Source: Acidobacteriota bacterium (GTDB taxonomy: Bacteria > Acidobacteriota > Terriglobia > Bryobacterales > Bryobacteraceae). Taken from it: a DNA stretch of 64,000 bases. Under the pieces are notes generated by a model. It was not told the origin of the DNA. It searched no databases and saw nothing but the letters and a program-made list of their open reading frames with translations. How positions within the stretch are numbered: the first letter of the stretch is position 1; the number at the start of each line of letters is the position of its first letter. The DNA lies in contig JAFKEE010000049.1 of NCBI GenBank assembly GCA_017307505.1, positions 1 through 64,000 on the forward strand. Reading direction: 5' to 3'. The position numbers and the translations under genes were made by a program. Positions 1-64,000 of this stretch are shown one piece after another.

Positions 1-233
1 CATGTCCGCTGGCCGGACCAGTTTGAAAACCGGGGTTTGCCCACCAGTAGGAGTCTCGGTCACTGCTTCGTCTGGCGCGCACCAATCGTACACCCGCGCC
101 ACCCAATTTTCATGCCCCTGGGTGGCCGCTGGCCATCACTGTTTGAAATTCAAACCATCTGTCCAACTCGGAACGCCGCGCGGACAGGGGTCGAAGCTGC
201 GCCGAACTCCCGCCCCGTCAGCGCCGCCGATCG
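1..233. other. Left edge without a recognisable gene
   Basis: No credible gene starts or ends here. Open frames on both strands are explained by high GC and continue into the tandem repeat. Two similar stretches, near 7-30 and 129-150, share a GCTGGCC core followed by a TTTGAAA block. The second ends in the short palindrome GTTTGAAATTCAAAC (141-155). Nothing else could be supported. Confidence 0.4.
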
Positions 234-718
234 GCCCAATCCACCCGCTCGGAGGGAACAAAGCCATTCGGCCCGCGGACGGTAGTCCCCCTGTTGCCCC
301 GTTGACGAAACGAAGCCAACAGCAGCAATCCACCCGCCGTGAGGGAACAAAGCCATTCGGCCCCGGTCAACAGCCCCCCCTGTCGCCTCTCCGACGAAAC
401 GAAGCCAACAACGGCAACCCACCCGCCGTGAGGGAACAAACCCATTCGGCTCCCGGTCGGCAGCCCCCTCCTGTCGCCTCTCCGACGAAACGAAGCCAAC
501 AACGGCAACCCACCCGCCGTGAGGGAACAACGCCATTCGGCCCCCGGTCAGCAGCACCCCCGTCGCCCTCCGACGAAACGAAGCCAACAGCGGCAATCCC
601 TCCGCCGTGAGGGAACAAACCCATTCGGCCCCGGTCAGCAGCGCCCCTGTCGCCCCTCCGACGAAACGAAGCCGACAACAGCAATCCACCCGTCGTGAGG
701 GAACAAAGCCATTCGGCC
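234..718. repeat. Tandem repeat array, unit 88-91 bp, about 5.5 copies
   Basis: A conserved block beginning GAGGGAACAAAGCCATTCGG recurs at about 252, 341, 430, 521, 609 and 697, so the period is 89, 89, 91, 88 and 88 bp. A second conserved block, ACGAAACGAAGCCAACA, lies in each unit. Copies differ by substitutions and by one- or two-base indels. Because the period is not a multiple of three and drifts, no reading frame is conserved from copy to copy, which argues against a repeat protein even though both strands stay open. The array lies directly upstream of the gene at 778. There are no unique spacers, so it is not CRISPR. Function unknown. Confidence 0.85.
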
Positions 719-777
719 TGGAACAGCATGCCGCGCGCCCCTTGTGAATTCTCCCCATACGCGCGATCATCTCTCCC

Positions 778-1692
778 ATGCGATTCACGACTCTGGTGGG
801 AGTTCTCCTGGCTGTCTGCCCGCTGGTCGCCCAGCAGCAGGATTTCAGCAAAGTGCAGATGAAGGTCACCAAGGTGGCCGGCACTGTCTACATGCTGGAA
901 GGCTCCGGTGGCAACATCGGCGTCTCGGCCGGCGAGGACGGCATCGTTATCGTCGACGATCAGTTCGCGCCCCTGGCCGGCAAGATCCGCGAAGCCCTCA
1001 AGGGAATCGTCGATAAGCCGGTGCGCTTCGTCATCAACACGCACTATCACGGCGATCACACAGGCAGCAATCTCGAGTTCGGCGGGACCTCGACCATCAT
1101 CGCTCAGGACAATGTCCGCAAACGCCTGATGGGGCAGGGCACCGTGCCGCCCGGCAAACCGGCCAACCCCGTCCAGCCCAAAGGCGCCTTGCCCGTCGTC
1201 ACCTTTGAACACGACGTGACGGTTCACATGAACGGCGAGGACATCCGCGCGCTGCACTTCCCCTCCGGCCACACCGACGGCGACTCCATCATCTTCTTCC
1301 CCAGGTCGAATGTCGTCCACATGGGCGACGACTTCGTCCGCTACGGCTTCCCCTATATTGATGTCGATAGCGGCGGCAGCATCAACGGCATGATCGACGC
1401 TATGGAAAAGGCGATCGGCATGCTCCCGGCCGATGTGAAGGTGATCCCCGGCCACGGAGCCATCGCCTCCCTCGACGATGTCCGCGAATTCGTGAAGATG
1501 CTGAAGGAGACGTGCGACGTCGTGAAGCAGGGCATGGCGGCCGGCAAGTCCGCCGCCGACCTCAAGAACGCCAAGGCGCTCGCCGCCTGGCAGAAGTGGT
1601 CCGGCTCGTTCATCACCACCGACGGCTGGATCGACACCGTCTACAACAGCCTCGCCGGGCAGAAGAACGTCGGCTTCACGAAGCACAATTAA
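778..1692 (+). CDS. Exported MBL-fold metallo-hydrolase
   Basis: A 304-residue metallo-beta-lactamase-fold hydrolase, probably secreted or periplasmic. The first ~18 residues form a signal peptide (hydrophobic LVGVLLAVCPLVA, cleavage near AQQQ). The metal-binding signature HYHGDH is near residue 100. Further likely ligands are the His in PSGHTDGD, the Asp in HMGDD and the His in the terminal PGHG motif, so the site for two zinc ions looks complete. Length suits a single-domain member of the superfamily. The substrate cannot be told from sequence: beta-lactams, lactones and cyclic compounds are all possible in this family. No good ribosome-binding site precedes the ATG. The next gene, tilS, starts only 10 bases downstream. 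Confidence 0.85.
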   Translation: MRFTTLVGVLLAVCPLVAQQQDFSKVQMKVTKVAGTVYMLEGSGGNIGVSAGEDGIVIVDDQFAPLAGKIREALKGIVDKPVRFVINTHYHGDHTGSNLEFGGTSTIIAQDNVRKRLMGQGTVPPGKPANPVQPKGALPVVTFEHDVTVHMNGEDIRALHFPSGHTDGDSIIFFPRSNVVHMGDDFVRYGFPYIDVDSGGSINGMIDAMEKAIGMLPADVKVIPGHGAIASLDDVREFVKMLKETCDVVKQGMAAGKSAADLKNAKALAAWQKWSGSFITTDGWIDTVYNSLAGQKNVGFTKHN

Positions 1693-1702
1693 CCGGAGCC
1701 GG

Positions 1703-3133
1703 GTGCCCCTCTACAATGGAGGCACGGTGCTGCTGCAACGTGTCGCGCGAACCATCGAAAAGTATCGGATGCTGCGGCACGGCGACCTGGTCGGGGTGGC
1801 CGTGTCCGGCGGCGCCGACTCAGTCTGCCTCGCGGCAGTCCTGCGGGCCCTGTCCGGGCAACTCGGCATCCGGCTTCATATTTTGCACCTTAATCATGGA
1901 TTAAGAGGTGCGGAATCGGATGGGGATGCCGCGTTCGTGACCTCGCTGGCGGACGAGTGGAGCCTGCCCTGTACCATTGAGCATGTCGAACTCGATATCA
2001 CCCGGGGCAACCTTGAGCAGGAAGCCCGCCGGGCGAGGCAGCGGTTCTTCGCCGAGGCCGCCCGGTCGGCCGGCCTAAACCGGGTGGCCACCGGCCACAC
2101 CCTCTCTGACCAGGCGGAAACGGTGCTCTTTCGATTGGTCCGGGGCACCGGACCCGCCGGCCTGACCGGGATTCTCCCTGTCACCGCGGAAGGGCTGGTC
2201 CGTCCTCTTATAGAGGTGGAGCGGGCGGAGGTCCGGCAATGGCTCGGCGAGCAGGGTCTCCGGTGGAGGGAAGATTCGTCGAACCTCGACTCTCGATTCC
2301 GGCGAAACGTCCTGCGGCAGCGCATCCTGCCCGATCTCGAGGAGCATGTCCGGCCCGGTTCCGGCCGGGCCCTGGCGCGCCTCGCCTCCCTCGCCTCTGT
2401 CGAAGAGGACTACTGGCGCGGGATCGTCGAGGAGGCCTTCCAGCGCTCGCTCTCCAATACGAATCCGTACATTTTCAATACGATAGAGCTCCGGCGGCTC
2501 CATCCCGCCGTCGCCCGGCGGGTGCTGCGAATGGGGTTGGAGCGGACGGCCGGGTCTCTGAAGCGGTTTACCCAGGACCACGTCGACCGGCTCCTCCGCC
2601 TGGCGACCCGGTCCGGCGGCGACGGTCAGGTGGTCCTGCCGGGCGTGGCGGCAGTCCGGTCCTTCGAGTGGTTGAGGCTTTCCAGGATGCCGGCCGAGAC
2701 GGCGGCGGATTGGTCGGCCGAGCTGCCCGCACCGGGTTGCGTGCAGGCAGGCCCGGTGACGCTGGAAGTGGTTGAGGAAGCAAGCATTTGTCCACCCCCG
2801 GCGGACGGCGCGGAATGCCTATATAATGTAGGCAGAGATTGGTTGGATTTCGATCGTCTGTCTTTTCCTCTGATCCTTAGGAACATGCACGCTGGTGATA
2901 CGTATCACCCAGTAGGGCGGGACAGGCCGGTAAAGCTGAAGGACCTCATGCAGTCTGAGCGGGTCCCCTCATGGAACCGGCGGAATTGGCCGATGATCGT
3001 ATCGAAGGGCCGCATCGTTTGGGCTCGGAGGTTTGGAGCAGCCGCCTGGGCGGCAGCAGGTCCAGGCACTCGGCGCGTATTGCGAGTGGGCGAGGTTGAG
3101 GGATTGCGCAACGAAAAGTGGGCTCCAAAGTAG
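1703..3133 (+). CDS. tilS: tRNA(Ile)-lysidine synthetase
   Basis: TilS attaches lysine to C34 of the CAU-anticodon tRNA(Ile), so that it reads AUA. The ATP-binding PP-loop SGGADS sits near residue 32. The N-terminal ATPase domain runs to about residue 210 and includes the ATGHTLSDQAET helix. The C-terminal TilS_C domain (RNMHAGDTYHPVG to VLRVG) ends the protein at 476 residues, the usual size. The start is uncertain: GTG 1703 has a GGAG four bases upstream, but GTG 1727, with GGAGG at 1718-1722, would give a protein eight residues shorter. ftsH follows 98 bases downstream, a neighbourhood common in bacteria. An isolated TATAAT at 2822-2827 lies inside the gene. Confidence 0.93.
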   Translation: MPLYNGGTVLLQRVARTIEKYRMLRHGDLVGVAVSGGADSVCLAAVLRALSGQLGIRLHILHLNHGLRGAESDGDAAFVTSLADEWSLPCTIEHVELDITRGNLEQEARRARQRFFAEAARSAGLNRVATGHTLSDQAETVLFRLVRGTGPAGLTGILPVTAEGLVRPLIEVERAEVRQWLGEQGLRWREDSSNLDSRFRRNVLRQRILPDLEEHVRPGSGRALARLASLASVEEDYWRGIVEEAFQRSLSNTNPYIFNTIELRRLHPAVARRVLRMGLERTAGSLKRFTQDHVDRLLRLATRSGGDGQVVLPGVAAVRSFEWLRLSRMPAETAADWSAELPAPGCVQAGPVTLEVVEEASICPPPADGAECLYNVGRDWLDFDRLSFPLILRNMHAGDTYHPVGRDRPVKLKDLMQSERVPSWNRRNWPMIVSKGRIVWARRFGAAAWAAAGPGTRRVLRVGEVEGLRNEKWAPK

Positions 3134-3142
3134 AAGTTACGG

Positions 3143-3167
3143 ACGGCCAGTGAATCAAAGTGGCCGT
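3143..3167 (+). other. Stem-loop after tilS
   Basis: ACGGCCA at 3143-3149 and TGGCCGT at 3161-3167 form a perfect 7-bp stem with an 11-base loop just after the tilS stop. No T-tract follows, so it is at best a weak terminator or processing signal. Confidence 0.3.
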
Positions 3168-3231
3168 GAAATGCGTCTGAAGTAATAGCGTTACAATCGG
3201 TTGAACCGGTTCTAAGCGCGTTGGAGAGGGA

Positions 3232-5126
<1,895 letters not shown>

Positions 5127-5130
<4 letters not shown>

Positions 5131-5759
5131 TCCCTCCGTACCGCGTTTATCTGTTTGACGTCGACGGCACCCTGCTCGACTCCGCGGCCGATATCTGCGC
5201 CGCGGTGCGCGAGGCCCTGGGTGCCGAAGGCGTCACCGATCTCGACGAAGCCTACCTTCGCAGCTTCGTCGGCTTCCACCTCTTCGACCTCTTCGAAGAG
5301 GTACTGCCCAACAATACGCGTGAGCAGAACGAAGCTCTGCTGGCGCGCTACCGCAGGAGCTACCTGGAACGGAAGCATCGCACGACCCGCGTTTATGAAG
5401 GTGTGCCGGAGATGCTCACCGCGTTGGGTGGCTTGAAGTCAACGGCCACGACCAAGAGCAGCGAGACGGCCCGCGCGGTGCTGACGCAGTTCGGTCTGGT
5501 CTCCCACTTCAATCACGTCCAGGGCACCGATGGCTTTCCCTCGAAGCCCGAGCCGAACGTGATTCTGAAGTCGCTGGACCTGTTTGGCGTGAAGCCGGAA
5601 GAGTGCCTGCTCATCGGCGATGCCGCGCCCGATATGGAAGCCGGCCGCCGTGCCGGAGTCAAAACCTGCGGCGTTTCCTGGGGCTATGGCGACCACGAAG
5701 CCATGCGTGCCCACGCCCCGGATTACTGGGTCTCTCATCCAAAAGAGTTGGTGTCATAA
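5127..5759 (+). CDS. HAD-family phosphatase (Gph-like)
   Basis: A 210-residue haloacid-dehalogenase phosphatase, resembling phosphoglycolate phosphatase. Motif I is DVDGTLLDS near the N-terminus with the nucleophilic Asp. Motif II lies in STATTKSSE, the motif III Lys is in FPSKPEPN, and motif IV is [11 protein letters not shown]. An alpha-helical cap sits between motifs I and II. It starts at a GTG whose codon overlaps the ftsH stop (GTGA), implying translational coupling. The natural substrate is uncertain; small-sugar phosphates or 2-phosphoglycolate are reasonable. The stop codon lies inside a perfect inverted repeat that also covers the next start codon. Confidence 0.85.
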
Positions 5760-5782
5760 TCGTTCTCAGCGAACGATTATGA
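5754..5782 (+). promoter_or_regulatory. Perfect 12-bp stem-loop over stop and start codons
   Basis: TCATAATCGTTC (5754-5765) and GAACGATTATGA (5771-5782) are exact reverse complements with a 5-base loop TCAGC. The left arm contains the TAA stop of the HAD gene (5757-5759) and the right arm the ATG of the next gene (5779-5781). In mRNA the hairpin would bury that ATG, which has no Shine-Dalgarno sequence, so translation could depend on unfolding by ribosomes finishing the upstream gene. It could instead be a terminator, but no T-tract follows. Confidence 0.6.
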
Positions 5783-6654
5783 CCCTCTCCCGCCGTCATC
5801 TCCTGTCCTCTTTTATGGCCGCTCCGCTGGCCGGTTTAGCCGCCCCCGCCCCTGGCCGGTTCAAGGTATCTCTCGCCGAATGGTCCATCCACAAGGCCAT
5901 CCAGCAGGGCAAGCTCACCAACCTCGACTTCCCCCGCATTGCCAAGGAAAACAACTGCGAAGGCCTGGAGTTCGTGAACACCCTCTGGGGTTCGCCGACT
6001 GCCGGCTACATCGCCCGGCTGAAACGCCGCATGTCGGACACAGGCACCAAACCCGTGCTGATCATGGTGGATGACGAAGGCATGATGGGCCACTCCGACA
6101 AGGCCCAGCGCATGAAGGCCGTGAAGAACCACCACAAGTGGGTGGACGCCGCCGCCGAGGTTGGATGCCACTCCATCCGCACCAACATGTACCCGGAGAA
6201 GCAGCCCACCACACCCGCGGAGATCGAAGCCTTCCTCGGCTACTGCGCGGAGAGCTTCTCGGCGCTGTGCGGCTACGCCAGGACCGCGAACATTAACATC
6301 ATTATCGAGAATCACGGCGGCATCTCTTCGAACCCCGACGTCGTCCTTTCCCTGATGAAGAAGGTTTCGCAGCCCAACTTCGGCACGCTGCCCGACTTCG
6401 GCAACTTCCCCAAAGAGATCGACCGCTACGACGCCGTCACCAAGCTGATGACCTACGCCAAGGGCGCCAGCTTCAAGTGCCACTTCGATGGCCCCAACGG
6501 CACGGAAGAACTGTACGACATTCCGAAGATGCTGAAGATCGTCGAAGCCTCGAAGTACTCCGGCTACATCGGCATCGAGTTTGAAGGCAGCAAGCTGGAC
6601 GAACTCGAAGGCATCAAGCTGGGCCGCAAGGCGCTGCTCGACTACGGCGTGTAG
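5779..6654 (+). CDS. Tat-exported sugar phosphate isomerase/epimerase-like TIM barrel
   Basis: A 291-residue xylose-isomerase-like TIM-barrel protein. The N-terminus has a twin-arginine pattern (LSRRHLLSSF) followed by a hydrophobic stretch ending near PAPGR, so export by the Tat route is likely. Metal- and substrate-binding positions typical of the AP_endonuc_2 fold are seen in CEGLEFV, IIIENHGG and the terminal GIEFEG segments. ATG 5779 is chosen because the Tat motif starts directly there; the open frame upstream is unrelated. The family acts on sugars or inositol derivatives, but the substrate here is unknown. The 12-bp hairpin over the start codon is unusual. A second member of this family lies at 45017-45844. 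Confidence 0.8.
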   Translation: MTLSRRHLLSSFMAAPLAGLAAPAPGRFKVSLAEWSIHKAIQQGKLTNLDFPRIAKENNCEGLEFVNTLWGSPTAGYIARLKRRMSDTGTKPVLIMVDDEGMMGHSDKAQRMKAVKNHHKWVDAAAEVGCHSIRTNMYPEKQPTTPAEIEAFLGYCAESFSALCGYARTANINIIIENHGGISSNPDVVLSLMKKVSQPNFGTLPDFGNFPKEIDRYDAVTKLMTYAKGASFKCHFDGPNGTEELYDIPKMLKIVEASKYSGYIGIEFEGSKLDELEGIKLGRKALLDYGV

Positions 6655-6669
6655 CGGCCCCCATCGGAT

Positions 6670-6700
6670 CGCCCGCGGTGCGGCCGGCTCGCCGCGGGCG
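6670..6700 (+). terminator. GC-rich hairpin after the isomerase gene
   Basis: CGCCCGCGG (6670-6678) and CCGCGGGCG (6692-6700) make a perfect 9-bp stem with a 13-base loop, 15 bases after the stop. A pyrimidine-rich stretch (CCCTCTCCTCCTCT) follows rather than a pure T-run, so termination is plausible but not certain. Confidence 0.45.
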
Positions 6701-6754
6701 CCCTCTCCTCCTCTGGCCGGTGTCCTCTTTCCCAGGTTTGTCCGGTCCACTTTT

Positions 6755-9700
6755 ATGTCATCGCTCAAGACCGCCTCATCTCTCCTGCTTCTCTCCCTCG
6801 CAGCCGCTTCCGTCCAGGCCCAGGTTGTCATCAGCCAGGTGTATGGCGGCGGCGGGAACAGCGGGGCTCCCCTCAATAGCGACTACGTCGAGTTGTTCAA
6901 TCCCGGCTCGTCGCCGGTGTCGCTGGATGGTCTGTCCGTGCAGTACACCAGCGCGACCGGCACCGGAAACTTCGGAGCCAGCAGCAGCCAGATCACGCTG
7001 CTCTCGGGCTCGTTGAACGCGGGCCAGTATTTCCTGGTGAAGATGAGTGGCGGCACCACCGGTGCGGACCTGCCGGCGCCTGACCTGACGGGCGCGATCA
7101 ATCTCTCCGCGACCGGCGGCAAGGTGGCCCTGGTCTCCGGCACCACGGCTCTCGACTGCAATGGAGGCAGCACCCCTTGTAGTGCTGCTTCCGCGGCTCG
7201 GATCCTCGATCTCGTCGGCTTCGGCACGGCGAACTACTACGAAGGCTCCGGAGCCGCGCCGGCGGCCAGCAATACCACCGCCCTGTTTCGCGCGGGCGCA
7301 GGCTGTGTCGATACCAACAACAACGCGGCCGACTTCAGCACCGGCGCTCCCGCGCCGCGCAATACGGCATCACCCACGCAACTGTGCGGAGTCAGCACAC
7401 CTGTCAGGATCCTGACAGAGGCGGTTTTGCCCGAGGCCACCGTGGGTTCCGCCTACAGCCAGCAACTGGCCGCTGCGGGCGGCTCCGGCGCTTACACCTG
7501 GAGCGCGCTCAGCGGCCTGCCGTCGGCGGGATTGAGCCTGGTAGCCAGCGGGTTGATCTCCGGCACGCCGACAGGGACGGCCACGCTGAGCATCACTGCC
7601 CGCGCCACCGATGCGGCCGACCCCGCCAACTCCGCCGACCGCACCTTTACCCTGGCCATCAACTCCAACGTCCCGACCTGCAGCCTGACCCACGAGATCT
7701 GGCAGATTCAGGGCAACACCGCCACCTCGCCGCTGGCCGGACGGAGCGTGACCACGCGCGGCATCGTCACCGGCCTGCGCACCAACGGGTTCTTCCTGCA
7801 AGCGCCGGCGCCTGGCGACAACAACCCCGCCACCTCGGACGGTGTCTTCGTGTTTACGTCCAGCGCGCCGCCCGGAGCGGCGAAAGTGGGGAACGACGTC
7901 TGCGTGAGCGGACAGGTGCAGGAGTACATCCCCTCCAGTGATCCATCCAGCCCTTCGATGACCGAGATCTCAGGCTCACCCAAAGTCACGTTGATGGGCG
8001 TGGGTACGGTGCCGCCCGCTGTGACCATCACGGCGGCCGACACGCTGGTGAACACTCTCGACAATCTGGAGAAGTACGAGGGCATGCGCGTGCGCCTCGA
8101 CTCGCTCACCGCGGTGTCGCCCACCCAGGGCAGCGTCAATGAGACCTCGGCGACGTCCACCTCCACTGGTGTCTTCTATGGCGTACTGGCCGGAGTCAAA
8201 CGGCCTTTCCGCGAAGCCGGTGTGCAACTGCCGGACCCTCTGCCGGCCGGCTCCCCGTGCTGCGTGCCGCGTTTCGACGGCAACCCGGAGCGGATCCGGA
8301 TCGACAGCGGAGGGCAGCCTGGCGCCGCTCTCCTGGAGGTCACTTCCGGAGCGACCATCACCGGGCTGGTGGGTGTGCTCGACTACGCCTTCCGCACATA
8401 CACGCTGCTGCCGGAGGCCGGGCTGAGCCCTGCCGTTTCTGGCGTGACCGCCGCTGTGCCTGTGCCTGACCCGGCCGCCGATGAGTTCACCGTGGGCGGC
8501 CTGAACGTGGAACGCTTCTTCGACACAGTGAACGACCCGTCAGTGAGTGACGTGGCTTTGACGCAGGCTGCGTTCAACAACCGTCTGAACAAGCTGTCGC
8601 TGCTGGTCCGCAACGTGATGAAGTCGCCCGATGTGCTGGGCGTCGCCGAGATGGAGAATCTGTCCACGCTGCAGAGCGTGGCGGCCAAACTCAACGCGGA
8701 TACCGTGGCGCAGGGCCAGCCGAATCCTGGCTATCAGGCGTTCCTGGTGGAAGGCAACGATGTGGGCGGAATCGATGTCGGCTTCCTGGTGAAGCTGTCG
8801 AAGGTGGCTGTGGTGGACGTGATCCAGTATGGCAAGGACACCACCTATGCGGATCCGGGCAGCAGCACGCCGGCACTGTTGAACGATCGTCCGCCGCTGG
8901 TGCTGCGGGTTCGCGTGACCAAGGCCGGCTCGTCGACGGCGCTGCCGGTGACGATCATCGCCAATCACCTCCGCTCCCTGACCGGAGTGGACGACCCGGC
9001 CGACGGCGCCCGCATCCGGGCCAAGCGCCGCGCGCAGGCCGAGTACCTGGCGGGGCTCGTGCAGTCGCGCAAGCAGGCGAACCCGGGCGAGCTGGTTTTG
9101 CTCCTGGGCGACTTCAATGCCTTCAGTGCGAGCGACGGTTACGTCGACGTCATCGGCACGATCAAAGGGACTCCGGCGCCCGCGTCGCAGGTCGTGCTGG
9201 CCAGTCCGGATCTGCTGAACCCGGACCTGTTCGAACTGGAAGAGACGCTGCCGGCCGAGGGCCGCTACAGCTACAGTTTCGACGGCAATGCCCAGTCGCT
9301 TGACCATATGCTGGCCAACGGCCACCTGTTGCAGAGACTCACCCGGTTTGCCGTTGCCCATGCGGATGCCGACTTCCCGGAGAGCTATCGCAACGATGCA
9401 AACCGGCCGGAACGGCTGTCGGATCACGATGGCGAAGTGGCCTATCTGAAGTTGCCCGACACGGTCGAGGTCACGGCGCAATGCAGTCTTGCCGCCACAC
9501 GGTTGAACTTCGGCACGGTGGACCGCATCGCTACGGGCGCGGTCTGGGTCCAGAACAACGGGACCGCGTCGATTGCCGGTCCGGTCTACCTGCAGTTCAC
9601 AAATCTGCCGCCGGGCGTGACCTTGCTCAACGCAGATGGGTTCATCGGCGGGAGTCCGTACCTGTTGATCTCGAGCAACGCGCTGGCGCCGGGCATACCG

Positions 9701-9781
9701 GTCAGCGTCCGCGTCCGGTTCGGCAACACCGGTCAGTATGCGATCAGCTACACACCCAAAGTGGTGACCGGATCGTTCTAG
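6755..9781 (+). CDS. Secreted nuclease with lamin-tail, Ig-like and EEP domains
   Basis: A 1008-residue exported protein resembling ExeM/NucH-type extracellular nucleases. After a Sec signal peptide (SLLLLSLAAASVQA) comes a lamin-tail domain at about 24-170 (VVISQVYGGGGNSG, DYVELFNPG). A putative Ig-like domain follows at about 220-300 (LPEATVGSAYSQQL to SGTPTGTATL), then an OB-like region. The endonuclease/exonuclease/phosphatase domain spans about 580-910, with GVAEMENL, ANHLRS, LLGDFNAFS and SDHDGEVAYL carrying the expected catalytic Glu, His, Asp/Asn and Asp-His residues. The last ~100 residues form another beta domain, perhaps for surface retention. The likely job is degrading extracellular DNA for phosphate or nutrients. 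The start is placed at ATG 6755 because the signal peptide begins there. Confidence 0.87.
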   Translation: MSSLKTASSLLLLSLAAASVQAQVVISQVYGGGGNSGAPLNSDYVELFNPGSSPVSLDGLSVQYTSATGTGNFGASSSQITLLSGSLNAGQYFLVKMSGGTTGADLPAPDLTGAINLSATGGKVALVSGTTALDCNGGSTPCSAASAARILDLVGFGTANYYEGSGAAPAASNTTALFRAGAGCVDTNNNAADFSTGAPAPRNTASPTQLCGVSTPVRILTEAVLPEATVGSAYSQQLAAAGGSGAYTWSALSGLPSAGLSLVASGLISGTPTGTATLSITARATDAADPANSADRTFTLAINSNVPTCSLTHEIWQIQGNTATSPLAGRSVTTRGIVTGLRTNGFFLQAPAPGDNNPATSDGVFVFTSSAPPGAAKVGNDVCVSGQVQEYIPSSDPSSPSMTEISGSPKVTLMGVGTVPPAVTITAADTLVNTLDNLEKYEGMRVRLDSLTAVSPTQGSVNETSATSTSTGVFYGVLAGVKRPFREAGVQLPDPLPAGSPCCVPRFDGNPERIRIDSGGQPGAALLEVTSGATITGLVGVLDYAFRTYTLLPEAGLSPAVSGVTAAVPVPDPAADEFTVGGLNVERFFDTVNDPSVSDVALTQAAFNNRLNKLSLLVRNVMKSPDVLGVAEMENLSTLQSVAAKLNADTVAQGQPNPGYQAFLVEGNDVGGIDVGFLVKLSKVAVVDVIQYGKDTTYADPGSSTPALLNDRPPLVLRVRVTKAGSSTALPVTIIANHLRSLTGVDDPADGARIRAKRRAQAEYLAGLVQSRKQANPGELVLLLGDFNAFSASDGYVDVIGTIKGTPAPASQVVLASPDLLNPDLFELEETLPAEGRYSYSFDGNAQSLDHMLANGHLLQRLTRFAVAHADADFPESYRNDANRPERLSDHDGEVAYLKLPDTVEVTAQCSLAATRLNFGTVDRIATGAVWVQNNGTASIAGPVYLQFTNLPPGVTLLNADGFIGGSPYLLISSNALAPGIPVSVRVRFGNTGQYAISYTPKVVTGSF

Positions 9782-9805
9782 CCGAAGCTGGCTGGCGAGT
9801 GTAGT

Positions 9806-10351
9806 TTACTTCACACGGGCGAGCAGATCGGACAGATAGGTCCGCCCGTCGCCCTGTTTCTGTGACAGGAGCCGCAGCGTATTCCGGGCGTCGTCCAACG
9901 CCCGGTGGGCCGCTTCGGCCACGATGTTGTGGTGGCGCAGCAGTTCCTGCAGGCCTTTCGAGCGGAAGCCCTTGTTGCGCCAGGCCACGCCGTCCATGGA
10001 GCACATCCACGGCAGGCGGCCGCACTCCGGGTAGAGCCGAGCCACGAAGCCGCGGTCGAAGCGCGCGTTGTGGGCGATCATCATGGAACTGCGCGCGAAG
10101 ATGCTCCGCACGGCGATGTCGTCCAGCATCTTGCCGCGCACATCATCCCACGTCAGGCCATGCGCCTCCGTGGCGCCGGCGGGAATGGGACGGCCCGGGT
10201 CGCGCAGCCCGGTGTACTCGTCCACCACCCCGTAGACTTCCCCGCTGAAGCGGTCGAACTCGAACAGGACGAGGCCGAGTTCAATCACTTCGTCGGTGGT
10301 GTTGCTGAGACCTGTTGTCTCGACATCGGCAATGCAGGCCTTCAATCTCAT
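9806..10351 (-). CDS. DnaQ-like 3'-5' exonuclease
   Basis: A 181-residue DEDDh exonuclease similar to the DNA polymerase III epsilon subunit. ExoI DVETTGL is near residue 8, ExoII is in HNARFDRGF, and ExoIII His-Asp is in AHRALDDARNT, so all metal ligands are present. It is the last gene of the histidine operon: its ATG overlaps the hisA stop (ATGA), so it is probably co-transcribed. There is no functional link to histidine synthesis in the sequence. It may be a proofreading or repair exonuclease, or act on RNA. It converges on the nuclease gene with only 24 bases between the stops and no obvious terminator. Confidence 0.85.
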   Translation of the reverse strand: MRLKACIADVETTGLSNTTDEVIELGLVLFEFDRFSGEVYGVVDEYTGLRDPGRPIPAGATEAHGLTWDDVRGKMLDDIAVRSIFARSSMMIAHNARFDRGFVARLYPECGRLPWMCSMDGVAWRNKGFRSKGLQELLRHHNIVAEAAHRALDDARNTLRLLSQKQGDGRTYLSDLLARVK

Positions 10352-11049
10352 TGGGCGTTCAACGCTGCCAATTCTTTCAGGTCGAGGCGGCCGGTGTAAA
10401 TGGCCATGCCCAGGGCGCAATCGATCTGGAGCGCCGTCAACTGGCGGATGTCGTCGAGCGTGGTGATGCCGCCGGCGGCCGTGATGTTCTTCTGCGTGAT
10501 GGAGCGCAGGCCGCGGAACCACTCGATGTCAGTGCCCTGCAGCATGCCTTCCTTATCGACATAGGTCGCCAGGTATGCGCCGCAGTAGGGTTCCAGTTGC
10601 GCGATCACCTGTTCGGCGGTCAGGTCCAGGCTGGCGGTCCAGCCCTTCACCGTAATGCGGCCGCCCTTGGTGTCAATCGCGATCATCACGCGTTCCGGCG
10701 TGACTTCCTGCGAGATGGCGGAGAGGAGTTCGTGGTTCACGCCTGTCTGGGTGAAGGCGGACGTTCCGACGATGACGGAATCGGCGCCGCAGTCGACCAG
10801 GGTGCGGGCGCGCTGCGGGGTCCTGACTCCGCCGCCCACGCGGCAACGGGCCTTGCTGGCGAGCATCTCGACAATCGCGTTGTTCTCGCCGCGGCCCATA
10901 GCGGCGTCGAGGTCGATCACCTGAATCTCAGGGAAGTCGCGGAAGCGCTCCAGCATCTCCAGCGGCGCCGCGCCTTCCAGGGCTTTCTGGCGGCCTTGCA
11001 CCAGTTGAACGACCTTGCCGTCCTGCAGGTCGATGCACGGAATAATCAA
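10348..11049 (-). CDS. hisA: ProFAR isomerase HisA
   Basis: A 233-residue TIM barrel that converts ProFAR to PRFAR, the fourth step of histidine synthesis. The N-terminus [16 protein letters not shown] contains the general-base Asp. The second catalytic Asp and the phosphate-binding loops lie in AIDTKGGRI and [11 protein letters not shown]. Length is normal. The start overlaps the hisF stop and the stop overlaps the exonuclease start, both as ATGA. The adjacent paralogue hisF shares the half-barrel architecture. Confidence 0.95.
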
Positions 11050-11810
11050 GCGGTTCTCCTCACCGGAATGCCGGCTTTCTCAAGTTCGGCTTTCAACTGA
11101 TCCACGGTATATGTGCCGTAGTGAAAGATGGATGCGGCCAGGGCGGCGTCGGCTTCGCCGTCGGTCAGCACGCGAATGAAGTGTTCGGGCGTACCGGCGC
11201 CCCCGGAGGCGATGACGGGGATGTGTGTGGCACGTGACACGGCGCGGGTCAGGGCGCAATCGAAGCCGTCCTGGACTCCGTCTGTATCCATTGACGTGAG
11301 GAGGATCTCACCGGCACCCAGGGCTTCGCCGCGCGCGGCCCACTCCACGGCGTCGATGCCTTCGTCCACGCGGCCGCCCTTGGTGTACACGTTCCAGCCG
11401 CCCTTGGTGTTGCGCTTGGCATCAATGGCCAGGACGCACGCCTGCGCGCCGAACTCGTTGCTGACTTCGGTGATCAGCTCCGGCCGCCGGACGGCAGCCG
11501 TGTTGACGCTCACCTTGTCCGCACCGGAGTGGATGATGCGCCGGGCGTCTTCCACCTCACGAATGCCGCCGCCCACGGTGAGCGGGATGAAGACCTTGCG
11601 TGCGGTGCGGGCGACGACGTCGACCATGGTGTCGCGGCCGTCCGACGACGCCGTGATATCCAGGAAGACGAGTTCGTCGGCGCCCTGCTCGTTGTAGCGA
11701 TCGGCCAGTTCCACCGGATCGCCGGCATCGCGCAGCCCCACGAAATTGACGCCCTTCACGACGCGGCCGCCGGTGACGTCCAGGCACGGAATAATGCGTT
11801 TGGCCAGCAT
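11046..11810 (-). CDS. hisF: Imidazole glycerol phosphate synthase cyclase subunit
   Basis: A 254-residue TIM barrel that, with HisH, turns PRFAR and ammonia into imidazole glycerol phosphate and AICAR. The start [20 protein letters not shown] carries the catalytic Asp; the second is in [10 protein letters not shown]. Phosphate loops are seen in [12 protein letters not shown] and [12 protein letters not shown]. The start at 11810 is fixed by the conserved N-terminus, two bases after the hisH stop. Upstream in-frame sequence belongs to the shadow of hisH. It is immediately followed by hisA with a 4-base overlap. Confidence 0.96.
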
Positions 11811-11812
11811 AC

Positions 11813-12406
11813 TTAGAGCTCCACGAAATTCCTGACGATCTTCAGCCCGAGCGGTCCGGACTTCTCCGGATGGAACTGCACGCCGAAGACGTTGCCGCTC
11901 TCCAGCACCGCGGTGTAGTCGCGGGTGTAGTGGCAGGTGGCGGCGGTGGCTTCGCTGAGCGGGCAGTAGTAGCTGTGCGCGAAATAGACATACGGCTTCG
12001 GGCCGATGTCGCGCAGCAGGCGCGGGGCGCCCAGCGGGACGATCTCGTTCCAGCCCATGTGCGGGACGCGGGCGTCCAGGGGAAACCGGCCCACCTGGCC
12101 CGGAAACAAACCAAGGCCTTTCTGTTCCGGAGCCTCTTCGCCGCCTTCGAACATCGCCTGCAGGCCAAGACAAATGCCCAGGAAGGGTGAGCCGGACTTC
12201 GCCTTGCGCACCAGGGCGTCCCGCAGGCCCAGTTCATCCAGGGCGCGCATCATCTGTCCCAGATGGCCGACTCCGGGGAGGATCACCTTTTCCGCCGAAT
12301 CGATCTCCGCCGCGCTCTGGGTCAGGTGATAGGTGGCCCCAATCTCGCCGAGCGTGTTTTCCACGGACCTCAGATTGCCCGCACCGTAGTTGACGACCGT
12401 GATCAC
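11813..12406 (-). CDS. hisH: Imidazole glycerol phosphate synthase glutaminase subunit
   Basis: A 197-residue class I glutamine amidotransferase supplying ammonia to HisF. The nucleophile Cys is in [14 protein letters not shown], and the His and Glu of the triad are in [10 protein letters not shown]. The start is the GTG at 12406, whose product begins [14 protein letters not shown]; it overlaps the hisB stop as GTGA. A longer reading from 12487 would run into hisB and has no family support. Two bases separate it from hisF, as expected for subunits made in equal amounts. Confidence 0.94.
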
Positions 12407-12993
12407 AGCAGTCCTTTCGTGGAGGGTAGCTGGTCTTTCAGCCGCGCGTCCTTCGAGCAGGCGAACTTCATAGCCCGCGCGAAACACTTGAAGATGGCTT
12501 CCACCTTGTGATGGTTTGAGCGACCGTGCATGATCTTGGCGTGCAGGTTCGCGCCGGCGTGGGTGGTGAAGCCGTGGAAGAAGTCCTCCAGGAGTTCGGA
12601 TTGGAGGTCGCCCACCAGGCGAGTCTTCACGCGGTCCTCGTAGACGAGGTAGGGACGTCCGCCCAGGTCGACTGCCGCCACGGCCAGTGTCTCGTCCATC
12701 GGCAGAACGAAGTAGCCGGCGCGGTTGATGCCCTTGCGGTCGCCGAGCGCCTTGGCAAAGAGCTGGCCCAGCACGATGCCGGCGTCTTCCACGGTGTGGT
12801 GCTGGTCGACATCGAGGTCGCCGCGCGCGATGAGCGCCATGTCGAAGCCGCCGTGCTTGGAGAAGAGCTCGAGCATGTGGTCGAGAAAGCGCACTCCGGT
12901 GGAGATCTCGTAGCGGCCCTTGCCCTCGATGGTGAGGCTGGCGCGGATCTGGGTCTCTTTGGTGATGCGTTCAATGACGGCTGTGCGCTTCAT
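12403..12993 (-). CDS. hisB: Imidazoleglycerol-phosphate dehydratase
   Basis: A 196-residue monofunctional dehydratase for the seventh pathway step. Manganese-binding His clusters appear as [11 protein letters not shown] and [11 protein letters not shown], with an [10 protein letters not shown] segment between the two structural repeats. It lacks the N-terminal HAD histidinol-phosphatase domain present in E. coli HisB, so that activity must come from another protein. The HAD gene directly upstream, overlapping by 4 bases, is the obvious candidate. Confidence 0.95.
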
Positions 12994-13673
12994 GGCAGAA
13001 CTCCTTCCAACTGATTGATATCTTCCAGCACGGCGATGGCGGCCTCTGCTTTCAGTACTTCCACGAGCTCCGCGTGGCGCGGGTTGGCGGGCGCGGCGAT
13101 GCCGATGAACGGGACCCCGGCGGCACGCGCGCTACGGGCGTCGTCCACCGTGTCGCCCACATAAAACATTTTTACACCGGGACGTTCCGCACGGATGAGG
13201 TGCAGGCCCTGCGGATGGGGCTTGTGTTCGGTCACGCTCTCCATGGTGATCATCGGCGAGAAGACGATGCCGGAGGCGAAGCGGCGCAGGGTGTGCGCGG
13301 CATCTTCCAGGGGCCGGCCGGTGAAGATGGAGAGGTCATAGCGTTCGCTGAGCCGCTCCAGCAGGCCGTTGCGCGGCACCCACTGCTCTTTCAGGATGAG
13401 GCCATTGAAGTCGTCGCCCAGGAAGATCTGATTGAAGCGTTGGATGACGTCTTCATAGGGGACGTCGACGCCGAGGTCCTGGCACAGGCGCTGGGAGAGG
13501 GCCCAGTCGTTGTTCCAGCCGCCTTGGTTCTTGTAATCCTGGATCCGTTCCCGCGGCACCTGCTGGCCGGTGAAGTGGGCAACAGTCTGGACGATGGTTT
13601 CGCGATACGAATCGCCGACCTCGGCCAGGACGCCATCCATGTCGAAGACGAGCAGCGAGTCCTTCACTTCCAC
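12990..13673 (-). CDS. HAD phosphatase in the his operon, candidate histidinol-phosphatase
   Basis: A 227-residue HAD subfamily IA protein. Motif I is [11 protein letters not shown], motif II is IFTGRP, the motif III Lys is in EHKPHPQG, and motif IV is [12 protein letters not shown], so it should be an active phosphatase. It lies between hisC and hisB, overlapping both by 10 and 4 bases. No PHP-type or inositol-monophosphatase-type histidinol-phosphatase is seen in the operon, and HisB is monofunctional. The inference is that this protein removes phosphate from histidinol phosphate. A related HAD-IA clade is known to sit near hisB in some organisms. It could alternatively act on another his intermediate or be a housekeeping phosphatase. 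Confidence 0.75.
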
Positions 13674-14713
13674 ACCTCGTCCAGTGCCTGGAAGAAGCGT
13701 GCCACCTGGGCTGTGGTGCCGGCGGTGACGCGCACCGTGCCTGCGAGCTCATAGCTGCGGTCGCGCACCAGGATGCCGCGCGCCCTGAGGGTATCCCTCA
13801 CCGGAACTGCCTGCGCTCCGGCCTGGAAGAGGACGAAGTTGGCCTGGCTGGGGTAGTAGGCGATGCCGCGTTTCTCGAAGCCGCGGTAGAGCGCTTCGCG
13901 TGCTTCCACGGCCTGTGCGGCGTAGTTCGAGACGTAGGCTCGATCTTCCACTGCTGCCCGAACCGCGATGGCCGCCAGCAGGTTGACGCTGTACGGCGAC
14001 TGCGCCTTGTGCATGTATTGCACATTCTCCTTCTGGGAGAACAGGCAGCCGACGCGGAGCGCTGCCATGCCGAAGGCCTTGGAGAACGTGCGGCTGACGA
14101 ACAGGTTTGAGTACTGATCCGTCATGCGCAGTGCCGTCACGCCGTAGAACTCGTAGTAGGCTTCGTCGATCAGGACAGCCGCATTGGGCGCGGCCTCTAG
14201 GATTCGCACGATATCGCCGATTCCGATTGCCGTCCCTGTCGGGTTGTTGGGATTCGAGATCAGGATGGCCTTCGTGTCCGGCCGGATCGCGGCGATCAGT
14301 TCCTCGATGGGAAACGCCAGGTCGCCCGCCCGATAGGGGATCTCGCGCACCTTGGCTCCGGCGACTTCGGCATAGAAGCGGTACATCGCATAGGACGGGT
14401 GCAGCACGATCACATCGTCGTCGTTGTCGACATAGGTGTTGATCAACACCTGGATCGCTTCGTCCGTGCCGTTCGTGATGAGGAACTCGGATTGCGGTAC
14501 CTGGAAGTAGTCCGACAGTGCCAGCCGTGCCGCCTCGTACTCCGGATACACGGTCAACTGCTCTTCGTTGAGCTTGGCGCGCAGGAGTTTCAGTACCTTC
14601 GGCGAGCAGCCTACGGTGTTCTCGTTAAAGTCCAGCCGCAGTTTCCCGTCGCGGCCCGAGGCGGGCGGCGAATAGGGAGCCATCTCGACGACAGCCGGTC
14701 TGGGCTTAGGCAT
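13664..14713 (-). CDS. hisC: Histidinol-phosphate aminotransferase
   Basis: A 349-residue fold-type I PLP enzyme that transaminates imidazole acetol phosphate with glutamate. The PLP-binding Lys lies in SRTFSKAFGMAALRVG. Other family motifs are DFNENT near the start, NPNNPTG, and LIDEAYYEF with the PLP-contacting Asp. ATG 14713 is chosen because GGAGG lies six bases upstream; an ATG at 14737 would add eight unconserved residues. The gene overlaps hisD by eight bases and the HAD gene by ten. Confidence 0.94.
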   Translation of the reverse strand: MPKPRPAVVEMAPYSPPASGRDGKLRLDFNENTVGCSPKVLKLLRAKLNEEQLTVYPEYEAARLALSDYFQVPQSEFLITNGTDEAIQVLINTYVDNDDDVIVLHPSYAMYRFYAEVAGAKVREIPYRAGDLAFPIEELIAAIRPDTKAILISNPNNPTGTAIGIGDIVRILEAAPNAAVLIDEAYYEFYGVTALRMTDQYSNLFVSRTFSKAFGMAALRVGCLFSQKENVQYMHKAQSPYSVNLLAAIAVRAAVEDRAYVSNYAAQAVEAREALYRGFEKRGIAYYPSQANFVLFQAGAQAVPVRDTLRARGILVRDRSYELAGTVRVTAGTTAQVARFFQALDEVWK

Positions 14714-15947
14714 TGCGCACCTCCACGGATCGCGCATGAGCTTCCAAGCCCTCGGCCCGCGCGAGTGTCGTGATCGCCGGAGTCAGCGCCCGCAGGGCCT
14801 TGCCCGACAGTTCCTGCACGGAGATCACCTTTACGTAATCGGCCGCACTCAAGCCGCCGCGCAGCCGGGCCGCGCCGGAGGTCGGCAGGACATGGTTCGG
14901 ACCCGACGCGTAGTCGCCCGCTGCTTCCGGGCTCGTCGCACCGACAAAGACGCTGCCGGCATGCCGGATGCCCGGCAGGAGTTTCGCGTCGTGAATGGAC
15001 AGATGCTCGGGAGCAAACCGGTTGGACAGTTCCACCGCTTCAGACGTGTCGGCCACCAGGATGACCGCTGAGTTCTTGTCGATGGCGACTCGCGCCGTGG
15101 CCGCGGTCGGCAGGGTCTGAAGCTGTTTTTCGACCTCAATCACCACGGCTTCCGCCAGCTTGCGGGAAGTGGTGAGGAGGATCGCCGAGGCGTCGGTGTC
15201 GTGTTCCGCCTGGGCGAGCATGTCGGCGGCCAGCCAGGAGGGATTCGCCTCTTCTGCGATGATGAGGATCTCCGTCGGGCCGGCCACGAAGTCGATGCCC
15301 ACCTCGCCGGCCAGCATCTTCTTGGCTGCGGCTACATAGATGTTGCCCGGGCCCACGATGCGATCCGCGCGCGGCACAGTCTTCGTACCGTAAGCGAAAG
15401 CCGCGATGGCGTGCGCTCCGCCCATCTCGAAGACGCGTGTCGCGCCGAGGATCGAGGCGGTGCCGAAGATCTCATCCACGGGCCGCGGCGAACACACCAT
15501 GATGTTGCCGACGCCCGCCACCAGCGCGGGCACGACGGTCATGATCACGGTGGAGGGCAGGGGATAGCGGCCGGCGGGAATGTAAGCGGCCACCGAATCC
15601 AGCGGCCGCACGATCTGGCTGAGCTTCAAGCCCGGGGAGGGCTGGGCCTTTTTCACTTGCGGCAGTTGCAGTTTGGCGTAGGCTTTGACGTTCTTCGCGC
15701 TGGTGGCGACGGCCTTGCGAAACGCGGGCGACAGGCGAGACGCCGCAGCTTGGAGTTCCGCGCCCGGCACTGCCACACTCTTGCGGGTCAGCTTGTCGAA
15801 CTTCTGCGCGTACTCCAGCAGCGCGGCATCGCCGCGGGTCCGGACTGCCTCCAGAATGGGCCGTACGGCCTCTTCCGCTTCCGTCATCCGGGCCGCGCGC
15901 CGTTTCAGCAACCGCCCGGCCTGCCTGGATTCGACGATTCGTAGCAT
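14706..15947 (-). CDS. hisD: Histidinol dehydrogenase
   Basis: A 413-residue zinc- and NAD-dependent enzyme catalysing the last two oxidations of histidinol to histidine. Recognisable signatures are SVAAYIPAGRYPLPSTV, IVGPGNIYVAAAKK, IDFVAGPTEILI, AQAEHDTDASA and the late FAPEHLSIH, which include the zinc ligands and catalytic residues. It is a little shorter than E. coli HisD but complete. It starts nine bases after the hisG stop. Confidence 0.96.
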   Translation of the reverse strand: MLRIVESRQAGRLLKRRAARMTEAEEAVRPILEAVRTRGDAALLEYAQKFDKLTRKSVAVPGAELQAAASRLSPAFRKAVATSAKNVKAYAKLQLPQVKKAQPSPGLKLSQIVRPLDSVAAYIPAGRYPLPSTVIMTVVPALVAGVGNIMVCSPRPVDEIFGTASILGATRVFEMGGAHAIAAFAYGTKTVPRADRIVGPGNIYVAAAKKMLAGEVGIDFVAGPTEILIIAEEANPSWLAADMLAQAEHDTDASAILLTTSRKLAEAVVIEVEKQLQTLPTAATARVAIDKNSAVILVADTSEAVELSNRFAPEHLSIHDAKLLPGIRHAGSVFVGATSPEAAGDYASGPNHVLPTSGAARLRGGLSAADYVKVISVQELSGKALRALTPAITTLARAEGLEAHARSVEVRNA

Positions 15948-15956
15948 GCGCGGCTC

Positions 15957-16826
15957 CTACAGAATGATCTTGTTCAACGGGTACTCGACGATACCTTCCG
16001 CGCCCGCCTGCTTGAGCCGCGGGATGATAGTGCGCACGGTGGATTCATCGAGGATCGTGTTGACGGCGAACCACAGGCCGTCGCTGAGCGGGCTGATCGT
16101 CGGGTTCTTCAGGGCCGGCAGTACCCCTAACACCGACTCGAGATTCTCCTTGTTGACGTTCAGCATGAGGCCCACTTTGCCCAGCGCGTTGATGGCGCCC
16201 TGCAGCAGCATCCGCATGTCTTCCAGCTTCTGCCGCTTCCAGCCGTCGGCCCAGGCCGCTTTGTTGGCCACGAGCTGGGTGTTCGATTCCATCACCGTCT
16301 CGACGATGCGGAGCTTGTTCGCGCGCAGGGAGCTGCCGGTCTCGGTCACTTCCACGATGGCGTCGGCCAGTTCGGGCGGCTTCACTTCCGTGGCGCCCCA
16401 GCTGAACTCCACCTTGGCGGTCACGCCGTTGGCGGCCAGGTAGCGCCTGGTGGCGCCCACGAGCTCCGTGGCGATGATCTTGCCTTCCAGGTCTTTCACC
16501 GTTCTGACGGGGGATGCTTCCGGTACGGCGAGCACCCAGCGCACCTTGCCGAAGCTCTGCTTGGCATAGATGAGGTCGGCGACGGTTTCGACTTCCGAGT
16601 CATTCTCGATCACCCAGTCGCGGCCCGTGAGGCCGGCGTCCAGTACGCCATCTTCGACGTAGCGGGCCATCTCCTGCGCGCGGATCAACATGCATTCCAC
16701 TTCCGGATCGTCGATGGAGGGGAAGTAAGAGCGGGACGACGTGGTGATATTGAAGCCGGCGCGGCGGAACAGATCGACGGTGGCCTGTTCCAGTGAGCCC
16801 TTCGGGATGCCGAGTTTGAGTTTCAT
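15957..16826 (-). CDS. hisG: ATP phosphoribosyltransferase, long form
   Basis: First committed and feedback-controlled step of histidine synthesis, joining ATP and PRPP. At 289 residues this is the long HisG form, with catalytic domains I-II up to about 205 ([30 protein letters not shown]) and a C-terminal ACT-like histidine-binding domain. Long HisG does not need HisZ, and no hisZ is seen. Histidine inhibition is expected from the regulatory domain, adding enzyme-level control to the transcription attenuator upstream. Confidence 0.95.
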
Positions 16827-16848
16827 GGGTATGTGCGCTTTCCTGGCG

Positions 16849-17217
16849 TTAATAGACGGCTTTCGGGTCGTAGGTCTGTGCTTCGGTGATCTTCCACTCG
16901 CCTTCTTCCAGGGTCCGGAAGAAGCACGACTGGTAGCCTTCGTGACAGACGCCGGGTCCCTGCGCCTCCACCTGCACCAGCACGCAATCTTTGTCGCAAT
17001 CGGTCTGGATCGACTTCACCACCAGGGTGTGGCCCGACGATTCGCCTTTGGTCCAGAGCTTGTTGCGGCTGCGGCTATAGAAGGTGGTGAGCCCCGTGGC
17101 CACGGTCTTCTGAAACGCTTCCTCGTTCATGAAACCGACCATGAGTACACGGCCCGTGGTCACATCCTGGACAACGGCGGGAATCATGCCGCCGGTCTTA
17201 TTGAAGTCGAGATCCAT
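16849..17217 (-). CDS. hisI: Phosphoribosyl-AMP cyclohydrolase
   Basis: A 122-residue hydrolase opening the adenine ring of PR-AMP. Metal-binding cysteines are in [13 protein letters not shown] and [22 protein letters not shown] and [13 protein letters not shown] are conserved family blocks. It is not fused to the HisE pyrophosphohydrolase, and hisE is absent from the window, so that gene must be elsewhere. The start is ATG 17217, which begins the family sequence ([10 protein letters not shown]); a GGAG lies about 11 bases upstream. It is the first structural gene after the attenuator. Confidence 0.93.
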
Positions 17218-17240
17218 AGTGTCGATTACTCCAGCAAACG

Positions 17241-17276
17241 AAAAGCCCGCCTGGTCCTGGCCGGACCGGGCGGGCT
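17241..17276 (-). terminator. Intrinsic terminator of the his attenuator
   Basis: On the minus strand the RNA from 17276 to 17244 folds into a 14-bp stem with a single C/A mismatch and a 5-base GGCCA loop. The arms are AGCCCGCCCGGTCC and GGACCAGGCGGGCT. The stem runs straight into TTTTCGTTT. It sits between the leader peptide stop and hisI, exactly where a regulated terminator belongs. Confidence 0.87.
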
Positions 17277-17360
17277 CTGAATCTTTTCCTGCGCTGCCTC
17301 GCTCAGGACAAAGAACGCCCGCCCACCCCATGATGATGGTGATGATGCCGGGCGATGTTC
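17244..17360 (-). promoter_or_regulatory. Histidine operon transcription attenuator
   Basis: Three mutually exclusive pairings are visible on the minus strand. Segment 1 (17360-17349, GAAC and GCCCG separated by ATC) pairs with segment 2 (17324-17313, GGGCGGGCGTTC), with the six His codons in the loop. Segment 2 (GGGCGGGC, 17324-17317) is also a perfect 8-bp match to GCCCGCCC (17275-17268), the 5' arm of the terminator. A ribosome stalled on the His codons would cover segment 1, free segment 2 to sequester the terminator arm and allow read-through. With ample charged tRNA(His) the terminator forms. This is the classical Salmonella/E. coli logic; operation here is inferred from sequence. Confidence 0.85.
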
Positions 17361-17374
17361 CGAGCTGACTGCAT
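17303..17374 (-). CDS. hisL: His operon leader peptide with six consecutive histidines
   Basis: A 23-codon open frame running ATG 17374 to TGA 17303. The product begins MQSARNIAR, then has six His in a row (codons CAT CAT CAC CAT CAT CAT at 17347-17330), then GVGGRSLS. Its only evident role is to report histidyl-tRNA availability through ribosome stalling. The -10 element TATACT at 17388-17383 puts the expected transcript start about two bases before the ATG, so the mRNA would be essentially leaderless, which fits the absence of a Shine-Dalgarno sequence. Confidence 0.87.
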   Translation of the reverse strand: MQSARNIARHHHHHHGVGGRSLS

Positions 17375-17382
17375 GAAACATC

Positions 17383-17388
17383 AGTATA
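17383..17388 (-). promoter_or_regulatory. -10 element of the his operon promoter
   Basis: TATACT on the minus strand, a five-of-six match to the sigma-70 -10 consensus. It lies nine bases from the leader peptide ATG. No convincing -35 hexamer is seen at 16-18 bases upstream. The divergent PadR promoter begins about 30 bases away, so the two transcription units share a short control region. Confidence 0.55.
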
Positions 17389-17420
17389 ACGCATTCTTTC
17401 CGGGCTTCGCATTAAAGGGC

Positions 17421-17449
17421 TTGTCATCTCACTCGGAATCCGATATAAC
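17421..17449 (+). promoter_or_regulatory. Sigma-70-type promoter of the PadR gene
   Basis: TTGTCA (17421-17426), a 17-base spacer and TATAAC (17444-17449) match the housekeeping promoter consensus at five of six positions in each box. The ATG is only 13 bases after the -10 box, so the mRNA would have a leader of about six bases or fewer. Confidence 0.6.
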
Positions 17450-17461
17450 GGAAGCCGAGCT

Positions 17462-17815
17462 ATGAAACCGGACCCCACGAAGTTCCTGCCGCTGCTGCCG
17501 GCGTCGCTGCACATCCTGCTGGCGCTGAGCGCGGGCGAGCTGCACGGCTACGCCATCATGCAGGAGGTGGCGCGGCAGTCGGACGGGCGGTACAAGCTGG
17601 GTCCGGGGACGCTATATGACAACCTGCAGCGGCTCACGGCGCAGGGTCTGGTGGAGGAGGCGGGCGCCCGGGAAGGGGACGACGATCCGCGCCGCCGCTA
17701 CTACCGGCTGGGCACACTGGGGCGTGGCGTCCTCAGCGCCGAGGTGGAGCGTATGGAAGCGATCGTCCACGCGGCCAAGCTGCGCCTGTCGAGGGCAAAA
17801 TTCGGGAGGGCCTGA
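17462..17815 (+). CDS. PadR-family transcriptional regulator
   Basis: A 117-residue winged-helix repressor-type protein. The PadR N-terminal domain spans about residues 12-85: LHILLALSAGELHGYAIMQEV, then the recognition-helix region GPGTLYDNLQRL, then the wing with RRRYYRLG. A short C-terminal helix probably mediates dimerisation. Its stop overlaps the next start as TGATG, so the pair is translationally coupled. In Acidobacteriota, PadR genes commonly precede ADOP-type permeases; here the partner is a different membrane protein. The likely target is its own promoter, which faces the his promoter. Confidence 0.9.
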   Translation: MKPDPTKFLPLLPASLHILLALSAGELHGYAIMQEVARQSDGRYKLGPGTLYDNLQRLTAQGLVEEAGAREGDDDPRRRYYRLGTLGRGVLSAEVERMEAIVHAAKLRLSRAKFGRA

Positions 17816-18975
17816 TGTTGCGGTCTCTCTACATTCAGCTTTTGCGTCTCCATCCCGCGGCGTTCCGGCAGCGGTATGGCGATGAGATGCTCTCCATTTA
17901 TGACGAAGCGGCCCGAGCCGGCAGTGCATGGCCGCTCTTTGGGGACGCCTGCCTCTCGCTGGGCCGCCAGTGGCTTCTGCGGGAGAACGAGCCTGAGCCG
18001 CAATCCGCCGCGCTGGCGTCGAACGACGGGGTGCCGGTGTTCTATTGTGCCGACACCTCGATGCCGCCCAAGAGCGCGCTGGTGCATGGCGGGCTTGTCG
18101 CGCTGGCCGCCTTTGCCCTCGTGGCGTTTGCCCTGGGGCACGGGCAGGGCCGCCGCCCCTGGGACACCACGTTCCAGGGCTCCAGCCGCGGCGTGGCGGG
18201 CTCGACTGGTTTTGGCGTGGAAGGCGGGCAATCGGCGATCGCTTTTGGAGGCGGGGCCAGCGGCGGCCGGTCCTCCGCGCGGAGCGATGTGGGGACCGAC
18301 TCCGTGTGGGTGCGCATCCTGCGCTTTTACGAGAACATCTTCTCCAAGCCGCGCCCGCCGGCTGTTCGCGAAGCGGCCGCCGGTTCCTGGACGCCCGCGC
18401 CGCCGCCCGCCGCCGCCGGTGCCCGGCCGGCGCGCTCCCTTGTCTATCTCGCCGTGTCGCCCCAGACCTTCGACGCGAATCACGATGGCGTGCTCTCGGC
18501 GGAGGAGATCGCCAACGCCGGATCCGCATTACGCGGGATGGATCGCAATGGCGATGGCCGGCTCACCGCAGAGGACTATTTCACGCCGGTCCGGCCGTCT
18601 GCGCAAGCGGCTCCTGAAGGGGAGCCGGAGATCCAGGCAGCGGCACCCGCCGGGGCTCCGCTTCCGCAGAGCCGCGCCGAGCGATCCCTCTACCCCACGC
18701 GCACAGCGGCCGAGTACGGCATTCTGCGGCAGCGGAGCGAAGATTCCTACTCACTGGAGATCGTGCAGGGCACGGAAGCGTCCGACCCCGAGGCAGCGCT
18801 GGTCCGCCTGCACCCGTTGTTGTCGGCGCTGGACACCAACCATGACGGCGAACTGTCGGCCGAGGAGATGCGCAATGCGCCGGCGGTGCTGCGCCGTCTC
18901 GACAGGAATCACGATGGCCGCATCTCCATGGACGAGTGGCCGGTGACGCCGCTGGTCCAATCCAGGATGCGCTGA
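17815..18975 (+). CDS. Membrane protein with four EF-hand-like calcium loops
   Basis: A 386-residue protein. The N-terminal ~60 residues (LLRLHPAAFRQRYGDEML) resemble the prefix domain found before PadR-linked ADOP permeases, but no FtsX permease follows. One transmembrane helix is at about 87-104 (LVALAAFALVAFALG). After a Gly/Ser- and Pro/Ala-rich linker come two pairs of EF-hand loops: DANHDGVLSAEE with DRNGDGRLTAED at about 220-260, and DTNHDGELSAEE with DRNHDGRISMDE at about 340-378. Each has the DxNxDGxxxxxE/D calcium pattern. It may sense or bind calcium at the membrane. Coupling to PadR suggests the two form one regulatory unit; the mechanism is unknown. Confidence 0.75.
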   Translation: MLRSLYIQLLRLHPAAFRQRYGDEMLSIYDEAARAGSAWPLFGDACLSLGRQWLLRENEPEPQSAALASNDGVPVFYCADTSMPPKSALVHGGLVALAAFALVAFALGHGQGRRPWDTTFQGSSRGVAGSTGFGVEGGQSAIAFGGGASGGRSSARSDVGTDSVWVRILRFYENIFSKPRPPAVREAAAGSWTPAPPPAAAGARPARSLVYLAVSPQTFDANHDGVLSAEEIANAGSALRGMDRNGDGRLTAEDYFTPVRPSAQAAPEGEPEIQAAAPAGAPLPQSRAERSLYPTRTAAEYGILRQRSEDSYSLEIVQGTEASDPEAALVRLHPLLSALDTNHDGELSAEEMRNAPAVLRRLDRNHDGRISMDEWPVTPLVQSRMR

Positions 18976-18983
18976 GCACGCGG

Positions 18984-20411
18984 TCAGTCGGCGCTCAATA
19001 CCGTACCCGGAGCAGGGAAGCCCTGCTGGACTGAATCCAGCACGAGCACCCAGTCGTTGCCTTCGGCAGGCGTGCCGGGCGGGATGAACTTCTTCACTCC
19101 TTCGTTCTTCTGGAGCCCGATGGATTTCGCTTTGCCATCCCGCGGACTGTACCACCAGCCCATGAGTTTCTCGCCGGGCAGCACTCCGAGATTCAGTTCG
19201 AACGGGCGGCCGGTGTAGGTGTAGGCGAAGAGATACCCCTTGCCGCGGGTCACGGCGACGCGTTCGTAGCGGGTCCCATTCTCGCCGGCGACGAGACTCT
19301 GATCGGGCACCCGCTCCAGGAACGGCCGGGACTGGATCAGTTTTGCCAGATGCTGCATCTGGCCGGCGCCCGGATCGTCGATCGCCTCGTACCACGGCTT
19401 TTTGGGCGTGAACGACGGGTCCGCGTCGGCAGGTTTGTACATCTGCATGACCGAGTTGTCGCCGTAGGTATGCCCGAAGGCGCCGGCGAAGACCGACCAA
19501 TAGGCATAGCGCCGGCAATCGTTCTCGTTCCAGCGGGGCTGTGATTTGTCGTGCAGACCACGCGGGATCTGTTCGTAGGACGGCTCGCCGTCGATGGTGG
19601 GCTTCACTGGTGTCAGGGCGTAGTCTTCGGCGGCGTAGCGCCAGTTGTCTTCGCCTTTGGGGTCGGGCCCGTCCGTATCCTGTTCGTAGCTGCGGTGGCC
19701 CGACTGGAACATATTAAAATCGAGCCAGGGCTCATTGTGGAACCAGGTGGCCGATCGGGTCCGGCCGAAGGGGTGGAAGGTGATGAGGTGGTTGGGGTCG
19801 GCGTGCCGCAAGGTCTGGCCCATCCTGCGCCAGACGTCGGGATGCACGTCGCCCTGGATGTCCCCGCCTGTCATCCAGATGACGTTCGGCCGGTCTCTAT
19901 AGCGGGCCGCCAGCCAGCCCGCATAGGCGGCCACGTTCTGGTCGTTCAATTCGCGCTTTTTCACCAGCGAGCCCCAGGCTGGCACCATGGCCACATACAA
20001 GCCGTGCCGCGCCGCGGCGGCCAGCACCCAGTCGACGTGATCCCAGTAGTCATAGCCGGCCTGCGTGTGTCCCGGTTTCTCGGCCGGTCTGGCCGGATCC
20101 TTGTCGATCAGCGCGGGAGCCCCATACGCGTTGCGGTCGGCCGCCGTATGCAGCAGCATCACCTGGATGACCGTGAAGCCCTTGGCCTGTCTGTCCTGCA
20201 GATACCGGTCGGCCTCTTCCCGGGTCAACTGCTGGAACAGCAGCCAGCCCGTGTCGCCCAGCCAGAAGAACGGTGTTCCGTCCTTATGCTGCAGAAAACG
20301 TTGGTTCTTCGATACGACGAGAGGCCCATGCCGGAACGGGGCGGCGGTCTCGGCGCGGAGAACGCCCCCCAGGCACAGCACAGCCCACAGAGCCCATACC
20401 GCGGCTCTCAT
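18984..20411 (-). CDS. Secreted DUF4038/GH140-like glycoside hydrolase
   Basis: A 475-residue exported enzyme with a Sec signal peptide (AVWALWAVLCLGGVLRA). The body is a (beta/alpha)8 barrel of the DUF4038 type, related to GH140 apiosidases that act on pectin side chains. Characteristic stretches are GTPFFWLGDTGWLLF, GFTVIQVMLL, YDYWDHVDWVLAAAARHGLYV and NVIWMTGGDIQGDVHPDVW. The last ~90 residues form a small beta domain with GRPFELNLG. The likely role is hydrolysis of plant cell-wall polysaccharide. It follows an exported Gfo/Idh/MocA oxidoreductase by four bases, so both are probably one operon for carbohydrate processing. Confidence 0.8.
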   Translation of the reverse strand: MRAAVWALWAVLCLGGVLRAETAAPFRHGPLVVSKNQRFLQHKDGTPFFWLGDTGWLLFQQLTREEADRYLQDRQAKGFTVIQVMLLHTAADRNAYGAPALIDKDPARPAEKPGHTQAGYDYWDHVDWVLAAAARHGLYVAMVPAWGSLVKKRELNDQNVAAYAGWLAARYRDRPNVIWMTGGDIQGDVHPDVWRRMGQTLRHADPNHLITFHPFGRTRSATWFHNEPWLDFNMFQSGHRSYEQDTDGPDPKGEDNWRYAAEDYALTPVKPTIDGEPSYEQIPRGLHDKSQPRWNENDCRRYAYWSVFAGAFGHTYGDNSVMQMYKPADADPSFTPKKPWYEAIDDPGAGQMQHLAKLIQSRPFLERVPDQSLVAGENGTRYERVAVTRGKGYLFAYTYTGRPFELNLGVLPGEKLMGWWYSPRDGKAKSIGLQKNEGVKKFIPPGTPAEGNDWVLVLDSVQQGFPAPGTVLSAD

Positions 20412-20415
20412 CTCG

Positions 20416-21723
20416 TCAGCTCAACTTCCAGGGCTTCCGGTATTTCCGCGACACGAGGTCGTGTCCCTTCGACTTGCCGATGATCTTTTCCTTCTGGTCG
20501 TCCCAGTAGATGCGCTCGCCGGTGCGGAAGGCGATGACGCCCAGCAGGCCGCCCTTGGTGAGGCGGTACCCGTAGTCGATATTGCAGGTGGTGGGCTTAC
20601 GCGACTTGACGGCATCCAGGAATTCCCGGATATGGCCGGGCGAATTGGGGATACTCTGTTCCGGCCGTGGAAAATCCGGAGCCAGTTTCCCCTTGGCCCA
20701 GATCTCATTCCTGTTGTAATTCGTGACCAGGGTCGCTTCGGTGCCCTCGAAGATGACGCAGCTCCCCATGTGCTCATAGCCGGGCCGGCCCTTGGGGTGG
20801 AGGGTCCACGACAGCACCAGGTCAGGGTATTCGTACAGTACTTCCAGGGTGTCCGGTGTTTCCGCGTTGTCGTCGGCCAGCCAGCGCCCGCCGGCTGCCG
20901 AGACGTTCTTCGGCGCTTTCAGGTCCAGTGCCCAGTACGCGACGTCGGCGTAGTGGCACCAGAAATCGATGAAATATCCGCTGGAATAATCCCAGAAGTA
21001 GCGGTAAGTAAAGTGGGAACGGTTCGGGTTATACGGCCGTTTCGGCGCCGGTCCCTGCCAGAAGTCGTAGTCGAGTTCCGGCGGCGGAGCGGTGTCGGCC
21101 GGTTTGCCCAGCGACTTCTCGCCGCTCGCCAGGGCGCAGTAGACGCGGTTGATCTTGCCCAGCTTGCCGGACTGCACCATTTCCACGACGCGCCGGTAGT
21201 TCGGCAGGTCGTTGTGGATGTGGTTGCCCATCTGGGTGACGCGCGAGTACTTCTGGGCCGCGTTCGCCATGGCCCGGCCTTCACCGATGGAGTAGCACAG
21301 CGGCTTCTCGACGAAAACGTCCTTGCCGGCCTGGCAGGCGTGCACGGTGGGCAGGGCATGCCAGTGATCCGGAGTGCCGATCATCACGGCGTCAATGTCT
21401 TTGCGCTCGAGCAGCTTGCGGTAGTCATGGAAGATCTCGGCTTTTGTGCCGCGCGTCTTTTCGACGATGCCGGCGGCGCGCTCGACGTGCTTCTTGTCGA
21501 CATCGCACACCGCCACCGGTTCTACGTCCGGGTGCTTGAGGAATTCGTTCAGGCGCCCGGTGCCCTGTCCGCCCAAGCCGATAAAGCCCACACGGATCTT
21601 GTCGTTCGCGCCCGGAGCCGCCATTGCCTTGTACTGCAGGGCTGTCAAGCCGAGTCCGACACCCGCTGCCGTGGCCACGAAGTCGCGCCGGGTTGCGCCC
21701 GTGATCTGTGTTTCGTCTGGCAT
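20416..21723 (-). CDS. Tat-exported Gfo/Idh/MocA oxidoreductase
   Basis: A 435-residue NAD(P)-dependent sugar oxidoreductase of the type carried by many Acidobacteriota and Planctomycetes. A twin-arginine signal (ATRRDFVATAAGVGLG) is followed by the Rossmann fold (VGFIGLGGQGTGR). The catalytic EKP motif is in DVFVEKPLCYSIGE, and HWHALPTVHA and GNHIHNDLPNYRR are also conserved. An AAGGRW to DLVLSWTLHPKG region forms the C-terminal beta domain. The ATG has a strong AAGGAG ribosome-binding site seven bases upstream. It acts on an unknown sugar, perhaps with the glycosidase encoded next. Confidence 0.87.
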   Translation of the reverse strand: MPDETQITGATRRDFVATAAGVGLGLTALQYKAMAAPGANDKIRVGFIGLGGQGTGRLNEFLKHPDVEPVAVCDVDKKHVERAAGIVEKTRGTKAEIFHDYRKLLERKDIDAVMIGTPDHWHALPTVHACQAGKDVFVEKPLCYSIGEGRAMANAAQKYSRVTQMGNHIHNDLPNYRRVVEMVQSGKLGKINRVYCALASGEKSLGKPADTAPPPELDYDFWQGPAPKRPYNPNRSHFTYRYFWDYSSGYFIDFWCHYADVAYWALDLKAPKNVSAAGGRWLADDNAETPDTLEVLYEYPDLVLSWTLHPKGRPGYEHMGSCVIFEGTEATLVTNYNRNEIWAKGKLAPDFPRPEQSIPNSPGHIREFLDAVKSRKPTTCNIDYGYRLTKGGLLGVIAFRTGERIYWDDQKEKIIGKSKGHDLVSRKYRKPWKLS

Positions 21724-21872
21724 CTCTATCTCCTTGGTTTTGCCGCGCTTCGGCGTGCTTTAGCCCAGACTAGTGCAACGCGTGTATCCACGGCAACACA
21801 CCCGGCCTTGCGCACCGCCGCGTTTACGTAAAATCATGGCGCCTGCGGGGCGCCGTGTTATTCTCCCTCAAC

Positions 21873-22334
21873 ATGAAACCCTCGATTTGCGGTCTCTTCG
21901 TCGTCGTTCTCCTCGCGGCCTGCTCCAGCGCGCCCCAGGCTCCGGCCCCGGCAGTAGAGCAGAAGGCCGCCGCCTCCACTTCCTGGGCGTCGTTCCAGGC
22001 CGAGTTTCGCAAAGCAGTCAACGCCCGCGACGCAGCCCGGCTGCGTCCGTTGATGTCCGAAAAATTTCAGTACACCTTCGGTGATGGAATCCCCACCCCG
22101 GATCACGCTTTTCAGTTTTGGGAGCGTGCCGAGATCAAGGGCTGGGACGCGCTGCAGGAGATCGCCGGGCAGGAGGCGATTGATTTCACGCCGCCGCCGC
22201 AGTGGGGCTTACAGGGCAAGGTCAAGCTCGCCCCGCCGGAAGCGGCCAAGGATGGGTACCGGAAATGGCGCGCCGCCTTTGAACAGCAGCCCGATGGAAG
22301 CTGGCGGTTCGTGAGCTTCCTGAACGGCGATTAG
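21873..22334 (+). CDS. Small lipoprotein with SnoaL/NTF2-like length
   Basis: A 153-residue lipoprotein. The signal peptide GLFVVVLLAACSS has a lipobox ending in Cys18. The mature part (FQAEFRKAVNARDAARLRPLMSE, then RKWRAAFEQQPDGSWRFVSF) has the helix-then-beta-sheet pattern of NTF2/SnoaL-like proteins, but this is fold-level inference. The start at ATG 21873 is set by the signal peptide; the upstream GTG 21855 is less likely. A possible -10 TAAAAT lies at 21829-21834, and a GGCGCC/GGCGCC hairpin (21838-21854) falls between it and the ATG. Function unknown. Confidence 0.65.
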   Translation: MKPSICGLFVVVLLAACSSAPQAPAPAVEQKAAASTSWASFQAEFRKAVNARDAARLRPLMSEKFQYTFGDGIPTPDHAFQFWERAEIKGWDALQEIAGQEAIDFTPPPQWGLQGKVKLAPPEAAKDGYRKWRAAFEQQPDGSWRFVSFLNGD

Positions 22335-22386
22335 GGAGTCTGGAGCCGGCCGGGGCGCCGCCGGCGGGGGGAGGAAAAGAGGGGCT

Positions 22387-23412
22387 ATGTCCGGATCCTG
22401 GAAGGAGATTGACGAGTACCTGCGGACCCACGGTGTTCGCATCGGTCCGCCCGCGACGGGGCAGACTACCGGCGGCGGCCATGCCACCAACTCGTACCAC
22501 TACGCCGGCACGGCCCGCGATTACGGCCTCTACGACAGCGATGCGGCCGCGGTCGCACGTTGTCTCCATCCCATCGCCCGCATGCGGCACTCGCCTCTGG
22601 CCGAGCTGTTTTTCGGCCCCCTGAACATCTGGTACGTCAACGGCAGCCGCGTGCCCGGCAGCAGCATCGGCGGGCACATGGATCACTGCCACGCCGCGCT
22701 GGTTCCGGGCCGTCACATGCCGAGGAGCCATGCCACTCCGGCCGCGGCTCACAAGGTGACGGCGAAGACCGCGCGCCGCGCGCCCAAGACGTTCACGCAG
22801 CCCTGGCAGGAGATCGACGAGTTTCTGCGCCGCCGCTCCATTCGCATCGCGGGGCCCACCCAGGAGCAGACCACCGGCGGCAAGCATGAATCGGGTTCCT
22901 ACCACTATCGCGGCCTGGCCCGCGACTATGGCGTGGGTGACTCGGATGCGCCGCGGGTCGCCCAGGCTCTGCTGCCCATCGCGCGCCGTCCGCGCGGTCC
23001 CATCTGCGAGCTCTTCTTTGCGCCATTGAACATCTGGTATCAGGACGGACACCCGGTGGATGCCAAACGCATCGGCGGCCACACGGATCACGTGCATGTA
23101 GCCCTGCACAGCGGGCGGCATCTGGTGGGCGATGCGATTCCGCCGCAATCGACGGCGATTCCCGGCAAATCCGGCAGCGGTTCGGGCCATGGAGCCGGGC
23201 GTTCCGTGCTGAGCGTACTCGACTACGGTTCGTCCGGCACCGACGTCGTTCAACTCCAGCAGCATCTGAATGCAGCCGGAGCGCACCTTGTCGTGGACGG
23301 CAAATTCGGGCCCAAAACGGAGGAAGCCGTGCTGAACTTTCAGCGTGTCCGCGGCCTGGCACAGGACGGCATCGCCGGCCCGAAGACGTGGGCTTCGTTA
23401 CTCAGAACTTAG
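22387..23412 (+). CDS. Tandem M15-like peptidase domains with peptidoglycan-binding domain
   Basis: A 341-residue protein with an internal duplication. Copy 1 (about 3-120) contains SYHYAGTARDYG and GGHMDHCHAAL; copy 2 (about 138-250) contains SYHYRGLARDYG and GGHTDHVHVAL, with a shared FFxPLNIWYxxG core. The SxHxxGxARD plus DHxH pattern matches the zinc ligands of M15-type D,D- or L,D-carboxypeptidases and phage endolysins. After a Gly/Ser linker, residues about 268-338 form a PG_binding_1 domain (SGTDVVQLQQHLNA, DGKFGPKTEEAV, DGIAGPKTWASL). No signal peptide is visible, which is odd for a cell-wall enzyme and resembles phage lysins. It could be exported by a non-Sec route or be domesticated from a phage. 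Confidence 0.75.
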   Translation: MSGSWKEIDEYLRTHGVRIGPPATGQTTGGGHATNSYHYAGTARDYGLYDSDAAAVARCLHPIARMRHSPLAELFFGPLNIWYVNGSRVPGSSIGGHMDHCHAALVPGRHMPRSHATPAAAHKVTAKTARRAPKTFTQPWQEIDEFLRRRSIRIAGPTQEQTTGGKHESGSYHYRGLARDYGVGDSDAPRVAQALLPIARRPRGPICELFFAPLNIWYQDGHPVDAKRIGGHTDHVHVALHSGRHLVGDAIPPQSTAIPGKSGSGSGHGAGRSVLSVLDYGSSGTDVVQLQQHLNAAGAHLVVDGKFGPKTEEAVLNFQRVRGLAQDGIAGPKTWASLLRT

Positions 23413-23698
23413 CCCGGCGGTAGTGCAGTTCCGACGGGAACTCCAGCCCCGTGCGGAATCGCATGCCTTTCTGCGTGACATGCCGGACCACACCGCTGAG
23501 AACGTGCGGATGCTCCTCGGTATGCACGCCGACGCGCGATTGAACGGTGAGCTTGCGGTTCATCAGTACGCAGATTCCGCCCTCGGAGCGGTTCATCAGG
23601 GAGGGCTGCTCCTGATGGTATTCACTGCCGTTTTCCACCCAGGCCATCCGAACCTTCCCGGCGGCTGGACGGCGTTCTCTGACACGCTTTTCCGACAT
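23402..23698 (-). CDS. PilZ-domain protein, stand-alone
   Basis: A 98-residue PilZ-like domain. The N-terminal arginine motif is in SEKRVRERRPA and the second half of the cyclic-di-GMP signature is SLMNRSEGGICVLM (N-x-S-x-x-G). A later segment GMRFRTGLEF completes the beta barrel. It probably binds c-di-GMP or serves as an adaptor. ATG 23698 is preferred because AGGGGA lies six bases upstream and the motif starts there; longer reading to 23776 adds unconserved sequence. It converges with the peptidase gene, overlapping its end by 11 bases. Confidence 0.7.
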   Translation of the reverse strand: MSEKRVRERRPAAGKVRMAWVENGSEYHQEQPSLMNRSEGGICVLMNRKLTVQSRVGVHTEEHPHVLSGVVRHVTQKGMRFRTGLEFPSELHYRRAKF

Positions 23699-23815
23699 AC
23701 GATTTCCCCTGATCCAGCATAGGGACCGGCCCCTCCCGGACGAAATGGGTTCATTGGGGTAGTAAGTACTGGCCAAACGGTTCCAGAAATGGGCCGTGCG
23801 CCCTGTTTCGGATGC

Positions 23816-25876
23816 CTACACCGGCCGGGCGATCCCCAGTTTTTTCATGCGGGATTGCAGCGTGGTGCGCTTCATGCCCAGGCGGGCTGCCGCGCCACCC
23901 TCGCCGCTGAGCTGCCATTTCGCTTCGCGCAGCACTTGCAGGATATGGGTTCGCTCAGCCGCTTCCAGCGTCAGGGAGGGTTGGGCGGCGGCGGCCGGAC
24001 TGCTGTCGGCCTGCGACGTATTCTTCAGTTCCCCCAGCGGCACCCGCAGAACGTCGCTGGGCGAGAGGATCACGGCGCGCTCCATCAGATTCTCGAGCTC
24101 GCGCACGTTGCCCGGCCAGTCGTAGCGGGTGAGCGCCTCCATAATCTCGCCGGGGATCCGCTCGATCCTGCGGCCCATGCGCCGGGCGAACTTCTGCACG
24201 AAGTGCCGCACCAGCAGCGGGATGTCGTCCCGGCGCGAGCGCAGCGGCGGCAGCAGCACCGGGAATACATTCAAGCGGTAAAACAGATCCATGCGGAACG
24301 AACCATCGGCGACCATCTGCTGCAGGTTGCGATGGGTTGCCGCCACGAGGCGGACGTTCACCTTCAGGGTTTTGGTTCCGCCCAGCCGCTCGAACTCGTG
24401 TTCCTGCAAGGCGCGCAGCAGCTTTGGCTGCAGCTCCAGCGGAATGTCGCCGACTTCGTCGAGGAAGAGCGTGCCTTCGTGGGCGAGTTCGAAGCGGCCC
24501 AGTTTCTGCTGGATGGCTCCGGTGAAGGCGCCGCGCTCGTGCCCGAACATCTCGCTCTCCAGCAGGCCGGTTGGGATGGCGGCGCAGTTCAGCTTGACGA
24601 AGGTGCGCTCGGCCCGCGGGCTGAGTTCGTGAATGGCGCGGGCGATCAGTTCCTTGCCCGTGCCGGTCTCGCCGATGATCAGGACGCTGGCGTCCGTGGG
24701 CGCCACGGTCTGCACCTGCTTCAGCACGGCCCGGAAGGCGGCGTTGTCGCCGATCATCTCGCGGAAGTTGTACTCGGTGCGGATCTCCTCTTCCAGGTAG
24801 AGCTTTTCGTCGGAGAGTTTGTCCCGCAGCACCTGGATCTCGCGGAACGCGAAGGTGTTTGAGACGGCGATGGCGATCTGCGCGGCCACCTGGGCCAGGA
24901 ACTGGACGTCCTCGTCGTGGAAGGCGTCCTTCTCGAAGCTGCTCAGGTTGAGCGTGCCAATGACTTTGCCGCGCACGATGAGCGGCACGCTCACCGCGGA
25001 TTGGAAGCCTTCCTCCAGCAGCCTGCGTGAGACCGGGCTGTCGAATTCCATCAGCTTGGCGCGGTCCGCGATGAGAGGCTTGCGGGTTTCCACGGCGATG
25101 CGGGCGGGGGAGAGTCCGAAAGGGATGTCGGTGCCCTCCTTCATGAAGAGCTCACCGCTGGGGTAGTCCAGCGCATAGAGCTGCATGACCGTGGCATCGG
25201 GCGAGAGGACCGCGAGGCTGGCATAGTCGTGCGCCACCACACGCCGCAGTCCGCCGACGATGCTGGAGAAGAGCGCCTTGGGATCCAGCGACCCCATGAG
25301 AGCGTTCGTGATTTCCAGCAGGACGTTCAGCCGGTCGCGCTCGTGCTCCAGTTTCTTCTGGAAGCAGAGCGCCTTCTCGTAGTTCAGGACGTTGTCGACG
25401 GCCACCGCCACCTGGGCCGCCACATGCTGCATGAACTCGATTTCGCGCGGTTCAAAGGGACTGAGAACCGTCCGGCCAAAGCCCATGGCGCCCAGTCTGC
25501 GCTGGGCGGTGGTGAGGGGCAGGTAGGCGCAGGACGCGACGCCGTTCTCGCGCAGTTTCCCGATGAGCAGGGGCCAGCGTTTCTCCACGGAGAGGTCGTC
25601 GATCTGTACCGGAACCTGCCGGCGCCAGGAGAGTCCGGCGGGAGACTCATCCACCTTCAGGGCATGGTGCGGGACGTCCGGGATGTGGCCGTCGCTTGTT
25701 TCCAGCCAGTGCATCCGCATTTCATCGCGCTCCGCGTTGTGGAGCACGATGGTGACGTAATCCAGCTGCACCACCTTGGGCAAGCTGTTGTACAGATCGC
25801 GCAGTAAAGCCTGCATATCCTGATGCCTCAGAATGGACCGCGAGACATCGAGCAGGGCCAGGAAGCTGTCGTCCAC
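23816..25876 (-). CDS. Sigma-54-dependent activator with two GAF domains
   Basis: A 686-residue FhlA-like enhancer-binding protein. Two GAF sensor domains occupy about 15-170 and 190-345. The AAA+ domain follows at about 375-605: Walker A GETGTGKEL, the sigma-54-contacting loop with GAFTGA intact, Walker B TLFLDEVGDI, and the arginine-finger region. A Fis-type HTH ends the protein (GGAAARLGMKRTTLQSRMKKLGI). It should open sigma-54 holoenzyme promoters in response to a small ligand or redox signal sensed by the GAF domains. The start is GTG 25876. It lies downstream of an efflux operon whose upstream region has a -24/-12-like promoter and palindromes, so that pump is a candidate target. Confidence 0.92.
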   Translation of the reverse strand: MDDSFLALLDVSRSILRHQDMQALLRDLYNSLPKVVQLDYVTIVLHNAERDEMRMHWLETSDGHIPDVPHHALKVDESPAGLSWRRQVPVQIDDLSVEKRWPLLIGKLRENGVASCAYLPLTTAQRRLGAMGFGRTVLSPFEPREIEFMQHVAAQVAVAVDNVLNYEKALCFQKKLEHERDRLNVLLEITNALMGSLDPKALFSSIVGGLRRVVAHDYASLAVLSPDATVMQLYALDYPSGELFMKEGTDIPFGLSPARIAVETRKPLIADRAKLMEFDSPVSRRLLEEGFQSAVSVPLIVRGKVIGTLNLSSFEKDAFHDEDVQFLAQVAAQIAIAVSNTFAFREIQVLRDKLSDEKLYLEEEIRTEYNFREMIGDNAAFRAVLKQVQTVAPTDASVLIIGETGTGKELIARAIHELSPRAERTFVKLNCAAIPTGLLESEMFGHERGAFTGAIQQKLGRFELAHEGTLFLDEVGDIPLELQPKLLRALQEHEFERLGGTKTLKVNVRLVAATHRNLQQMVADGSFRMDLFYRLNVFPVLLPPLRSRRDDIPLLVRHFVQKFARRMGRRIERIPGEIMEALTRYDWPGNVRELENLMERAVILSPSDVLRVPLGELKNTSQADSSPAAAAQPSLTLEAAERTHILQVLREAKWQLSGEGGAAARLGMKRTTLQSRMKKLGIARPV

Positions 25877-25917
25877 CTTCCTAGGTTAGCCCGACCGGCG
25901 GCCGGGGCTCGGACGAG

Positions 25918-26067
25918 AGCTTTCAGCTTTCAGCTTTCAGCTGTCAGCTACGCGCGGAAAACCCGCGACTTGGGAGCTGATCGCTGATCGCTGAAAGCTG
26001 ATCGCTGAAAGCTGACCGCTGATCGCTGACCGCTGATCGCTGACCGCTGAAAGCTGACAGCTGTCAT
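25918..26067. repeat. Heptameric repeat array in inverted orientation
   Basis: The left arm (about 25918-25949) is three copies of AGCTTTC, one of AGCTGTC and a partial unit. The right arm (about 25974-26067) is a run of thirteen 7-bp units of the form GCTGANN (GCTGATC, GCTGAAA, GCTGACC). AGCTTTC is the reverse complement of GAAAGCT, so the arms are inverted. Between them is a mini-hairpin CGCGG-AAAAC-CCGCG. The period of 7 is strict over about 90 bp. It lies between the efflux permease stop and the sigma-54 activator start. It may act as a transcription barrier or be a mobile minisatellite. Confidence 0.85.
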
Positions 26068-26075
26068 CTCCCCGC

Positions 26076-27626
26076 TCAGTCCATATGTATCGGTCCGGTT
26101 GTCACTCCGCTCTTCTTCATGAAGAACGTCAGGGGTACGGCGGCCGCGAACAGCAGCGCCAATACCCAGAAGCCATCGATGAACGCCAGCAGCGTGGCAT
26201 TCTTGATCGTCAGTCCGTACATCATGCCGAAGGCCTTCTGCGCCGCATCGGCCGCGCTGGCGCCGCCCAGCTGCATGACATGCTGCGTCGCATCGAGCAT
26301 CGACCGGTAGGCGCCGTCCAGGGGCGTCAGGTGGTCGACCAGACGGTTCTGATGGAACTGCGCCCGCCGGGCCAGCAGTGTACTGGCCATGGCGATGCCT
26401 GCGCTGCCGCCCACATTGCGTGCCAGGTTGATGATGCCGGTGGCATAGCTGGTCTTCTCTTTCGGAATAAAGTTGAACGCCATCGCATTGATGGGGACGA
26501 AGAGAAAGGCCAGGCCCAGGCTTTGAACGGCCCTGGCCATCGCGAAGGTGCCGAAGTCGGCGTCCAGGTTCAGCCGGGTCATCATCCACAGGCCGATGGC
26601 CGAGATGCCGAAGCCCACCGCTACCAGGCGCCTCGCCTCAAACTTGCGCAACAGAATGCCGACCACCGGCATCATCAGCAGAATCACAAGGCCGCCCGGG
26701 GAGAGGACCTGTCCGCTCAGCGTCGCCGTGTAGCCCATCAGTTGCTGCAGGAACAGCGGGATCAGCATCGTGCTGCCGTAGAGCACGAAACCCAGGACGA
26801 ACATGGCCACGGTCGAAATCGCGAAGTTCCGCTCCTTCAGAAGCCGGAAGTCCACCACGGGATTCTTCTGCCGCAACTCCCACCACACCACGCCAACCAG
26901 CCCGATCACCGCCAGCACAGCCGCGCGCACGATGAAGGTAGAGCCAAACCAATCGTTCCGCTGGCCTTCGTCCAGGACGATCTCCAGGGAGGCCAGGCCG
27001 AGGGTGAGCAGGCCCAGGCCGACCGAATCCAGCTTCGATTCCTTCAGGCTGAGCCGTTCCAGGTAGGGCGGGTCGTGGATCAGCCAGTTGGTCAGAGTCA
27101 ACGACAACAAGCCCACCGGGATGTTGATGAAGAAGATCCAGCGCCAGGAGAAGTTGTCCGTGATCCAGCCGCCCAGTGTCGGCCCGATGACGGGCGCCAG
27201 CACGACACCCATGCCATAGATCGCCATGCCCATGCCCTGCTTTTCGGCCGGGAAGCTCTCGCGGACGATCGCCTGCGACACAGGCTGCAGCGCTCCGCCG
27301 CCTACGCCCTGCAGGACGCGAAACAGAATCAGCATGCCCAGGCTCAGCGCGAAGCCGCACATCAGCGAGCTGATGGTGAACAGGAGCACACAGACCATGT
27401 AGAACCGCTTGCGGCCGAAGAGGGCCGAGAGCCAGCCGCTGAGGGGCAGGATCACCGCATTCGATACCAGGTAGGAAGTGAGCACCCAGGTGCTCTCGTC
27501 GACCGACGCCGACAGGCTCCCGGCGATGTGCGGCAGAGCCACGTTGGCCACGCTGGTATCCAGCACTTCCATGAACGTGGCAAGCATGACGACCAAGGCG
27601 ATGGTCCACGGACTTGTGTTTCTCAT
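26076..27626 (-). CDS. DHA2-family drug efflux permease (EmrB-like)
   Basis: A 516-residue, 14-helix major facilitator of the EmrB/QacA type, exporting drugs or toxic compounds with proton antiport. Diagnostic features are FMEVLDTSVANVALPHIAG in helix 1, the GWLSALFGRKR motif A loop, LFRVLQGVGGGALQP, and the antiporter motif C region GVVLAPVIGPTLGGW. ATG 27626 is chosen because GGAGG lies six bases upstream; a TTG at 27650 is the alternative. With the HlyD-type adaptor and TolC-type channel upstream it forms a tripartite pump spanning both membranes. Confidence 0.92.
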   Translation of the reverse strand: MRNTSPWTIALVVMLATFMEVLDTSVANVALPHIAGSLSASVDESTWVLTSYLVSNAVILPLSGWLSALFGRKRFYMVCVLLFTISSLMCGFALSLGMLILFRVLQGVGGGALQPVSQAIVRESFPAEKQGMGMAIYGMGVVLAPVIGPTLGGWITDNFSWRWIFFINIPVGLLSLTLTNWLIHDPPYLERLSLKESKLDSVGLGLLTLGLASLEIVLDEGQRNDWFGSTFIVRAAVLAVIGLVGVVWWELRQKNPVVDFRLLKERNFAISTVAMFVLGFVLYGSTMLIPLFLQQLMGYTATLSGQVLSPGGLVILLMMPVVGILLRKFEARRLVAVGFGISAIGLWMMTRLNLDADFGTFAMARAVQSLGLAFLFVPINAMAFNFIPKEKTSYATGIINLARNVGGSAGIAMASTLLARRAQFHQNRLVDHLTPLDGAYRSMLDATQHVMQLGGASAADAAQKAFGMMYGLTIKNATLLAFIDGFWVLALLFAAAVPLTFFMKKSGVTTGPIHMD

Positions 27627-27655
27627 GGCGCCCTCCAGATCCTCTTCCAACGCAC

Positions 27656-28858
27656 CTATCTCGTCACGATGGTGGCTTCCACGTTCAAGCCGGGGCGCAA
27701 CACCATGCCCTCCGGCAGCTTGTCGAGGACGATCTTCACCGGCACGCGCTGCACAACTTTCACGAAGTTGCCGGTCGCGTTCTCGGGCGGCAGCAGGCTC
27801 ATGCGGGCGCCCGTTGCGCCGGCGACGGAATCCACCCGGCCGGTCACCTTGCGGCCCAGCATGTCGACTTCGATCTCGGCCCTCTGGCCCGGGCGCACGT
27901 CGCGCAGCTGCGTTTCCTTAAAGTTGGCCGTCACCCAGGTTCCTTGCAGCGGGATCAGCATCAGCAGACCCTGGCCTGGCTGGAGAATCTGGCCCTGCTC
28001 GACGCTCTTGCGCGTCACCACACCCGCCACCGGCGCCTTGATCTTCGTGTAGCTCAACTGCAGCTCGGCGTACGCGAGATTCGCCTTGGCCTGCTCGATG
28101 GAAGCGAGGGCGGACTGCGCTTCGGCGGTCCGTACGGAAACCTGTTTCTGACCAGCCTTTGCCTGGGAGACCGCCGCCTTGGATTGCTCCACCCGCGCCC
28201 TGGCGGCCAGGATCGCGGCGCGTTTGTTCTCGGCGTCCTTACCAGCGGAGTCCAGCTTCTCTTTGGCCGCCTGCAACTGGCTCTCGGCAACCCGCGCCGC
28301 CGCCACATAGGCGTCATACTGCTGCCGCGAGATCTCCTGCTTTTCGGCCAGCGGACCCATGCGCTCCAGATCCGCCTGCGCCTTCTCGTTGTTGGCCTTC
28401 ATCGCCGCGACGTTGGCTTTGGCGTAGGCCAGTTCCGATCCGGCGGATTGCTCCAGATTCACCTGCGCCCGCAGCAGTTCCGCTTCCGCCGATTGCAACT
28501 GGGCCTGCGCGCCGGCCGTGTTACTGGAGGTAGTTTCCGCGGTCAACGGCACGCTTACGGCGGCCGCGGCGGACTGGCTTTCGGCCAGCGCCAGCGCCGC
28601 TCGTGCCTGCTGCACCTTCACTTCGTAGTCCCGGGCGTCGATCTCGACCAGGACGTCGCCGGCCTTCACCGCCTGGTTGTCGTCCACCGCCACACGCGCG
28701 ACATTGCCGTAGACCTTCGAGGCCACCGGCACCAGATTCCCGTCCACCTGGGCGTTGTCCGTCGTCTCCCGGCCCTGCAGGCTGAGGAAGGCCATCGAGC
28801 CCAGTGCGATGGCGACTACCGCGGCGCTCGCGGCGATGATTTTCCAATTGCGTTTCAT
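27656..28858 (-). CDS. HlyD/EmrA-type membrane fusion protein
   Basis: A 400-residue periplasmic adaptor. One N-terminal membrane anchor (IIAASAAVVAIALGSMAFL) precedes the first lipoyl half (TTDNAQVDGNLVPVASKVYG). A long alpha-helical coiled-coil hairpin follows at about 90-250, rich in Ala/Gln/Glu, then the second lipoyl half and beta barrel (KIKAPVAGVVTRKSVEQGQ, PLQGTWVTANFKE). The TTDNAQVDG motif is typical of EmrA. It should join the EmrB-like permease (29 bases downstream) to the TolC-like channel (27 bases upstream). Confidence 0.92.
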   Translation of the reverse strand: MKRNWKIIAASAAVVAIALGSMAFLSLQGRETTDNAQVDGNLVPVASKVYGNVARVAVDDNQAVKAGDVLVEIDARDYEVKVQQARAALALAESQSAAAAVSVPLTAETTSSNTAGAQAQLQSAEAELLRAQVNLEQSAGSELAYAKANVAAMKANNEKAQADLERMGPLAEKQEISRQQYDAYVAAARVAESQLQAAKEKLDSAGKDAENKRAAILAARARVEQSKAAVSQAKAGQKQVSVRTAEAQSALASIEQAKANLAYAELQLSYTKIKAPVAGVVTRKSVEQGQILQPGQGLLMLIPLQGTWVTANFKETQLRDVRPGQRAEIEVDMLGRKVTGRVDSVAGATGARMSLLPPENATGNFVKVVQRVPVKIVLDKLPEGMVLRPGLNVEATIVTR

Positions 28859-28885
28859 GTGCGTGTTCTCCTTCGTCCCTATCGC

Positions 28886-30181
28886 TTAGCGTGTGTACAT
28901 CAGTTCCATCTGACCGGTGGCCCGCGCCAGTTCGGCGCGCGCCTGGTTGTAGCGGTAGAGCGCCGCGATCTGTTGATCGCTCGCTCTGGCCAATTCGTCC
29001 TGCGCGGTAATGACTTCAATGTTGTTGGCCACTCCGGCCGAGAAGCGGTCGCGAGCCTGCGTGACCTCTTCCTTCGCCAGTTCCACGGTGGAGTTGGCTA
29101 CGTCCACCTGGGTGCGCGCCGCCTTCAGTTCCGCCTGCGACGTCTTCACTTCCTGTCCGATCTGGTTTTCCAGTTCCTGCCGCTGCTGCTGCAGTTTCCT
29201 GATCTCGATTTGCGCCTTGGCGGTCAGGGCTCCGATGCGGCCGCCGGTGTAGAGGGGCATGCTGACTTCGGCGCCGAAACTATAGGCCGGAATCGCATTG
29301 TTGGGATGCGTGCCCTGCAGGCTGTAGCCGGCGATGACGCTCACTTTCGGCAGGTTCTCGGCCCTGGCGGCCTTCTCTTCCAGTTCCAGGCTGTGCATGC
29401 GGGCGCCCAGCGCTTTCATCTCGGGCCGTTGCAGCATGGCGGACGCAATGGCGCTCTCGCCCGGAAATTCGGGGGTCTGGAAGAAGGTGCCGGCGTCGTC
29501 CAGTTCCACCGCCGGCATATTCAGCAGCCGCGCGAGCGCATAAAGAGAGGTTTCCGACTGGGTCCGGGCGACGATCAGCCGCTGTTGCTCGTTCTGCATC
29601 TGCACCTGGGCGCGAAGGGTGTCGATGCGCGTGCCGGCGCCGTTCTTCTGCAGGTCGGAGGCGAGGTCAAAGAGCGCCTTCGCGAGGTCGAAGCGGGATT
29701 GTGCGGCGGTAATGTCGGCTGAGGCCCTCAGGCTGGCCAGGTATTGGGAGACGACCAGCAGGACGTACTGTTCCCGGGTCGAAAGCTCCTGGGCCGTCTG
29801 GCTGTCGACCATGGCCTTCGAGGCCTTGTAGCGCTGCCACAGGCTCATGTCGAAGACCGAAAGAGACGCCTGCGCGCCGGGCTGGAAGATGGGGAACGGG
29901 CCGACATGCTGGGGGAAGCCCGGGATCCGCTTCCCCAGGGTGGCTTCGATATTGCCGCGCTGCACTGTCTCGCTGACTGAGACTCCTACCTGGGGCAGCA
30001 GCCCGGACCTGGCAATCAGCGAGTCCTGCTGGCTCTCGGCGATCTGCAGTTTCGCAATCTGGATTTGCGGATTCTGCCGCAATGCGAGCTCAACGGCCCC
30101 GCGCAGGGTGAGCTTCACGGCGGGCTCCTGGCCCTGGGCCGCGAGAAGAGCCAGCGGCAGGAGCCAAATTGCTTTGTTCAT
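28886..30181 (-). CDS. TolC-family outer-membrane efflux protein
   Basis: A 431-residue outer-membrane factor with a signal peptide (KAIWLLPLALLAAQG). It contains two OEP repeats with long helices, including LTLRGAVELALRQNPQIQIA near the start and FSAGVANNIEVITAQDELARA near the end. It is the first gene of the pump operon. ATG 30181 is favoured over ATG 30190 because GGAG at 30194-30191 is nine bases from the former and abuts the latter. The upstream region carries a sigma-54-type promoter candidate. Confidence 0.9.
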   Translation of the reverse strand: MNKAIWLLPLALLAAQGQEPAVKLTLRGAVELALRQNPQIQIAKLQIAESQQDSLIARSGLLPQVGVSVSETVQRGNIEATLGKRIPGFPQHVGPFPIFQPGAQASLSVFDMSLWQRYKASKAMVDSQTAQELSTREQYVLLVVSQYLASLRASADITAAQSRFDLAKALFDLASDLQKNGAGTRIDTLRAQVQMQNEQQRLIVARTQSETSLYALARLLNMPAVELDDAGTFFQTPEFPGESAIASAMLQRPEMKALGARMHSLELEEKAARAENLPKVSVIAGYSLQGTHPNNAIPAYSFGAEVSMPLYTGGRIGALTAKAQIEIRKLQQQRQELENQIGQEVKTSQAELKAARTQVDVANSTVELAKEEVTQARDRFSAGVANNIEVITAQDELARASDQQIAALYRYNQARAELARATGQMELMYTR

Positions 30182-30210
30182 CGTCGTCATCTCCGTATGC
30201 CGCTAATTGG

Positions 30211-30225
30211 GCATGCCGGGTGCCA
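30211..30225 (-). promoter_or_regulatory. Putative sigma-54 (-24/-12) promoter of the efflux operon
   Basis: The minus strand reads TGGCAC (30225-30220), five bases, ATGC (30214-30211). This is the GG-N10-GC arrangement of sigma-54 promoters, with a perfect -24 hexamer and three of four bases at -12. The predicted transcript start near 30199 would give tolC a leader of about 18 bases containing its GGAG. A sigma-54 activator is encoded downstream of the same operon. Confidence 0.5.
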
Positions 30226-30252
30226 GACGACCGGGCCAATCAAATCATGAAG

Positions 30253-31278
30253 TTAACTGGAAGATGGCTTCACCTGCCGAAATATCGGCGCCGAAATATT
30301 GGCAGGTGCCGATATGTCGGCGGGCTCGCTTGTCGAGAAGTCGAAAGAAGCTTGCCACTTTGGTGCGTGTTCGGGCCAACGAGCGGAGAGGCCATGCTCC
30401 GTCCGGAGTTCCCGCAGGATCTCTCTGATCTTCTCTGGATACGTACCCCGGATGGTGGCGTGCTTTTCGAAGTGCTCGCGATAGGAGCGCGCCAGGTGGG
30501 GAAACGACTTCTCCACGAACGGCAGGAAGACGGCCCGGGCGCTGTCGCGCAGGAAGACGACCTGGGCCCCGAAGTTCTTCGCACCTGCCTCGACGGCCGC
30601 CTTCGCCACGGCGGCCAGGCTGGCCTTCGAGTCGTTGATGCCGGGCATGACCGGACAGGCAAAGACACTGGTTTCTATGCCTTGCGAGCTGAGCGCGCGC
30701 AGTGCCGCCAACCGCAGGTCGGGCCGCGGCGCCATCGGTTCGAGCAGCCGCGCCAAGGCGGTGTCTGTCGTCGTGACGGTCATGTTCACTCGCACGTTGT
30801 TCCGTTTGGCGATCTTTACTAAGAGGTCCGCATCGCGCGCCACCAGGTCCGATTTCGTGGTGATTGCCAGATTGAAGCTCTGGCGGCGGGCAAACACCTC
30901 CAGCACCTTGCGAGTGAGACCGTAACGCCGCTCGGCCGGCTGATACGGGTCTGTCGCTGTTCCCATCGCGATCCACTCGTCCGGTTTCACGGTGCGCAGT
31001 TCGGCGGAAAACGTCGGCAGGTCGAACTGCTTGGCAAAGATCTTCCGTTCGAAGTCCTGCGGCTCGCGAAACTCCATGAACTCGTGCGTGTATCGCGCAT
31101 AGCAGTACTGGCAGCCAAACTCGCACCCGCGATAGGGGTTGATGGTCCATTCGAACGGCATGCGCTCTCCGGTGCAGCGGTTCAGCAGATGGCGCGTATC
31201 CAATTCCCGATACTCGACCCGCGCCTTCTGCTCCAACTGGCCGCCCTCTCGGGCCAGCTTGGCGATGCCGGTGAACAT
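30253..31278 (-). CDS. SPL-type radical SAM protein
   Basis: A 341-residue radical SAM protein of the SplB-like family often found stand-alone in bacteria. The Fe-S cluster motif is CEFGCQYC, set in the family block MPFEWTINPYRGCEFGCQYC (about residues 41-60). TKSDLVARD and PVMPGIND are other conserved patches. Spore photoproduct repair is one known activity of the wider group, but substrates of these orthologues are unknown. The start is uncertain: ATG 31278 begins FTGIAKLAREGG, while GTG 31344 would add 22 residues; neither has a good ribosome-binding site. The C-terminal tail (PADISAPANISAP) is encoded by palindromic DNA and looks non-conserved. Confidence 0.8.
   Translation of the reverse strand: MFTGIAKLAREGGQLEQKARVEYRELDTRHLLNRCTGERMPFEWTINPYRGCEFGCQYCYARYTHEFMEFREPQDFERKIFAKQFDLPTFSAELRTVKPDEWIAMGTATDPYQPAERRYGLTRKVLEVFARRQSFNLAITTKSDLVARDADLLVKIAKRNNVRVNMTVTTTDTALARLLEPMAPRPDLRLAALRALSSQGIETSVFACPVMPGINDSKASLAAVAKAAVEAGAKNFGAQVVFLRDSARAVFLPFVEKSFPHLARSYREHFEKHATIRGTYPEKIREILRELRTEHGLSARWPEHAPKWQASFDFSTSEPADISAPANISAPIFRQVKPSSS
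30271..30321. repeat. Three 14-bp near-palindromes, possible activator sites
   Basis: GCCGAAATATCGGC (30276-30289), GCCGAAATATTGGC (30290-30303) and GCCGATATGTCGGC (30308-30321) are direct repeats of one near-palindrome. The first two are also enclosed by CACCTGCC (30271-30278) and GGCAGGTG (30301-30308), giving a larger imperfect hairpin. They lie about 75-125 bases upstream of the predicted sigma-54 transcript start of the efflux operon, the usual distance for enhancer sites. They overlap the 3' end of the radical SAM gene. Confidence 0.6.
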
Positions 31279-31331
31279 ACGATCATATTCGCTGTTTGTT
31301 CTCCGCTTGTCAAGCCCGTCGTTTGCCCCAC

Positions 31332-31360
31332 TTGTCCGAATCACAATCTCGGTGTACAGT
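31332..31360 (+). promoter_or_regulatory. Possible promoter of the nitrilase-like gene
   Basis: TTGTCC (31332-31337), a 17-base spacer and TACAGT (31355-31360) each match the sigma-70 consensus at four of six positions. The AT-rich stretch that follows runs to a clear GGAGG ahead of ATG 31425. Support is moderate at best. Confidence 0.35.
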
Positions 31361-31424
31361 TTCCATAACTTGGTTTTTCCCGCTTTAAATCGGTCAAGAA
31401 TAAACGCGTAAATCTGGAGGACCC

Positions 31425-32528
31425 ATGAGGCTCTTTGCGGTGATTGTCACGGAGGACACCGAGGTGCCCGAGACGCAGACGCTGGATGGCCTGGACAAGG
31501 CCAGAGTGAAGATGGAACGGCTGGAACAGGCGGTGGAAGACTCCTATCGGGACATCCAGCAGTCCCTGCAGGCCCATCCCGTGCTCTCCTGGCAGGCAGT
31601 ATTCCTCGCCCCGGAGTACTATTTTTCCAAGCAAAGGGAGGTGAGCGACCGCTTCTTTTCCCAGAACATTAAGCAGTGGGTGCTCCACCGGCTGGTGGCC
31701 TTGGGCAAGAAGTTTCCCAAATTCCTGATAATTCCCGGCACGGTGCTGTGGACCAAGAAGGCCTATAACACCACGAAAACGGTCACTCCGACGGGCATGG
31801 ATATTGAGAAGCACACGGTCAACGCCGGCCGCGTGGCCAAGGCGAAAACCAGGATCCAGAATGCGGCGCCGTTCGGGACGGAGACCAAGGAGAAGGGCTG
31901 GGCCTACCAGAACAACTCCTCCTTCACCTCAACGCCCGAGAAGATGCTGGACAAGGCCGACCTGATGGAAACGCGCATCGCCCAGAACGTGGCGTATGTC
32001 TGCCTGGGCGACCAGGTGATCAAGTACCACAAGGTGGGCAACTACAAGGAGGTACACGGGGAACAGGGCAACATTGTCTTCGTCCCGGGCAACATTGTGG
32101 GCCGGTTCTCAGTGGGCGGCGTGAAGTACGGACTGGAGATCTGCATGGACCACGCGCTGGGCGTGCTGGAGTCCACTATCAACAGCCCGACCGACAAGGT
32201 CCACATTGCCCTGATCGTGTCTTCCTACGTATCCAACAAAGGTTCCACAAACGCCGCCGTGACGCTGCACTCCTCTACCATGCAGCAGCAGATGTACATC
32301 GACAACGACACGAACAATGCCACCACGACGGGCACCGCTCCGGTCCGGTTTGAGGGTGGAGGTACCGGGCGCCTGGCGATGGGCCTCACGCACAACCCCA
32401 TCAAGAAAGCGAACTATACGATCTGGGTGATCGACCTCGACGACAACAAACTGGGCATCGCCAATGCCTCCACCTATAAGCTGGGCGGGACCAACCTGAG
32501 CAGCATCGGCGACAAGTATTTTCAATAG
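31425..32528 (+). CDS. Divergent nitrilase/CN-hydrolase superfamily protein
   Basis: A 367-residue protein with the Glu-Lys-Cys triad of the nitrilase fold: Glu64 in FLAPEYYFSK, Lys203 in IKYHKVGNYKE and Cys240 in YGLEICMDHALG. IIPGTVLW at about 102-109 is also typical. Compared with ordinary amidases, the Glu-Lys interval is long (about 140 residues) and contains a Lys/Thr-rich insertion. No signal peptide is present, so it is probably cytosolic. Enzymes of this fold cleave or form amide and nitrile bonds; the substrate here cannot be told. A GGAGG ribosome-binding site lies five bases before the ATG. It stands alone between a divergent radical SAM gene and a GH116 gene. Confidence 0.7.
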   Translation: MRLFAVIVTEDTEVPETQTLDGLDKARVKMERLEQAVEDSYRDIQQSLQAHPVLSWQAVFLAPEYYFSKQREVSDRFFSQNIKQWVLHRLVALGKKFPKFLIIPGTVLWTKKAYNTTKTVTPTGMDIEKHTVNAGRVAKAKTRIQNAAPFGTETKEKGWAYQNNSSFTSTPEKMLDKADLMETRIAQNVAYVCLGDQVIKYHKVGNYKEVHGEQGNIVFVPGNIVGRFSVGGVKYGLEICMDHALGVLESTINSPTDKVHIALIVSSYVSNKGSTNAAVTLHSSTMQQQMYIDNDTNNATTTGTAPVRFEGGGTGRLAMGLTHNPIKKANYTIWVIDLDDNKLGIANASTYKLGGTNLSSIGDKYFQ

Positions 32529-32566
32529 TCTGGCGGAGCCCCGCAAACTGAGATAATGTGGGGCGC

Positions 32567-35107
32567 ATGCCGACCGACCGCCGCTCGTTTCTCAAGATCG
32601 CCAGCGCCACACCCGCCGCCTTGTCCGCCCAGATCGCGCCGCCCGGTGCGAGCGGCGGGGTGCCCTGGCCCCGCAAATTTGCCGGTGTTCAACTGCAGCA
32701 GATTGCCTTCCCGCTGGGCGGGATCGCGGCCGGTTCCATCTCGCTAGGCGGCCGGGGCCAATTGCGGGATTGGGAGATTTTCAACCGCCCGGACAAGGGC
32801 AATGCGCCGAACTATGCGCTGCCCGCCATCTGGGCGCAGGTAGGCGACCGGAAGCCCGTCGCCAAGATTGCCGAGGCCCGCTACCTGCCGCCGTATGAAG
32901 GATCGAGCGGGCTGGGGTCGAACAACATGCCGGGCATGCCGCGCATGGATACGGCCGTCTTCACCGGTGCCTATCCGATGGCGCAGATCGACTTTCGCGA
33001 CCGCCGCCTGCCGGTGCGCCTCTCGCTGGAAGCGTTCACTCCCATCTTTCCGCTCGACGCCGACGAGTCGGGCCTGCCCGTTGCCATTCTCCGTTATAAG
33101 GTCACGAACCCGGCCGCTGTGCCGGCCAAGGTCGCGCTCTGCTACTCCATCGACAACGTTGTGGAAAAGGGCGACGGGCGGACGAACGTGGAGAAGACCT
33201 CCGGTGCGCTGCGCGGCCTGGTGATGTCGAATCCCGGACTTGCCGCCGACCATGAGCTCAAGGGCGACTTCACGCTGGCGGCCCTGGGTGACGGCGAAGT
33301 CAGCATCTGGCGCGGCTGGCCTAAGGGCCGCTGGTGGAACAGCCCCATGCTCTTCTGGGACGAGTTCTCCGCCAAGGGCCGTCTCGAAAAGGAACCGGCC
33401 CCGCACAACGCGGTGGGCGCGGTATCGATCCGGAAGGAGATTCCCGCCGGCGGCTCGGCCGAGTTCACCTTTGTCCTGGCCTGGCATTTCCCCAACCGGA
33501 CCCCGGGCCGCTGCGGCTGGCACTCCGACAAGGGGGACGAGAAGACGCTGATCGGCAACTACTATTCGACGCGGTTCCAGGATTCGTGGTCGGCTGCCGA
33601 GTACCTTGCGACCCACCTGGCTGTGCTGGAGAAAAAGACCCGAGCCTTTGTTCAGGCGATGCGCGACTCCACACTGCCGGGCGCGGTGAAAGACGCCGCG
33701 ATGAGCAACATCTCAACGCTGGCGACGACCACCAGTTTCCGTACCTCGGATGGCGAGTTCCACGGCTTTGAGGGCGTCAACGACAAGGCGGGCTGCTGCC
33801 ACGGGTCATGCACCCATGTGTGGAATTACGAGTCGACCACGGCGATGCTCTATCCCACTCTGGCGCGCAGCCTGCGCAATGCGGTTTTCGGCCACATGAT
33901 GGACGAGCGCGGCGCTATCCATTTCCGCGAGACGCTGCCTACGAAGGGCGCGCGCTCCGGCCTGGCGGCGGCGGACGGGCAGATGGGCCAGATCATGAAA
34001 GCCTACCTGGACTGGCGGCTCTGGGGCGACCGGGCCTGGCTGAAGAAACTCTACCCGGCGGTAAGGAAGTCCATTCAATTCTGTTGGGTGCCGGGCGGTT
34101 GGGACGCCGATAAAGACGGCGTCATGGAGGGCGCCCAGCACAATACCTACGACGTGGAGTTCTACGGGCCGAATCCGATGTGCGGCATCTACTACCTGGG
34201 CGCGCTGCGCGCCGGGGAGGAGTTGGCCAAGGCTTCGGGCGACGCCGCCTTTGCCCAGGAGTGCCGCGGTCTCTACGAACGGGGCCGGCAGTGGATCGAA
34301 GCCAATCTGTTCAACGGAGAGTACTTCATCCAGAAGGTGCAGGGCACAAAGAAGGCCTCGGTAGCCAAAGCGCTCATTTCCGATATGGGTAGCGAGGACA
34401 CGGAGAACCCCGAATACCAGATGGGGAACGGGTGTCTGGTCGACCAGTTGATCGGCCAGTACCAGGCCGAGGTGTGCGGGCTGGGTCCGCTCGTGAGCGA
34501 GGCGATGATCGCGAAGACCCTCAAGTCGATCTACCAGTACAACTACAAACGGGACATGTTCGATCACGAATGCGTCCAGCGCACCTACATCCTGAACGAC
34601 GAGGCCGGGCTGGTGGTCTGCGACTACGGCAAGGGCACCCGGCCGCATATTCCATTTCCGTATTACGGCGAGGCGTTTACGGGCCTGGAGCACGCCACCG
34701 CGTCGCATATGATCTACGCGGGCATGGCGGCCGAGGGCATGGAGTGCTTCGTGAACGTGCGCAAGCGCTATGACGGGCAGCGGCGCAGCCCGTGGAACGA
34801 AGCCGAGTGCGGCCACCACTACGCGCGAGCCATGTCGGCGTGGAGCGGGATTCTCGCCCTGACCGGCTTTGTCTACCATGCTCCGGAGAAGAAGCTGATC
34901 CTCAAGCCGCAGCATAAGTTGACTGAATTGAAGTGTTTCTGGTCGACGGCGAGCGGCTGGGGGACGTTTGAACTGGGTTCGGCCGGGCTGAAGATCAACG
35001 TGGAAGACGGCTTTCTGGACCTGGCCGAAGTCGAGCTGGCCAAGCGGACGGTGAAGCTCCCGGAGCCAGTGAAGATTACGGCGGGGCAGCCGTACAGAAT
35101 CTCCTAA
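32567..35107 (+). CDS. Tat-exported GH116 glycosidase (glucosylceramidase-like)
   Basis: An 846-residue enzyme of the GBA2/GH116 family. A twin-arginine signal (TDRRSFLKIAS) starts the protein. An N-terminal beta-sandwich domain (about 45-340) contains GVQLQQIAFPLGGIAAGSI and GRGQLRDWEIFNRP. The C-terminal (alpha/alpha)6 barrel (about 360-830) contains CTHVWNYESTTAML and NTYDVEFYGPNP, which probably carry the catalytic Glu and Asp. The C-terminus is a short beta segment. Family members hydrolyse beta-glucosides and beta-xylosides or glucosylceramide. ATG 32567 is chosen because the Tat signal starts directly there; the ribosome-binding site is weak. Confidence 0.87.
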   Translation: MPTDRRSFLKIASATPAALSAQIAPPGASGGVPWPRKFAGVQLQQIAFPLGGIAAGSISLGGRGQLRDWEIFNRPDKGNAPNYALPAIWAQVGDRKPVAKIAEARYLPPYEGSSGLGSNNMPGMPRMDTAVFTGAYPMAQIDFRDRRLPVRLSLEAFTPIFPLDADESGLPVAILRYKVTNPAAVPAKVALCYSIDNVVEKGDGRTNVEKTSGALRGLVMSNPGLAADHELKGDFTLAALGDGEVSIWRGWPKGRWWNSPMLFWDEFSAKGRLEKEPAPHNAVGAVSIRKEIPAGGSAEFTFVLAWHFPNRTPGRCGWHSDKGDEKTLIGNYYSTRFQDSWSAAEYLATHLAVLEKKTRAFVQAMRDSTLPGAVKDAAMSNISTLATTTSFRTSDGEFHGFEGVNDKAGCCHGSCTHVWNYESTTAMLYPTLARSLRNAVFGHMMDERGAIHFRETLPTKGARSGLAAADGQMGQIMKAYLDWRLWGDRAWLKKLYPAVRKSIQFCWVPGGWDADKDGVMEGAQHNTYDVEFYGPNPMCGIYYLGALRAGEELAKASGDAAFAQECRGLYERGRQWIEANLFNGEYFIQKVQGTKKASVAKALISDMGSEDTENPEYQMGNGCLVDQLIGQYQAEVCGLGPLVSEAMIAKTLKSIYQYNYKRDMFDHECVQRTYILNDEAGLVVCDYGKGTRPHIPFPYYGEAFTGLEHATASHMIYAGMAAEGMECFVNVRKRYDGQRRSPWNEAECGHHYARAMSAWSGILALTGFVYHAPEKKLILKPQHKLTELKCFWSTASGWGTFELGSAGLKINVEDGFLDLAEVELAKRTVKLPEPVKITAGQPYRIS

Positions 35108-35404
35108 AATAAATGTCCCTTCATCCCGCTGAATTGCGCTAACAGAGTTATGGAGTCCCGAGGCCACCTTCGAGGGGAGGGTCCGGGAATCCTGGCACGG
35201 CTGGGCCACGTCCGCGACCTTCTCCCTACGCGCGATGTCCTTTCGATCCTGGCCTCCGGCGTGCCTTGGAGCTTCCGGTAGAGGCGCATAGTCATGCGGC
35301 GCCGCAAGCCGAAACTCATATCTGGGGGGCCGCCGCTACCTCGGCTCCCCTGCTTTTGCCATCCGGCGGTAACCTACCCTGCCTGTCCCTGCATCCAAAT
35401 CTTA
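35108..35404. other. Intergenic region without a recognisable gene
   Basis: About 300 bases between the GH116 gene and the next start. Short open frames on either strand have no domain features. A TTGCGCTAA motif at 35134-35142 recurs before the gene at 36717 (36684-36692). No riboswitch or tRNA pattern was recognised. Confidence 0.4.
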
Positions 35405-35428
35405 AGAGGTAAGCGCTGGCGTACCTCT
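35405..35428 (+). promoter_or_regulatory. Hairpin just upstream of a ribosome-binding site
   Basis: AGAGGTA (35405-35411) and TACCTCT (35422-35428) form a perfect 7-bp stem with the 10-base loop AGCGCTGGCG. The GGAGG ribosome-binding site of the next gene starts three bases later, so the stem may shape access to it. Confidence 0.4.
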
Positions 35429-35447
35429 GCGGAGGAGGCCCGAGTTC

Positions 35448-36662
35448 ATGTACAGGTTGGTGATCGGGATGCTGGCGGCTGGTTGGCTCTTCGCCGGCGA
35501 ACCGGAAGCACTTCAGATCGATGCCAACATCCGGGAGCGGCACATGCCGTACCTGATGGTGATGGATCCTGTCTTCGAATCGGCGGACAGCACGAACATC
35601 ACCGGGTACACGAGGTGCGGCGATTCCGCCATCTGGACCGGCCACTACCTGGCGGCCGAAAGCTACCGCTGGAATGTCACGCGATCGCCGGAAGCATTAG
35701 CGAACGTGATGGACGCCCTGAATGGCATTCGCAAACTGCTGGATGTGACGGGCGTCGACGTGCTGGCACGGTGTGCCGTGCCGGCCGACTCGGACTGGGC
35801 CACCGGCATCATGAGCGAGGAGAGCATCCACGGGATCCGTTCCGGCATTGTCGATGGACAAAGCTACCTGTGGGCCGGGAACACATCGCGCGACCAGTAC
35901 TCCGGTGTATTCTTTGGGCTTACCGCCGCCTGGAACCTTGTGGACGATCAGTTGGTGCACGACTGGGTCTCGATGCTCGCCACGCGCATGTTGAACAACC
36001 TGCTGGATCACAGCTGGCTGGTCAGGATGCCGGAGGGCGACATTTCCACGACGTTCCTGGCCCGGCCGGATCAGCAGTTGAGCCTGCTGAAGCTGGGCCG
36101 CCGCTGCAATCCAAAGCGTTTTGAAGCAGCCTATAAGTCACTAGCGAATCTGGCGGGCTACACGACGATTGTGCCGATTGCGCTGGAAGTGGAAGACCCC
36201 TACAACTCGTATTTCAAGTTCAACCTGGACCACATCAACTTCTACAATCTGCTCACCAGCGGCGATAGCTGGTGGGTCCGGCACAACTATGAGAACGGGT
36301 TCGATGTGTTGCGCAAGACCACCGACGATCACGCCAATCCGTTCTTCGACATGATCGATACGGCGATCAATGGCCGGACGGATCTGCGGGACGAACACGT
36401 GCGCACCTACCTGGAGCAGTGGCTGCAGCGCGGGCGGAGGGACAACTGGACGGACCTGCGGCCCATCTATCCCAGCTGCGGCGGCGATGAGAACCGGGCG
36501 TGCGAGGTGATTCCCGTGGTCGAGCGTCCACCGACGGACTTCCTGTGGCAGCGCAGCCCGTTCCAGCTCTACGGCGGACTTTACGGGACCATCGAGGGCG
36601 CGGGGATCGACTACATCCTGCCTTATTGGATGGCCCGGTATTACGGCGTGCTTAGCGAGTAA
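35448..36662 (+). CDS. Secreted protein of unknown function, probably helical barrel
   Basis: A 404-residue exported protein not recognised as a known family. A signal peptide is seen at residues 1-16 (LVIGMLAAGWLFAG). The rest is rich in amphipathic helices, with blocks such as CGDSAIWTGHYLAAESYRW, GQSYLWAGNTSRDQYSGVFFG and WWVRHNYENGFDVLRK. The aromatic, Asp-rich pattern with repeated hairpin helices resembles (alpha/alpha)6-barrel glycosidases, but catalytic residues cannot be assigned. A GGAGG ribosome-binding site lies about 12 bases before the ATG. The GH116 gene upstream is compatible with a carbohydrate-related role. Confidence 0.6.
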   Translation: MYRLVIGMLAAGWLFAGEPEALQIDANIRERHMPYLMVMDPVFESADSTNITGYTRCGDSAIWTGHYLAAESYRWNVTRSPEALANVMDALNGIRKLLDVTGVDVLARCAVPADSDWATGIMSEESIHGIRSGIVDGQSYLWAGNTSRDQYSGVFFGLTAAWNLVDDQLVHDWVSMLATRMLNNLLDHSWLVRMPEGDISTTFLARPDQQLSLLKLGRRCNPKRFEAAYKSLANLAGYTTIVPIALEVEDPYNSYFKFNLDHINFYNLLTSGDSWWVRHNYENGFDVLRKTTDDHANPFFDMIDTAINGRTDLRDEHVRTYLEQWLQRGRRDNWTDLRPIYPSCGGDENRACEVIPVVERPPTDFLWQRSPFQLYGGLYGTIEGAGIDYILPYWMARYYGVLSE

Positions 36663-36716
36663 GCTTCCGCCAGGGTAGGCAATTTGCGCTAATCTGGCGC
36701 ATGAGGGGGCTAGATT

Positions 36717-38786
36717 ATGCCGTACGCCAAGCGAGTGTCTCCACACGCTGCCGAGGGCTCTGGACTGCGCCGCTTCGTGGGTCTGTTGATCTGCCTGATT
36801 TCCTTGCCGGTGCTTGGGTTAGCGGTGGATCCGGCCGTGAAGCAGATTACCGTGGACGGCAAGCAATCCTGGGTCGACACGGGTCTGGATGTCCAGCCCG
36901 GCGACATGGTCAAGATCGAAGCGTCGGGCAGCCTCAAGTACTCCGATGCCGCGCAGAGCACCGGCCCCGAGGGCCTCGCGCGCGGGTGGAAGGACCTGAT
37001 CCGTGTCCTGCCGGTGAATGACGCCGGCCGCGGCGCGTTGATCGGGCGAATCGGGTCGGAAGGCTCGGCCCGGCCGTTCTTCATCGGGGAACGCAGGGAG
37101 AGCCGGATGCCGGTGGCGGGCCGCCTGTTTGTCGGCCTGAACTCCGGCAATTCGACGGCGGAAGGTGAGTTCAAGGTGACGATTCAGGTCACCAGCCGCT
37201 CGAAGGATACAGAGACTGAGTTCAAGGGGGTCCTGCCCCCTATTACCGAGGCAGAACTGGCCCAGATCCCGCGGCGCGTGGTGGACAAAGACGGGAACGA
37301 GGGCGACCGCGTGAACTTCCTTGTCCTTGGCACGGAAGAACAGGTCAAACAATCGCTGCTGGGCGTGGGCTGGGTGACGGTGGACCGCAGTGTGAAGGAT
37401 ACGCTGCTGCGCGGGGCGCTGGGCACGCTCTCCAAGCAGGCTTACCTGACCATGCCGATGAGCGAACTGATGGTCTTCGGGCGCGCGCAGGATTATGGCT
37501 TTGCGATGTCGGATCCCATCAAGACCGTCATGGCGCGCCACCATTTCCGCATCTGGAAGGCGCCCTTCACCGTGGGCGGGCTGACACTGTTTGTCGGCGC
37601 CGGCACGCATGACATCGGCTTCGACAAGGATCAGCGCAACGGCAACATCACGCACAAGATCGACCCGGATACGGACCTGGAGCGCGAGTACATCGGCGAC
37701 ACCCTGAAACAGAGCGGGCAGGTGGTGAAGCTCGAATATGTCACGCCCAAGGACACCGTTACGAAAGCCAAGACGGCTCACGGCGAGGAGTTCCACTCCG
37801 ATGGCCGGATCCTGGTGATCTATCTCAAGCCCGAGAACGGCGATGTTTCCGAGCAGTTCAGCGACTACTTCTGCTCCGTGCTGTCGCAGAACAATCCGGA
37901 TGGGGAAGAGTTGGGCCCGTGCAGCAAGTGGCTGCAGACACCGGGCAAGAGCGATATGAAGCTGGGCGAGATTTCGAAGGATTACCGGATCCTGGTCGTG
38001 CCGGGCATCATGAATACCTGCGTTGCCGATACCCCCGCCTACGACAAGGGGCGCAAGGTGCTGACGGAGAAGTACGGGCTGACGACGGAGCTGCTGTCGG
38101 TGCCGAACGACTCCAGTGAGGCCAACGCGAAGGCGATCGCGTCGTTCATCCAGGACAAGATGAAGGACGATAAGCGCAAGTTCATCGTGGTGGGCTACTC
38201 GAAGGGTACTCCGGACCTGCAGGTGGCGCTGGCCCAGGAGCCGGGCGTCAAGGAGAACGTCGCCGCCTTCATCAGTACGGCGGGCGCTTCCGGCGGGTCA
38301 CCTGTGGCCGATTCGCTGCCGATGCAGCTGGATGCCTACCTCTCCAAGGTGAAGCAGGGGAAATGCCAGGGCAACCTGGCCGAGGGCTTCAAGAGCCTGA
38401 AGAAGGATGTCCGGCAACGCTTCCTCTCCTCGTATCCGCATCCCATGGTGCCGACCTATTCGCTGGCCGCGGTGACGACCGCGGAGACCGTTCCGAAGAC
38501 GGCGGCGCAGACGTTCAAGATGCTTTCCGCGTGGGACAAGTACAACGACAGCCAGTTGCTCAAGCTCGACCAGATCATTCCGGAGTCGAAGTATCTGGGC
38601 GTTGTGAACTCCGACCACCTGAACGTTGCCCTGTCGATGGGCAGCACCTTTCCCAGGGCCGCGCTGCTGGAGGCCACCGTTCGTTTCGTCATCGACGACC
38701 TGAACAAGAGCGGCGTGATCAAGCCCGCCGAGACCACCAAGACCGAACCGAAGAAGAAGAGCTGGGCGGATGGGTTTGGCCAGTAG
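36717..38786 (+). CDS. LecA-like / LssY_C / alpha-beta hydrolase fusion
   Basis: A 689-residue protein with a membrane anchor or signal at about 19-36 (FVGLLICLISLPVLGLA). Residues about 37-165 resemble the PA-I lectin (LecA) jelly roll, with ITVDGKQSWVDTGLDVQPGD and GRLFVGLNSGNST. Residues about 180-400 match the LssY C-terminal domain (GDRVNFLVLGTEEQVKQSL, GWVTVDRSVKDT, RHHFRIWKAPF). Residues about 430-660 form a hydrolase-like domain with the nucleophile elbow VVGYSKGT. The combination suggests an exported enzyme binding a sugar or lipid-linked substrate; none of the three parts fixes the reaction. It overlaps the next gene by 17 bases. Confidence 0.7.
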   Translation: MPYAKRVSPHAAEGSGLRRFVGLLICLISLPVLGLAVDPAVKQITVDGKQSWVDTGLDVQPGDMVKIEASGSLKYSDAAQSTGPEGLARGWKDLIRVLPVNDAGRGALIGRIGSEGSARPFFIGERRESRMPVAGRLFVGLNSGNSTAEGEFKVTIQVTSRSKDTETEFKGVLPPITEAELAQIPRRVVDKDGNEGDRVNFLVLGTEEQVKQSLLGVGWVTVDRSVKDTLLRGALGTLSKQAYLTMPMSELMVFGRAQDYGFAMSDPIKTVMARHHFRIWKAPFTVGGLTLFVGAGTHDIGFDKDQRNGNITHKIDPDTDLEREYIGDTLKQSGQVVKLEYVTPKDTVTKAKTAHGEEFHSDGRILVIYLKPENGDVSEQFSDYFCSVLSQNNPDGEELGPCSKWLQTPGKSDMKLGEISKDYRILVVPGIMNTCVADTPAYDKGRKVLTEKYGLTTELLSVPNDSSEANAKAIASFIQDKMKDDKRKFIVVGYSKGTPDLQVALAQEPGVKENVAAFISTAGASGGSPVADSLPMQLDAYLSKVKQGKCQGNLAEGFKSLKKDVRQRFLSSYPHPMVPTYSLAAVTTAETVPKTAAQTFKMLSAWDKYNDSQLLKLDQIIPESKYLGVVNSDHLNVALSMGSTFPRAALLEATVRFVIDDLNKSGVIKPAETTKTEPKKKSWADGFGQ

Positions 38787-39858
38787 CGCGCTGGCCGGCC
38801 TGATGCTGGCGGTGCCGGCCCTGCTCGCGGCGGACCTGCCCAGAGGGCAGGTGATCGAGCGGGTGGAGGTGACCGGCAACGAGCGCCACAGCTACGCCCT
38901 GTACCTGCCATCGAACTACGCGCCGGAGCGCAAGTGGCCCCTGCTGGTGTGCCTGGATCCGGGCGCGCGCGGCAAAGTGCCGGTGGAACGCTTTGCGGCG
39001 GCCGCCGAGAAGCACGGGTTCATCGTCGTGGGTTCCAACAACTCGCGCAACGGCCCGATGGCGGTATCGGCGGAAGCGATCATGGTGCTGACCGAGGAGC
39101 TGCCGCGGCGTTTTGCGATCGACGAAAATCGCCGGTTTGCGTGCGGCCTTTCCGGTGGCTCGCGGGTGGCGCTGTCGTGGGCCCAAGCGGCGAACCTGAA
39201 CGGAGTGGTAGCCAACGCGGCCGCCTTCGGCCCGGGCGGCCTTCCCAAACAGCGGCCCTTTGCGATCTTTGCCGTGGCCGGCAGGGATGACTTCAACTAT
39301 CACGAGCTGTACGCCATGGCTCTGGATTTGGGCCAGCGCGGGTGGCCGGTCCGCTTTGCGGAGTTTGAAGGCGGCCATGAATGGCTGCCGGCGGCGCAGG
39401 CCGAAGAGGCTCTTCAATTCCTGTCCGGGGAACTCAAACCGCAGACGCCGCCGGATGCCAAAGAGGAACGCAAGATGTCCGACCGCTTCGCGCGCATGAC
39501 CGCGGAGCTGGCCGGCGCCGACGAGGGTTCGCAGAAGTCGATCATCGGGAGCTGGAAGAAGCAGGCGGAGAAGCCCGAAGGCCGCGTGGCGCGCCAGGCG
39601 CTGGCCTGGGCCTTCATCCGCTCAGTGGAAGAGGGCCGCCAGTTGTTGGCCAGCCGCAAGTTTCTGGAAGCCGCGCAGATGGCCGACATTGCCGTACTGG
39701 TGAGGCCCGAGGCGCCCAATGCCTGGATGGCGGTGGCCGAAGCGCAGGCCGGGCTTGGCGATAAGAAGAGGGCGCGCAGCGCCCTGGACAAGGCAGCGGA
39801 GCTGGGCTTCCGCGATCCCGACCGGATGGCGGCGCTCCGCGAGCGCCTGGGCCGCTAA
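38770..39858 (+). CDS. Exported alpha/beta hydrolase with helical C-terminal repeat
   Basis: A 362-residue protein with a signal peptide (SSALAGLMLAVPALLA). The hydrolase domain (about 30-220) has the nucleophile motif CGLSGGSRVA, the acid in VAGRDDFNY and the His in EGGHEWLP, as in esterases and PHB-depolymerase-like enzymes. Residues about 240-360 are helical and TPR-like. It overlaps the previous gene by 17 bases and precedes a GNAT gene by nine, so 36717-40805 is probably one operon. The substrate is unknown; an ester of a polysaccharide or lipid is likely. Confidence 0.75.
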   Translation: MGLASSALAGLMLAVPALLAADLPRGQVIERVEVTGNERHSYALYLPSNYAPERKWPLLVCLDPGARGKVPVERFAAAAEKHGFIVVGSNNSRNGPMAVSAEAIMVLTEELPRRFAIDENRRFACGLSGGSRVALSWAQAANLNGVVANAAAFGPGGLPKQRPFAIFAVAGRDDFNYHELYAMALDLGQRGWPVRFAEFEGGHEWLPAAQAEEALQFLSGELKPQTPPDAKEERKMSDRFARMTAELAGADEGSQKSIIGSWKKQAEKPEGRVARQALAWAFIRSVEEGRQLLASRKFLEAAQMADIAVLVRPEAPNAWMAVAEAQAGLGDKKRARSALDKAAELGFRDPDRMAALRERLGR

Positions 39859-39867
39859 AGACAAGCT

Positions 39868-40344
39868 ATGGAATACACCATCAGGCCGGTGGGCGCCGGC
39901 GAACTGGAACTGGTGCTGCAGCATCGTATAGAGATGTTTCGCTGCATGGGCTACGACTCGGAGGCGGAACTGGCACGCATCCGGTCTCTTTCCGAACCCT
40001 TCTTCGCGGAAGCCCTGCGCAACGGCACCTACCTCGCGTGGGTGGCGGTGGCGGAGAACGGCGAAGCAGCGGCCGGCACAGGGGTTCTTCTGCTGCCTTA
40101 TCAGCCGGGTCCGAATGACACTCGGGCCCAACGGGCGTTCATCGTCAACGTCTATACGGATCCGAAGCACCGGCGGCAGGGGCTGGCGAAGAAGCTCATG
40201 GAGATTGCGGTGGAGTGGTGCCGCGAGGCCGGGTTCGGCATCGTGTCATTGCACGCGAGCAAGGAGGGGCGCCCGCTGTACGAGTCGTTAGGCTTCCAGG
40301 CGACGAACGAGATGCGGCTGTCGCTGCGCAAGGAAAAGCCATGA
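39868..40344 (+). CDS. GNAT-family N-acetyltransferase
   Basis: A 158-residue acetyltransferase. The acetyl-CoA-binding motif A is FIVNVYTDPKHRRQGLAKKLM, with R-x-x-G-x-A. The beta-bulge and C-terminal helix are in FGIVSLHASKEGRPLYESLGF. Length is typical. It uses acetyl-CoA to modify an amine on an unknown small molecule or protein. The stop overlaps the DinB-like gene start as ATGA. Confidence 0.87.
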   Translation: MEYTIRPVGAGELELVLQHRIEMFRCMGYDSEAELARIRSLSEPFFAEALRNGTYLAWVAVAENGEAAAGTGVLLLPYQPGPNDTRAQRAFIVNVYTDPKHRRQGLAKKLMEIAVEWCREAGFGIVSLHASKEGRPLYESLGFQATNEMRLSLRKEKP

Positions 40345-40805
40345 GTCTGCTGCGGCACACGCTGGCTACCCTGGCGTACCGGGCAGGGAAGGCGGTCCGG
40401 GACTTGCCTGCGGAGGCGGCGGAGTTTCGTGCCGATGCGGGCAGCCGCTCGCCGGCGGAGATCCTGGCTCACATGGGCGACCTGCTGGATTGGGCCTACG
40501 CCATGGCGAGCGGTGCTCCGGTGTGGCGGAATTCGATCCCGCTGCCGTGGCCGCAGGAGGTGGCCCGGTTTTTCTCGGCGCTGGAGAAGTTCGACGGCTA
40601 CCTGGCCAGCGGGGCTCCCGTGCATTCGACGGAGGAGCGGCTGTTCCAGGGACCGGTGGCCGACGCGCTGACCCATACCGGGCAGCTTGCCCTGCTGCGG
40701 CGCCTGGCCGGGCGGCCGATGCGCGGAGAGAACTACTTCAAGGCGAATATTACGACAGGCGTCGTAGGGGCCGGCCAGCCTCCGCCTGTGTTGGAGTTCG
40801 AGTGA
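40341..40805 (+). CDS. DinB-like four-helix protein
   Basis: A 154-residue helical-bundle protein of the DinB/YfiT type. Candidate metal-binding His residues are in AEILAHMGDLLDW and ADALTHTGQLALLRR, each in the expected helix. The start at ATG 40341 overlaps the upstream stop. Members act as thiol transferases or are of unknown function. No role can be fixed here. Confidence 0.65.
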   Translation: MSLLRHTLATLAYRAGKAVRDLPAEAAEFRADAGSRSPAEILAHMGDLLDWAYAMASGAPVWRNSIPLPWPQEVARFFSALEKFDGYLASGAPVHSTEERLFQGPVADALTHTGQLALLRRLAGRPMRGENYFKANITTGVVGAGQPPPVLEFE

Positions 40806-40832
40806 GGCCGGCCGTCAGGTTGTCCGGGCCGC

Positions 40833-41351
40833 TTAGTTGATGTTCTTCAGCGCGGCGAGGCGCGGATCGATCCGTTTGGTGTTGCAGCCGCACGGCCCTT
40901 CGTTGCGATTCCGGCCGCAGTTGGGGCACAGCCCCTTGCAGTCTTCCTTGCAGACCGCGCGCATCGGCACGCTGAGCAGGATGAACTCCCGCAGGGCATC
41001 CACCAAACCTACCCCGTCGCCTTCGTAGAACGAGATCTCGACTTCGCCCTCTTCCAGGTGGATTTCGCCATGTGTTTCCGTCTTCTCGAGAGGCCGGTAG
41101 AACAGGTCGAAGTCGTTGTCGATGTTGATGTTAGCGGGATCGAGGCAGAGATCGCAATTCGTTTCCAGCACAACTTTGGCATGGCCGCGCAATCGGATTT
41201 CGCCCAGCGTGTTGCGAAGCAGTTCCGCTTTGCCGCTGACTTCAAGCCCGCCCTGCTGATGCAGCTCCTCTCCGAGTTGCACTTCACCTGGAGCGTAGGT
41301 GACTTCAAATAGGATGGGGTGGTGCTCGAGTTCAGTGAGTGTAAAGAACAT
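40833..41351 (-). CDS. yceD: YceD-family (DUF177) protein
   Basis: A 172-residue protein of the YceD family, linked to 23S rRNA accumulation in known cases. The conserved block is LETNCDLCLDP; a C-terminal Cys-rich tail follows (CKEDCKGLCPNCGRNRNEG and CGC), probably binding zinc. In most bacteria yceD is followed directly by rpmF. Here the downstream neighbour is a convergent unrelated gene, so rpmF has been separated. Confidence 0.87.
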   Translation of the reverse strand: MFFTLTELEHHPILFEVTYAPGEVQLGEELHQQGGLEVSGKAELLRNTLGEIRLRGHAKVVLETNCDLCLDPANINIDNDFDLFYRPLEKTETHGEIHLEEGEVEISFYEGDGVGLVDALREFILLSVPMRAVCKEDCKGLCPNCGRNRNEGPCGCNTKRIDPRLAALKNIN

Positions 41352-41409
41352 GGAAGGATCCAGCTATCTCCATGATACCGCCCTCACCCACTAGACTTCG
41401 AACCGCGGT

Positions 41410-42180
41410 TTATTCGCGGGGCAGCCAGCGGCGGATGAGCAGGTCGTAGAGGCCCGCGCCGACGAGTCCGCCGGCCATGGGGGCGACCACGGGAATCCAC
41501 CAGACTCCGGTGTTGTCCGTCAGTCCGTTGTTGCGAAAACCAGCCATGACGGTGAAGAGGCGGGGACCGATGTCGCGGGCCGGGTTGATGGCGTAGCCGT
41601 GGAGTTTGCCGAACGACATGCCGATGGCGACCACGATGAGCCCGATGATTACGGGGGTCAGGTTGCCGGACACCGGCTGGTTGCGCTCATCGGTCACGGC
41701 AAAGACGAGAAACAGCAGCAGGGCCGTCCCCAGCACCTGGTCGAAGAATCCGGCGGAGAGCGCCTGCGGGTAGGCCGGGAAGGTGGTGAAGATGCCGGCG
41801 GTCTTTTCGAGAGTAGGGTCGAACTGCAGGAAAGCGAGGCGGTAGTTGAAGAAGACGACGACCGCTCCGGCCATGGCGCCCAGGGTCTGGGCGATGGTGT
41901 AGGGAACAACCTTGGCCCAGGAGAAACCGCGGAAGACGGCCAGCGCGAGGGTGACCGCCGGATTCAGATGGCCTCCGCTGATCCTGCCGGTGACGAAAAC
42001 GCCCAGGGTGACGCCCAAGCCCCAGGCCAGGGTGATGTTTGTGTAGCCGCCGCTGACCACCTCGTTGGGGGCTCCGGTGCCGAATAAAACCACCATGGAG
42101 ACCACCCCGGCGCCGAACAACAGGATGATCATCGTGCCGACAAACTCGGCCACCAGTTCCGCAAGCAAGCCAGTGCGCAT
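41410..42180 (-). CDS. glpF: MIP-family channel, aquaglyceroporin type
   Basis: A 256-residue membrane channel with six helices and two half-helices carrying the pore motifs GGHLNPAVT (about 65) and GYAINPARDIGPR (about 195). The Asp and Arg after the second NPA are characteristic of glycerol facilitators rather than strict water channels. It should allow passive uptake of glycerol or similar small neutral solutes. No glpK or glpD gene is adjacent. Confidence 0.92.
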   Translation of the reverse strand: MRTGLLAELVAEFVGTMIILLFGAGVVSMVVLFGTGAPNEVVSGGYTNITLAWGLGVTLGVFVTGRISGGHLNPAVTLALAVFRGFSWAKVVPYTIAQTLGAMAGAVVVFFNYRLAFLQFDPTLEKTAGIFTTFPAYPQALSAGFFDQVLGTALLLFLVFAVTDERNQPVSGNLTPVIIGLIVVAIGMSFGKLHGYAINPARDIGPRLFTVMAGFRNNGLTDNTGVWWIPVVAPMAGGLVGAGLYDLLIRRWLPRE

Positions 42181-42193
42181 GGGCTAGAGCATA

Positions 42194-42925
42194 CTACTCC
42201 GGCAAGGTCCGTTCCAACCACGCCATCATTTCTTTTTGCTCGGCCAGTTTTCCGATGCCCACTTCGAGATTCACATAGCGCACGCCCAGCCGGCCGCACA
42301 GCCGCGACAGCGAGCCGTCGTCGCTGCCTTTGGGTTCATTCTGCAGCAGGACGTTGTACGGGCCCTTGGCCAGCAGCGCGTAGTCGGCCTGATCCGTGGT
42401 GAGGAAGAACTCGTGTGGAGCGTCGCGCCGGGGCAGGCTGGTCTGCTGCGAGATGGGGAGCTCCTCTTCCATGGAGTACCCGCGCGCATTGTTGTGGACG
42501 GCGAACAGCAAGCCCCCTTTGGGCGGCAGGATGGCACGCAGGAGCCTGGGCCGTTCGCGGTCGAGCCAGTTGAGGGCGGGGGTGAGTTCGGTCTCGGTCC
42601 ACTTGGGATTCAGGCGGCGGTAGCTGCGTTCGGCGCCCTCGCGGGAGAACATGCGGTTGGGATCGAGCAGTCCCCCCGCGATGAGGATATTTCGTTTCGG
42701 GTTGGTGACGAGGAAGCCGGTCCCGCGGGCAGTTTTGAGGTGTTCGCGCAGGGCTTCGGCGGCGGTGGTTTCGTCGCCGTGGATGCGCAGGTAGCGCCGG
42801 CGGCTGCGTCCGTGCTTCAGGATCTCGAGCGGAACTCCGCAGAGGGTCTTTTGCGCGGCCTGGAGGGGGAAAGCCGAGAGGGCGGCGGTGGTGAGAAAAG
42901 CCCGCCGGGTGAGCACTGGACGCAT
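42194..42925 (-). CDS. Tat-exported protein resembling M14-type metallohydrolases
   Basis: A 243-residue protein with a twin-arginine signal (LTRRAFLTTAALSAF). Three spaced motifs look like those of M14 carboxypeptidases and aspartoacylases: LRIHGDET (His and Glu zinc ligands), FAVHNNARGYSM (third ligand), and RYVNLEVGIG (catalytic Glu). Identity to known members cannot be judged by eye, so this is a fold-level suggestion. It may process peptides or acylated amino acids outside the cytoplasm. The gene lies 13 bases upstream of the glpF-like gene on the same strand. Confidence 0.55.
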   Translation of the reverse strand: MRPVLTRRAFLTTAALSAFPLQAAQKTLCGVPLEILKHGRSRRRYLRIHGDETTAAEALREHLKTARGTGFLVTNPKRNILIAGGLLDPNRMFSREGAERSYRRLNPKWTETELTPALNWLDRERPRLLRAILPPKGGLLFAVHNNARGYSMEEELPISQQTSLPRRDAPHEFFLTTDQADYALLAKGPYNVLLQNEPKGSDDGSLSRLCGRLGVRYVNLEVGIGKLAEQKEMMAWLERTLPE

Positions 42926-43000
42926 AAGTTCGAGTGTAGCGGGTTGGCCAGGACGTCTAATGGGAATGCCTGATGCGACCGATAGTGTTCTTAGGTAGCG

Positions 43001-44974
43001 GTGCCATTCCTCATCTCATCTGTGATCGCCAGCGCCTTCTGCCTGTTTCTGGTGCAGCCTTTGCTGGCGAAACAGATCCTGCCGTGGTTTGGCGGAACCG
43101 CTTCCGTTTGGGCCGTTTGCATGGTTTTTTACCAGGGGGCGCTCCTGGGCGGCTATCTGTACGCCCATGGACTGGCGCGGTTCCTGGCTCCAAGACGGCA
43201 GGCGCAGATCCATTTGGTAGTGCTGGCAGGAAGCCTATGGGCTTTGCCGGTGGGACTAGGGCAGGTGGATTCTGTCGGGTCCGGCCAAAGTTGGAGCATC
43301 GTGTGGATGCTGGTGCGTGCGGTGGGCATCCCTTACTTTGTGCTCAGCAGCACCAGCCCACTGATGCAGGCATGGTACGCGCGATTGGAACCCGGGGGAC
43401 AGGCGTACAAGCTGTTCGGGTGGTCCAATCTGTCGTGCGCCCTGGCCCTGCTGAGTTTTCCCTTCCTGCTGGAGCCCTGGCTGCCGCTGACGACTTTGAA
43501 CACCTGGTGGTCGTGGGGCTACGGCGGGGTTGTCGCCTTGCTGGCCGCCTCGGCGCTGGTGGTGATCCGGCGCAGTCCGGTGAATGCTGTGGAAGTGCAG
43601 CAGGAAGAGGTCAGGCCTGGGCTGCTGTGGCCCAAGTGGCTGTTCTTCTCGACGCTGGGTTCCCTGGTGCTGGTGAGCGTGACCAATCACCTGTGCCAGA
43701 CCGTGGCGCCCATCCCCTTCCTGTGGACCGTGCCGCTGCTGCTGTATCTCCTCACCTTCACGGCCGTCTTTGAACGCGAGTGGTATGCCCGGCGCTGGGT
43801 CATGCCTCTGGCCGGCGTGGCGCTGCTCTCCATGGCCGGCGCCTACATCTATCTGCCGCCAGGCCGCATGCTGGCGGCCGGGATTCCGATCTTCACGGTG
43901 GGCTGCTTTCTGGCCTGCTTCTACTGCCATGGCGAACTGGCTGCCCTGAAGCCCGAGCCGGGCCGGCTGACGCAGTTTTACCTGGTGATGGCGGCCGGCG
44001 GGACGCTGGGGTCGCTGCTGGTGGCGTTCGTCGCACCCAAAGTGTTCCGCGGGTATGTGGAGCTGCCGGTGGTGCTCTGCATCACGTCCCTGGCGATGCT
44101 TTTCAATGTTTATGGGCGCCGCCTGGCGGTCGATATGGCCGCGGCGGGCTGCGCGATTCTGGTCACCGCTCCAGCGCTGGCGGTCTTCCTCACGCCGACG
44201 CGCGAATTGGATGCGGGCCGCAACTTCTATGGCAGCCTGCGGGTGGAGCAGCAGGCCGGCACTCTGGGACGGCCGCCGATCCGCAGCATCGTTCATGGCG
44301 CAATCTCGCACGGCTCGCAGTTCGATGGCGATGGCTGGCGGATGAAGCCGACAACTTACTACGGGCCCAACAGTGGTCCGGGGCGCTGGTTTGCCCGGAC
44401 GCCCGGTGCGCGGCGGGTGGGTTTGGTCGGGCTGGGTGCGGGTACGCTGGCCGCCTACGGCCGGGCCGGCGATGAGTTCCGGTTCTATGAGATCAATCCG
44501 ATGGTTGTGCAGTTCGCCAAACAGCACTTCCGCTATTTGAGCGATACCCCGGCGCATGTCGAGATCGCGGTGGGCGATGGACGGCTGCTGCTGGAACGCG
44601 AGCCAGACCAGAAGTTCGACCTGCTGGTGATCGACGCTTTCTCCGGCGACTCCATCCCGGTTCATCTTTTGACGCGCGAGGCCTTCCGGACCTATCGCCG
44701 CCACCTGAAGCCGGGCGGGATCCTGGCCCTGCACCTGTCGAATCTTTATTTGAACCTGATGCCCGAGGCGCGGGTGCTGGCGGCGGATCAGGGCCTGGCG
44801 TGCAAGTCCGTGGTGGACCGGGGCTCGGAGATCGACGACGTCAAGCCCAGCATCTGGGCGCTGGCCGGCTCCGCGCCGAGCCTGGAATGGGTTCCTGCCG
44901 GGCGCGTCGATAGCAGCGCTCCACCCCGGATCTGGACGGACGATTACTCCACTCTGCTGCGTGTCCTCTGGTAG
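43001..44974 (+). CDS. Multi-pass membrane protein with spermidine-synthase-like domain
   Basis: A 657-residue protein. About ten transmembrane helices fill residues 1-410, beginning SSVIASAFCLFLVQPLLAKQ. The remaining part is a class I methyltransferase/aminopropyltransferase fold: VGLVGLGAGTLAAYGR, EINPMVVQFAKQHF, VGDGRLLLE and LLVIDAFSGDSIPVHL. Such fused proteins are widespread in Acidobacteriota and related phyla and are often labelled spermidine synthase, but activity is unproved for most. The start is GTG 43001. It probably acts at the inner membrane on an unknown substrate. Confidence 0.8.
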   Translation: MPFLISSVIASAFCLFLVQPLLAKQILPWFGGTASVWAVCMVFYQGALLGGYLYAHGLARFLAPRRQAQIHLVVLAGSLWALPVGLGQVDSVGSGQSWSIVWMLVRAVGIPYFVLSSTSPLMQAWYARLEPGGQAYKLFGWSNLSCALALLSFPFLLEPWLPLTTLNTWWSWGYGGVVALLAASALVVIRRSPVNAVEVQQEEVRPGLLWPKWLFFSTLGSLVLVSVTNHLCQTVAPIPFLWTVPLLLYLLTFTAVFEREWYARRWVMPLAGVALLSMAGAYIYLPPGRMLAAGIPIFTVGCFLACFYCHGELAALKPEPGRLTQFYLVMAAGGTLGSLLVAFVAPKVFRGYVELPVVLCITSLAMLFNVYGRRLAVDMAAAGCAILVTAPALAVFLTPTRELDAGRNFYGSLRVEQQAGTLGRPPIRSIVHGAISHGSQFDGDGWRMKPTTYYGPNSGPGRWFARTPGARRVGLVGLGAGTLAAYGRAGDEFRFYEINPMVVQFAKQHFRYLSDTPAHVEIAVGDGRLLLEREPDQKFDLLVIDAFSGDSIPVHLLTREAFRTYRRHLKPGGILALHLSNLYLNLMPEARVLAADQGLACKSVVDRGSEIDDVKPSIWALAGSAPSLEWVPAGRVDSSAPPRIWTDDYSTLLRVLW

Positions 44975-45016
44975 GGCGGGGCAGCGGCGAACCACCCCAC
45001 CCGATTCCATTCGTGG

Positions 45017-45844
45017 TTAAGCGCCGAGTGCTGCGCGGACTCCACGCATATACGACAACGACCGCTCCATGCCCGGATACGGATCGTCGGCATTGATCTC
45101 GTATTCCAGCATGACTCCGCCCTGATACTTCAGCGCGTGCAGCGTCTTGAACATCTCGACAATCGGGATGTTGCCGTCGCCCACAGCCACCTGCTGCCAC
45201 TTCCCGTTTTCGAAGACGAGATCCTTGGCGTGCATGTCGAACAGGCGCGGGCCGGCCTCTTTGATGGAGGCGACGAGGTCCGCCTTGGCGCGGGTCGTGT
45301 GGCCGATGTCGATGCACAGGCCCATGCGGGGGTCCATGCTCTTTACGGCCGACAACACGCTCTGCGGGGAGGGGAAGTGCTTGTCCTCCGGGCCGTGATT
45401 GTGGATGGCGGCCTTGATGTTGAACTCCTTCACCAGTTTCTCCACCGCGGGCAGAGTCTCGTGGGAAGGGGCGCACACGATCATCGGCATGCCGGCGGTC
45501 TTGGCGTATTCGAACATCTTGCGCAGCTCTTCGGGCTTTGTGAGGGCGATGTTGCCGCCGCTCAGGATCTTGAAGCCGGCGTCGCGGAACTCCTTGGCTC
45601 CGGCGGCGGTCTGTTCCGCCGTGTCGGAGTACTTCAGGTGGAATTCCTTGATGCTGAGAGCCTGTACGTTCAGCTTCTTCAGGATGTCGATGGCCTGCGC
45701 GCGGGAAAACTTGCGCAGCGAGTAGGTGGCGACGCCGATGGTGACGCCCGGCGCGGCTCCGGCGGCGGCTTCCAGGGTGGTGGGCAGGGTGGCGGCCAGG
45801 GCGGCAGCGCCGGCAAACATGGTTCTTCTCGTGATTGGAGTCAT
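45017..45844 (-). CDS. Tat-exported sugar phosphate isomerase/epimerase-like TIM barrel
   Basis: A 275-residue relative of the gene at 5779. It has a twin-arginine signal (ITRRTMFAGAAALAATL). TIM-barrel metal-site segments are KAAIHNHGPEDKHF, GLCIDIGHTTRAK, FDMHAKDL and GVMLEYEIN. ATG 45844 is set by the signal peptide. TATACT on the minus strand at 45882-45877 may be its own -10 box, so it need not depend on the kinase operon that ends 55 bases upstream. The substrate is probably a sugar or inositol derivative. Confidence 0.83.
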   Translation of the reverse strand: MTPITRRTMFAGAAALAATLPTTLEAAAGAAPGVTIGVATYSLRKFSRAQAIDILKKLNVQALSIKEFHLKYSDTAEQTAAGAKEFRDAGFKILSGGNIALTKPEELRKMFEYAKTAGMPMIVCAPSHETLPAVEKLVKEFNIKAAIHNHGPEDKHFPSPQSVLSAVKSMDPRMGLCIDIGHTTRAKADLVASIKEAGPRLFDMHAKDLVFENGKWQQVAVGDGNIPIVEMFKTLHALKYQGGVMLEYEINADDPYPGMERSLSYMRGVRAALGA

Positions 45845-45899
45845 GGTCCCAGATCCTCTACAGTTTCGTTGCTGGCAGTATATAACAGCGCCCGGGGCC

Positions 45900-48272
45900 C
45901 TAGTTCCTGAGCGCGAGGGCCTGGCGGATGGCCGCCACCGCCTGGTCAATGGGTGTGCGGGTGAGAAAGTTGTACTTCTTGCCCGACTGCAGCCGGATGA
46001 GGAAGACGCGGCTGCCGCCCATGTTGACGTCCGGATTCACCGACACCTCGGCCACTTCCGAGTAAGGCACCGCGAAGCCATCGTTGTTGGACCCGCGGTA
46101 GGTGATTGTTCCGTTCGCGACGGTGATGAAGCCGCGGCAGACGTTATTGCGCCCGCCGGCGTCCCAATGGAAGTTGCGGAGATCGAACCGCCAGCCGCTG
46201 TGATGGTGGAGTGCTTCCAGGCTGAGCTGGCGCTGCGGCACCGGCGGAGTCACCTCGGCTTGCACGACGTTGACGTCCACCACGCGGGTCGACTGCTGAC
46301 CCTGCGCGTTGAAGGCCGTGAGGATAAAGCGGGTCGACTGCTGGACGACCACCTGCGTCTGCCCGCTGCCCTGCGGGAACGAACCCACTCCGGGCTCGAT
46401 GCGCACGCCGGTGGCATTTGACGCCTGCCAGTTGAGCGTCACGCGCTGGCCGGCCTGCAGGCGGGGCGGGAAGGCGTTGAAGCTTTGGATGAAGACCTCA
46501 CCCGAGGGCTGCGGCGGGGTCTGGCCCTGTTCGACCGTGACCGAGGCCGTGCACGTGGCCGAGGCCTGGCTGGCCCTGGCGACGATCTGGACGGACATCG
46601 TGCGCTGCGGACGGAAGTCGATGGAGCCACTCAACTGCAGCTGGCGGTGATCCGGCTCCACCCAGACGCTGGCGGCGCCGCGCGTCTCCCAGACCAGCCT
46701 GGCCGCCTGGCCCGGACGGACCACGGCCGGCTGGATCTCGCAGCGCGTTACCTGGACATTCGAAGGCGAAGGCTGGGGCCGGTTCGAAGTGTCCGGCTCG
46801 CGCGTTGGACCCGGAGTGCCATGCCCGCTATCCGGATTCTCCGGCGGCGGCGCCACCGGGCGCGGCTTCACTTTTACTTCCACCCAGCTGTCGAGGAGCC
46901 CCGCAATCAGGCGATATTTCGTGGTCTGCGCCGGCCGCACCATCAGGCTGCCGCGCACGTCCTGCGGACCGATGCCGTCGAGGATGACCCGCTTCACGCC
47001 AACGGCCGCCCAGGTGAGCTTCACTTCCTGTCCGGCTTCGATCTCAGTCGGATCCGCGTCGAACCGCTCAATTTTCTGCTCGGGATTCAAAAGACGGTAG
47101 ACCACGCCGCCGCCCACGGCCAGCACCAGGGCAATGGCTGCCACCAGCCCCCAGATCAACAGCGGTTTCTTCTTCTCCTGTTTCTTTCGCTGCTCTTCCG
47201 CCTTCAACTTCTCCTGGTAGGAGTCCGGCCCGGTCATCTTGAACTTGCCGGTATCGCCGGTCGGGATGGTCTTCTCGACCAGTTGATGCCATTCGACCGT
47301 GGACGACATCTCGCCATCGCGCAGTGCGGCCTGCAGGCTGGGCATGTCGCGGTAACGGTCGGCCGGCCGCAGCGACAGGGCCTTCATCAGCGCTGCTTCC
47401 TGCGCGGGCGGAATCGAGGCGCCCTTGGCCGACGGCGGCTGCAGCTTGTCGTTCGCCTGGCGGTCCGGCGATGGCGGCGGGATCTCGCCTGTCATCGTGC
47501 GGTACATGGTGGCGGCTACGGCGTAGACATCGGTCCACGCGCCCTGGTCGCCGCGCGTTTCATACTGCTCCGGCGGGGCATAACCGTGCTTCAGGATCAC
47601 CGACAGGTTCTGGCTCTGCTGGCCCAGCGCATAGCGGGCCGCGCCGAAGTCGATCACCTTGATCTGCCCGCTGTGCAGGATGTAGATGTTGTCCGGACTG
47701 ATGTCGCGGTGCAGCAGGCCCACGCTGTGCACTTCGCGCAGCGCGTCCATCACGGGCGTCATCACGCGCAGAGAGGTGGCGAAATCCAGGCGGCCCCACT
47801 GCTTCAGGCACTCATCCAGCGTGGCGCCTTCCAGGTACTCCAGGATCAGGTAAGCCGTGCCGTTCAGCGAGAAGAAGTTCTGCACCCAGACGATGAACGG
47901 GTGGTTCTGGAAGCGGGCCACCGTGCGGGCCTCTTCCAGGTAGCGCTCCAGCCCCCAGCGGAATTCGTTCTCGAACTTCTTGGAATGCGGGAAGACCGAC
48001 GGGTTGCCGGTCATGCGCGCGGCCACGCCGGCCGGGAAGTACTCCTTGATCGCGATGCGCCGGGCGAGATTCAGATCCCAGCCCATGTAGGTGATGCCGA
48101 AGCCGCCATGGCCCAGCACGCGCCCGATGACGTACTGCTCCTTCAGAATCGTGCCAGGCCAGAGGTAGAAGGGCGAGTCGGGCTGGCTGGTCGTGCTCCA
48201 GCCGCAGCTGGGGCAGGGCGCCGCGGGATCGCGCTGTTCAAAGCAATTGGGACAAAGATTCGCCGGGATCAC
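45900..48272 (-). CDS. Zinc-ribbon Ser/Thr protein kinase with extracytoplasmic Ig-like repeats
   Basis: A 790-residue membrane kinase. The N-terminus holds a zinc ribbon (LCPNCFEQ and CPSCGW). The kinase domain (about 48-310) has the glycine loop GHGGFGITYMG, Lys in IAIKEYFPAG, catalytic LLHRDISPDN, VIDFGAAR and the APPEQY site. A Lys/Glu-rich segment and one transmembrane helix (about 370-395) follow. Outside are three Ig-like repeats (FDADPTEIEAGQEVKLTW, IQPAVVRPGQAARLVWE, FNAFPPRLQAGQRVTLNW) and a C-terminal domain of about 100 residues. It starts at GTG 48272, overlapping the PP2C stop as GTGA. As the last gene of the eight-gene operon, it likely phosphorylates the co-encoded FHA or channel proteins. 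Confidence 0.9.
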   Translation of the reverse strand: MIPANLCPNCFEQRDPAAPCPSCGWSTTSQPDSPFYLWPGTILKEQYVIGRVLGHGGFGITYMGWDLNLARRIAIKEYFPAGVAARMTGNPSVFPHSKKFENEFRWGLERYLEEARTVARFQNHPFIVWVQNFFSLNGTAYLILEYLEGATLDECLKQWGRLDFATSLRVMTPVMDALREVHSVGLLHRDISPDNIYILHSGQIKVIDFGAARYALGQQSQNLSVILKHGYAPPEQYETRGDQGAWTDVYAVAATMYRTMTGEIPPPSPDRQANDKLQPPSAKGASIPPAQEAALMKALSLRPADRYRDMPSLQAALRDGEMSSTVEWHQLVEKTIPTGDTGKFKMTGPDSYQEKLKAEEQRKKQEKKKPLLIWGLVAAIALVLAVGGGVVYRLLNPEQKIERFDADPTEIEAGQEVKLTWAAVGVKRVILDGIGPQDVRGSLMVRPAQTTKYRLIAGLLDSWVEVKVKPRPVAPPPENPDSGHGTPGPTREPDTSNRPQPSPSNVQVTRCEIQPAVVRPGQAARLVWETRGAASVWVEPDHRQLQLSGSIDFRPQRTMSVQIVARASQASATCTASVTVEQGQTPPQPSGEVFIQSFNAFPPRLQAGQRVTLNWQASNATGVRIEPGVGSFPQGSGQTQVVVQQSTRFILTAFNAQGQQSTRVVDVNVVQAEVTPPVPQRQLSLEALHHHSGWRFDLRNFHWDAGGRNNVCRGFITVANGTITYRGSNNDGFAVPYSEVAEVSVNPDVNMGGSRVFLIRLQSGKKYNFLTRTPIDQAVAAIRQALALRN

Positions 48273-49012
48273 TGGACCTGCTCCCCGCCGGCGTGCACCC
48301 AGACGGCCACGGCCGTGTAGTTGTCATGCTCACCCTCTGCGCGGCCCAGGAGCCGCGTGTGCATGCCCGCGATCCAGCTTTCGGCCGATCGCGCTTTGGC
48401 CAGTTCCACTTCCATCTCCGTTTCCAAGACCAGTTCCCAAAAACCATCCGAGGCCAGCAAAAACGCATCGCCTGCCTGCAGCACCAGCGGCTCGGGCCGC
48501 ACCGTCACGCGCACGGCGCCGGCCATGCCCAGGCTGCCCAGCAGACGGTTGCGATCCTCGTGAAAGCGGATGTCGCGCGGCTGCAGGTCGCCCGCCTCCA
48601 CCTTGGTCTGCACATAGCTGTGATCGATGGTCTGCTCGGCCAGTTGCCCGCCGCGAAAGAAGTAGAGCCGCGAATCGCCGCAGTGGCCCCACACGGTCTG
48701 GTCGCCCACCGCTGCCAGCAGTACCGCGGTTGTGTGCATCTGGCGCAGTTCGAAGGTTTCGTTCTGGCCGGCCACGATCCGCTCGTGCGCACTTTGAAGG
48801 CGCTCCGCGATCCAGGCCGGGTCGGCCGCCGGAGCCGCGGCGAGCAGCGTTTCCACCGCGCGCTGCGACGCCACTTCTCCGCCGCCATGACCGCCCAGTC
48901 CATCGGCCAGGGCCCAGAGGGCCGCCTGCGGCGCGCAAGCCCGCCAATTCGCGGCGTCTTCGTTGATTTCGCGCCCGCCCGGACGGCTCAGGATGGAGGT
49001 CTCGAACAGCAT
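48269..49012 (-). CDS. PP2C-family Ser/Thr phosphatase, soluble
   Basis: A 247-residue PPM/PP2C phosphatase. Metal-binding motifs are intact: GREINEDAANW near the start, ADGLGGHGGGEVAS, WGHCGDSRLYFF, ASDGFWELV and the terminal DNYTAVAVWV. The ATG 49012 lies two bases after the protease stop. It overlaps the kinase start, so kinase and phosphatase are made together, the usual arrangement for a reversible phosphorylation switch. There is no transmembrane segment. Confidence 0.9.
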   Translation of the reverse strand: MLFETSILSRPGGREINEDAANWRACAPQAALWALADGLGGHGGGEVASQRAVETLLAAAPAADPAWIAERLQSAHERIVAGQNETFELRQMHTTAVLLAAVGDQTVWGHCGDSRLYFFRGGQLAEQTIDHSYVQTKVEAGDLQPRDIRFHEDRNRLLGSLGMAGAVRVTVRPEPLVLQAGDAFLLASDGFWELVLETEMEVELAKARSAESWIAGMHTRLLGRAEGEHDNYTAVAVWVHAGGEQVQ

Positions 49013-49014
49013 GG

Positions 49015-50238
49015 TCAACCCAGGTTCACCTCGAAGCCCACCTGCGTTCCGCCGAGCGTGAGGCGGTCTCCAGGCCGGATCTCCTGCGGCCTGCCGGCCT
49101 CGATCCTGACGCCATTGCGGAACGTGCCGTGGCTGGAGTAAAGATCCTCGACGAAGAACCTGCCCCCGCGATCGACGGAGACCTGGCAGTGCCGCTTCGA
49201 CACGCCGGGCGCATCCTCGGGCAGCACCAGGTTGACCACCGCCGCGTCGCGCCCAATCACCACGGGCTTCTCGCTGAGTGGGATCCGCTGGCCCTGGTAG
49301 GGGCCGATCGAGCCCACCAGGACCGGCTTGCCGCCCGGTGCCCTCGGTCCGGGCGCCGGTGGGGTCTTTCGATCGCCCCCACCCATGTGCACGCTGCGCG
49401 CCACCGTCTGCCGCACCTTCCTGTTCATCGCCAGCCCGATCGCTCCCAGAGCGACCAGCAGCGTGACCGCCTGGCTGCCCAGCATCCAACTGGGAATCCC
49501 ACTGACGGCACCCGGCGCCTGGCAGACAGTGCCGATGGTGAACTGGATCCGGTTTTTGTTGAGCTCCGGTACAACTTCATCGACGATGATGCTGAGGTTG
49601 ATTCCCTCGGCGAAGGTGACCGACTTGCCGCCGACGGAGCTCAGGGCCTTGGCGCGATTGATGGCGATCACCTGGCCGCAATCGTCAAAGAGTGGACCGC
49701 CGGAGTTGCCGGGATTCACGGCCGCTGTCGTCTGGACATACTCGACTCCGCCTTCTTCCGTTGGACCCTGGAAGATGCGGCTGGCCACGCCCTGCGTCAC
49801 GGTGGATTCATAGATGGCGGTCTGGTTGCCCAGCCGCATGGCAGAACCCGGGAAACCCACGGCCCACACCGGCTCGCCGATGCGGATCTTCGCCTTTGTC
49901 GCGAACACCACACGCGGCGCCTGAATGGGCTTGGCGAGCTCGAGAATCGCCAGGTCCTTTTCTTCCGACTTCCAGAGCACGGTGGCATCGATGGTCTGGT
50001 CCGGCCCTGTGGCGATTACGACTTTGGAAGGGAACTGAGGCGGCACTTCACAGCAGACGTGGTGATTCGTGACCACGTGCGTGGAGTCGGCTAGAACGCC
50101 GCTGCCGGTGGCGGTCATGATGCCCTTCGGGGTCTTGGCCATCATGATGATGAGGACGGTCTGCTTCTTCATGTCCTCGATGGGCGGACCCGCGAGGAGC
50201 AGGGAAGCGCTGGCAAGCAGGAGGGCGGTGGTTCTCAT
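49015..50238 (-). CDS. Trypsin-like serine protease fused to TM helix and FHA domain
   Basis: A 407-residue membrane protein. After a signal peptide (LLLASASLLLAG), a DegP/trypsin-type protease domain (about 18-235) carries His in HVVTNHHVCCE, Asp in EEKDLAILEL and Ser in NPGNSGGPLF. A transmembrane helix at about 252-270 (MLGSQAVTLLVALGAIGLAM) is followed by a cytoplasmic FHA domain at about 310-405 (VIGRDAAVVNLVLP, VSKRHCQV, SSHGTFRNG). The protease would face the periplasm while the FHA reads phosphothreonine inside. This is an unusual transmembrane link between phospho-signalling and proteolysis. ATG overlaps the upstream PP2C stop (ATGA). Confidence 0.88.
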   Translation of the reverse strand: MRTTALLLASASLLLAGPPIEDMKKQTVLIIMMAKTPKGIMTATGSGVLADSTHVVTNHHVCCEVPPQFPSKVVIATGPDQTIDATVLWKSEEKDLAILELAKPIQAPRVVFATKAKIRIGEPVWAVGFPGSAMRLGNQTAIYESTVTQGVASRIFQGPTEEGGVEYVQTTAAVNPGNSGGPLFDDCGQVIAINRAKALSSVGGKSVTFAEGINLSIIVDEVVPELNKNRIQFTIGTVCQAPGAVSGIPSWMLGSQAVTLLVALGAIGLAMNRKVRQTVARSVHMGGGDRKTPPAPGPRAPGGKPVLVGSIGPYQGQRIPLSEKPVVIGRDAAVVNLVLPEDAPGVSKRHCQVSVDRGGRFFVEDLYSSHGTFRNGVRIEAGRPQEIRPGDRLTLGGTQVGFEVNLG

Positions 50239-51344
50239 TTGGGTGGCCGGAGCTGGTTCGGCTTGGGCGGTTCGGGCGGAGAATGATCCGGTGGATTCGG
50301 ATTGACGATCACCGGCCTGGGCGGTGCGGCAACCACCGGCGGAGGCGCGCAGCAGGTTGTTCGGAAGACAAAGTAACCGGCGACCACCACCAGCACCAAA
50401 GCCAGAGCCGCCAGCGGCACGCGGCTACGGCGGCGTGGCAGCGCCAGAGGCGGGGCGGCCGGCTGTGTCACTGGAAACGGAGCCACGGTGCGCGGCGAAG
50501 CGAGCTGCGTGACGTCGCTCGCGGCCGGAGGCGGCGGCGCCTGCGCCGGCTCCACCTTCGGCGCGACGGTCACCGGGACGCGGCCGGGATCGTAAGCCAG
50601 CGCCACCACCGTCACGTTGTCCTGCTCATGGAGATTGCGCGACAGCACGGCGTTCAGCAGCGTGTCACAGCGTTCCTGGAGCGTGCCTTGCAGCGCCTCG
50701 GGCACTTCGAGCAGCGACAGGCTTTTGTACAGGCCGTCGCTCGACAGCAGGACCCAGTCGCCCTCCACCACCGTGATGGGCCGGATGGAGCGGTCGATCT
50801 CGGTGAGATCGTGGATGCCCAGGTAGCTGGTCAACGCCTCGCGCTGTGGGTCGGCTTGCGCCTGCTCTTTCGTGATCTCTCCGAACGCAGCGCGCGAGTC
50901 CAGCAGACGGCCGTAGGTATGCAGGTCGTTCAGCCGCGTCCACTGCCCCTGGCGGCACAGGTACAGAGCGCTGTCGCCCACCGCGACCCACAGCAACTGG
51001 TTCTGAAACCACACCGTGGCCACGAGGGTGGTGCCGCATTGCATCTCCAGCGCCAGTTCCCGCTGGACCGACAGCACGGCCTGCTGCGCATTCTGGATGC
51101 CGCGTTCCAGCGCCTGCGCGATGGGCTCTTCCGGCGTCTTCAGCCGGTAGGCATCGAGAAACGCCTGCACCGCCGCGCGGCTGGCCGCTTCGCCATGCTC
51201 CAGACCGCCCATGCCGTCGGCCACCACGGCCAAAAGCCCGGCATGCGCCGTGAACTCTTCGTCGAACGGATTGGAAAAGCCGAAGGCGTCCTGTTGATAC
51301 TCGCGTCGCCCGACGTGCTGCGCGTTGCCGAAAAGATAGGGCAT
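50235..51344 (-). CDS. PP2C-family phosphatase with C-terminal membrane anchor
   Basis: A 369-residue phosphatase. The PP2C domain (about 1-255) has GRREYQQDAFG, VVADGMGGLEHGEAAS, WVAVGDSALYL, LSSDGLYKSL and QDNVTVVALAY. A Pro/Ala-rich linker, one transmembrane helix (VPLAALALVLVVVAGYFVF, about 310-328) and a Pro-rich tail follow. It differs from the soluble PP2C of the same operon by the anchor, so the two may dephosphorylate different partners. Gap to the FHA gene upstream is nine bases. Confidence 0.88.
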   Translation of the reverse strand: MPYLFGNAQHVGRREYQQDAFGFSNPFDEEFTAHAGLLAVVADGMGGLEHGEAASRAAVQAFLDAYRLKTPEEPIAQALERGIQNAQQAVLSVQRELALEMQCGTTLVATVWFQNQLLWVAVGDSALYLCRQGQWTRLNDLHTYGRLLDSRAAFGEITKEQAQADPQREALTSYLGIHDLTEIDRSIRPITVVEGDWVLLSSDGLYKSLSLLEVPEALQGTLQERCDTLLNAVLSRNLHEQDNVTVVALAYDPGRVPVTVAPKVEPAQAPPPPAASDVTQLASPRTVAPFPVTQPAAPPLALPRRRSRVPLAALALVLVVVAGYFVFRTTCCAPPPVVAAPPRPVIVNPNPPDHSPPEPPKPNQLRPPK

Positions 51345-51353
51345 GTGCGGCGC

Positions 51354-51998
51354 TCAGTTCCAGTCGAAATCCTGACCCACCAGCGGCACCAGCATCAACT
51401 TCGTCTGCCCCAGCGAGATGACGTCGCGCGGCTTCAACTGCACCGGGGAAAACTGAACCGCGCCGTTCAGGTAGACCAGTCCGCTGGAGTCGCCCGGCTT
51501 CAGCCAGAACGTCTTGGCCTGCGGCTCGAAGATCACCTCGGCGTGGCGCTCCCTTGAGACCTCCTGATCCCCTTCGACACAGACATCCATCGACTTCTCG
51601 CGGCCGATGAAGTTCCTGGCCACATGCAGACGGTAATCGCGCCCGCGCGACGGCCCGCCGGTGCATACCAGCCAGCCCACCACCGGACTCACCGGGGCGG
51701 CTGCCTCCGCCGGCGCACTGAATGAAGGATAGGCCACCACGGTCTTCTGTCCGCCCGCCGGACCGGCCGGCGCACTGGGCGGAGGCGCGTCAAGAGGGCG
51801 CATGGGGACGGTTTTGTTCGAATCCGCACCCGGCGGCGGGGCGGTCGCGCCAGGCGGCGGTGCCGTGAACGGCATCGCTCCGCCAGCCGGAGCCGCCGGA
51901 ACCGTCCTGCCCACCGGCGCCGCGCCCAAGGCCGGACAGTACGGGCAGGCGCTGAACTTCGTCTCGTCGTAGAAATGGCCCGACTTGCACTGCGTCAT
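51354..51998 (-). CDS. FHA-domain protein with N-terminal zinc ribbon
   Basis: A 214-residue protein. A zinc ribbon-like start (MTQCKSGHFYDETKFSACPYC) leads into a Pro/Ala-rich linker holding TV/TVP sites that could be phosphorylated (KTVPMRP, KTVVAY). The FHA domain lies at about 108-210 with FIGREKSMDV, VSRERHAEVIF and the SSGLVYLNG segment. It is a probable phosphothreonine-reading adaptor. Its start overlaps the TolR/MotB-like gene stop as ATGA. Confidence 0.85.
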   Translation of the reverse strand: MTQCKSGHFYDETKFSACPYCPALGAAPVGRTVPAAPAGGAMPFTAPPPGATAPPPGADSNKTVPMRPLDAPPPSAPAGPAGGQKTVVAYPSFSAPAEAAAPVSPVVGWLVCTGGPSRGRDYRLHVARNFIGREKSMDVCVEGDQEVSRERHAEVIFEPQAKTFWLKPGDSSGLVYLNGAVQFSPVQLKPRDVISLGQTKLMLVPLVGQDFDWN

Positions 51999-52831
51999 TT
52001 GCCCTTCTTCTCCTCTTCCGGCTTGGCGGGCTTCTTGTTCAACTCATCAAACTGCGCCTTGTACTCGGGTTCCGGCACAAACGAGATGCTGTCCGGACCC
52101 GTGGCCGTAAAGACGCCCACCAGCGTGGAAGTCTGCGGCCTGGGCATTTTGAACCGGGGCAGCTTGAGGAAGATGCTGCGGTTCATCAGGTAGGCGTCCA
52201 CAATGTCCGCCGGCACCGGATTCCCGCCGTCGGAGATGAACTTGTAGTGGATCTCGTATTGCAGGTTGAGCGGCACGTCTCGCGACTGCCAGGTGTCGTT
52301 GCAGGGCCCGCTGGGGCAATCGAGTAACTCGTCGCCGGCGAAGAACGTCGACTGCGATTTCAAAGGATCCACCAGCGGCATCTCCTGACCCGTTGCGGTC
52401 TTGCCGCGCGCGCGGACGTACACGTCCACGTTGTGGTTCGCCGTGCCCCAGCGGACGCTCACCAGCAGGGGTTCGCGCATCTTCAGGTTGCTGACCTGAT
52501 CACCTGCCTCCTCCGCCTGTTTCCGGTACTGGTTGGCCCGCCGCTCCAGTTCGTTGATCATGCCCTGCTGCTTCTGCATCAGGCTTTGCATCCGGTTCAG
52601 CTTGGCCTGGATATCGGCGCCGCCGGGCATGTTTTTCAACTTCTCCCGGATGGAGTCCAATTCCCGGGCCGCCGCATCGTACTGCTTCTGAAAATCCTCA
52701 GCCCGCTGCCCCGAGGGCTTCCAGTAAGGCAGCAGCACCAGCATGAGGAAACAGAACGCACCCAGGGCCCCGCACAGAATGTCCAGCAGGGACATGTTGA
52801 AGATGTTGACTTCGCGGTTGCGGGCTCTCAT
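51995..52831 (-). CDS. TolR/MotB-like single-pass protein with coiled coil
   Basis: A 278-residue protein. One N-terminal helix at about 12-34 (MSLLDILCGALGAFCFLMLV) contains an Asp in the position where ExbD, TolR and MotB carry the proton-binding residue. A coiled coil follows at about 44-115 with many Gln, Arg and Glu, then a beta-rich extracytoplasmic domain (LLVSVRWGTANHNVDVYVRAR and FISDGGNPVPAD). The OmpA-like peptidoglycan-binding domain of MotB is not seen. It starts three bases after the ExbB-like gene and is surely its partner. The sequence of the C-terminal domain was not recognised. Confidence 0.75.
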   Translation of the reverse strand: MRARNREVNIFNMSLLDILCGALGAFCFLMLVLLPYWKPSGQRAEDFQKQYDAAARELDSIREKLKNMPGGADIQAKLNRMQSLMQKQQGMINELERRANQYRKQAEEAGDQVSNLKMREPLLVSVRWGTANHNVDVYVRARGKTATGQEMPLVDPLKSQSTFFAGDELLDCPSGPCNDTWQSRDVPLNLQYEIHYKFISDGGNPVPADIVDAYLMNRSIFLKLPRFKMPRPQTSTLVGVFTATGPDSISFVPEPEYKAQFDELNKKPAKPEEEKKGK

Positions 52832-52834
52832 GGC

Positions 52835-53590
52835 TCAGCCCTGGTAGAGACGGTTGATCAGGTTCCGCAGCGTGTAGTCCCCGGCGAGGTTCACGGCCGT
52901 CTCCTCTTTTTCCTGGATGAGCTGCATCAGAAACACGAGGATCGCGCTCTGCGCCAGGGCCACCATCGTGCAGTCGAACCCCACACCCAACGTCTTGGCC
53001 ACTTCCTTAATGTTGAGATCACCGGTCGAACTGCCCGCCTCGGAGAGGGAGGCGCCCAATGCGTAGACTGTGCCGATGAACCCAAGCGTCGGCACCAGCC
53101 ACGCAATGAAGCGCACGATGCCGTAACGCATGTCCACCCGGTGCGCAATCAACTCCAGGCTGGAGTTCATCACCGTCGCTGTCTGGTCCACTGATTTGCT
53201 GGCCAGGAACTGCAGGATGCTCAGATCGATCAGCGAAGGCAGGAAGCCATGCTCACGGCTGTGCTCGCGCGCCACCCGAAGCCGGATGGGACCCAGGTCC
53301 CGGGCCGTCAGCACGGTCTGCTCGTCTTCCGGAAGATAGCGCCGTCCGACGTGCCCCTCTTCCAGGACGCCGCTGCGCCAGCGAGCAAACAACTCGCCCA
53401 GGCCGATGAAGAACACCACGTGCATGATGTTCTGAATGGTCAATGGATAAGGAAAATGTTTGGACGGGTGGTCGAAGAGCACTTCTGCCGGACGCCCGGT
53501 CACCACCACGCTGCCCACCCCAATAAAGATCAATGCCGCCACCAAAGACACCGGGAACAGAATTGCCCGGCCTGGTACCTTTCCGCTCAC
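52835..53590 (-). CDS. MotA/TolQ/ExbB-like proton channel subunit
   Basis: A 251-residue membrane protein with about four helices, including VSLVAALIFIGVGSVVV near the N-terminus, IMHVVFFIGLGELFA, and the conserved channel pair FIAWLVPTLGFIGTVYALG and TMVALAQSAILVFLMQL. The middle TLGFIGTV block is diagnostic of the MotA/TolQ/ExbB family. It starts at GTG 53590 behind a strong GGAGGAGGGGG ribosome-binding site; longer reading overlaps the FHA gene. Together with the TolR-like protein it should form an ion-driven inner-membrane complex. Confidence 0.85.
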   Translation of the reverse strand: MSGKVPGRAILFPVSLVAALIFIGVGSVVVTGRPAEVLFDHPSKHFPYPLTIQNIMHVVFFIGLGELFARWRSGVLEEGHVGRRYLPEDEQTVLTARDLGPIRLRVAREHSREHGFLPSLIDLSILQFLASKSVDQTATVMNSSLELIAHRVDMRYGIVRFIAWLVPTLGFIGTVYALGASLSEAGSSTGDLNIKEVAKTLGVGFDCTMVALAQSAILVFLMQLIQEKEETAVNLAGDYTLRNLINRLYQG

Positions 53591-53613
53591 TTGGCCCCCT
53601 CCTCCAACAATGA

Positions 53614-54021
53614 TCAACGGCCGCAATACTGGCAGCTCGTGCCGTCTTCCTTCACTGCTCCGCACTGGCACCGGGTCATGCGCACACTCCGGTGCTCCAA
53701 AGGCTTCTGGTGCTGGGCCGCCTGCGCGGCCGCGGCCGCCCGCTCGGCGACATGCTTGCGCGCCACGGCTATTAAATCCCGCACCACCACTTCCACATTG
53801 CCCATCCGCAGCTTCTCGTCTGACCGAAGACGGTGCTGCGTAATCCTCACCGGGGCATTGTTCTCTATCAGATAACTGCCGTTGCTGGATTGCCTGTCCT
53901 GATACAGAATCTCGTCCGAACCAATCAAGACAAACTCGGCGTGAATCCGGCTGACACTCGGTTCGGGAATCAAAATATCCGCCGCCGGGTCGCGTCCGAT
54001 AGTGAGTCGATCTTGCGGCAT
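53614..54021 (-). CDS. Small FHA-domain protein with C-terminal zinc ribbon
   Basis: A 135-residue protein, first gene of the operon. The FHA domain (about 1-85) has LTIGRDPAADILIP, SVSRIHAEF and SSNGSYLIENN. An Ala/Lys-rich helix and a zinc ribbon (CQCGAVKEDGTSCQYCGR) end the protein. It probably recruits a phosphorylated partner of the same operon. The ATG has no strong ribosome-binding site; the upstream region faces the S41 gene. Confidence 0.85.
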   Translation of the reverse strand: MPQDRLTIGRDPAADILIPEPSVSRIHAEFVLIGSDEILYQDRQSSNGSYLIENNAPVRITQHRLRSDEKLRMGNVEVVVRDLIAVARKHVAERAAAAAQAAQHQKPLEHRSVRMTRCQCGAVKEDGTSCQYCGR

Positions 54022-54217
54022 AAGAAGATTTGGTTAGCGGTACACCGGCAAACACTTGGCCCAGAAATGGAATCACCGGCATCGCCCACATACCGGTATT
54101 TCCTAGACAGTTTAGTTGTGAATCAAAAAATGCGCAATGCCATCATGTACTTGTCCGTTCTCTTACCGGGGTCCCGGGCTATACTCGGAAGAATCTCCGG
54201 AAAGAGGTACCCTTCGG
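54022..54217. promoter_or_regulatory. Divergent control region between two phospho-signalling units
   Basis: About 196 bases between the FHA operon (minus) and the S41/kinase pair (plus). A perfect 10-bp palindrome ATACCGGTAT lies at 54090-54099. Related ACCGG cores occur at 54044 and 54075. TATACT at 54180-54185 is a good -10 for the plus-strand unit. For the minus strand, TTGCGC-17-TAAACT is a weak candidate. A shared operator is possible but unproved. Confidence 0.4.
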
Positions 54218-56383
54218 ATGGTTATCGAGGACGGCCGACCGCGCACTGCCGCTGCCATTGAGATTCTTAAGAAGAGCCGTGAAACCTTCAACCTGAGCCA
54301 GCTTCAGGTTTCGGATGTGCCCACCTTTCTCGCGGCCGCGGAGTCTCCCGAAAACAAGCTGACACTGGCCGAGAAGCACACCATCGTTGACCAGGCGATC
54401 TTCGTCATCGACCAGCTCTACGCCCACCTGCCTTTCAAGCGCGCCCGCTATGCCGTCGATCCGGTGCAGCGCCTGCGCGTCGTGCGGTCGCGCATCAGCG
54501 AGGAGACGACCGAAGTCCGGTTCCACTCCGGCATGGTCGCGGCCCTGGCCTCGCTACGCGATGCCCATACCTTTTACGGCCTGCCCGCCCCGTTCCGCGA
54601 CGCCCTCGCCTTCCTGCCCTTCCGCCTCAATTTCTACTTCGACGAAACCGGCCAGGCGCGTTTCCTCGTGACCCGGGTTCTGGATCAGTTCGGTCACCCC
54701 GACTTCAAACCCGGCGCCGAAGTGACTTTCTGGAACGGCATGCCCGTGGGCTCCGCTATCGACCGCGAAGCCGAACTCGATCCCAGCGGCAACGAGGCTG
54801 CCCAGTTCGCCCGCGCGCTCAACCGCCTCACGGCCCGTTCGATGACATTCTCGGTCCCGCGCGATGAGCGCTGGGTCACGCTCGAATACCGCTCCGCGGT
54901 CGATCCCCGGAAAGAGAAGGCCATCGTCCTGCCCTGGAACGTCATCTCCGGCGGGGACTTCCTGGAATTGACCGGGCGCGGCGGCTCCAGCGTCTATGCA
55001 CCCCAACTCGAGCTGGATCACTACCGCAAGCTGTTCTGGTGCCAGTACCAGTTGACCGTGGAACAGGCCGCCCGGGGAAAGGCCACGTCGGCCTCCCTCT
55101 ATGAAGGAGCCGTTTTCCAGGGCAATATGCCAGCCGAGCCGGGGGCAGCGCCGAAGGCCCTGGACGATAACATCTTCTCCCGCCTGCCCGCTGTCTTCGA
55201 GTTCCAGCACACGGGCGGCGTGGACGACGAGGGCAAAGTAAAGGCCGCCTCGCTGGTCGATCCTGCCCACCCGGAAAAGCGATTTGCCTATCTTCTGCTG
55301 AAAAACTTCGACGGCGATCCAGACGCGCTCGTGGATGAATTCCAGCGCATCCTCACCCTGCTGAACAGCCGCGCGCCCGATGGCCTGATCCTCGACGTTC
55401 GCTCCAATCCTGGAGGCAGCATCCAGGCCGGCGAGCGGATGCTCCAGATGCTCACCCCCCGGGAGATCCTCACCGCCGGCTTTCACTTCATTAGTACCCC
55501 CATGACCCAGCAGATTGCGGCCCAGCTCAGCAGTTCGCTGACGCAGGACGCCTCCACCCTGGCCGAATGGCAGCCTTGGCTGCAGGATCTGGTGGACTCC
55601 GTGGCCAGCGGCGGCATTCTTACCAGCGCCAGGCAGTTGACGCCGGTCGATGTCGCCAACTCCGTGGGGCAGGTCTACCAGGGGCCGGTGCTGCTGCTGA
55701 TCGACGCCTTGTCCTACAGCGCCACGGACATCTTCAGCGGCGGCTTCCAGGACAACGGCATCGGACCGGTCATCGGAGTCGATCCGAACACCGGAGGCGG
55801 CGGCGCCAACCGCTGGCTGCACTCCGAAGTCCTGGAGAAGACCGCCGGGCTCGAAGGTATCCCTCTGGTCGAACTGCCGCGCTCGGCGACGCTCGGACTC
55901 GCGATCCGCCGCTCTTCCCGGGTGGGCCCCCGGGCAGGGAATCCTTTGGAGGACACCGGCGTGCAAGCCGACGAACTCTACAGCCAGACCCGCAACGACC
56001 TGCTGAACCTCGACGAGGACCTCATGAAGTTCGCCTGCGGCCGTCTGGCGGCCAGGCCCTCCTGCGCACTGCAGATCCTGTCCGCCGAAGCCACGTCCGG
56101 CCAGATCGAAATCCACCTCGCCGCCGCCAATCTCGACCGCCTGGAGGTGATTGTCGACGGCCTGCCGCAACTGGCGGTCGCCGCGGCGAAAGGGGAGCAG
56201 AGGATCACGGTGCCCATGGCCGGACTCCCGCACGCGCCACGCCTGGTGAAGGTGCTCGGCTACATTCTGATCGACAGCGGCATCTCCGCCGAGCTGGCCG
56301 CGGCGGGCATTGCCGCTCCGGCCGCCCAGCTCCATGACGTTCAGCTCGTCCTGGCGGCCTCGGCCCGCAGGGAGATCACTTAG
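54218..56383 (+). CDS. S41-family peptidase homologue
   Basis: A 721-residue protein with tail-specific protease features. A helical N-terminal domain (about 1-150) precedes a PDZ-like stretch (FKPGAEVTFWNGMPVGS). The S41 core spans about 380-600 with LILDVRSNPGGSIQAG and the presumed nucleophile region DALSYSATDIFSGGFQDNG. The Lys found in CtpA-type enzymes after this motif is replaced by GGGGAN, as in IRBP/tricorn-like members, so the mechanism may differ. No signal peptide is seen, so it is probably cytosolic. The gene is nine bases upstream of a Ser/Thr kinase. ATG 54218 has a GAGG about ten bases upstream. Confidence 0.8.
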   Translation: MVIEDGRPRTAAAIEILKKSRETFNLSQLQVSDVPTFLAAAESPENKLTLAEKHTIVDQAIFVIDQLYAHLPFKRARYAVDPVQRLRVVRSRISEETTEVRFHSGMVAALASLRDAHTFYGLPAPFRDALAFLPFRLNFYFDETGQARFLVTRVLDQFGHPDFKPGAEVTFWNGMPVGSAIDREAELDPSGNEAAQFARALNRLTARSMTFSVPRDERWVTLEYRSAVDPRKEKAIVLPWNVISGGDFLELTGRGGSSVYAPQLELDHYRKLFWCQYQLTVEQAARGKATSASLYEGAVFQGNMPAEPGAAPKALDDNIFSRLPAVFEFQHTGGVDDEGKVKAASLVDPAHPEKRFAYLLLKNFDGDPDALVDEFQRILTLLNSRAPDGLILDVRSNPGGSIQAGERMLQMLTPREILTAGFHFISTPMTQQIAAQLSSSLTQDASTLAEWQPWLQDLVDSVASGGILTSARQLTPVDVANSVGQVYQGPVLLLIDALSYSATDIFSGGFQDNGIGPVIGVDPNTGGGGANRWLHSEVLEKTAGLEGIPLVELPRSATLGLAIRRSSRVGPRAGNPLEDTGVQADELYSQTRNDLLNLDEDLMKFACGRLAARPSCALQILSAEATSGQIEIHLAAANLDRLEVIVDGLPQLAVAAAKGEQRITVPMAGLPHAPRLVKVLGYILIDSGISAELAAAGIAAPAAQLHDVQLVLAASARREIT

Positions 56384-56392
56384 CACCCGCCT

Positions 56393-58954
56393 ATGATCGG
56401 CACCACCATCTCCCACTACCGCATCACCGGCAAGCTCGGGGAAGGTGGCATGGGTGTTGTCTACCGGGCCGAGGATACGCGCCTGCAGCGCACCGTCGCC
56501 CTGAAGGTGCTGCCCGGCGACTCTGTGACCGCCGCCGATCGGGAACGCTTTATCCGCGAAGCCCAGTCCGCCGCCCAGGTCCACCACCCCAACATCTGCC
56601 CCATTTTTGAGGTGGATGAGGACCAGGGCCGCCTGTTCTTCGTGATGGCCCTGGTAGAGGGCCCGTCCCTGCGAACTCTTCTCAAACAGGGCCCCGTCCC
56701 CATCGAGCGAGCAGTCGAGATCGCCGCCCAGGTCGCCAGCGGACTCGACGCTGCTCACCGCCAGGGCGTCATCCATCGCGATATCAAGAGCGCCAATATT
56801 GTCGAGGGCCTCTACGGCCAGCCCTGCATCCTCGACTTCGGCCTCGCCCTCCGCTCCGACGCCAGCCGCCTCACCCGCACCGGCGGCTTCGTCGGCACGC
56901 CGGCCTACATGTCGCCGGAACAGGCCGAAGGCCGCGCGGTGGACCACCGCACCGACCTCTGGTCCCTCGGTGTCGTCCTCTACGAACTGCTCACGGGCGA
57001 ACTGCCGTTCCGGCGCGAAGGGGAACTCCCCACTCTCTATGCCATCGTTCACGAGAATCCCAAGCCGCCCTCGGCCCTGAGGCCGGGTGTGCCGGCGGTC
57101 CTCGATGAGCTCGTGCTGCAGTGCCTGGCGAAGGATCCGGCGCAGCGCTATCAGTCCGCCGCGGAGTTGAGCGAGCGGCTGCGGCAGATCCAGGCCGGAA
57201 TGGCCGGCGGGCAGCCCACCGTGACGCTCCAACGGCCGGCCAGGCCCCTACCGCGCCGCCGCATCGGGCTCTGGCTCGCCGCCGCCGCGGTCGTAGTTCT
57301 TGCCGGGGCCGGCGCCCTCTGGCGCTGGCTGCCCGCCCGGGTGCCGGAGAAGAAGGAGGTCGTCGTCCTGCCTCTCACCGTCATCGGCCCCGAGGAACCG
57401 CTGCGCGCCCTGACGGACGGTCTGACCGAGACGATCACCGCGAAGCTGACCCAATTGGAGCAGTTCCAGGGCAAGCTGACGGTCGTGCCCGCCAGCGAAG
57501 TGCGGGCCCGGCGGATCGCCAGCGCCGAGCAGGCCCGGACCGCCTACGGTGCGAATCTGGTGATCTCCGGCAGCGCCCAGCAGACCGGATCGCGGGTCGA
57601 ATGCACCTTGAATCTGATCAACGCCCAGACGCTGCGCCAGGTCGCCTCGCGCAGCATCATCCTGGATGCGGGCAACCTGCTGGCCCTGCGCGATGGCGCC
57701 GTCTCGGGTGTCATCGACCTGCTCGAACTGCGCCTCACCGCCGAAGCCACCGGAGCCGTGAAGGCCGGAGAGACCGGAGCGCCCGAAGCTTACGCCCAAT
57801 ACCTTCGCGGCCGCGGGTATCTCGCGCGCTACGACGTGCCAGGCAATGTTGACCGCGCTCTGGAAAGCCTCCAGGATGCCGTCAGGCAGGATCCGAACTA
57901 CGCCCTGGCCTACGCTGCCCTGGCGGAAGCCTACTGGTGGAAAGCCAAGCTGACCAGCGACCGCCACTGGGCCGATCGCGCCCTGGAGTACGCCGAAAAG
58001 TCGGTCGCCATGAACCCCAAGCTCGTGGTGGCGCGTGTGAAGCTGGGTGAGATCTACAGCGACAGCGGCCGTGTGCAGGATGCCATCCGGGAACACAAGG
58101 AAGCCTTGCGGATCGCCCCGGGCAACGCCGAAGCCTACCGCATGCTGGGCCTCGATTATTCAGCGGCCGGACGTTACTCAGAAGCAGAGGCCGCTTACCG
58201 CGAGGCCGTGAAGCTGCGGCCGACCGACTGGAACGGCTTCCTGTTGCTGGGCATCTTCTACTACCAGCGCGGCCGGTACTCCGAGGCGAAAACAGCGTAC
58301 GAAAAAGCGTTGGCCCTGACCCCCGACAGCGCGCTGGTCACCCGCAACCTGGCCGGTGTCCACATGCGCCTGGGCCAGTATGCCGAGGCGTCACGGCTGA
58401 TTCAGCAGACCCTGGAGAAGGCGCCCAATGCCCGCGCCTACAATACGCTGGGTATCGCTTACTACTACCAGCGCCGCTTCCAGGAGGCGGCGTCGTCGCT
58501 GGAATCCGCGCTCGACATCGACAGCAGCATCTATACCATCTGGGGGAATCTGGGGACGGTTTATCGCTGGATGCCCGGCAGCGCCGCCAAGGCGCAGGCC
58601 GCGTTCGGGCGGGCGATCGAACTGGGCGGGAAAGCCCTGCGCATCACGCCCTCCGACAACAGCATCCACGCCAATCTGGCGGAATACTACGCGAAGCTCG
58701 GCCAGAAGAAGGATTCGCTGGTTCAGATCCAGGCCATCCCGCAGGCATCCCGACGCCCCTACATGGCGCGCATTGCTCTTTCCTATGAGTTGACCGGAGA
58801 GAGGAAGCAGGCCGTGGAGGCGGTGCGCACCCTGCTGGTCGACGCCACCGCCCTCAGCGACATAAAGAATGATCCGGACCTGGAGAAACTATGGCAGGAC
58901 CCGGACCTCCAGTCGATCGTCCGGGCCTTCACCGCCCAGGCCGGGAAGAACTAA
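56393..58954 (+). CDS. Ser/Thr protein kinase with TPR repeats
   Basis: An 853-residue kinase. The kinase domain (about 8-270) has GEGGMGVVYRA, VALKVLP, VIHRDIKSANI, DFGLAL and GTPAYMSPEQ, all intact. A transmembrane helix lies at about 290-308 (IGLWLAAAAVVVLAGAGALW). Next is a TolB-N-like/FlgO-like domain (VVVLPLTVIG, DGLTETITAKL), then at least seven TPR repeats over about 470-800 (AYAALAEAYW, AYRMLGLDYSAAGRY, LLGIFYYQRGRYSEA). This layout is common in Acidobacteriota. It probably phosphorylates proteins in response to an extracytoplasmic or protein-bound signal, perhaps together with the adjacent S41 protein. Confidence 0.9.
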   Translation: MIGTTISHYRITGKLGEGGMGVVYRAEDTRLQRTVALKVLPGDSVTAADRERFIREAQSAAQVHHPNICPIFEVDEDQGRLFFVMALVEGPSLRTLLKQGPVPIERAVEIAAQVASGLDAAHRQGVIHRDIKSANIVEGLYGQPCILDFGLALRSDASRLTRTGGFVGTPAYMSPEQAEGRAVDHRTDLWSLGVVLYELLTGELPFRREGELPTLYAIVHENPKPPSALRPGVPAVLDELVLQCLAKDPAQRYQSAAELSERLRQIQAGMAGGQPTVTLQRPARPLPRRRIGLWLAAAAVVVLAGAGALWRWLPARVPEKKEVVVLPLTVIGPEEPLRALTDGLTETITAKLTQLEQFQGKLTVVPASEVRARRIASAEQARTAYGANLVISGSAQQTGSRVECTLNLINAQTLRQVASRSIILDAGNLLALRDGAVSGVIDLLELRLTAEATGAVKAGETGAPEAYAQYLRGRGYLARYDVPGNVDRALESLQDAVRQDPNYALAYAALAEAYWWKAKLTSDRHWADRALEYAEKSVAMNPKLVVARVKLGEIYSDSGRVQDAIREHKEALRIAPGNAEAYRMLGLDYSAAGRYSEAEAAYREAVKLRPTDWNGFLLLGIFYYQRGRYSEAKTAYEKALALTPDSALVTRNLAGVHMRLGQYAEASRLIQQTLEKAPNARAYNTLGIAYYYQRRFQEAASSLESALDIDSSIYTIWGNLGTVYRWMPGSAAKAQAAFGRAIELGGKALRITPSDNSIHANLAEYYAKLGQKKDSLVQIQAIPQASRRPYMARIALSYELTGERKQAVEAVRTLLVDATALSDIKNDPDLEKLWQDPDLQSIVRAFTAQAGKN

Positions 58955-59181
58955 GGCTTCCGCGTCCCGGTCTCGTCGTCCGGACCCAGCGACCCGGGCG
59001 CCAGAATCGGAACCAGCAGGCGCACGGCCTGGCCGACGGAAGCAACCGCCGCGGCCGGATCCGAACTGGTCTTCGAAGATGCATCCAGCAGAATGCGAAT
59101 CGCGTTGAGAATCGTGTCGTGCATACCCGTCTGGGCAACGGGTGCGGCGGCAGGCGTCGGATTCTTTCGAGAGGGCGGCAA
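58951..59181 (-). CDS. Small hypothetical protein, TTG start
   Basis: A 76-residue frame beginning at TTG 59181 with AAGGAG six bases upstream. A possible promoter TAGTCA-17-TATACT lies before it. The product has a Pro/Ala-rich start and an amphipathic helical middle (TILNAIRILLDASS, ASVGQAVRLLVPILAP). No family recognised. Its end overlaps the convergent kinase stop by four bases. Real gene status is uncertain. Confidence 0.45.
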   Translation of the reverse strand: MPPSRKNPTPAAAPVAQTGMHDTILNAIRILLDASSKTSSDPAAAVASVGQAVRLLVPILAPGSLGPDDETGTRKP

Positions 59182-59344
59182 GAGGTACTCCTTGGGGACC
59201 TACGTAATCCTGACGAGTATATAGGCATTCGCTGGCTTTGACTATGCCTATCTTCTCCCTCCTTTCTGTCGTCGCACCTGTCCTTAAATGAGTGAAGAAT
59301 GCCCCCTCGCGCACTTTACCCCGGGGTGCAGATTCTGCCCCTAC

Positions 59345-59373
59345 TGGACTGCGCGTTATCCCGCAGGTAAAAT
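59345..59373 (+). promoter_or_regulatory. Possible promoter of the acyl-CoA dehydrogenase operon
   Basis: TGGACT (59345-59350), a 17-base spacer and TAAAAT (59368-59373). The match is four of six at -35 and five of six at -10. It is about 95 bases before ATG 59469. The region from 59182 to 59468 has no other recognised gene. Confidence 0.4.
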
Positions 59374-59468
59374 GGACTGTCTGGTCTGAAACACTGAAAT
59401 TGCGTGATGTCGCCCACTTCGCAGGCCTGGACCTCGAATTGCACAGCGACAGGGGAGAAGGAGAATCG

Positions 59469-61688
59469 ATGCCGGCCACAAGTACTCTCAGTTCCGCCGA
59501 GTTTCTGAAAACACTGCCAGGAGACGATGTCCGGCAGATCCTGTGGCGCTTCCAGGACCGTTTCGACCTGCAAATGCTGGTGCAGAGCGTCCGTGGCGTC
59601 GCCCGCGGACCCGTTGCCCGCCTCGTCGCGCAGGGCGGCCGCCTCACGCACGACTGGACCCCCGAAAAGAACCAGCTGCTCGAAGAGTTCGACAACGCCG
59701 GCATCACCGCCGCGTTCATGGAGCCGCATGAAGGCGGCTACATCGAAGGCCCCAAGAACCTCGCGCTCTCCCTCATCGCCTTTGAACTGGCCTGGGTCGA
59801 CGGCGGCGCCGCCACCGCGTCCCTGGCCACCCACCTCGGCCTGGCCCCCATCCACGAAAAGGGGACGCCCGAACAGCAGGCCTACTACATGGGCATCGCC
59901 GCGCCTCAGCCCGGCCGGCCTCCCAAGCGCGCTGCGTTCGCCCTCACTGAGCCCATCCCGTACGTCGGCGTCGAAACCGGAATCCTGTGCGGAAAAGTCC
60001 GGATTGCTGAATGGCCCGAGGGCGGGGAACCCATCCTCGAAGTCTCCAAACGCGGCCGCTTCATCACCAACATGGGCTTTGCCAACTTCGTCACGGCCGC
60101 CGTCGAGTCCGACGACCCGCGCCTGAAGGGCACCATGATGGTGATCCTGCATGAAGACGACCCCGGGGTCTTCGACCGCGGCACCCCCACCCGCAAGCTG
60201 GTCCACCAGCTCTCCTCCACCGCCGACCCCGTCTTCCAGTTGAAGGTCCCCGCCAGCCGCATCATCGGCGGCTACCGGGTGGCCGATGGCCAGGTGATCC
60301 CCACCTACGACCACGGCAACGTGATCGAAGCCGTCTTCCGCCGCACCCGCGTCGGTGTCGGCCTGATGACCTCGGCCAAGCTCCTCTCTGCCATTGAGCC
60401 CCTCATCCGCTACCACCGCGACCGCTTCCGGGGCTCCGGCGCCGTCGCTCCCGGCTCCCCCCGCTACGAACTCGGCCTGCAGCAGAAGGAAGACGTCACC
60501 CACCGCCTGCTCGACGTCTGGGCCACGGGTGAGGCTGGCTCCTCCCTGGGCTTCGCCACGGCGCGCATCTTCGACACCATCGACCCCGTCGAAAAGGCCA
60601 AGGACAAGTACTTCGCGGAGCAGGGCATCGGCGGCGGCACCACCGTCATCAAGGCTCTGCGCAAACGCCTGCCCGACGCCCTGGAGTTCATCGAACTCAA
60701 CGGCAAGGGCGAGATGGCCCGCCAGTCCGCCCGCTACGCGGAACTGGCCGCCGATCCGGTGGTCCAGTTCATGATCGTCGACGCCGAGGCCAGCGTCCTC
60801 TGCCCGGCCACCAAGCTCTGGAACACGGGCAACGGCTCGCGCGTGATGCGCGAAGCGGTCAGCCTGATGGGCGGCTATGGCATCACCGAGGATTGCCCCG
60901 GCTTCCTCGGCTACAAGTGGATGGACACGCAGCTCGAAGCCACCTACGAAGGCCCCGAGGCCGTCCAGCGCCGCCAGCTTTCGGTGACCATGACCAGCGA
61001 GGTCTTCCTTGCCCAGTTCCGCCAGTGGACCCAGGAGATGCGCAAGGTCGCGGCCCAGGCCCCCGGCACCGGCGCCTGTACCCTCGCCTCCGCCATGAAT
61101 CTCTGGGCCTGGACTCTCGACTACCTCCAGCACGGCAAGGACGCTTCCGGCCAGCGCCTCTACCAGGGCACCCGCCAGGGCGTCACGTTCCCCATGGCCG
61201 ACGCGCTCTGCTGGCTGCTCTCCTCCCGCTGCCAGATCCTCGATGTGGAAAACCTGCGCCAGAACGCCGCCATGCTGCAGGACGGCGCCGAAGGCACCAT
61301 TCAGTTCCTCACGGATCTCTGCCACATCCAATCCGCCCGGGCCGCCGGCGAAGTGGCGCGCATCTGCACGGAACTGGTCTACGGCTACATGCTGCACCCC
61401 TCCTGGACCCGCCCCGAGGACTGCAACAACTGCTTCCGCGAGGAAGAGCTCCAGCAGATCGAGAGCATCATCCCCGGCTCCTCCGGCTTTGTGGTCGACG
61501 TCAGGAACGATGACGGCTCGCACTCCACCAAGGCCGGCCCCTGCGTCCATGCGAGCGGCCTGAACGACTTCACGCGCCTGCGCAACAAGCTCGACGGGTG
61601 CCTTGCCGGAGCCATGCTCGCCAAGGACCGCGCCGGAGAGTCCCTCCAGAAGGTGATGATCCCGGCCGCCCTGGACTATCCGCTTTAA
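59469..61688 (+). CDS. Large acyl-CoA dehydrogenase
   Basis: A 739-residue flavoenzyme of the acyl-CoA dehydrogenase superfamily, much longer than the usual ~380. The N-terminal helical domain and FAD-binding middle domain (FALTEPIPYVGVETG, GRFITNMGFANFV) are followed by the C-terminal helical core with REAVSLMGGYGITEDCPG and QLEATYEGPEAVQRRQL. The extra C-terminal ~170 residues (LCHIQSARAAGEVA, CNNCFREEEL) are not standard. It oxidises an acyl-CoA and passes electrons to ETF. The start at ATG 59469 has AAGGAG about six bases upstream. The genes that follow encode the electron acceptors. Confidence 0.85.
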   Translation: MPATSTLSSAEFLKTLPGDDVRQILWRFQDRFDLQMLVQSVRGVARGPVARLVAQGGRLTHDWTPEKNQLLEEFDNAGITAAFMEPHEGGYIEGPKNLALSLIAFELAWVDGGAATASLATHLGLAPIHEKGTPEQQAYYMGIAAPQPGRPPKRAAFALTEPIPYVGVETGILCGKVRIAEWPEGGEPILEVSKRGRFITNMGFANFVTAAVESDDPRLKGTMMVILHEDDPGVFDRGTPTRKLVHQLSSTADPVFQLKVPASRIIGGYRVADGQVIPTYDHGNVIEAVFRRTRVGVGLMTSAKLLSAIEPLIRYHRDRFRGSGAVAPGSPRYELGLQQKEDVTHRLLDVWATGEAGSSLGFATARIFDTIDPVEKAKDKYFAEQGIGGGTTVIKALRKRLPDALEFIELNGKGEMARQSARYAELAADPVVQFMIVDAEASVLCPATKLWNTGNGSRVMREAVSLMGGYGITEDCPGFLGYKWMDTQLEATYEGPEAVQRRQLSVTMTSEVFLAQFRQWTQEMRKVAAQAPGTGACTLASAMNLWAWTLDYLQHGKDASGQRLYQGTRQGVTFPMADALCWLLSSRCQILDVENLRQNAAMLQDGAEGTIQFLTDLCHIQSARAAGEVARICTELVYGYMLHPSWTRPEDCNNCFREEELQQIESIIPGSSGFVVDVRNDDGSHSTKAGPCVHASGLNDFTRLRNKLDGCLAGAMLAKDRAGESLQKVMIPAALDYPL

Positions 61689-61715
61689 ACCACTCCGCCG
61701 CGGAAAGGAACTCGC

Positions 61716-63491
61716 ATGAATCCTCTGCCCAGCGACGAGCCCGAAGTCAAACCGCTTGATGCCGACATCGTCTGTGTCGGCTATGGTCCGGCGACAGCGG
61801 GCTTCCTCACGACGCTCACGCGCGGCCTGCAGGAGGAATCCGGCCAGGCGCTCGAGTCCCGCGCCATGCCCGGACTGCCGCCGCAGGTCCTCTGCTACGA
61901 ACGCGCCGACGACATCGCCTTCGGTGTCTCCGGCGTCGTCACCCGGGGCCGCGCCATTCGTGCCACCTTCCCTGAACTGCCGTTGGAAGAGATTCCGATG
62001 GCCACGCGGGTCAGCGACGAGAAGCTGGTCTACCTGCTCGACCCCGTCGGTGCCAGCCGCCGTCCGGCCCTGATGCAGCTTGCCGACAAGGTTCTGCAGG
62101 CGTTCGGCGTCAAGCAGAGCGGTTGGGAGCTGCCCTACTGTCCCGACTTCCTGCACAAGCGCGACGGCTTCATCCTCTCTCTCGGCCAGTTCAATCAGTG
62201 GACCGGCCAGCAGGTGATGATGTCCGGCCTGGCGCAGATCTGGCCCTCGACGCCCGTCGCCGAAGCGCTCATCGAGAACGACAAGGTCGCCGGAGTCGTC
62301 CTGGCCGCTGACGGCACGGAGGTGCGCGCGGAGCTCACCGTCGTGGGCGACGGACCCGTCGGTCCCGTCGGCCGCCGCCTCGACGATACCATGGGCATGC
62401 CGGAAGGCCACGCCCGCGACGAATGGGCCGTCGGCATGAAGATGGTGGTCGACCTGCCCGAGTCCTGCACCCTGCCCGAAGGCACCGTCTTCCATACCAT
62501 CGGCTATCCCGAACCCGAGATCTTCGGCTTCTTCTATGTCCATCCCGGCCGCGTCGCCTCGGTCGGCATCTTCGTGCCGTCGTGGCTCGAAACGCCGGCC
62601 CGCACGGCCTACCGCTATCTGCAGCACTTCGTCCAGCACCCCTACCTCTGGCAGCACCTCGAAGGGGGACGCATGCGCAGCTGGGGCGCCAAGTCGCTGC
62701 TGGAAAGCGGACGGCGCGGCGAACCGCATCTGTGCGGCGACGGCTACGCCCGCATCGGCGAAGGCTCCGGTTCGACGAACGTCCTCACCGGCTCCGGCGT
62801 CGACGAAGCCTGGCTCACGGGCACGCAACTCGCCGAGGCCGTCCTTGAGATCTATCGCCAGGGTCTGCCTTTCTCCAAGGAGAACCTGAAGGCCCGCTAC
62901 GAAGCGCGCCGCCGCCGCTCCTGGCTGGAAGACGAGTCGATCATCGCTGAAAAGGCCCGCAACGGCTTCCAGCGCGGGGTCCTTACCGGTTTCATCGGCA
63001 TGGGACTGGCCGGGCTCACCAAGGGCCGCGTGTTCGTGCCGCGTCCGAAAGAAGACAAGCAGCCCAGCCGCCTGGAAGATTTCTACGTCGGCCGCGTCTC
63101 GCACTCCCAGATCGAGAAGATCCGGGAACGCTGCGCCCGCGACGGCAAGCCCCTGCACGATGCCCTGATGGACGCCGCCGGCTGGCCGCCTGTCGAGTTT
63201 GACGGCCAGTTGCTGGTCTCTCACCAGGACGCGCTGCTGATGGGCGGCAAGGTCCAGGCGCCTTCCGACACACCCGACCACGTCGTCTTCCTCGAACCGG
63301 ATGTCTGCATCGCCTGCCACGACAAGATCTGTATCGAGATCTGCTCCGGCGAGGCCATTCATCCGGGCTCGGGCGTGCCGGCCTTCGACCACGAGAAGTG
63401 CGTCCACTGCGGCGCCTGCCTGTGGAACTGCCCTCTGGACAACATCGAGTTCTGTGCCGCCCCCGGAGGCCTGCACAGCGCGGAGAATTGA
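61716..63491 (+). CDS. ETF-quinone oxidoreductase-like flavoprotein with ferredoxin domain
   Basis: A 591-residue protein. The N-terminal FAD-binding fold starts DADIVCVGYGPATAGFL, and later GDGYARIGEGSGSTNVLTGSGVDEAW matches the second FAD contact. The C-terminus is ferredoxin-like with VCIACHDKICIEICSGEAI and EKCVHCGACLWNCPLDN, which supply cysteines for a 4Fe-4S cluster and perhaps a second. This is the ETF-QO/FixC-FixX-type architecture, moving electrons from ETF to membrane quinone. AAAGGA lies about six bases before the ATG. It sits between acyl-CoA dehydrogenase and etfB genes, as expected for one pathway. Confidence 0.85.
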   Translation: MNPLPSDEPEVKPLDADIVCVGYGPATAGFLTTLTRGLQEESGQALESRAMPGLPPQVLCYERADDIAFGVSGVVTRGRAIRATFPELPLEEIPMATRVSDEKLVYLLDPVGASRRPALMQLADKVLQAFGVKQSGWELPYCPDFLHKRDGFILSLGQFNQWTGQQVMMSGLAQIWPSTPVAEALIENDKVAGVVLAADGTEVRAELTVVGDGPVGPVGRRLDDTMGMPEGHARDEWAVGMKMVVDLPESCTLPEGTVFHTIGYPEPEIFGFFYVHPGRVASVGIFVPSWLETPARTAYRYLQHFVQHPYLWQHLEGGRMRSWGAKSLLESGRRGEPHLCGDGYARIGEGSGSTNVLTGSGVDEAWLTGTQLAEAVLEIYRQGLPFSKENLKARYEARRRRSWLEDESIIAEKARNGFQRGVLTGFIGMGLAGLTKGRVFVPRPKEDKQPSRLEDFYVGRVSHSQIEKIRERCARDGKPLHDALMDAAGWPPVEFDGQLLVSHQDALLMGGKVQAPSDTPDHVVFLEPDVCIACHDKICIEICSGEAIHPGSGVPAFDHEKCVHCGACLWNCPLDNIEFCAAPGGLHSAEN

Positions 63492-63516
63492 GGTCCCGCG
63501 CCCCAGCGAGTTACTT

Positions 63517-64000
63517 ATGCCATACCAAATCATCGTTTGCGGAGGGCTCGCGCCCGATCCGCTACAAACCCTGGAGCCGGTCACCACGCCGGCGGGCCCG
63601 GGCCTGAAGAACGAGCTGATGCTGCCCGCCGTCTTCGATCCCTGGGCCGGCCACGCACTCTACGAAGCCGCCAACCTGGCGAAGAACGTCCCCGGTTCCG
63701 TCATCAAAGTGGTGAGCATCGCCCCCAAGGCCAAGCTCCAGCAGGTGATGATGACCGTCGCGCAGAAGCTGCCCTTTGAACTGGTCCCTCTTGACGGACC
63801 CGGCGGCGGCTTCACTGACTCCGCTTCCATCGCCGCCGCCCTGGCCGACGCCATTGCCGCGATCCCCGGCCTCGACAAGTCTCAGATGCTGCTCTTCGGC
63901 GGCTGGGAATCGGCCACCCGAGGCGCCGGCGTCGTCATGCAGATGGTGGGCGAGAAGCTCGGCATCACGGAACAGTTCCTGGCTGTCGATGAGCTCAAGG
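63517..64000 (+). CDS. Electron transfer flavoprotein beta subunit, divergent, truncated at window edge
   Basis: The first 161 codons of an EtfB-like protein, open to the window end. It starts MPYQIIVCGGLAPDP. FDPWAGHALYEAANLAK corresponds to the family NPxDxxAxxEA block, and FGGWESATRGAGVVMQMVGEKLG to the nucleotide-binding GxxxxxxxxxxVxxxxAexLG region. The sequence deviates from the standard EtfB start, so it may be a specialised form matched to the upstream flavoprotein. etfA probably follows beyond the window. Confidence 0.75.
   Translation, partial: MPYQIIVCGGLAPDPLQTLEPVTTPAGPGLKNELMLPAVFDPWAGHALYEAANLAKNVPGSVIKVVSIAPKAKLQQVMMTVAQKLPFELVPLDGPGGGFTDSASIAAALADAIAAIPGLDKSQMLLFGGWESATRGAGVVMQMVGEKLGITEQFLAVDELK

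Follow-up and report, generated by a model that had tools for sequence, protein, structure and literature searches.

The closest described counterpart of the element reported here is the his attenuator of E. coli and Salmonella (Rfam RF00514, His_leader), which combines a leader peptide carrying a run of His codons, a terminator before the first his gene and mutually exclusive hairpins. In E. coli, an untranslated stretch precedes hisL and the attenuator uses six segments; the trp, thr and phe attenuators have a four-segment layout (1:2, 2:3, 3:4). His-leader attenuation is reported for Proteobacteria and some Firmicutes, and the Firmicutes leaders, found in three lineages, carry three to five His codons in a row and lie before his operons together with a terminator and an antiterminator; no RF00514 match is reported for them, and the word "leaderless" is absent from the main text of that paper (PMC9413887). 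Two other systems are linked to leaderless initiation. The RNA of the Sinorhizobium meliloti trpL attenuator is described as beginning with the ATG of the leader ORF, giving a small leaderless mRNA (PMC7298713), and mycobacteria are described as having leaderless short ORFs with polycysteine runs ahead of operon genes, which according to the citing papers act on downstream translation (Canestrari et al., 2020, as cited in PMC9031893 and PMC13236596). Leaderless genes, marked by a −10-like box around 12 bp upstream, were found in all three Acidobacteria genomes covered by Zheng et al. (2011), at 13.3% on average (PMC3160421). A 2010 survey gives almost no predicted acidobacterial attenuator with an assigned function (PMC2965389), and our search of the open-licence literature turned up no paper describing His attenuation in Acidobacteria, which fits the remark in the initial annotation of this DNA that the mechanism is poorly documented in the phylum.

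The window analyzed here is a 64,000-nucleotide stretch from an Acidobacteriota bacterium (contig JAFKEE010000049.1). It contains a his operon in the order hisI-G-D-C-HAD-B-H-F-A, with all genes in one direction and separated by overlaps or short gaps (Table 1). The hisA assignment is probable, judged from the best-matching family and the position of the gene, and the HAD-family hydrolase is a possible candidate for the histidinol-phosphatase. A scan of ten operon proteins showed no hisE. Directly after hisA lies a 3′-5′ exonuclease-like ORF (9806–10522, minus strand; PRK09182-like, below cutoff) that is possibly co-transcribed with the operon. On the other side, back to back with the his promoter, is a divergent ORF pair (17462–18975, plus strand); one member is small and, by resemblance, possibly a PadR-like regulator, and the translation of the other has EF-hand-like DxNxDG repeats.

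Table 1. Genes of the his operon and elements of its leader in the window
Feature	Position	Strand	Basis
−10 element TATACT	17383–17388	−	sequence; near-locus conservation; core of 8-sequence alignment
Predicted transcription start, at the A of the leader ATG or up to 2 nt before it	17374–17376	−	−10 spacing
Leader peptide ORF, 23 codons + TGA	17303–17374	−	sequence; conserved frame
Segment 1, GAACATCGCCCG, predicted to pair with segment 2	17349–17360	−	folding; weak cross-species support
Six consecutive His codons (putative sensor)	17330–17347	−	sequence
Segment 2, predicted antiterminator 5′ strand	17317–17329	−	folding; alignment; own-partner test
Segment 3, predicted antiterminator 3′ strand, overlaps terminator 5′ arm	17263–17275	−	folding; alignment
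Terminator-like hairpin (segments 3:4), 14 bp, −29.4 kcal/mol	17243–17277	−	folding; conserved strength
U-tract TTTTCGTTT	17236–17244	−	sequence
hisI, phosphoribosyl-AMP cyclohydrolase	16849–17217	−	NF000768, 152.9 bits (cutoff 126)
hisG	15957–16826	−	TIGR00070, above cutoff
hisD	14706–15947	−	TIGR00069, above cutoff
hisC	13664–14737	−	TIGR01141, above cutoff
HAD-family hydrolase	12990–13673	−	TIGR01548, below its cutoff; HAD-IA subfamily TIGR01549, above its cutoff
hisB (dehydratase)	12403–12993	−	NF002111, above cutoff
hisH	11813–12487	−	TIGR01855, above cutoff
hisF	11046–11810	−	TIGR00735, above cutoff
hisA	10348–11049	−	TIGR00007, 174.2 bits, below its cutoff of 228.95

Upstream of hisI, a short ORF opens with ATG at 17374–17372, encodes the peptide MQSARNIARHHHHHHGVGGRSLS and ends with TGA at 17305–17303, so that the 23-codon leader with six consecutive His codons proposed in the initial annotation is borne out. 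Like the E. coli his leader, this region has a His-run peptide followed by a terminator-like hairpin and competing pairings; it differs in that the E. coli leader folds into more hairpins and precedes hisG rather than hisI. We conclude that a ribosome-mediated attenuator that senses charged His-tRNA very probably controls this operon, from an RNA that would start at the leader AUG or within about 2 nt of it. The earlier description of the element as a "classical" attenuator holds for the principle and not for the layout, which has four segments (1:2, 2:3, 3:4), unlike E. coli his; its attenuator reading is supported overall, and it had missed a conserved promoter immediately before the leader start codon. 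RF00514 was the Rfam match to the window with the lowest E value (24.1 bits, E 0.058), short of the gathering score of 49 bits. At the gathering threshold, no Rfam family matched anywhere in the window, T-box included, and none matched in 40 related loci. The acidobacterial his leader is filed as a classical-type attenuator outside RF00514.

In the proposed mechanism, RNA polymerase would start at the leader AUG or at most about 2 nt from it; because of such a start, the ribosome would have to load on a 5′-terminal AUG by leaderless initiation. When charged His-tRNA is scarce, the ribosome would stall on the first His codons and cover segment 1, leaving segment 2 free to pair with segment 3; the terminator could then not form, and transcription would continue into hisI. 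When His-tRNA is plentiful, the ribosome would reach the stop codon and cover segment 2, and segments 3 and 4 would form the terminator. Because segment 2 would be covered if stalling happened at the final His codons, effective sensing probably falls to the first one or two of them.

Conservation of the leader was assessed in sets of related hisI loci. A first survey covered 41 genomes (own, genus, family and order), 40 of which had a hisI match; the best 30 loci were taken and 29 were usable, the window's own included (L012 is cut by a contig end). A short frame with at least three His codons, two of them adjacent, was present in 21 of the 29 loci and absent in 8. A near set was then drawn from the 80 nearest genome records, mostly Bryobacterales, Bryobacteraceae or Solibacter with some labeled just Acidobacteria or Terriglobia, which gave 79 usable hisI loci (the contig of L106 starts inside hisI). 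The nearest of these are from a Bryobacterales MAG (89% HisI identity) and, among others, a Paludibaculum sp. MAG (84%), which bears out the acidobacterial origin that the initial annotation gave as probable. At least four His codons within seven, no more than 350 nt upstream of hisI, were found in 77 of these 79 loci. The antisense strand of the same loci gave 0/79 by this rule and 2/79 when three His were allowed, and random windows of the near loci gave a His-rich frame in 6 of 1378. The locus sets overlap: many near loci are from the same genomes as L001–L030, and the leader of L031 is that of L095. Counts of promoters and hairpins below refer to 79 leader-bearing near loci, that is, the 77 with a leader plus the window (L001) and L003. 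Leader conservation, which the initial annotation had put forward as a check, extends from close to distant relatives (77/79 near loci and 53/109 loci across the phylum, described below).

Within the leader, it is the His codons that persist. The 77 near leaders contain 265 CAT and 182 CAC codons, a mixture that points to conservation of the residue and not of the nucleotides. When eight close relatives were aligned, the −10 core, TTCATG, the His codons, TGGGCGGG, CTGAG, GCCCGCC and GCGGGC were kept, and the remainder mostly drifts. His-rich small proteins exist, and the ORF could in principle encode one, for example a metal-binding protein unrelated to attenuation; we regard this as highly improbable, given that little besides the His cluster is kept across families, that the ORF occurs where hisI leads into hisG and is absent where hisI lies inside the operon, and that a strong hairpin with a competing partner follows it. 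The leader peptide may have an additional role in trans, by analogy with S. meliloti peTrpL as described in PMC7298713. Elsewhere in the 9.4-Mb genome, a run of six His codons gave five overlapping matches at four sites, the leader included; the other three were rejected as further leaders, with the His frame at each open for at least 230 codons.

A −10 element, TATACT (17388–17383), ends 8 nt before the leader ATG in the window. Leader start codons in the relatives were picked from the frame alone, usually as the last ATG (ATG or GTG in the phylum set) before the His run, and the best −10 match still fell 8–10 nt before the start in 72/79 near loci (8 nt in 48, 9 nt in 19 and 10 nt in 5). The hexamer was TATACT itself in 50/79, and it was preceded by TGN in 70/79; the window locus has no extended TG. 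Across the phylum, TANNNT lay 7–10 nt before the start of 47/53 leaders, compared with 4% of shuffled upstream sequences, and a match to TTGACA at five or six of six positions stood 16–18 nt away in 40/53, compared with 56/5300 shuffles. In the near loci, each position from −60 to −20 upstream of the leader held at most 0.25 bits; what is conserved is the −10 region and the bases beside the ATG. Shine-Dalgarno-like 4-mers preceded the leader in 3/79 near and 5/53 phylum loci, and preceded hisI in 19/77 near loci. The arrangement by which Zheng et al. recognized leaderless genes, a TANNNT −10 box about 12 bp upstream with no Shine-Dalgarno motif, is found in the window and in most loci (PMC3160421). 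Because the −10 box stands so close before the leader start in most loci, the leader mRNA is probably leaderless, with its start site placed by the −10 spacing.

The same attenuator could instead be carried on an mRNA of the usual kind, which has a 5′ UTR and offers a ribosome-binding site to the leader, TATACT not being the −10 element that defines the start. Consistent with this, a promoter scan listed no promoter in the window, the window locus has no clear −35, and there is no clear genome-wide leaderless signal. We nevertheless consider it unlikely, since the upstream conservation is so confined, the −10 spacing is fixed within 8–10 nt in most near loci, other families add the TTGACA match, and Shine-Dalgarno-like motifs are rare before the leader. 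The genome-wide signal was examined with TATACT-spacer-ATG patterns in the window's genome, which gave 22 matches with N8–9 and 11 with N15–16; the reversed patterns, used as controls, gave 10 and 12, respectively. Apart from the leader, TATACT-N8–9-ATG opened a likely gene in 11 of 21 places, compared with 5 of 11 at the control spacing, a weak contrast. These 21 places were mostly long ORFs or very short frames, and no amino-acid-run leader was seen among them; the long ORFs of the near loci showed no peak at 8 nt for the −10 spacing. A general leaderless signal around this motif was set aside as weak, and the leaderless reading of the leader mRNA draws on the family of his-leader loci and not on such a signal.

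Between the leader ORF and hisI, sequence and folding together predict an intrinsic terminator. The 14-bp stem length given in the initial annotation was correct; the hairpin extends from 17277 to 17243, one base wider at each end than the 17276–17244 proposed there, and no coordinate of that annotation was off by more than one base. The region 17376–17230 folded better than all 200 dinucleotide shuffles (z −4.39), and a simple terminator scan did not list the 17277–17243 hairpin. A hairpin with a T-rich tail preceded hisI in 79/79 near and 52/53 phylum loci (it was mis-parsed in a few, L031, L050, L051, L091 and L167). A lax rule that accepts any hairpin strength with a T-rich tail also matched 191/237 shuffles, so just the strength of the hairpin is informative: at −15 kcal/mol or stronger, such hairpins were found in 79/79 near loci, compared with 37/237 shuffles, and in 51/53 phylum loci.

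If the hairpin were not a terminator, the element might act as a translational attenuator or an RNA switch on hisI translation. The U-tract of the window is interrupted (TTTTCG) and the hairpin ends only 25 nt before hisI, both of which would suit this reading, but the hairpin includes neither the hisI start nor its GGAG, and strong hairpins with T-rich tails, many with at least five T in seven, accompany the leader throughout the near set and in all but two phylum loci. Control of hisI translation is accordingly improbable, and transcription termination is the reading we prefer. In this respect the locus, with its terminator-like hairpin, would differ from the mycobacterial Cys leaders, which share the leaderless short ORF and the codon run for the sensed amino acid and which the citing papers describe as acting on translation (PMC9031893, PMC13236596).

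The pairings that would operate the switch were examined by folding and by permutation. Segment 1 and a segment 2 taken as 17324–17313 (GGGCGGGCGTTC), as the initial annotation had it, form a duplex of −15.1 kcal/mol that contains a small interior loop. The claimed 8-bp pairing of segment 2 with the terminator 5′ arm at 17275–17268 was recovered as part of a longer computed antiterminator of 12 pairs, two of them read as G-U, in which 17329–17327 and 17325–17317 pair with 17275–17267 and 17265–17263. In 45/78 near loci the 2:3 duplex had a better energy than in 95 or more of 100 shuffled spacers, and for 1:2 this was so in 23/78 (L003 was set aside from this test). When partners were swapped among all 124 loci, 2:3 pairing was worse in 5000/5000 permutations. 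Since relatedness can inflate such tests, it matters that this preference for the own partner was also seen within families and after thinning to 25 of the 124 loci (about 66% identity). The antiterminator arms thus co-vary by the partner-swap test, in answer to the compensatory-change check that had been suggested for the stems. For 1:2, the near set passed the same test, and in the other families 170/5000 permutations were as good. Five loci with a suspect parse or near-set overlap (L031, L050, L051, L167 and L032) were left out of the own-partner tests. That the element is a chance product of a GC-rich intergenic region is barely credible: shuffling leaves GC-rich spacers with fairly good pairing and often yields weak terminator-like hairpins, but the antisense and random-window controls, the partner-swap permutations and the conservation of the leader all contradict it.

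We then modeled equilibrium folding with a ribosome on the first His codon (stalled), with a ribosome at the stop codon, or with none, in 77 near loci (without L003 and L091) and in 48 of 52 phylum loci (without L031, L050, L051 and L167). Upstream sequence held the terminator 5′ arm with a mean probability of 0.86 stalled, 0.20 at the stop codon and 0.70 with no ribosome in the near loci, and 0.81, 0.15 and 0.65, respectively, in the phylum loci. Shuffled spacers gave 0.63, 0.40 and 0.63 (near) and 0.62, 0.40 and 0.59 (phylum). The stalled value exceeded the stop value by 0.3 in 74/77 near and 48/48 phylum loci. Folding and permutation together therefore predict a competing antiterminator that stalling would free and a ribosome at the stop codon would block, in support of the mutually exclusive pairings claimed earlier. 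In the equilibrium model, stalling and completion are well separated, and the untranslated state is not clearly off: the no-ribosome value differs little from the stalled one, which gives a protective 1:2 stem weak support. In the window without a ribosome, before the 3′ arm is made, the equilibrium fold likewise favors 2:3 over 1:2, and the 1:2 pairing is the least supported part of the layout.

With a ribosome stalled on the His codons of the window, the full-terminator fold (−46.6 kcal/mol) is still more stable than the antiterminator fold computed for the RNA that lacks the 3′ arm (−40.7 kcal/mol), so the switch must be kinetic, decided during transcription. In the same calculation, the bias toward the terminator was stronger for the E. 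coli his leader (−56.0 compared with −29.1 kcal/mol). The ribosome-position model gave 0.76 stalled, 0.76 at the stop codon and 0.00 with no ribosome for E. coli his and so did not reproduce that six-segment attenuator; the model was built for a four-segment layout.

Of 297 acidobacterial genomes surveyed across the phylum, 178 had a hisI match, and 109 of these (29 + 80), taken from near the top of the ranking and not as a random draw, were examined. A leader preceded hisI in 53/109 loci, with 0/109 on the antisense strand, and leaders occurred in 10 of 31 families, among them one (f4) with a leader in all 28 loci. Gene order accounts for the absence of the leader from most of the remainder: it was present in 53/55 loci in which hisG follows hisI and in 0/54 with other gene orders, and a HisA/HisF-type gene lay upstream of hisI in 46 of these 54. 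The two exceptions with hisG next, L034 and L035, have a stretch that, judged by eye, looks coding up to hisI.

The front of the operon was also examined from hisG. Of 40 selected genomes, the majority lacking a leader at hisI, 39 had a hisG match, and the best 30 loci were scanned whole. By the rule of four or more His within seven codons, 8/30 had a leader, with 0/30 antisense. Six of these leaders lie no more than 300 nt before hisG (L232, L233, L234, L235, L243 and L246), that of L251 lies about 1 kb before it, and that of L224 had already been counted at hisI. Leaders thus stand before hisI in some families and before hisG in others, which places them at the operon front in different gene orders. 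By eye, a −10-like box is present 7–10 nt before the leader start codon in L233, L234, L235, L243 and L251.

Twelve examined loci had no leader before hisI: the 8 of 29 from the first survey, L135, L138, L034 and L035. In seven of them (L019, L022, L025, L026, L027, L029 and L135) hisD rather than hisG follows hisI, so the operon is rearranged; the change at its front apparently involved the control region as well, and a leader may lie at another position. hisG is next in the other five (L013, L030, L034, L035 and L138). In L030, a TATACT box upstream of hisI and a terminator-like hairpin stand almost next to each other and enclose no leader; this might be a degenerate or mis-assembled attenuator that would be off.

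The proposed attenuator would extend His sensing of this kind to a major, little-studied soil phylum and combine it with leaderless initiation across a deep phylogenetic range. A precedent for that combination, S. meliloti trpL, senses Trp in an alphaproteobacterium (PMC7298713); here the amino acid is His, the phylum is Acidobacteriota and the leaderless start is predicted. In the window, promoter, start codon, sensor and terminator fit within about 150 nt, a compact, testable module for asking how, with no ribosome-binding site, a ribosome can reach the polymerase soon enough. We think it likely that histidine synthesis in Acidobacteriota is widely controlled by a leaderless his attenuator, probably of old origin, with a sensor at the operon front in families that differ in gene order, in which the polymerase start and ribosome loading on a 5′-terminal AUG are coupled because the sensor begins at about nucleotide 1. 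If this is true, the switch would respond to the charging of His-tRNA and also to how well the cell can initiate on leaderless mRNA.
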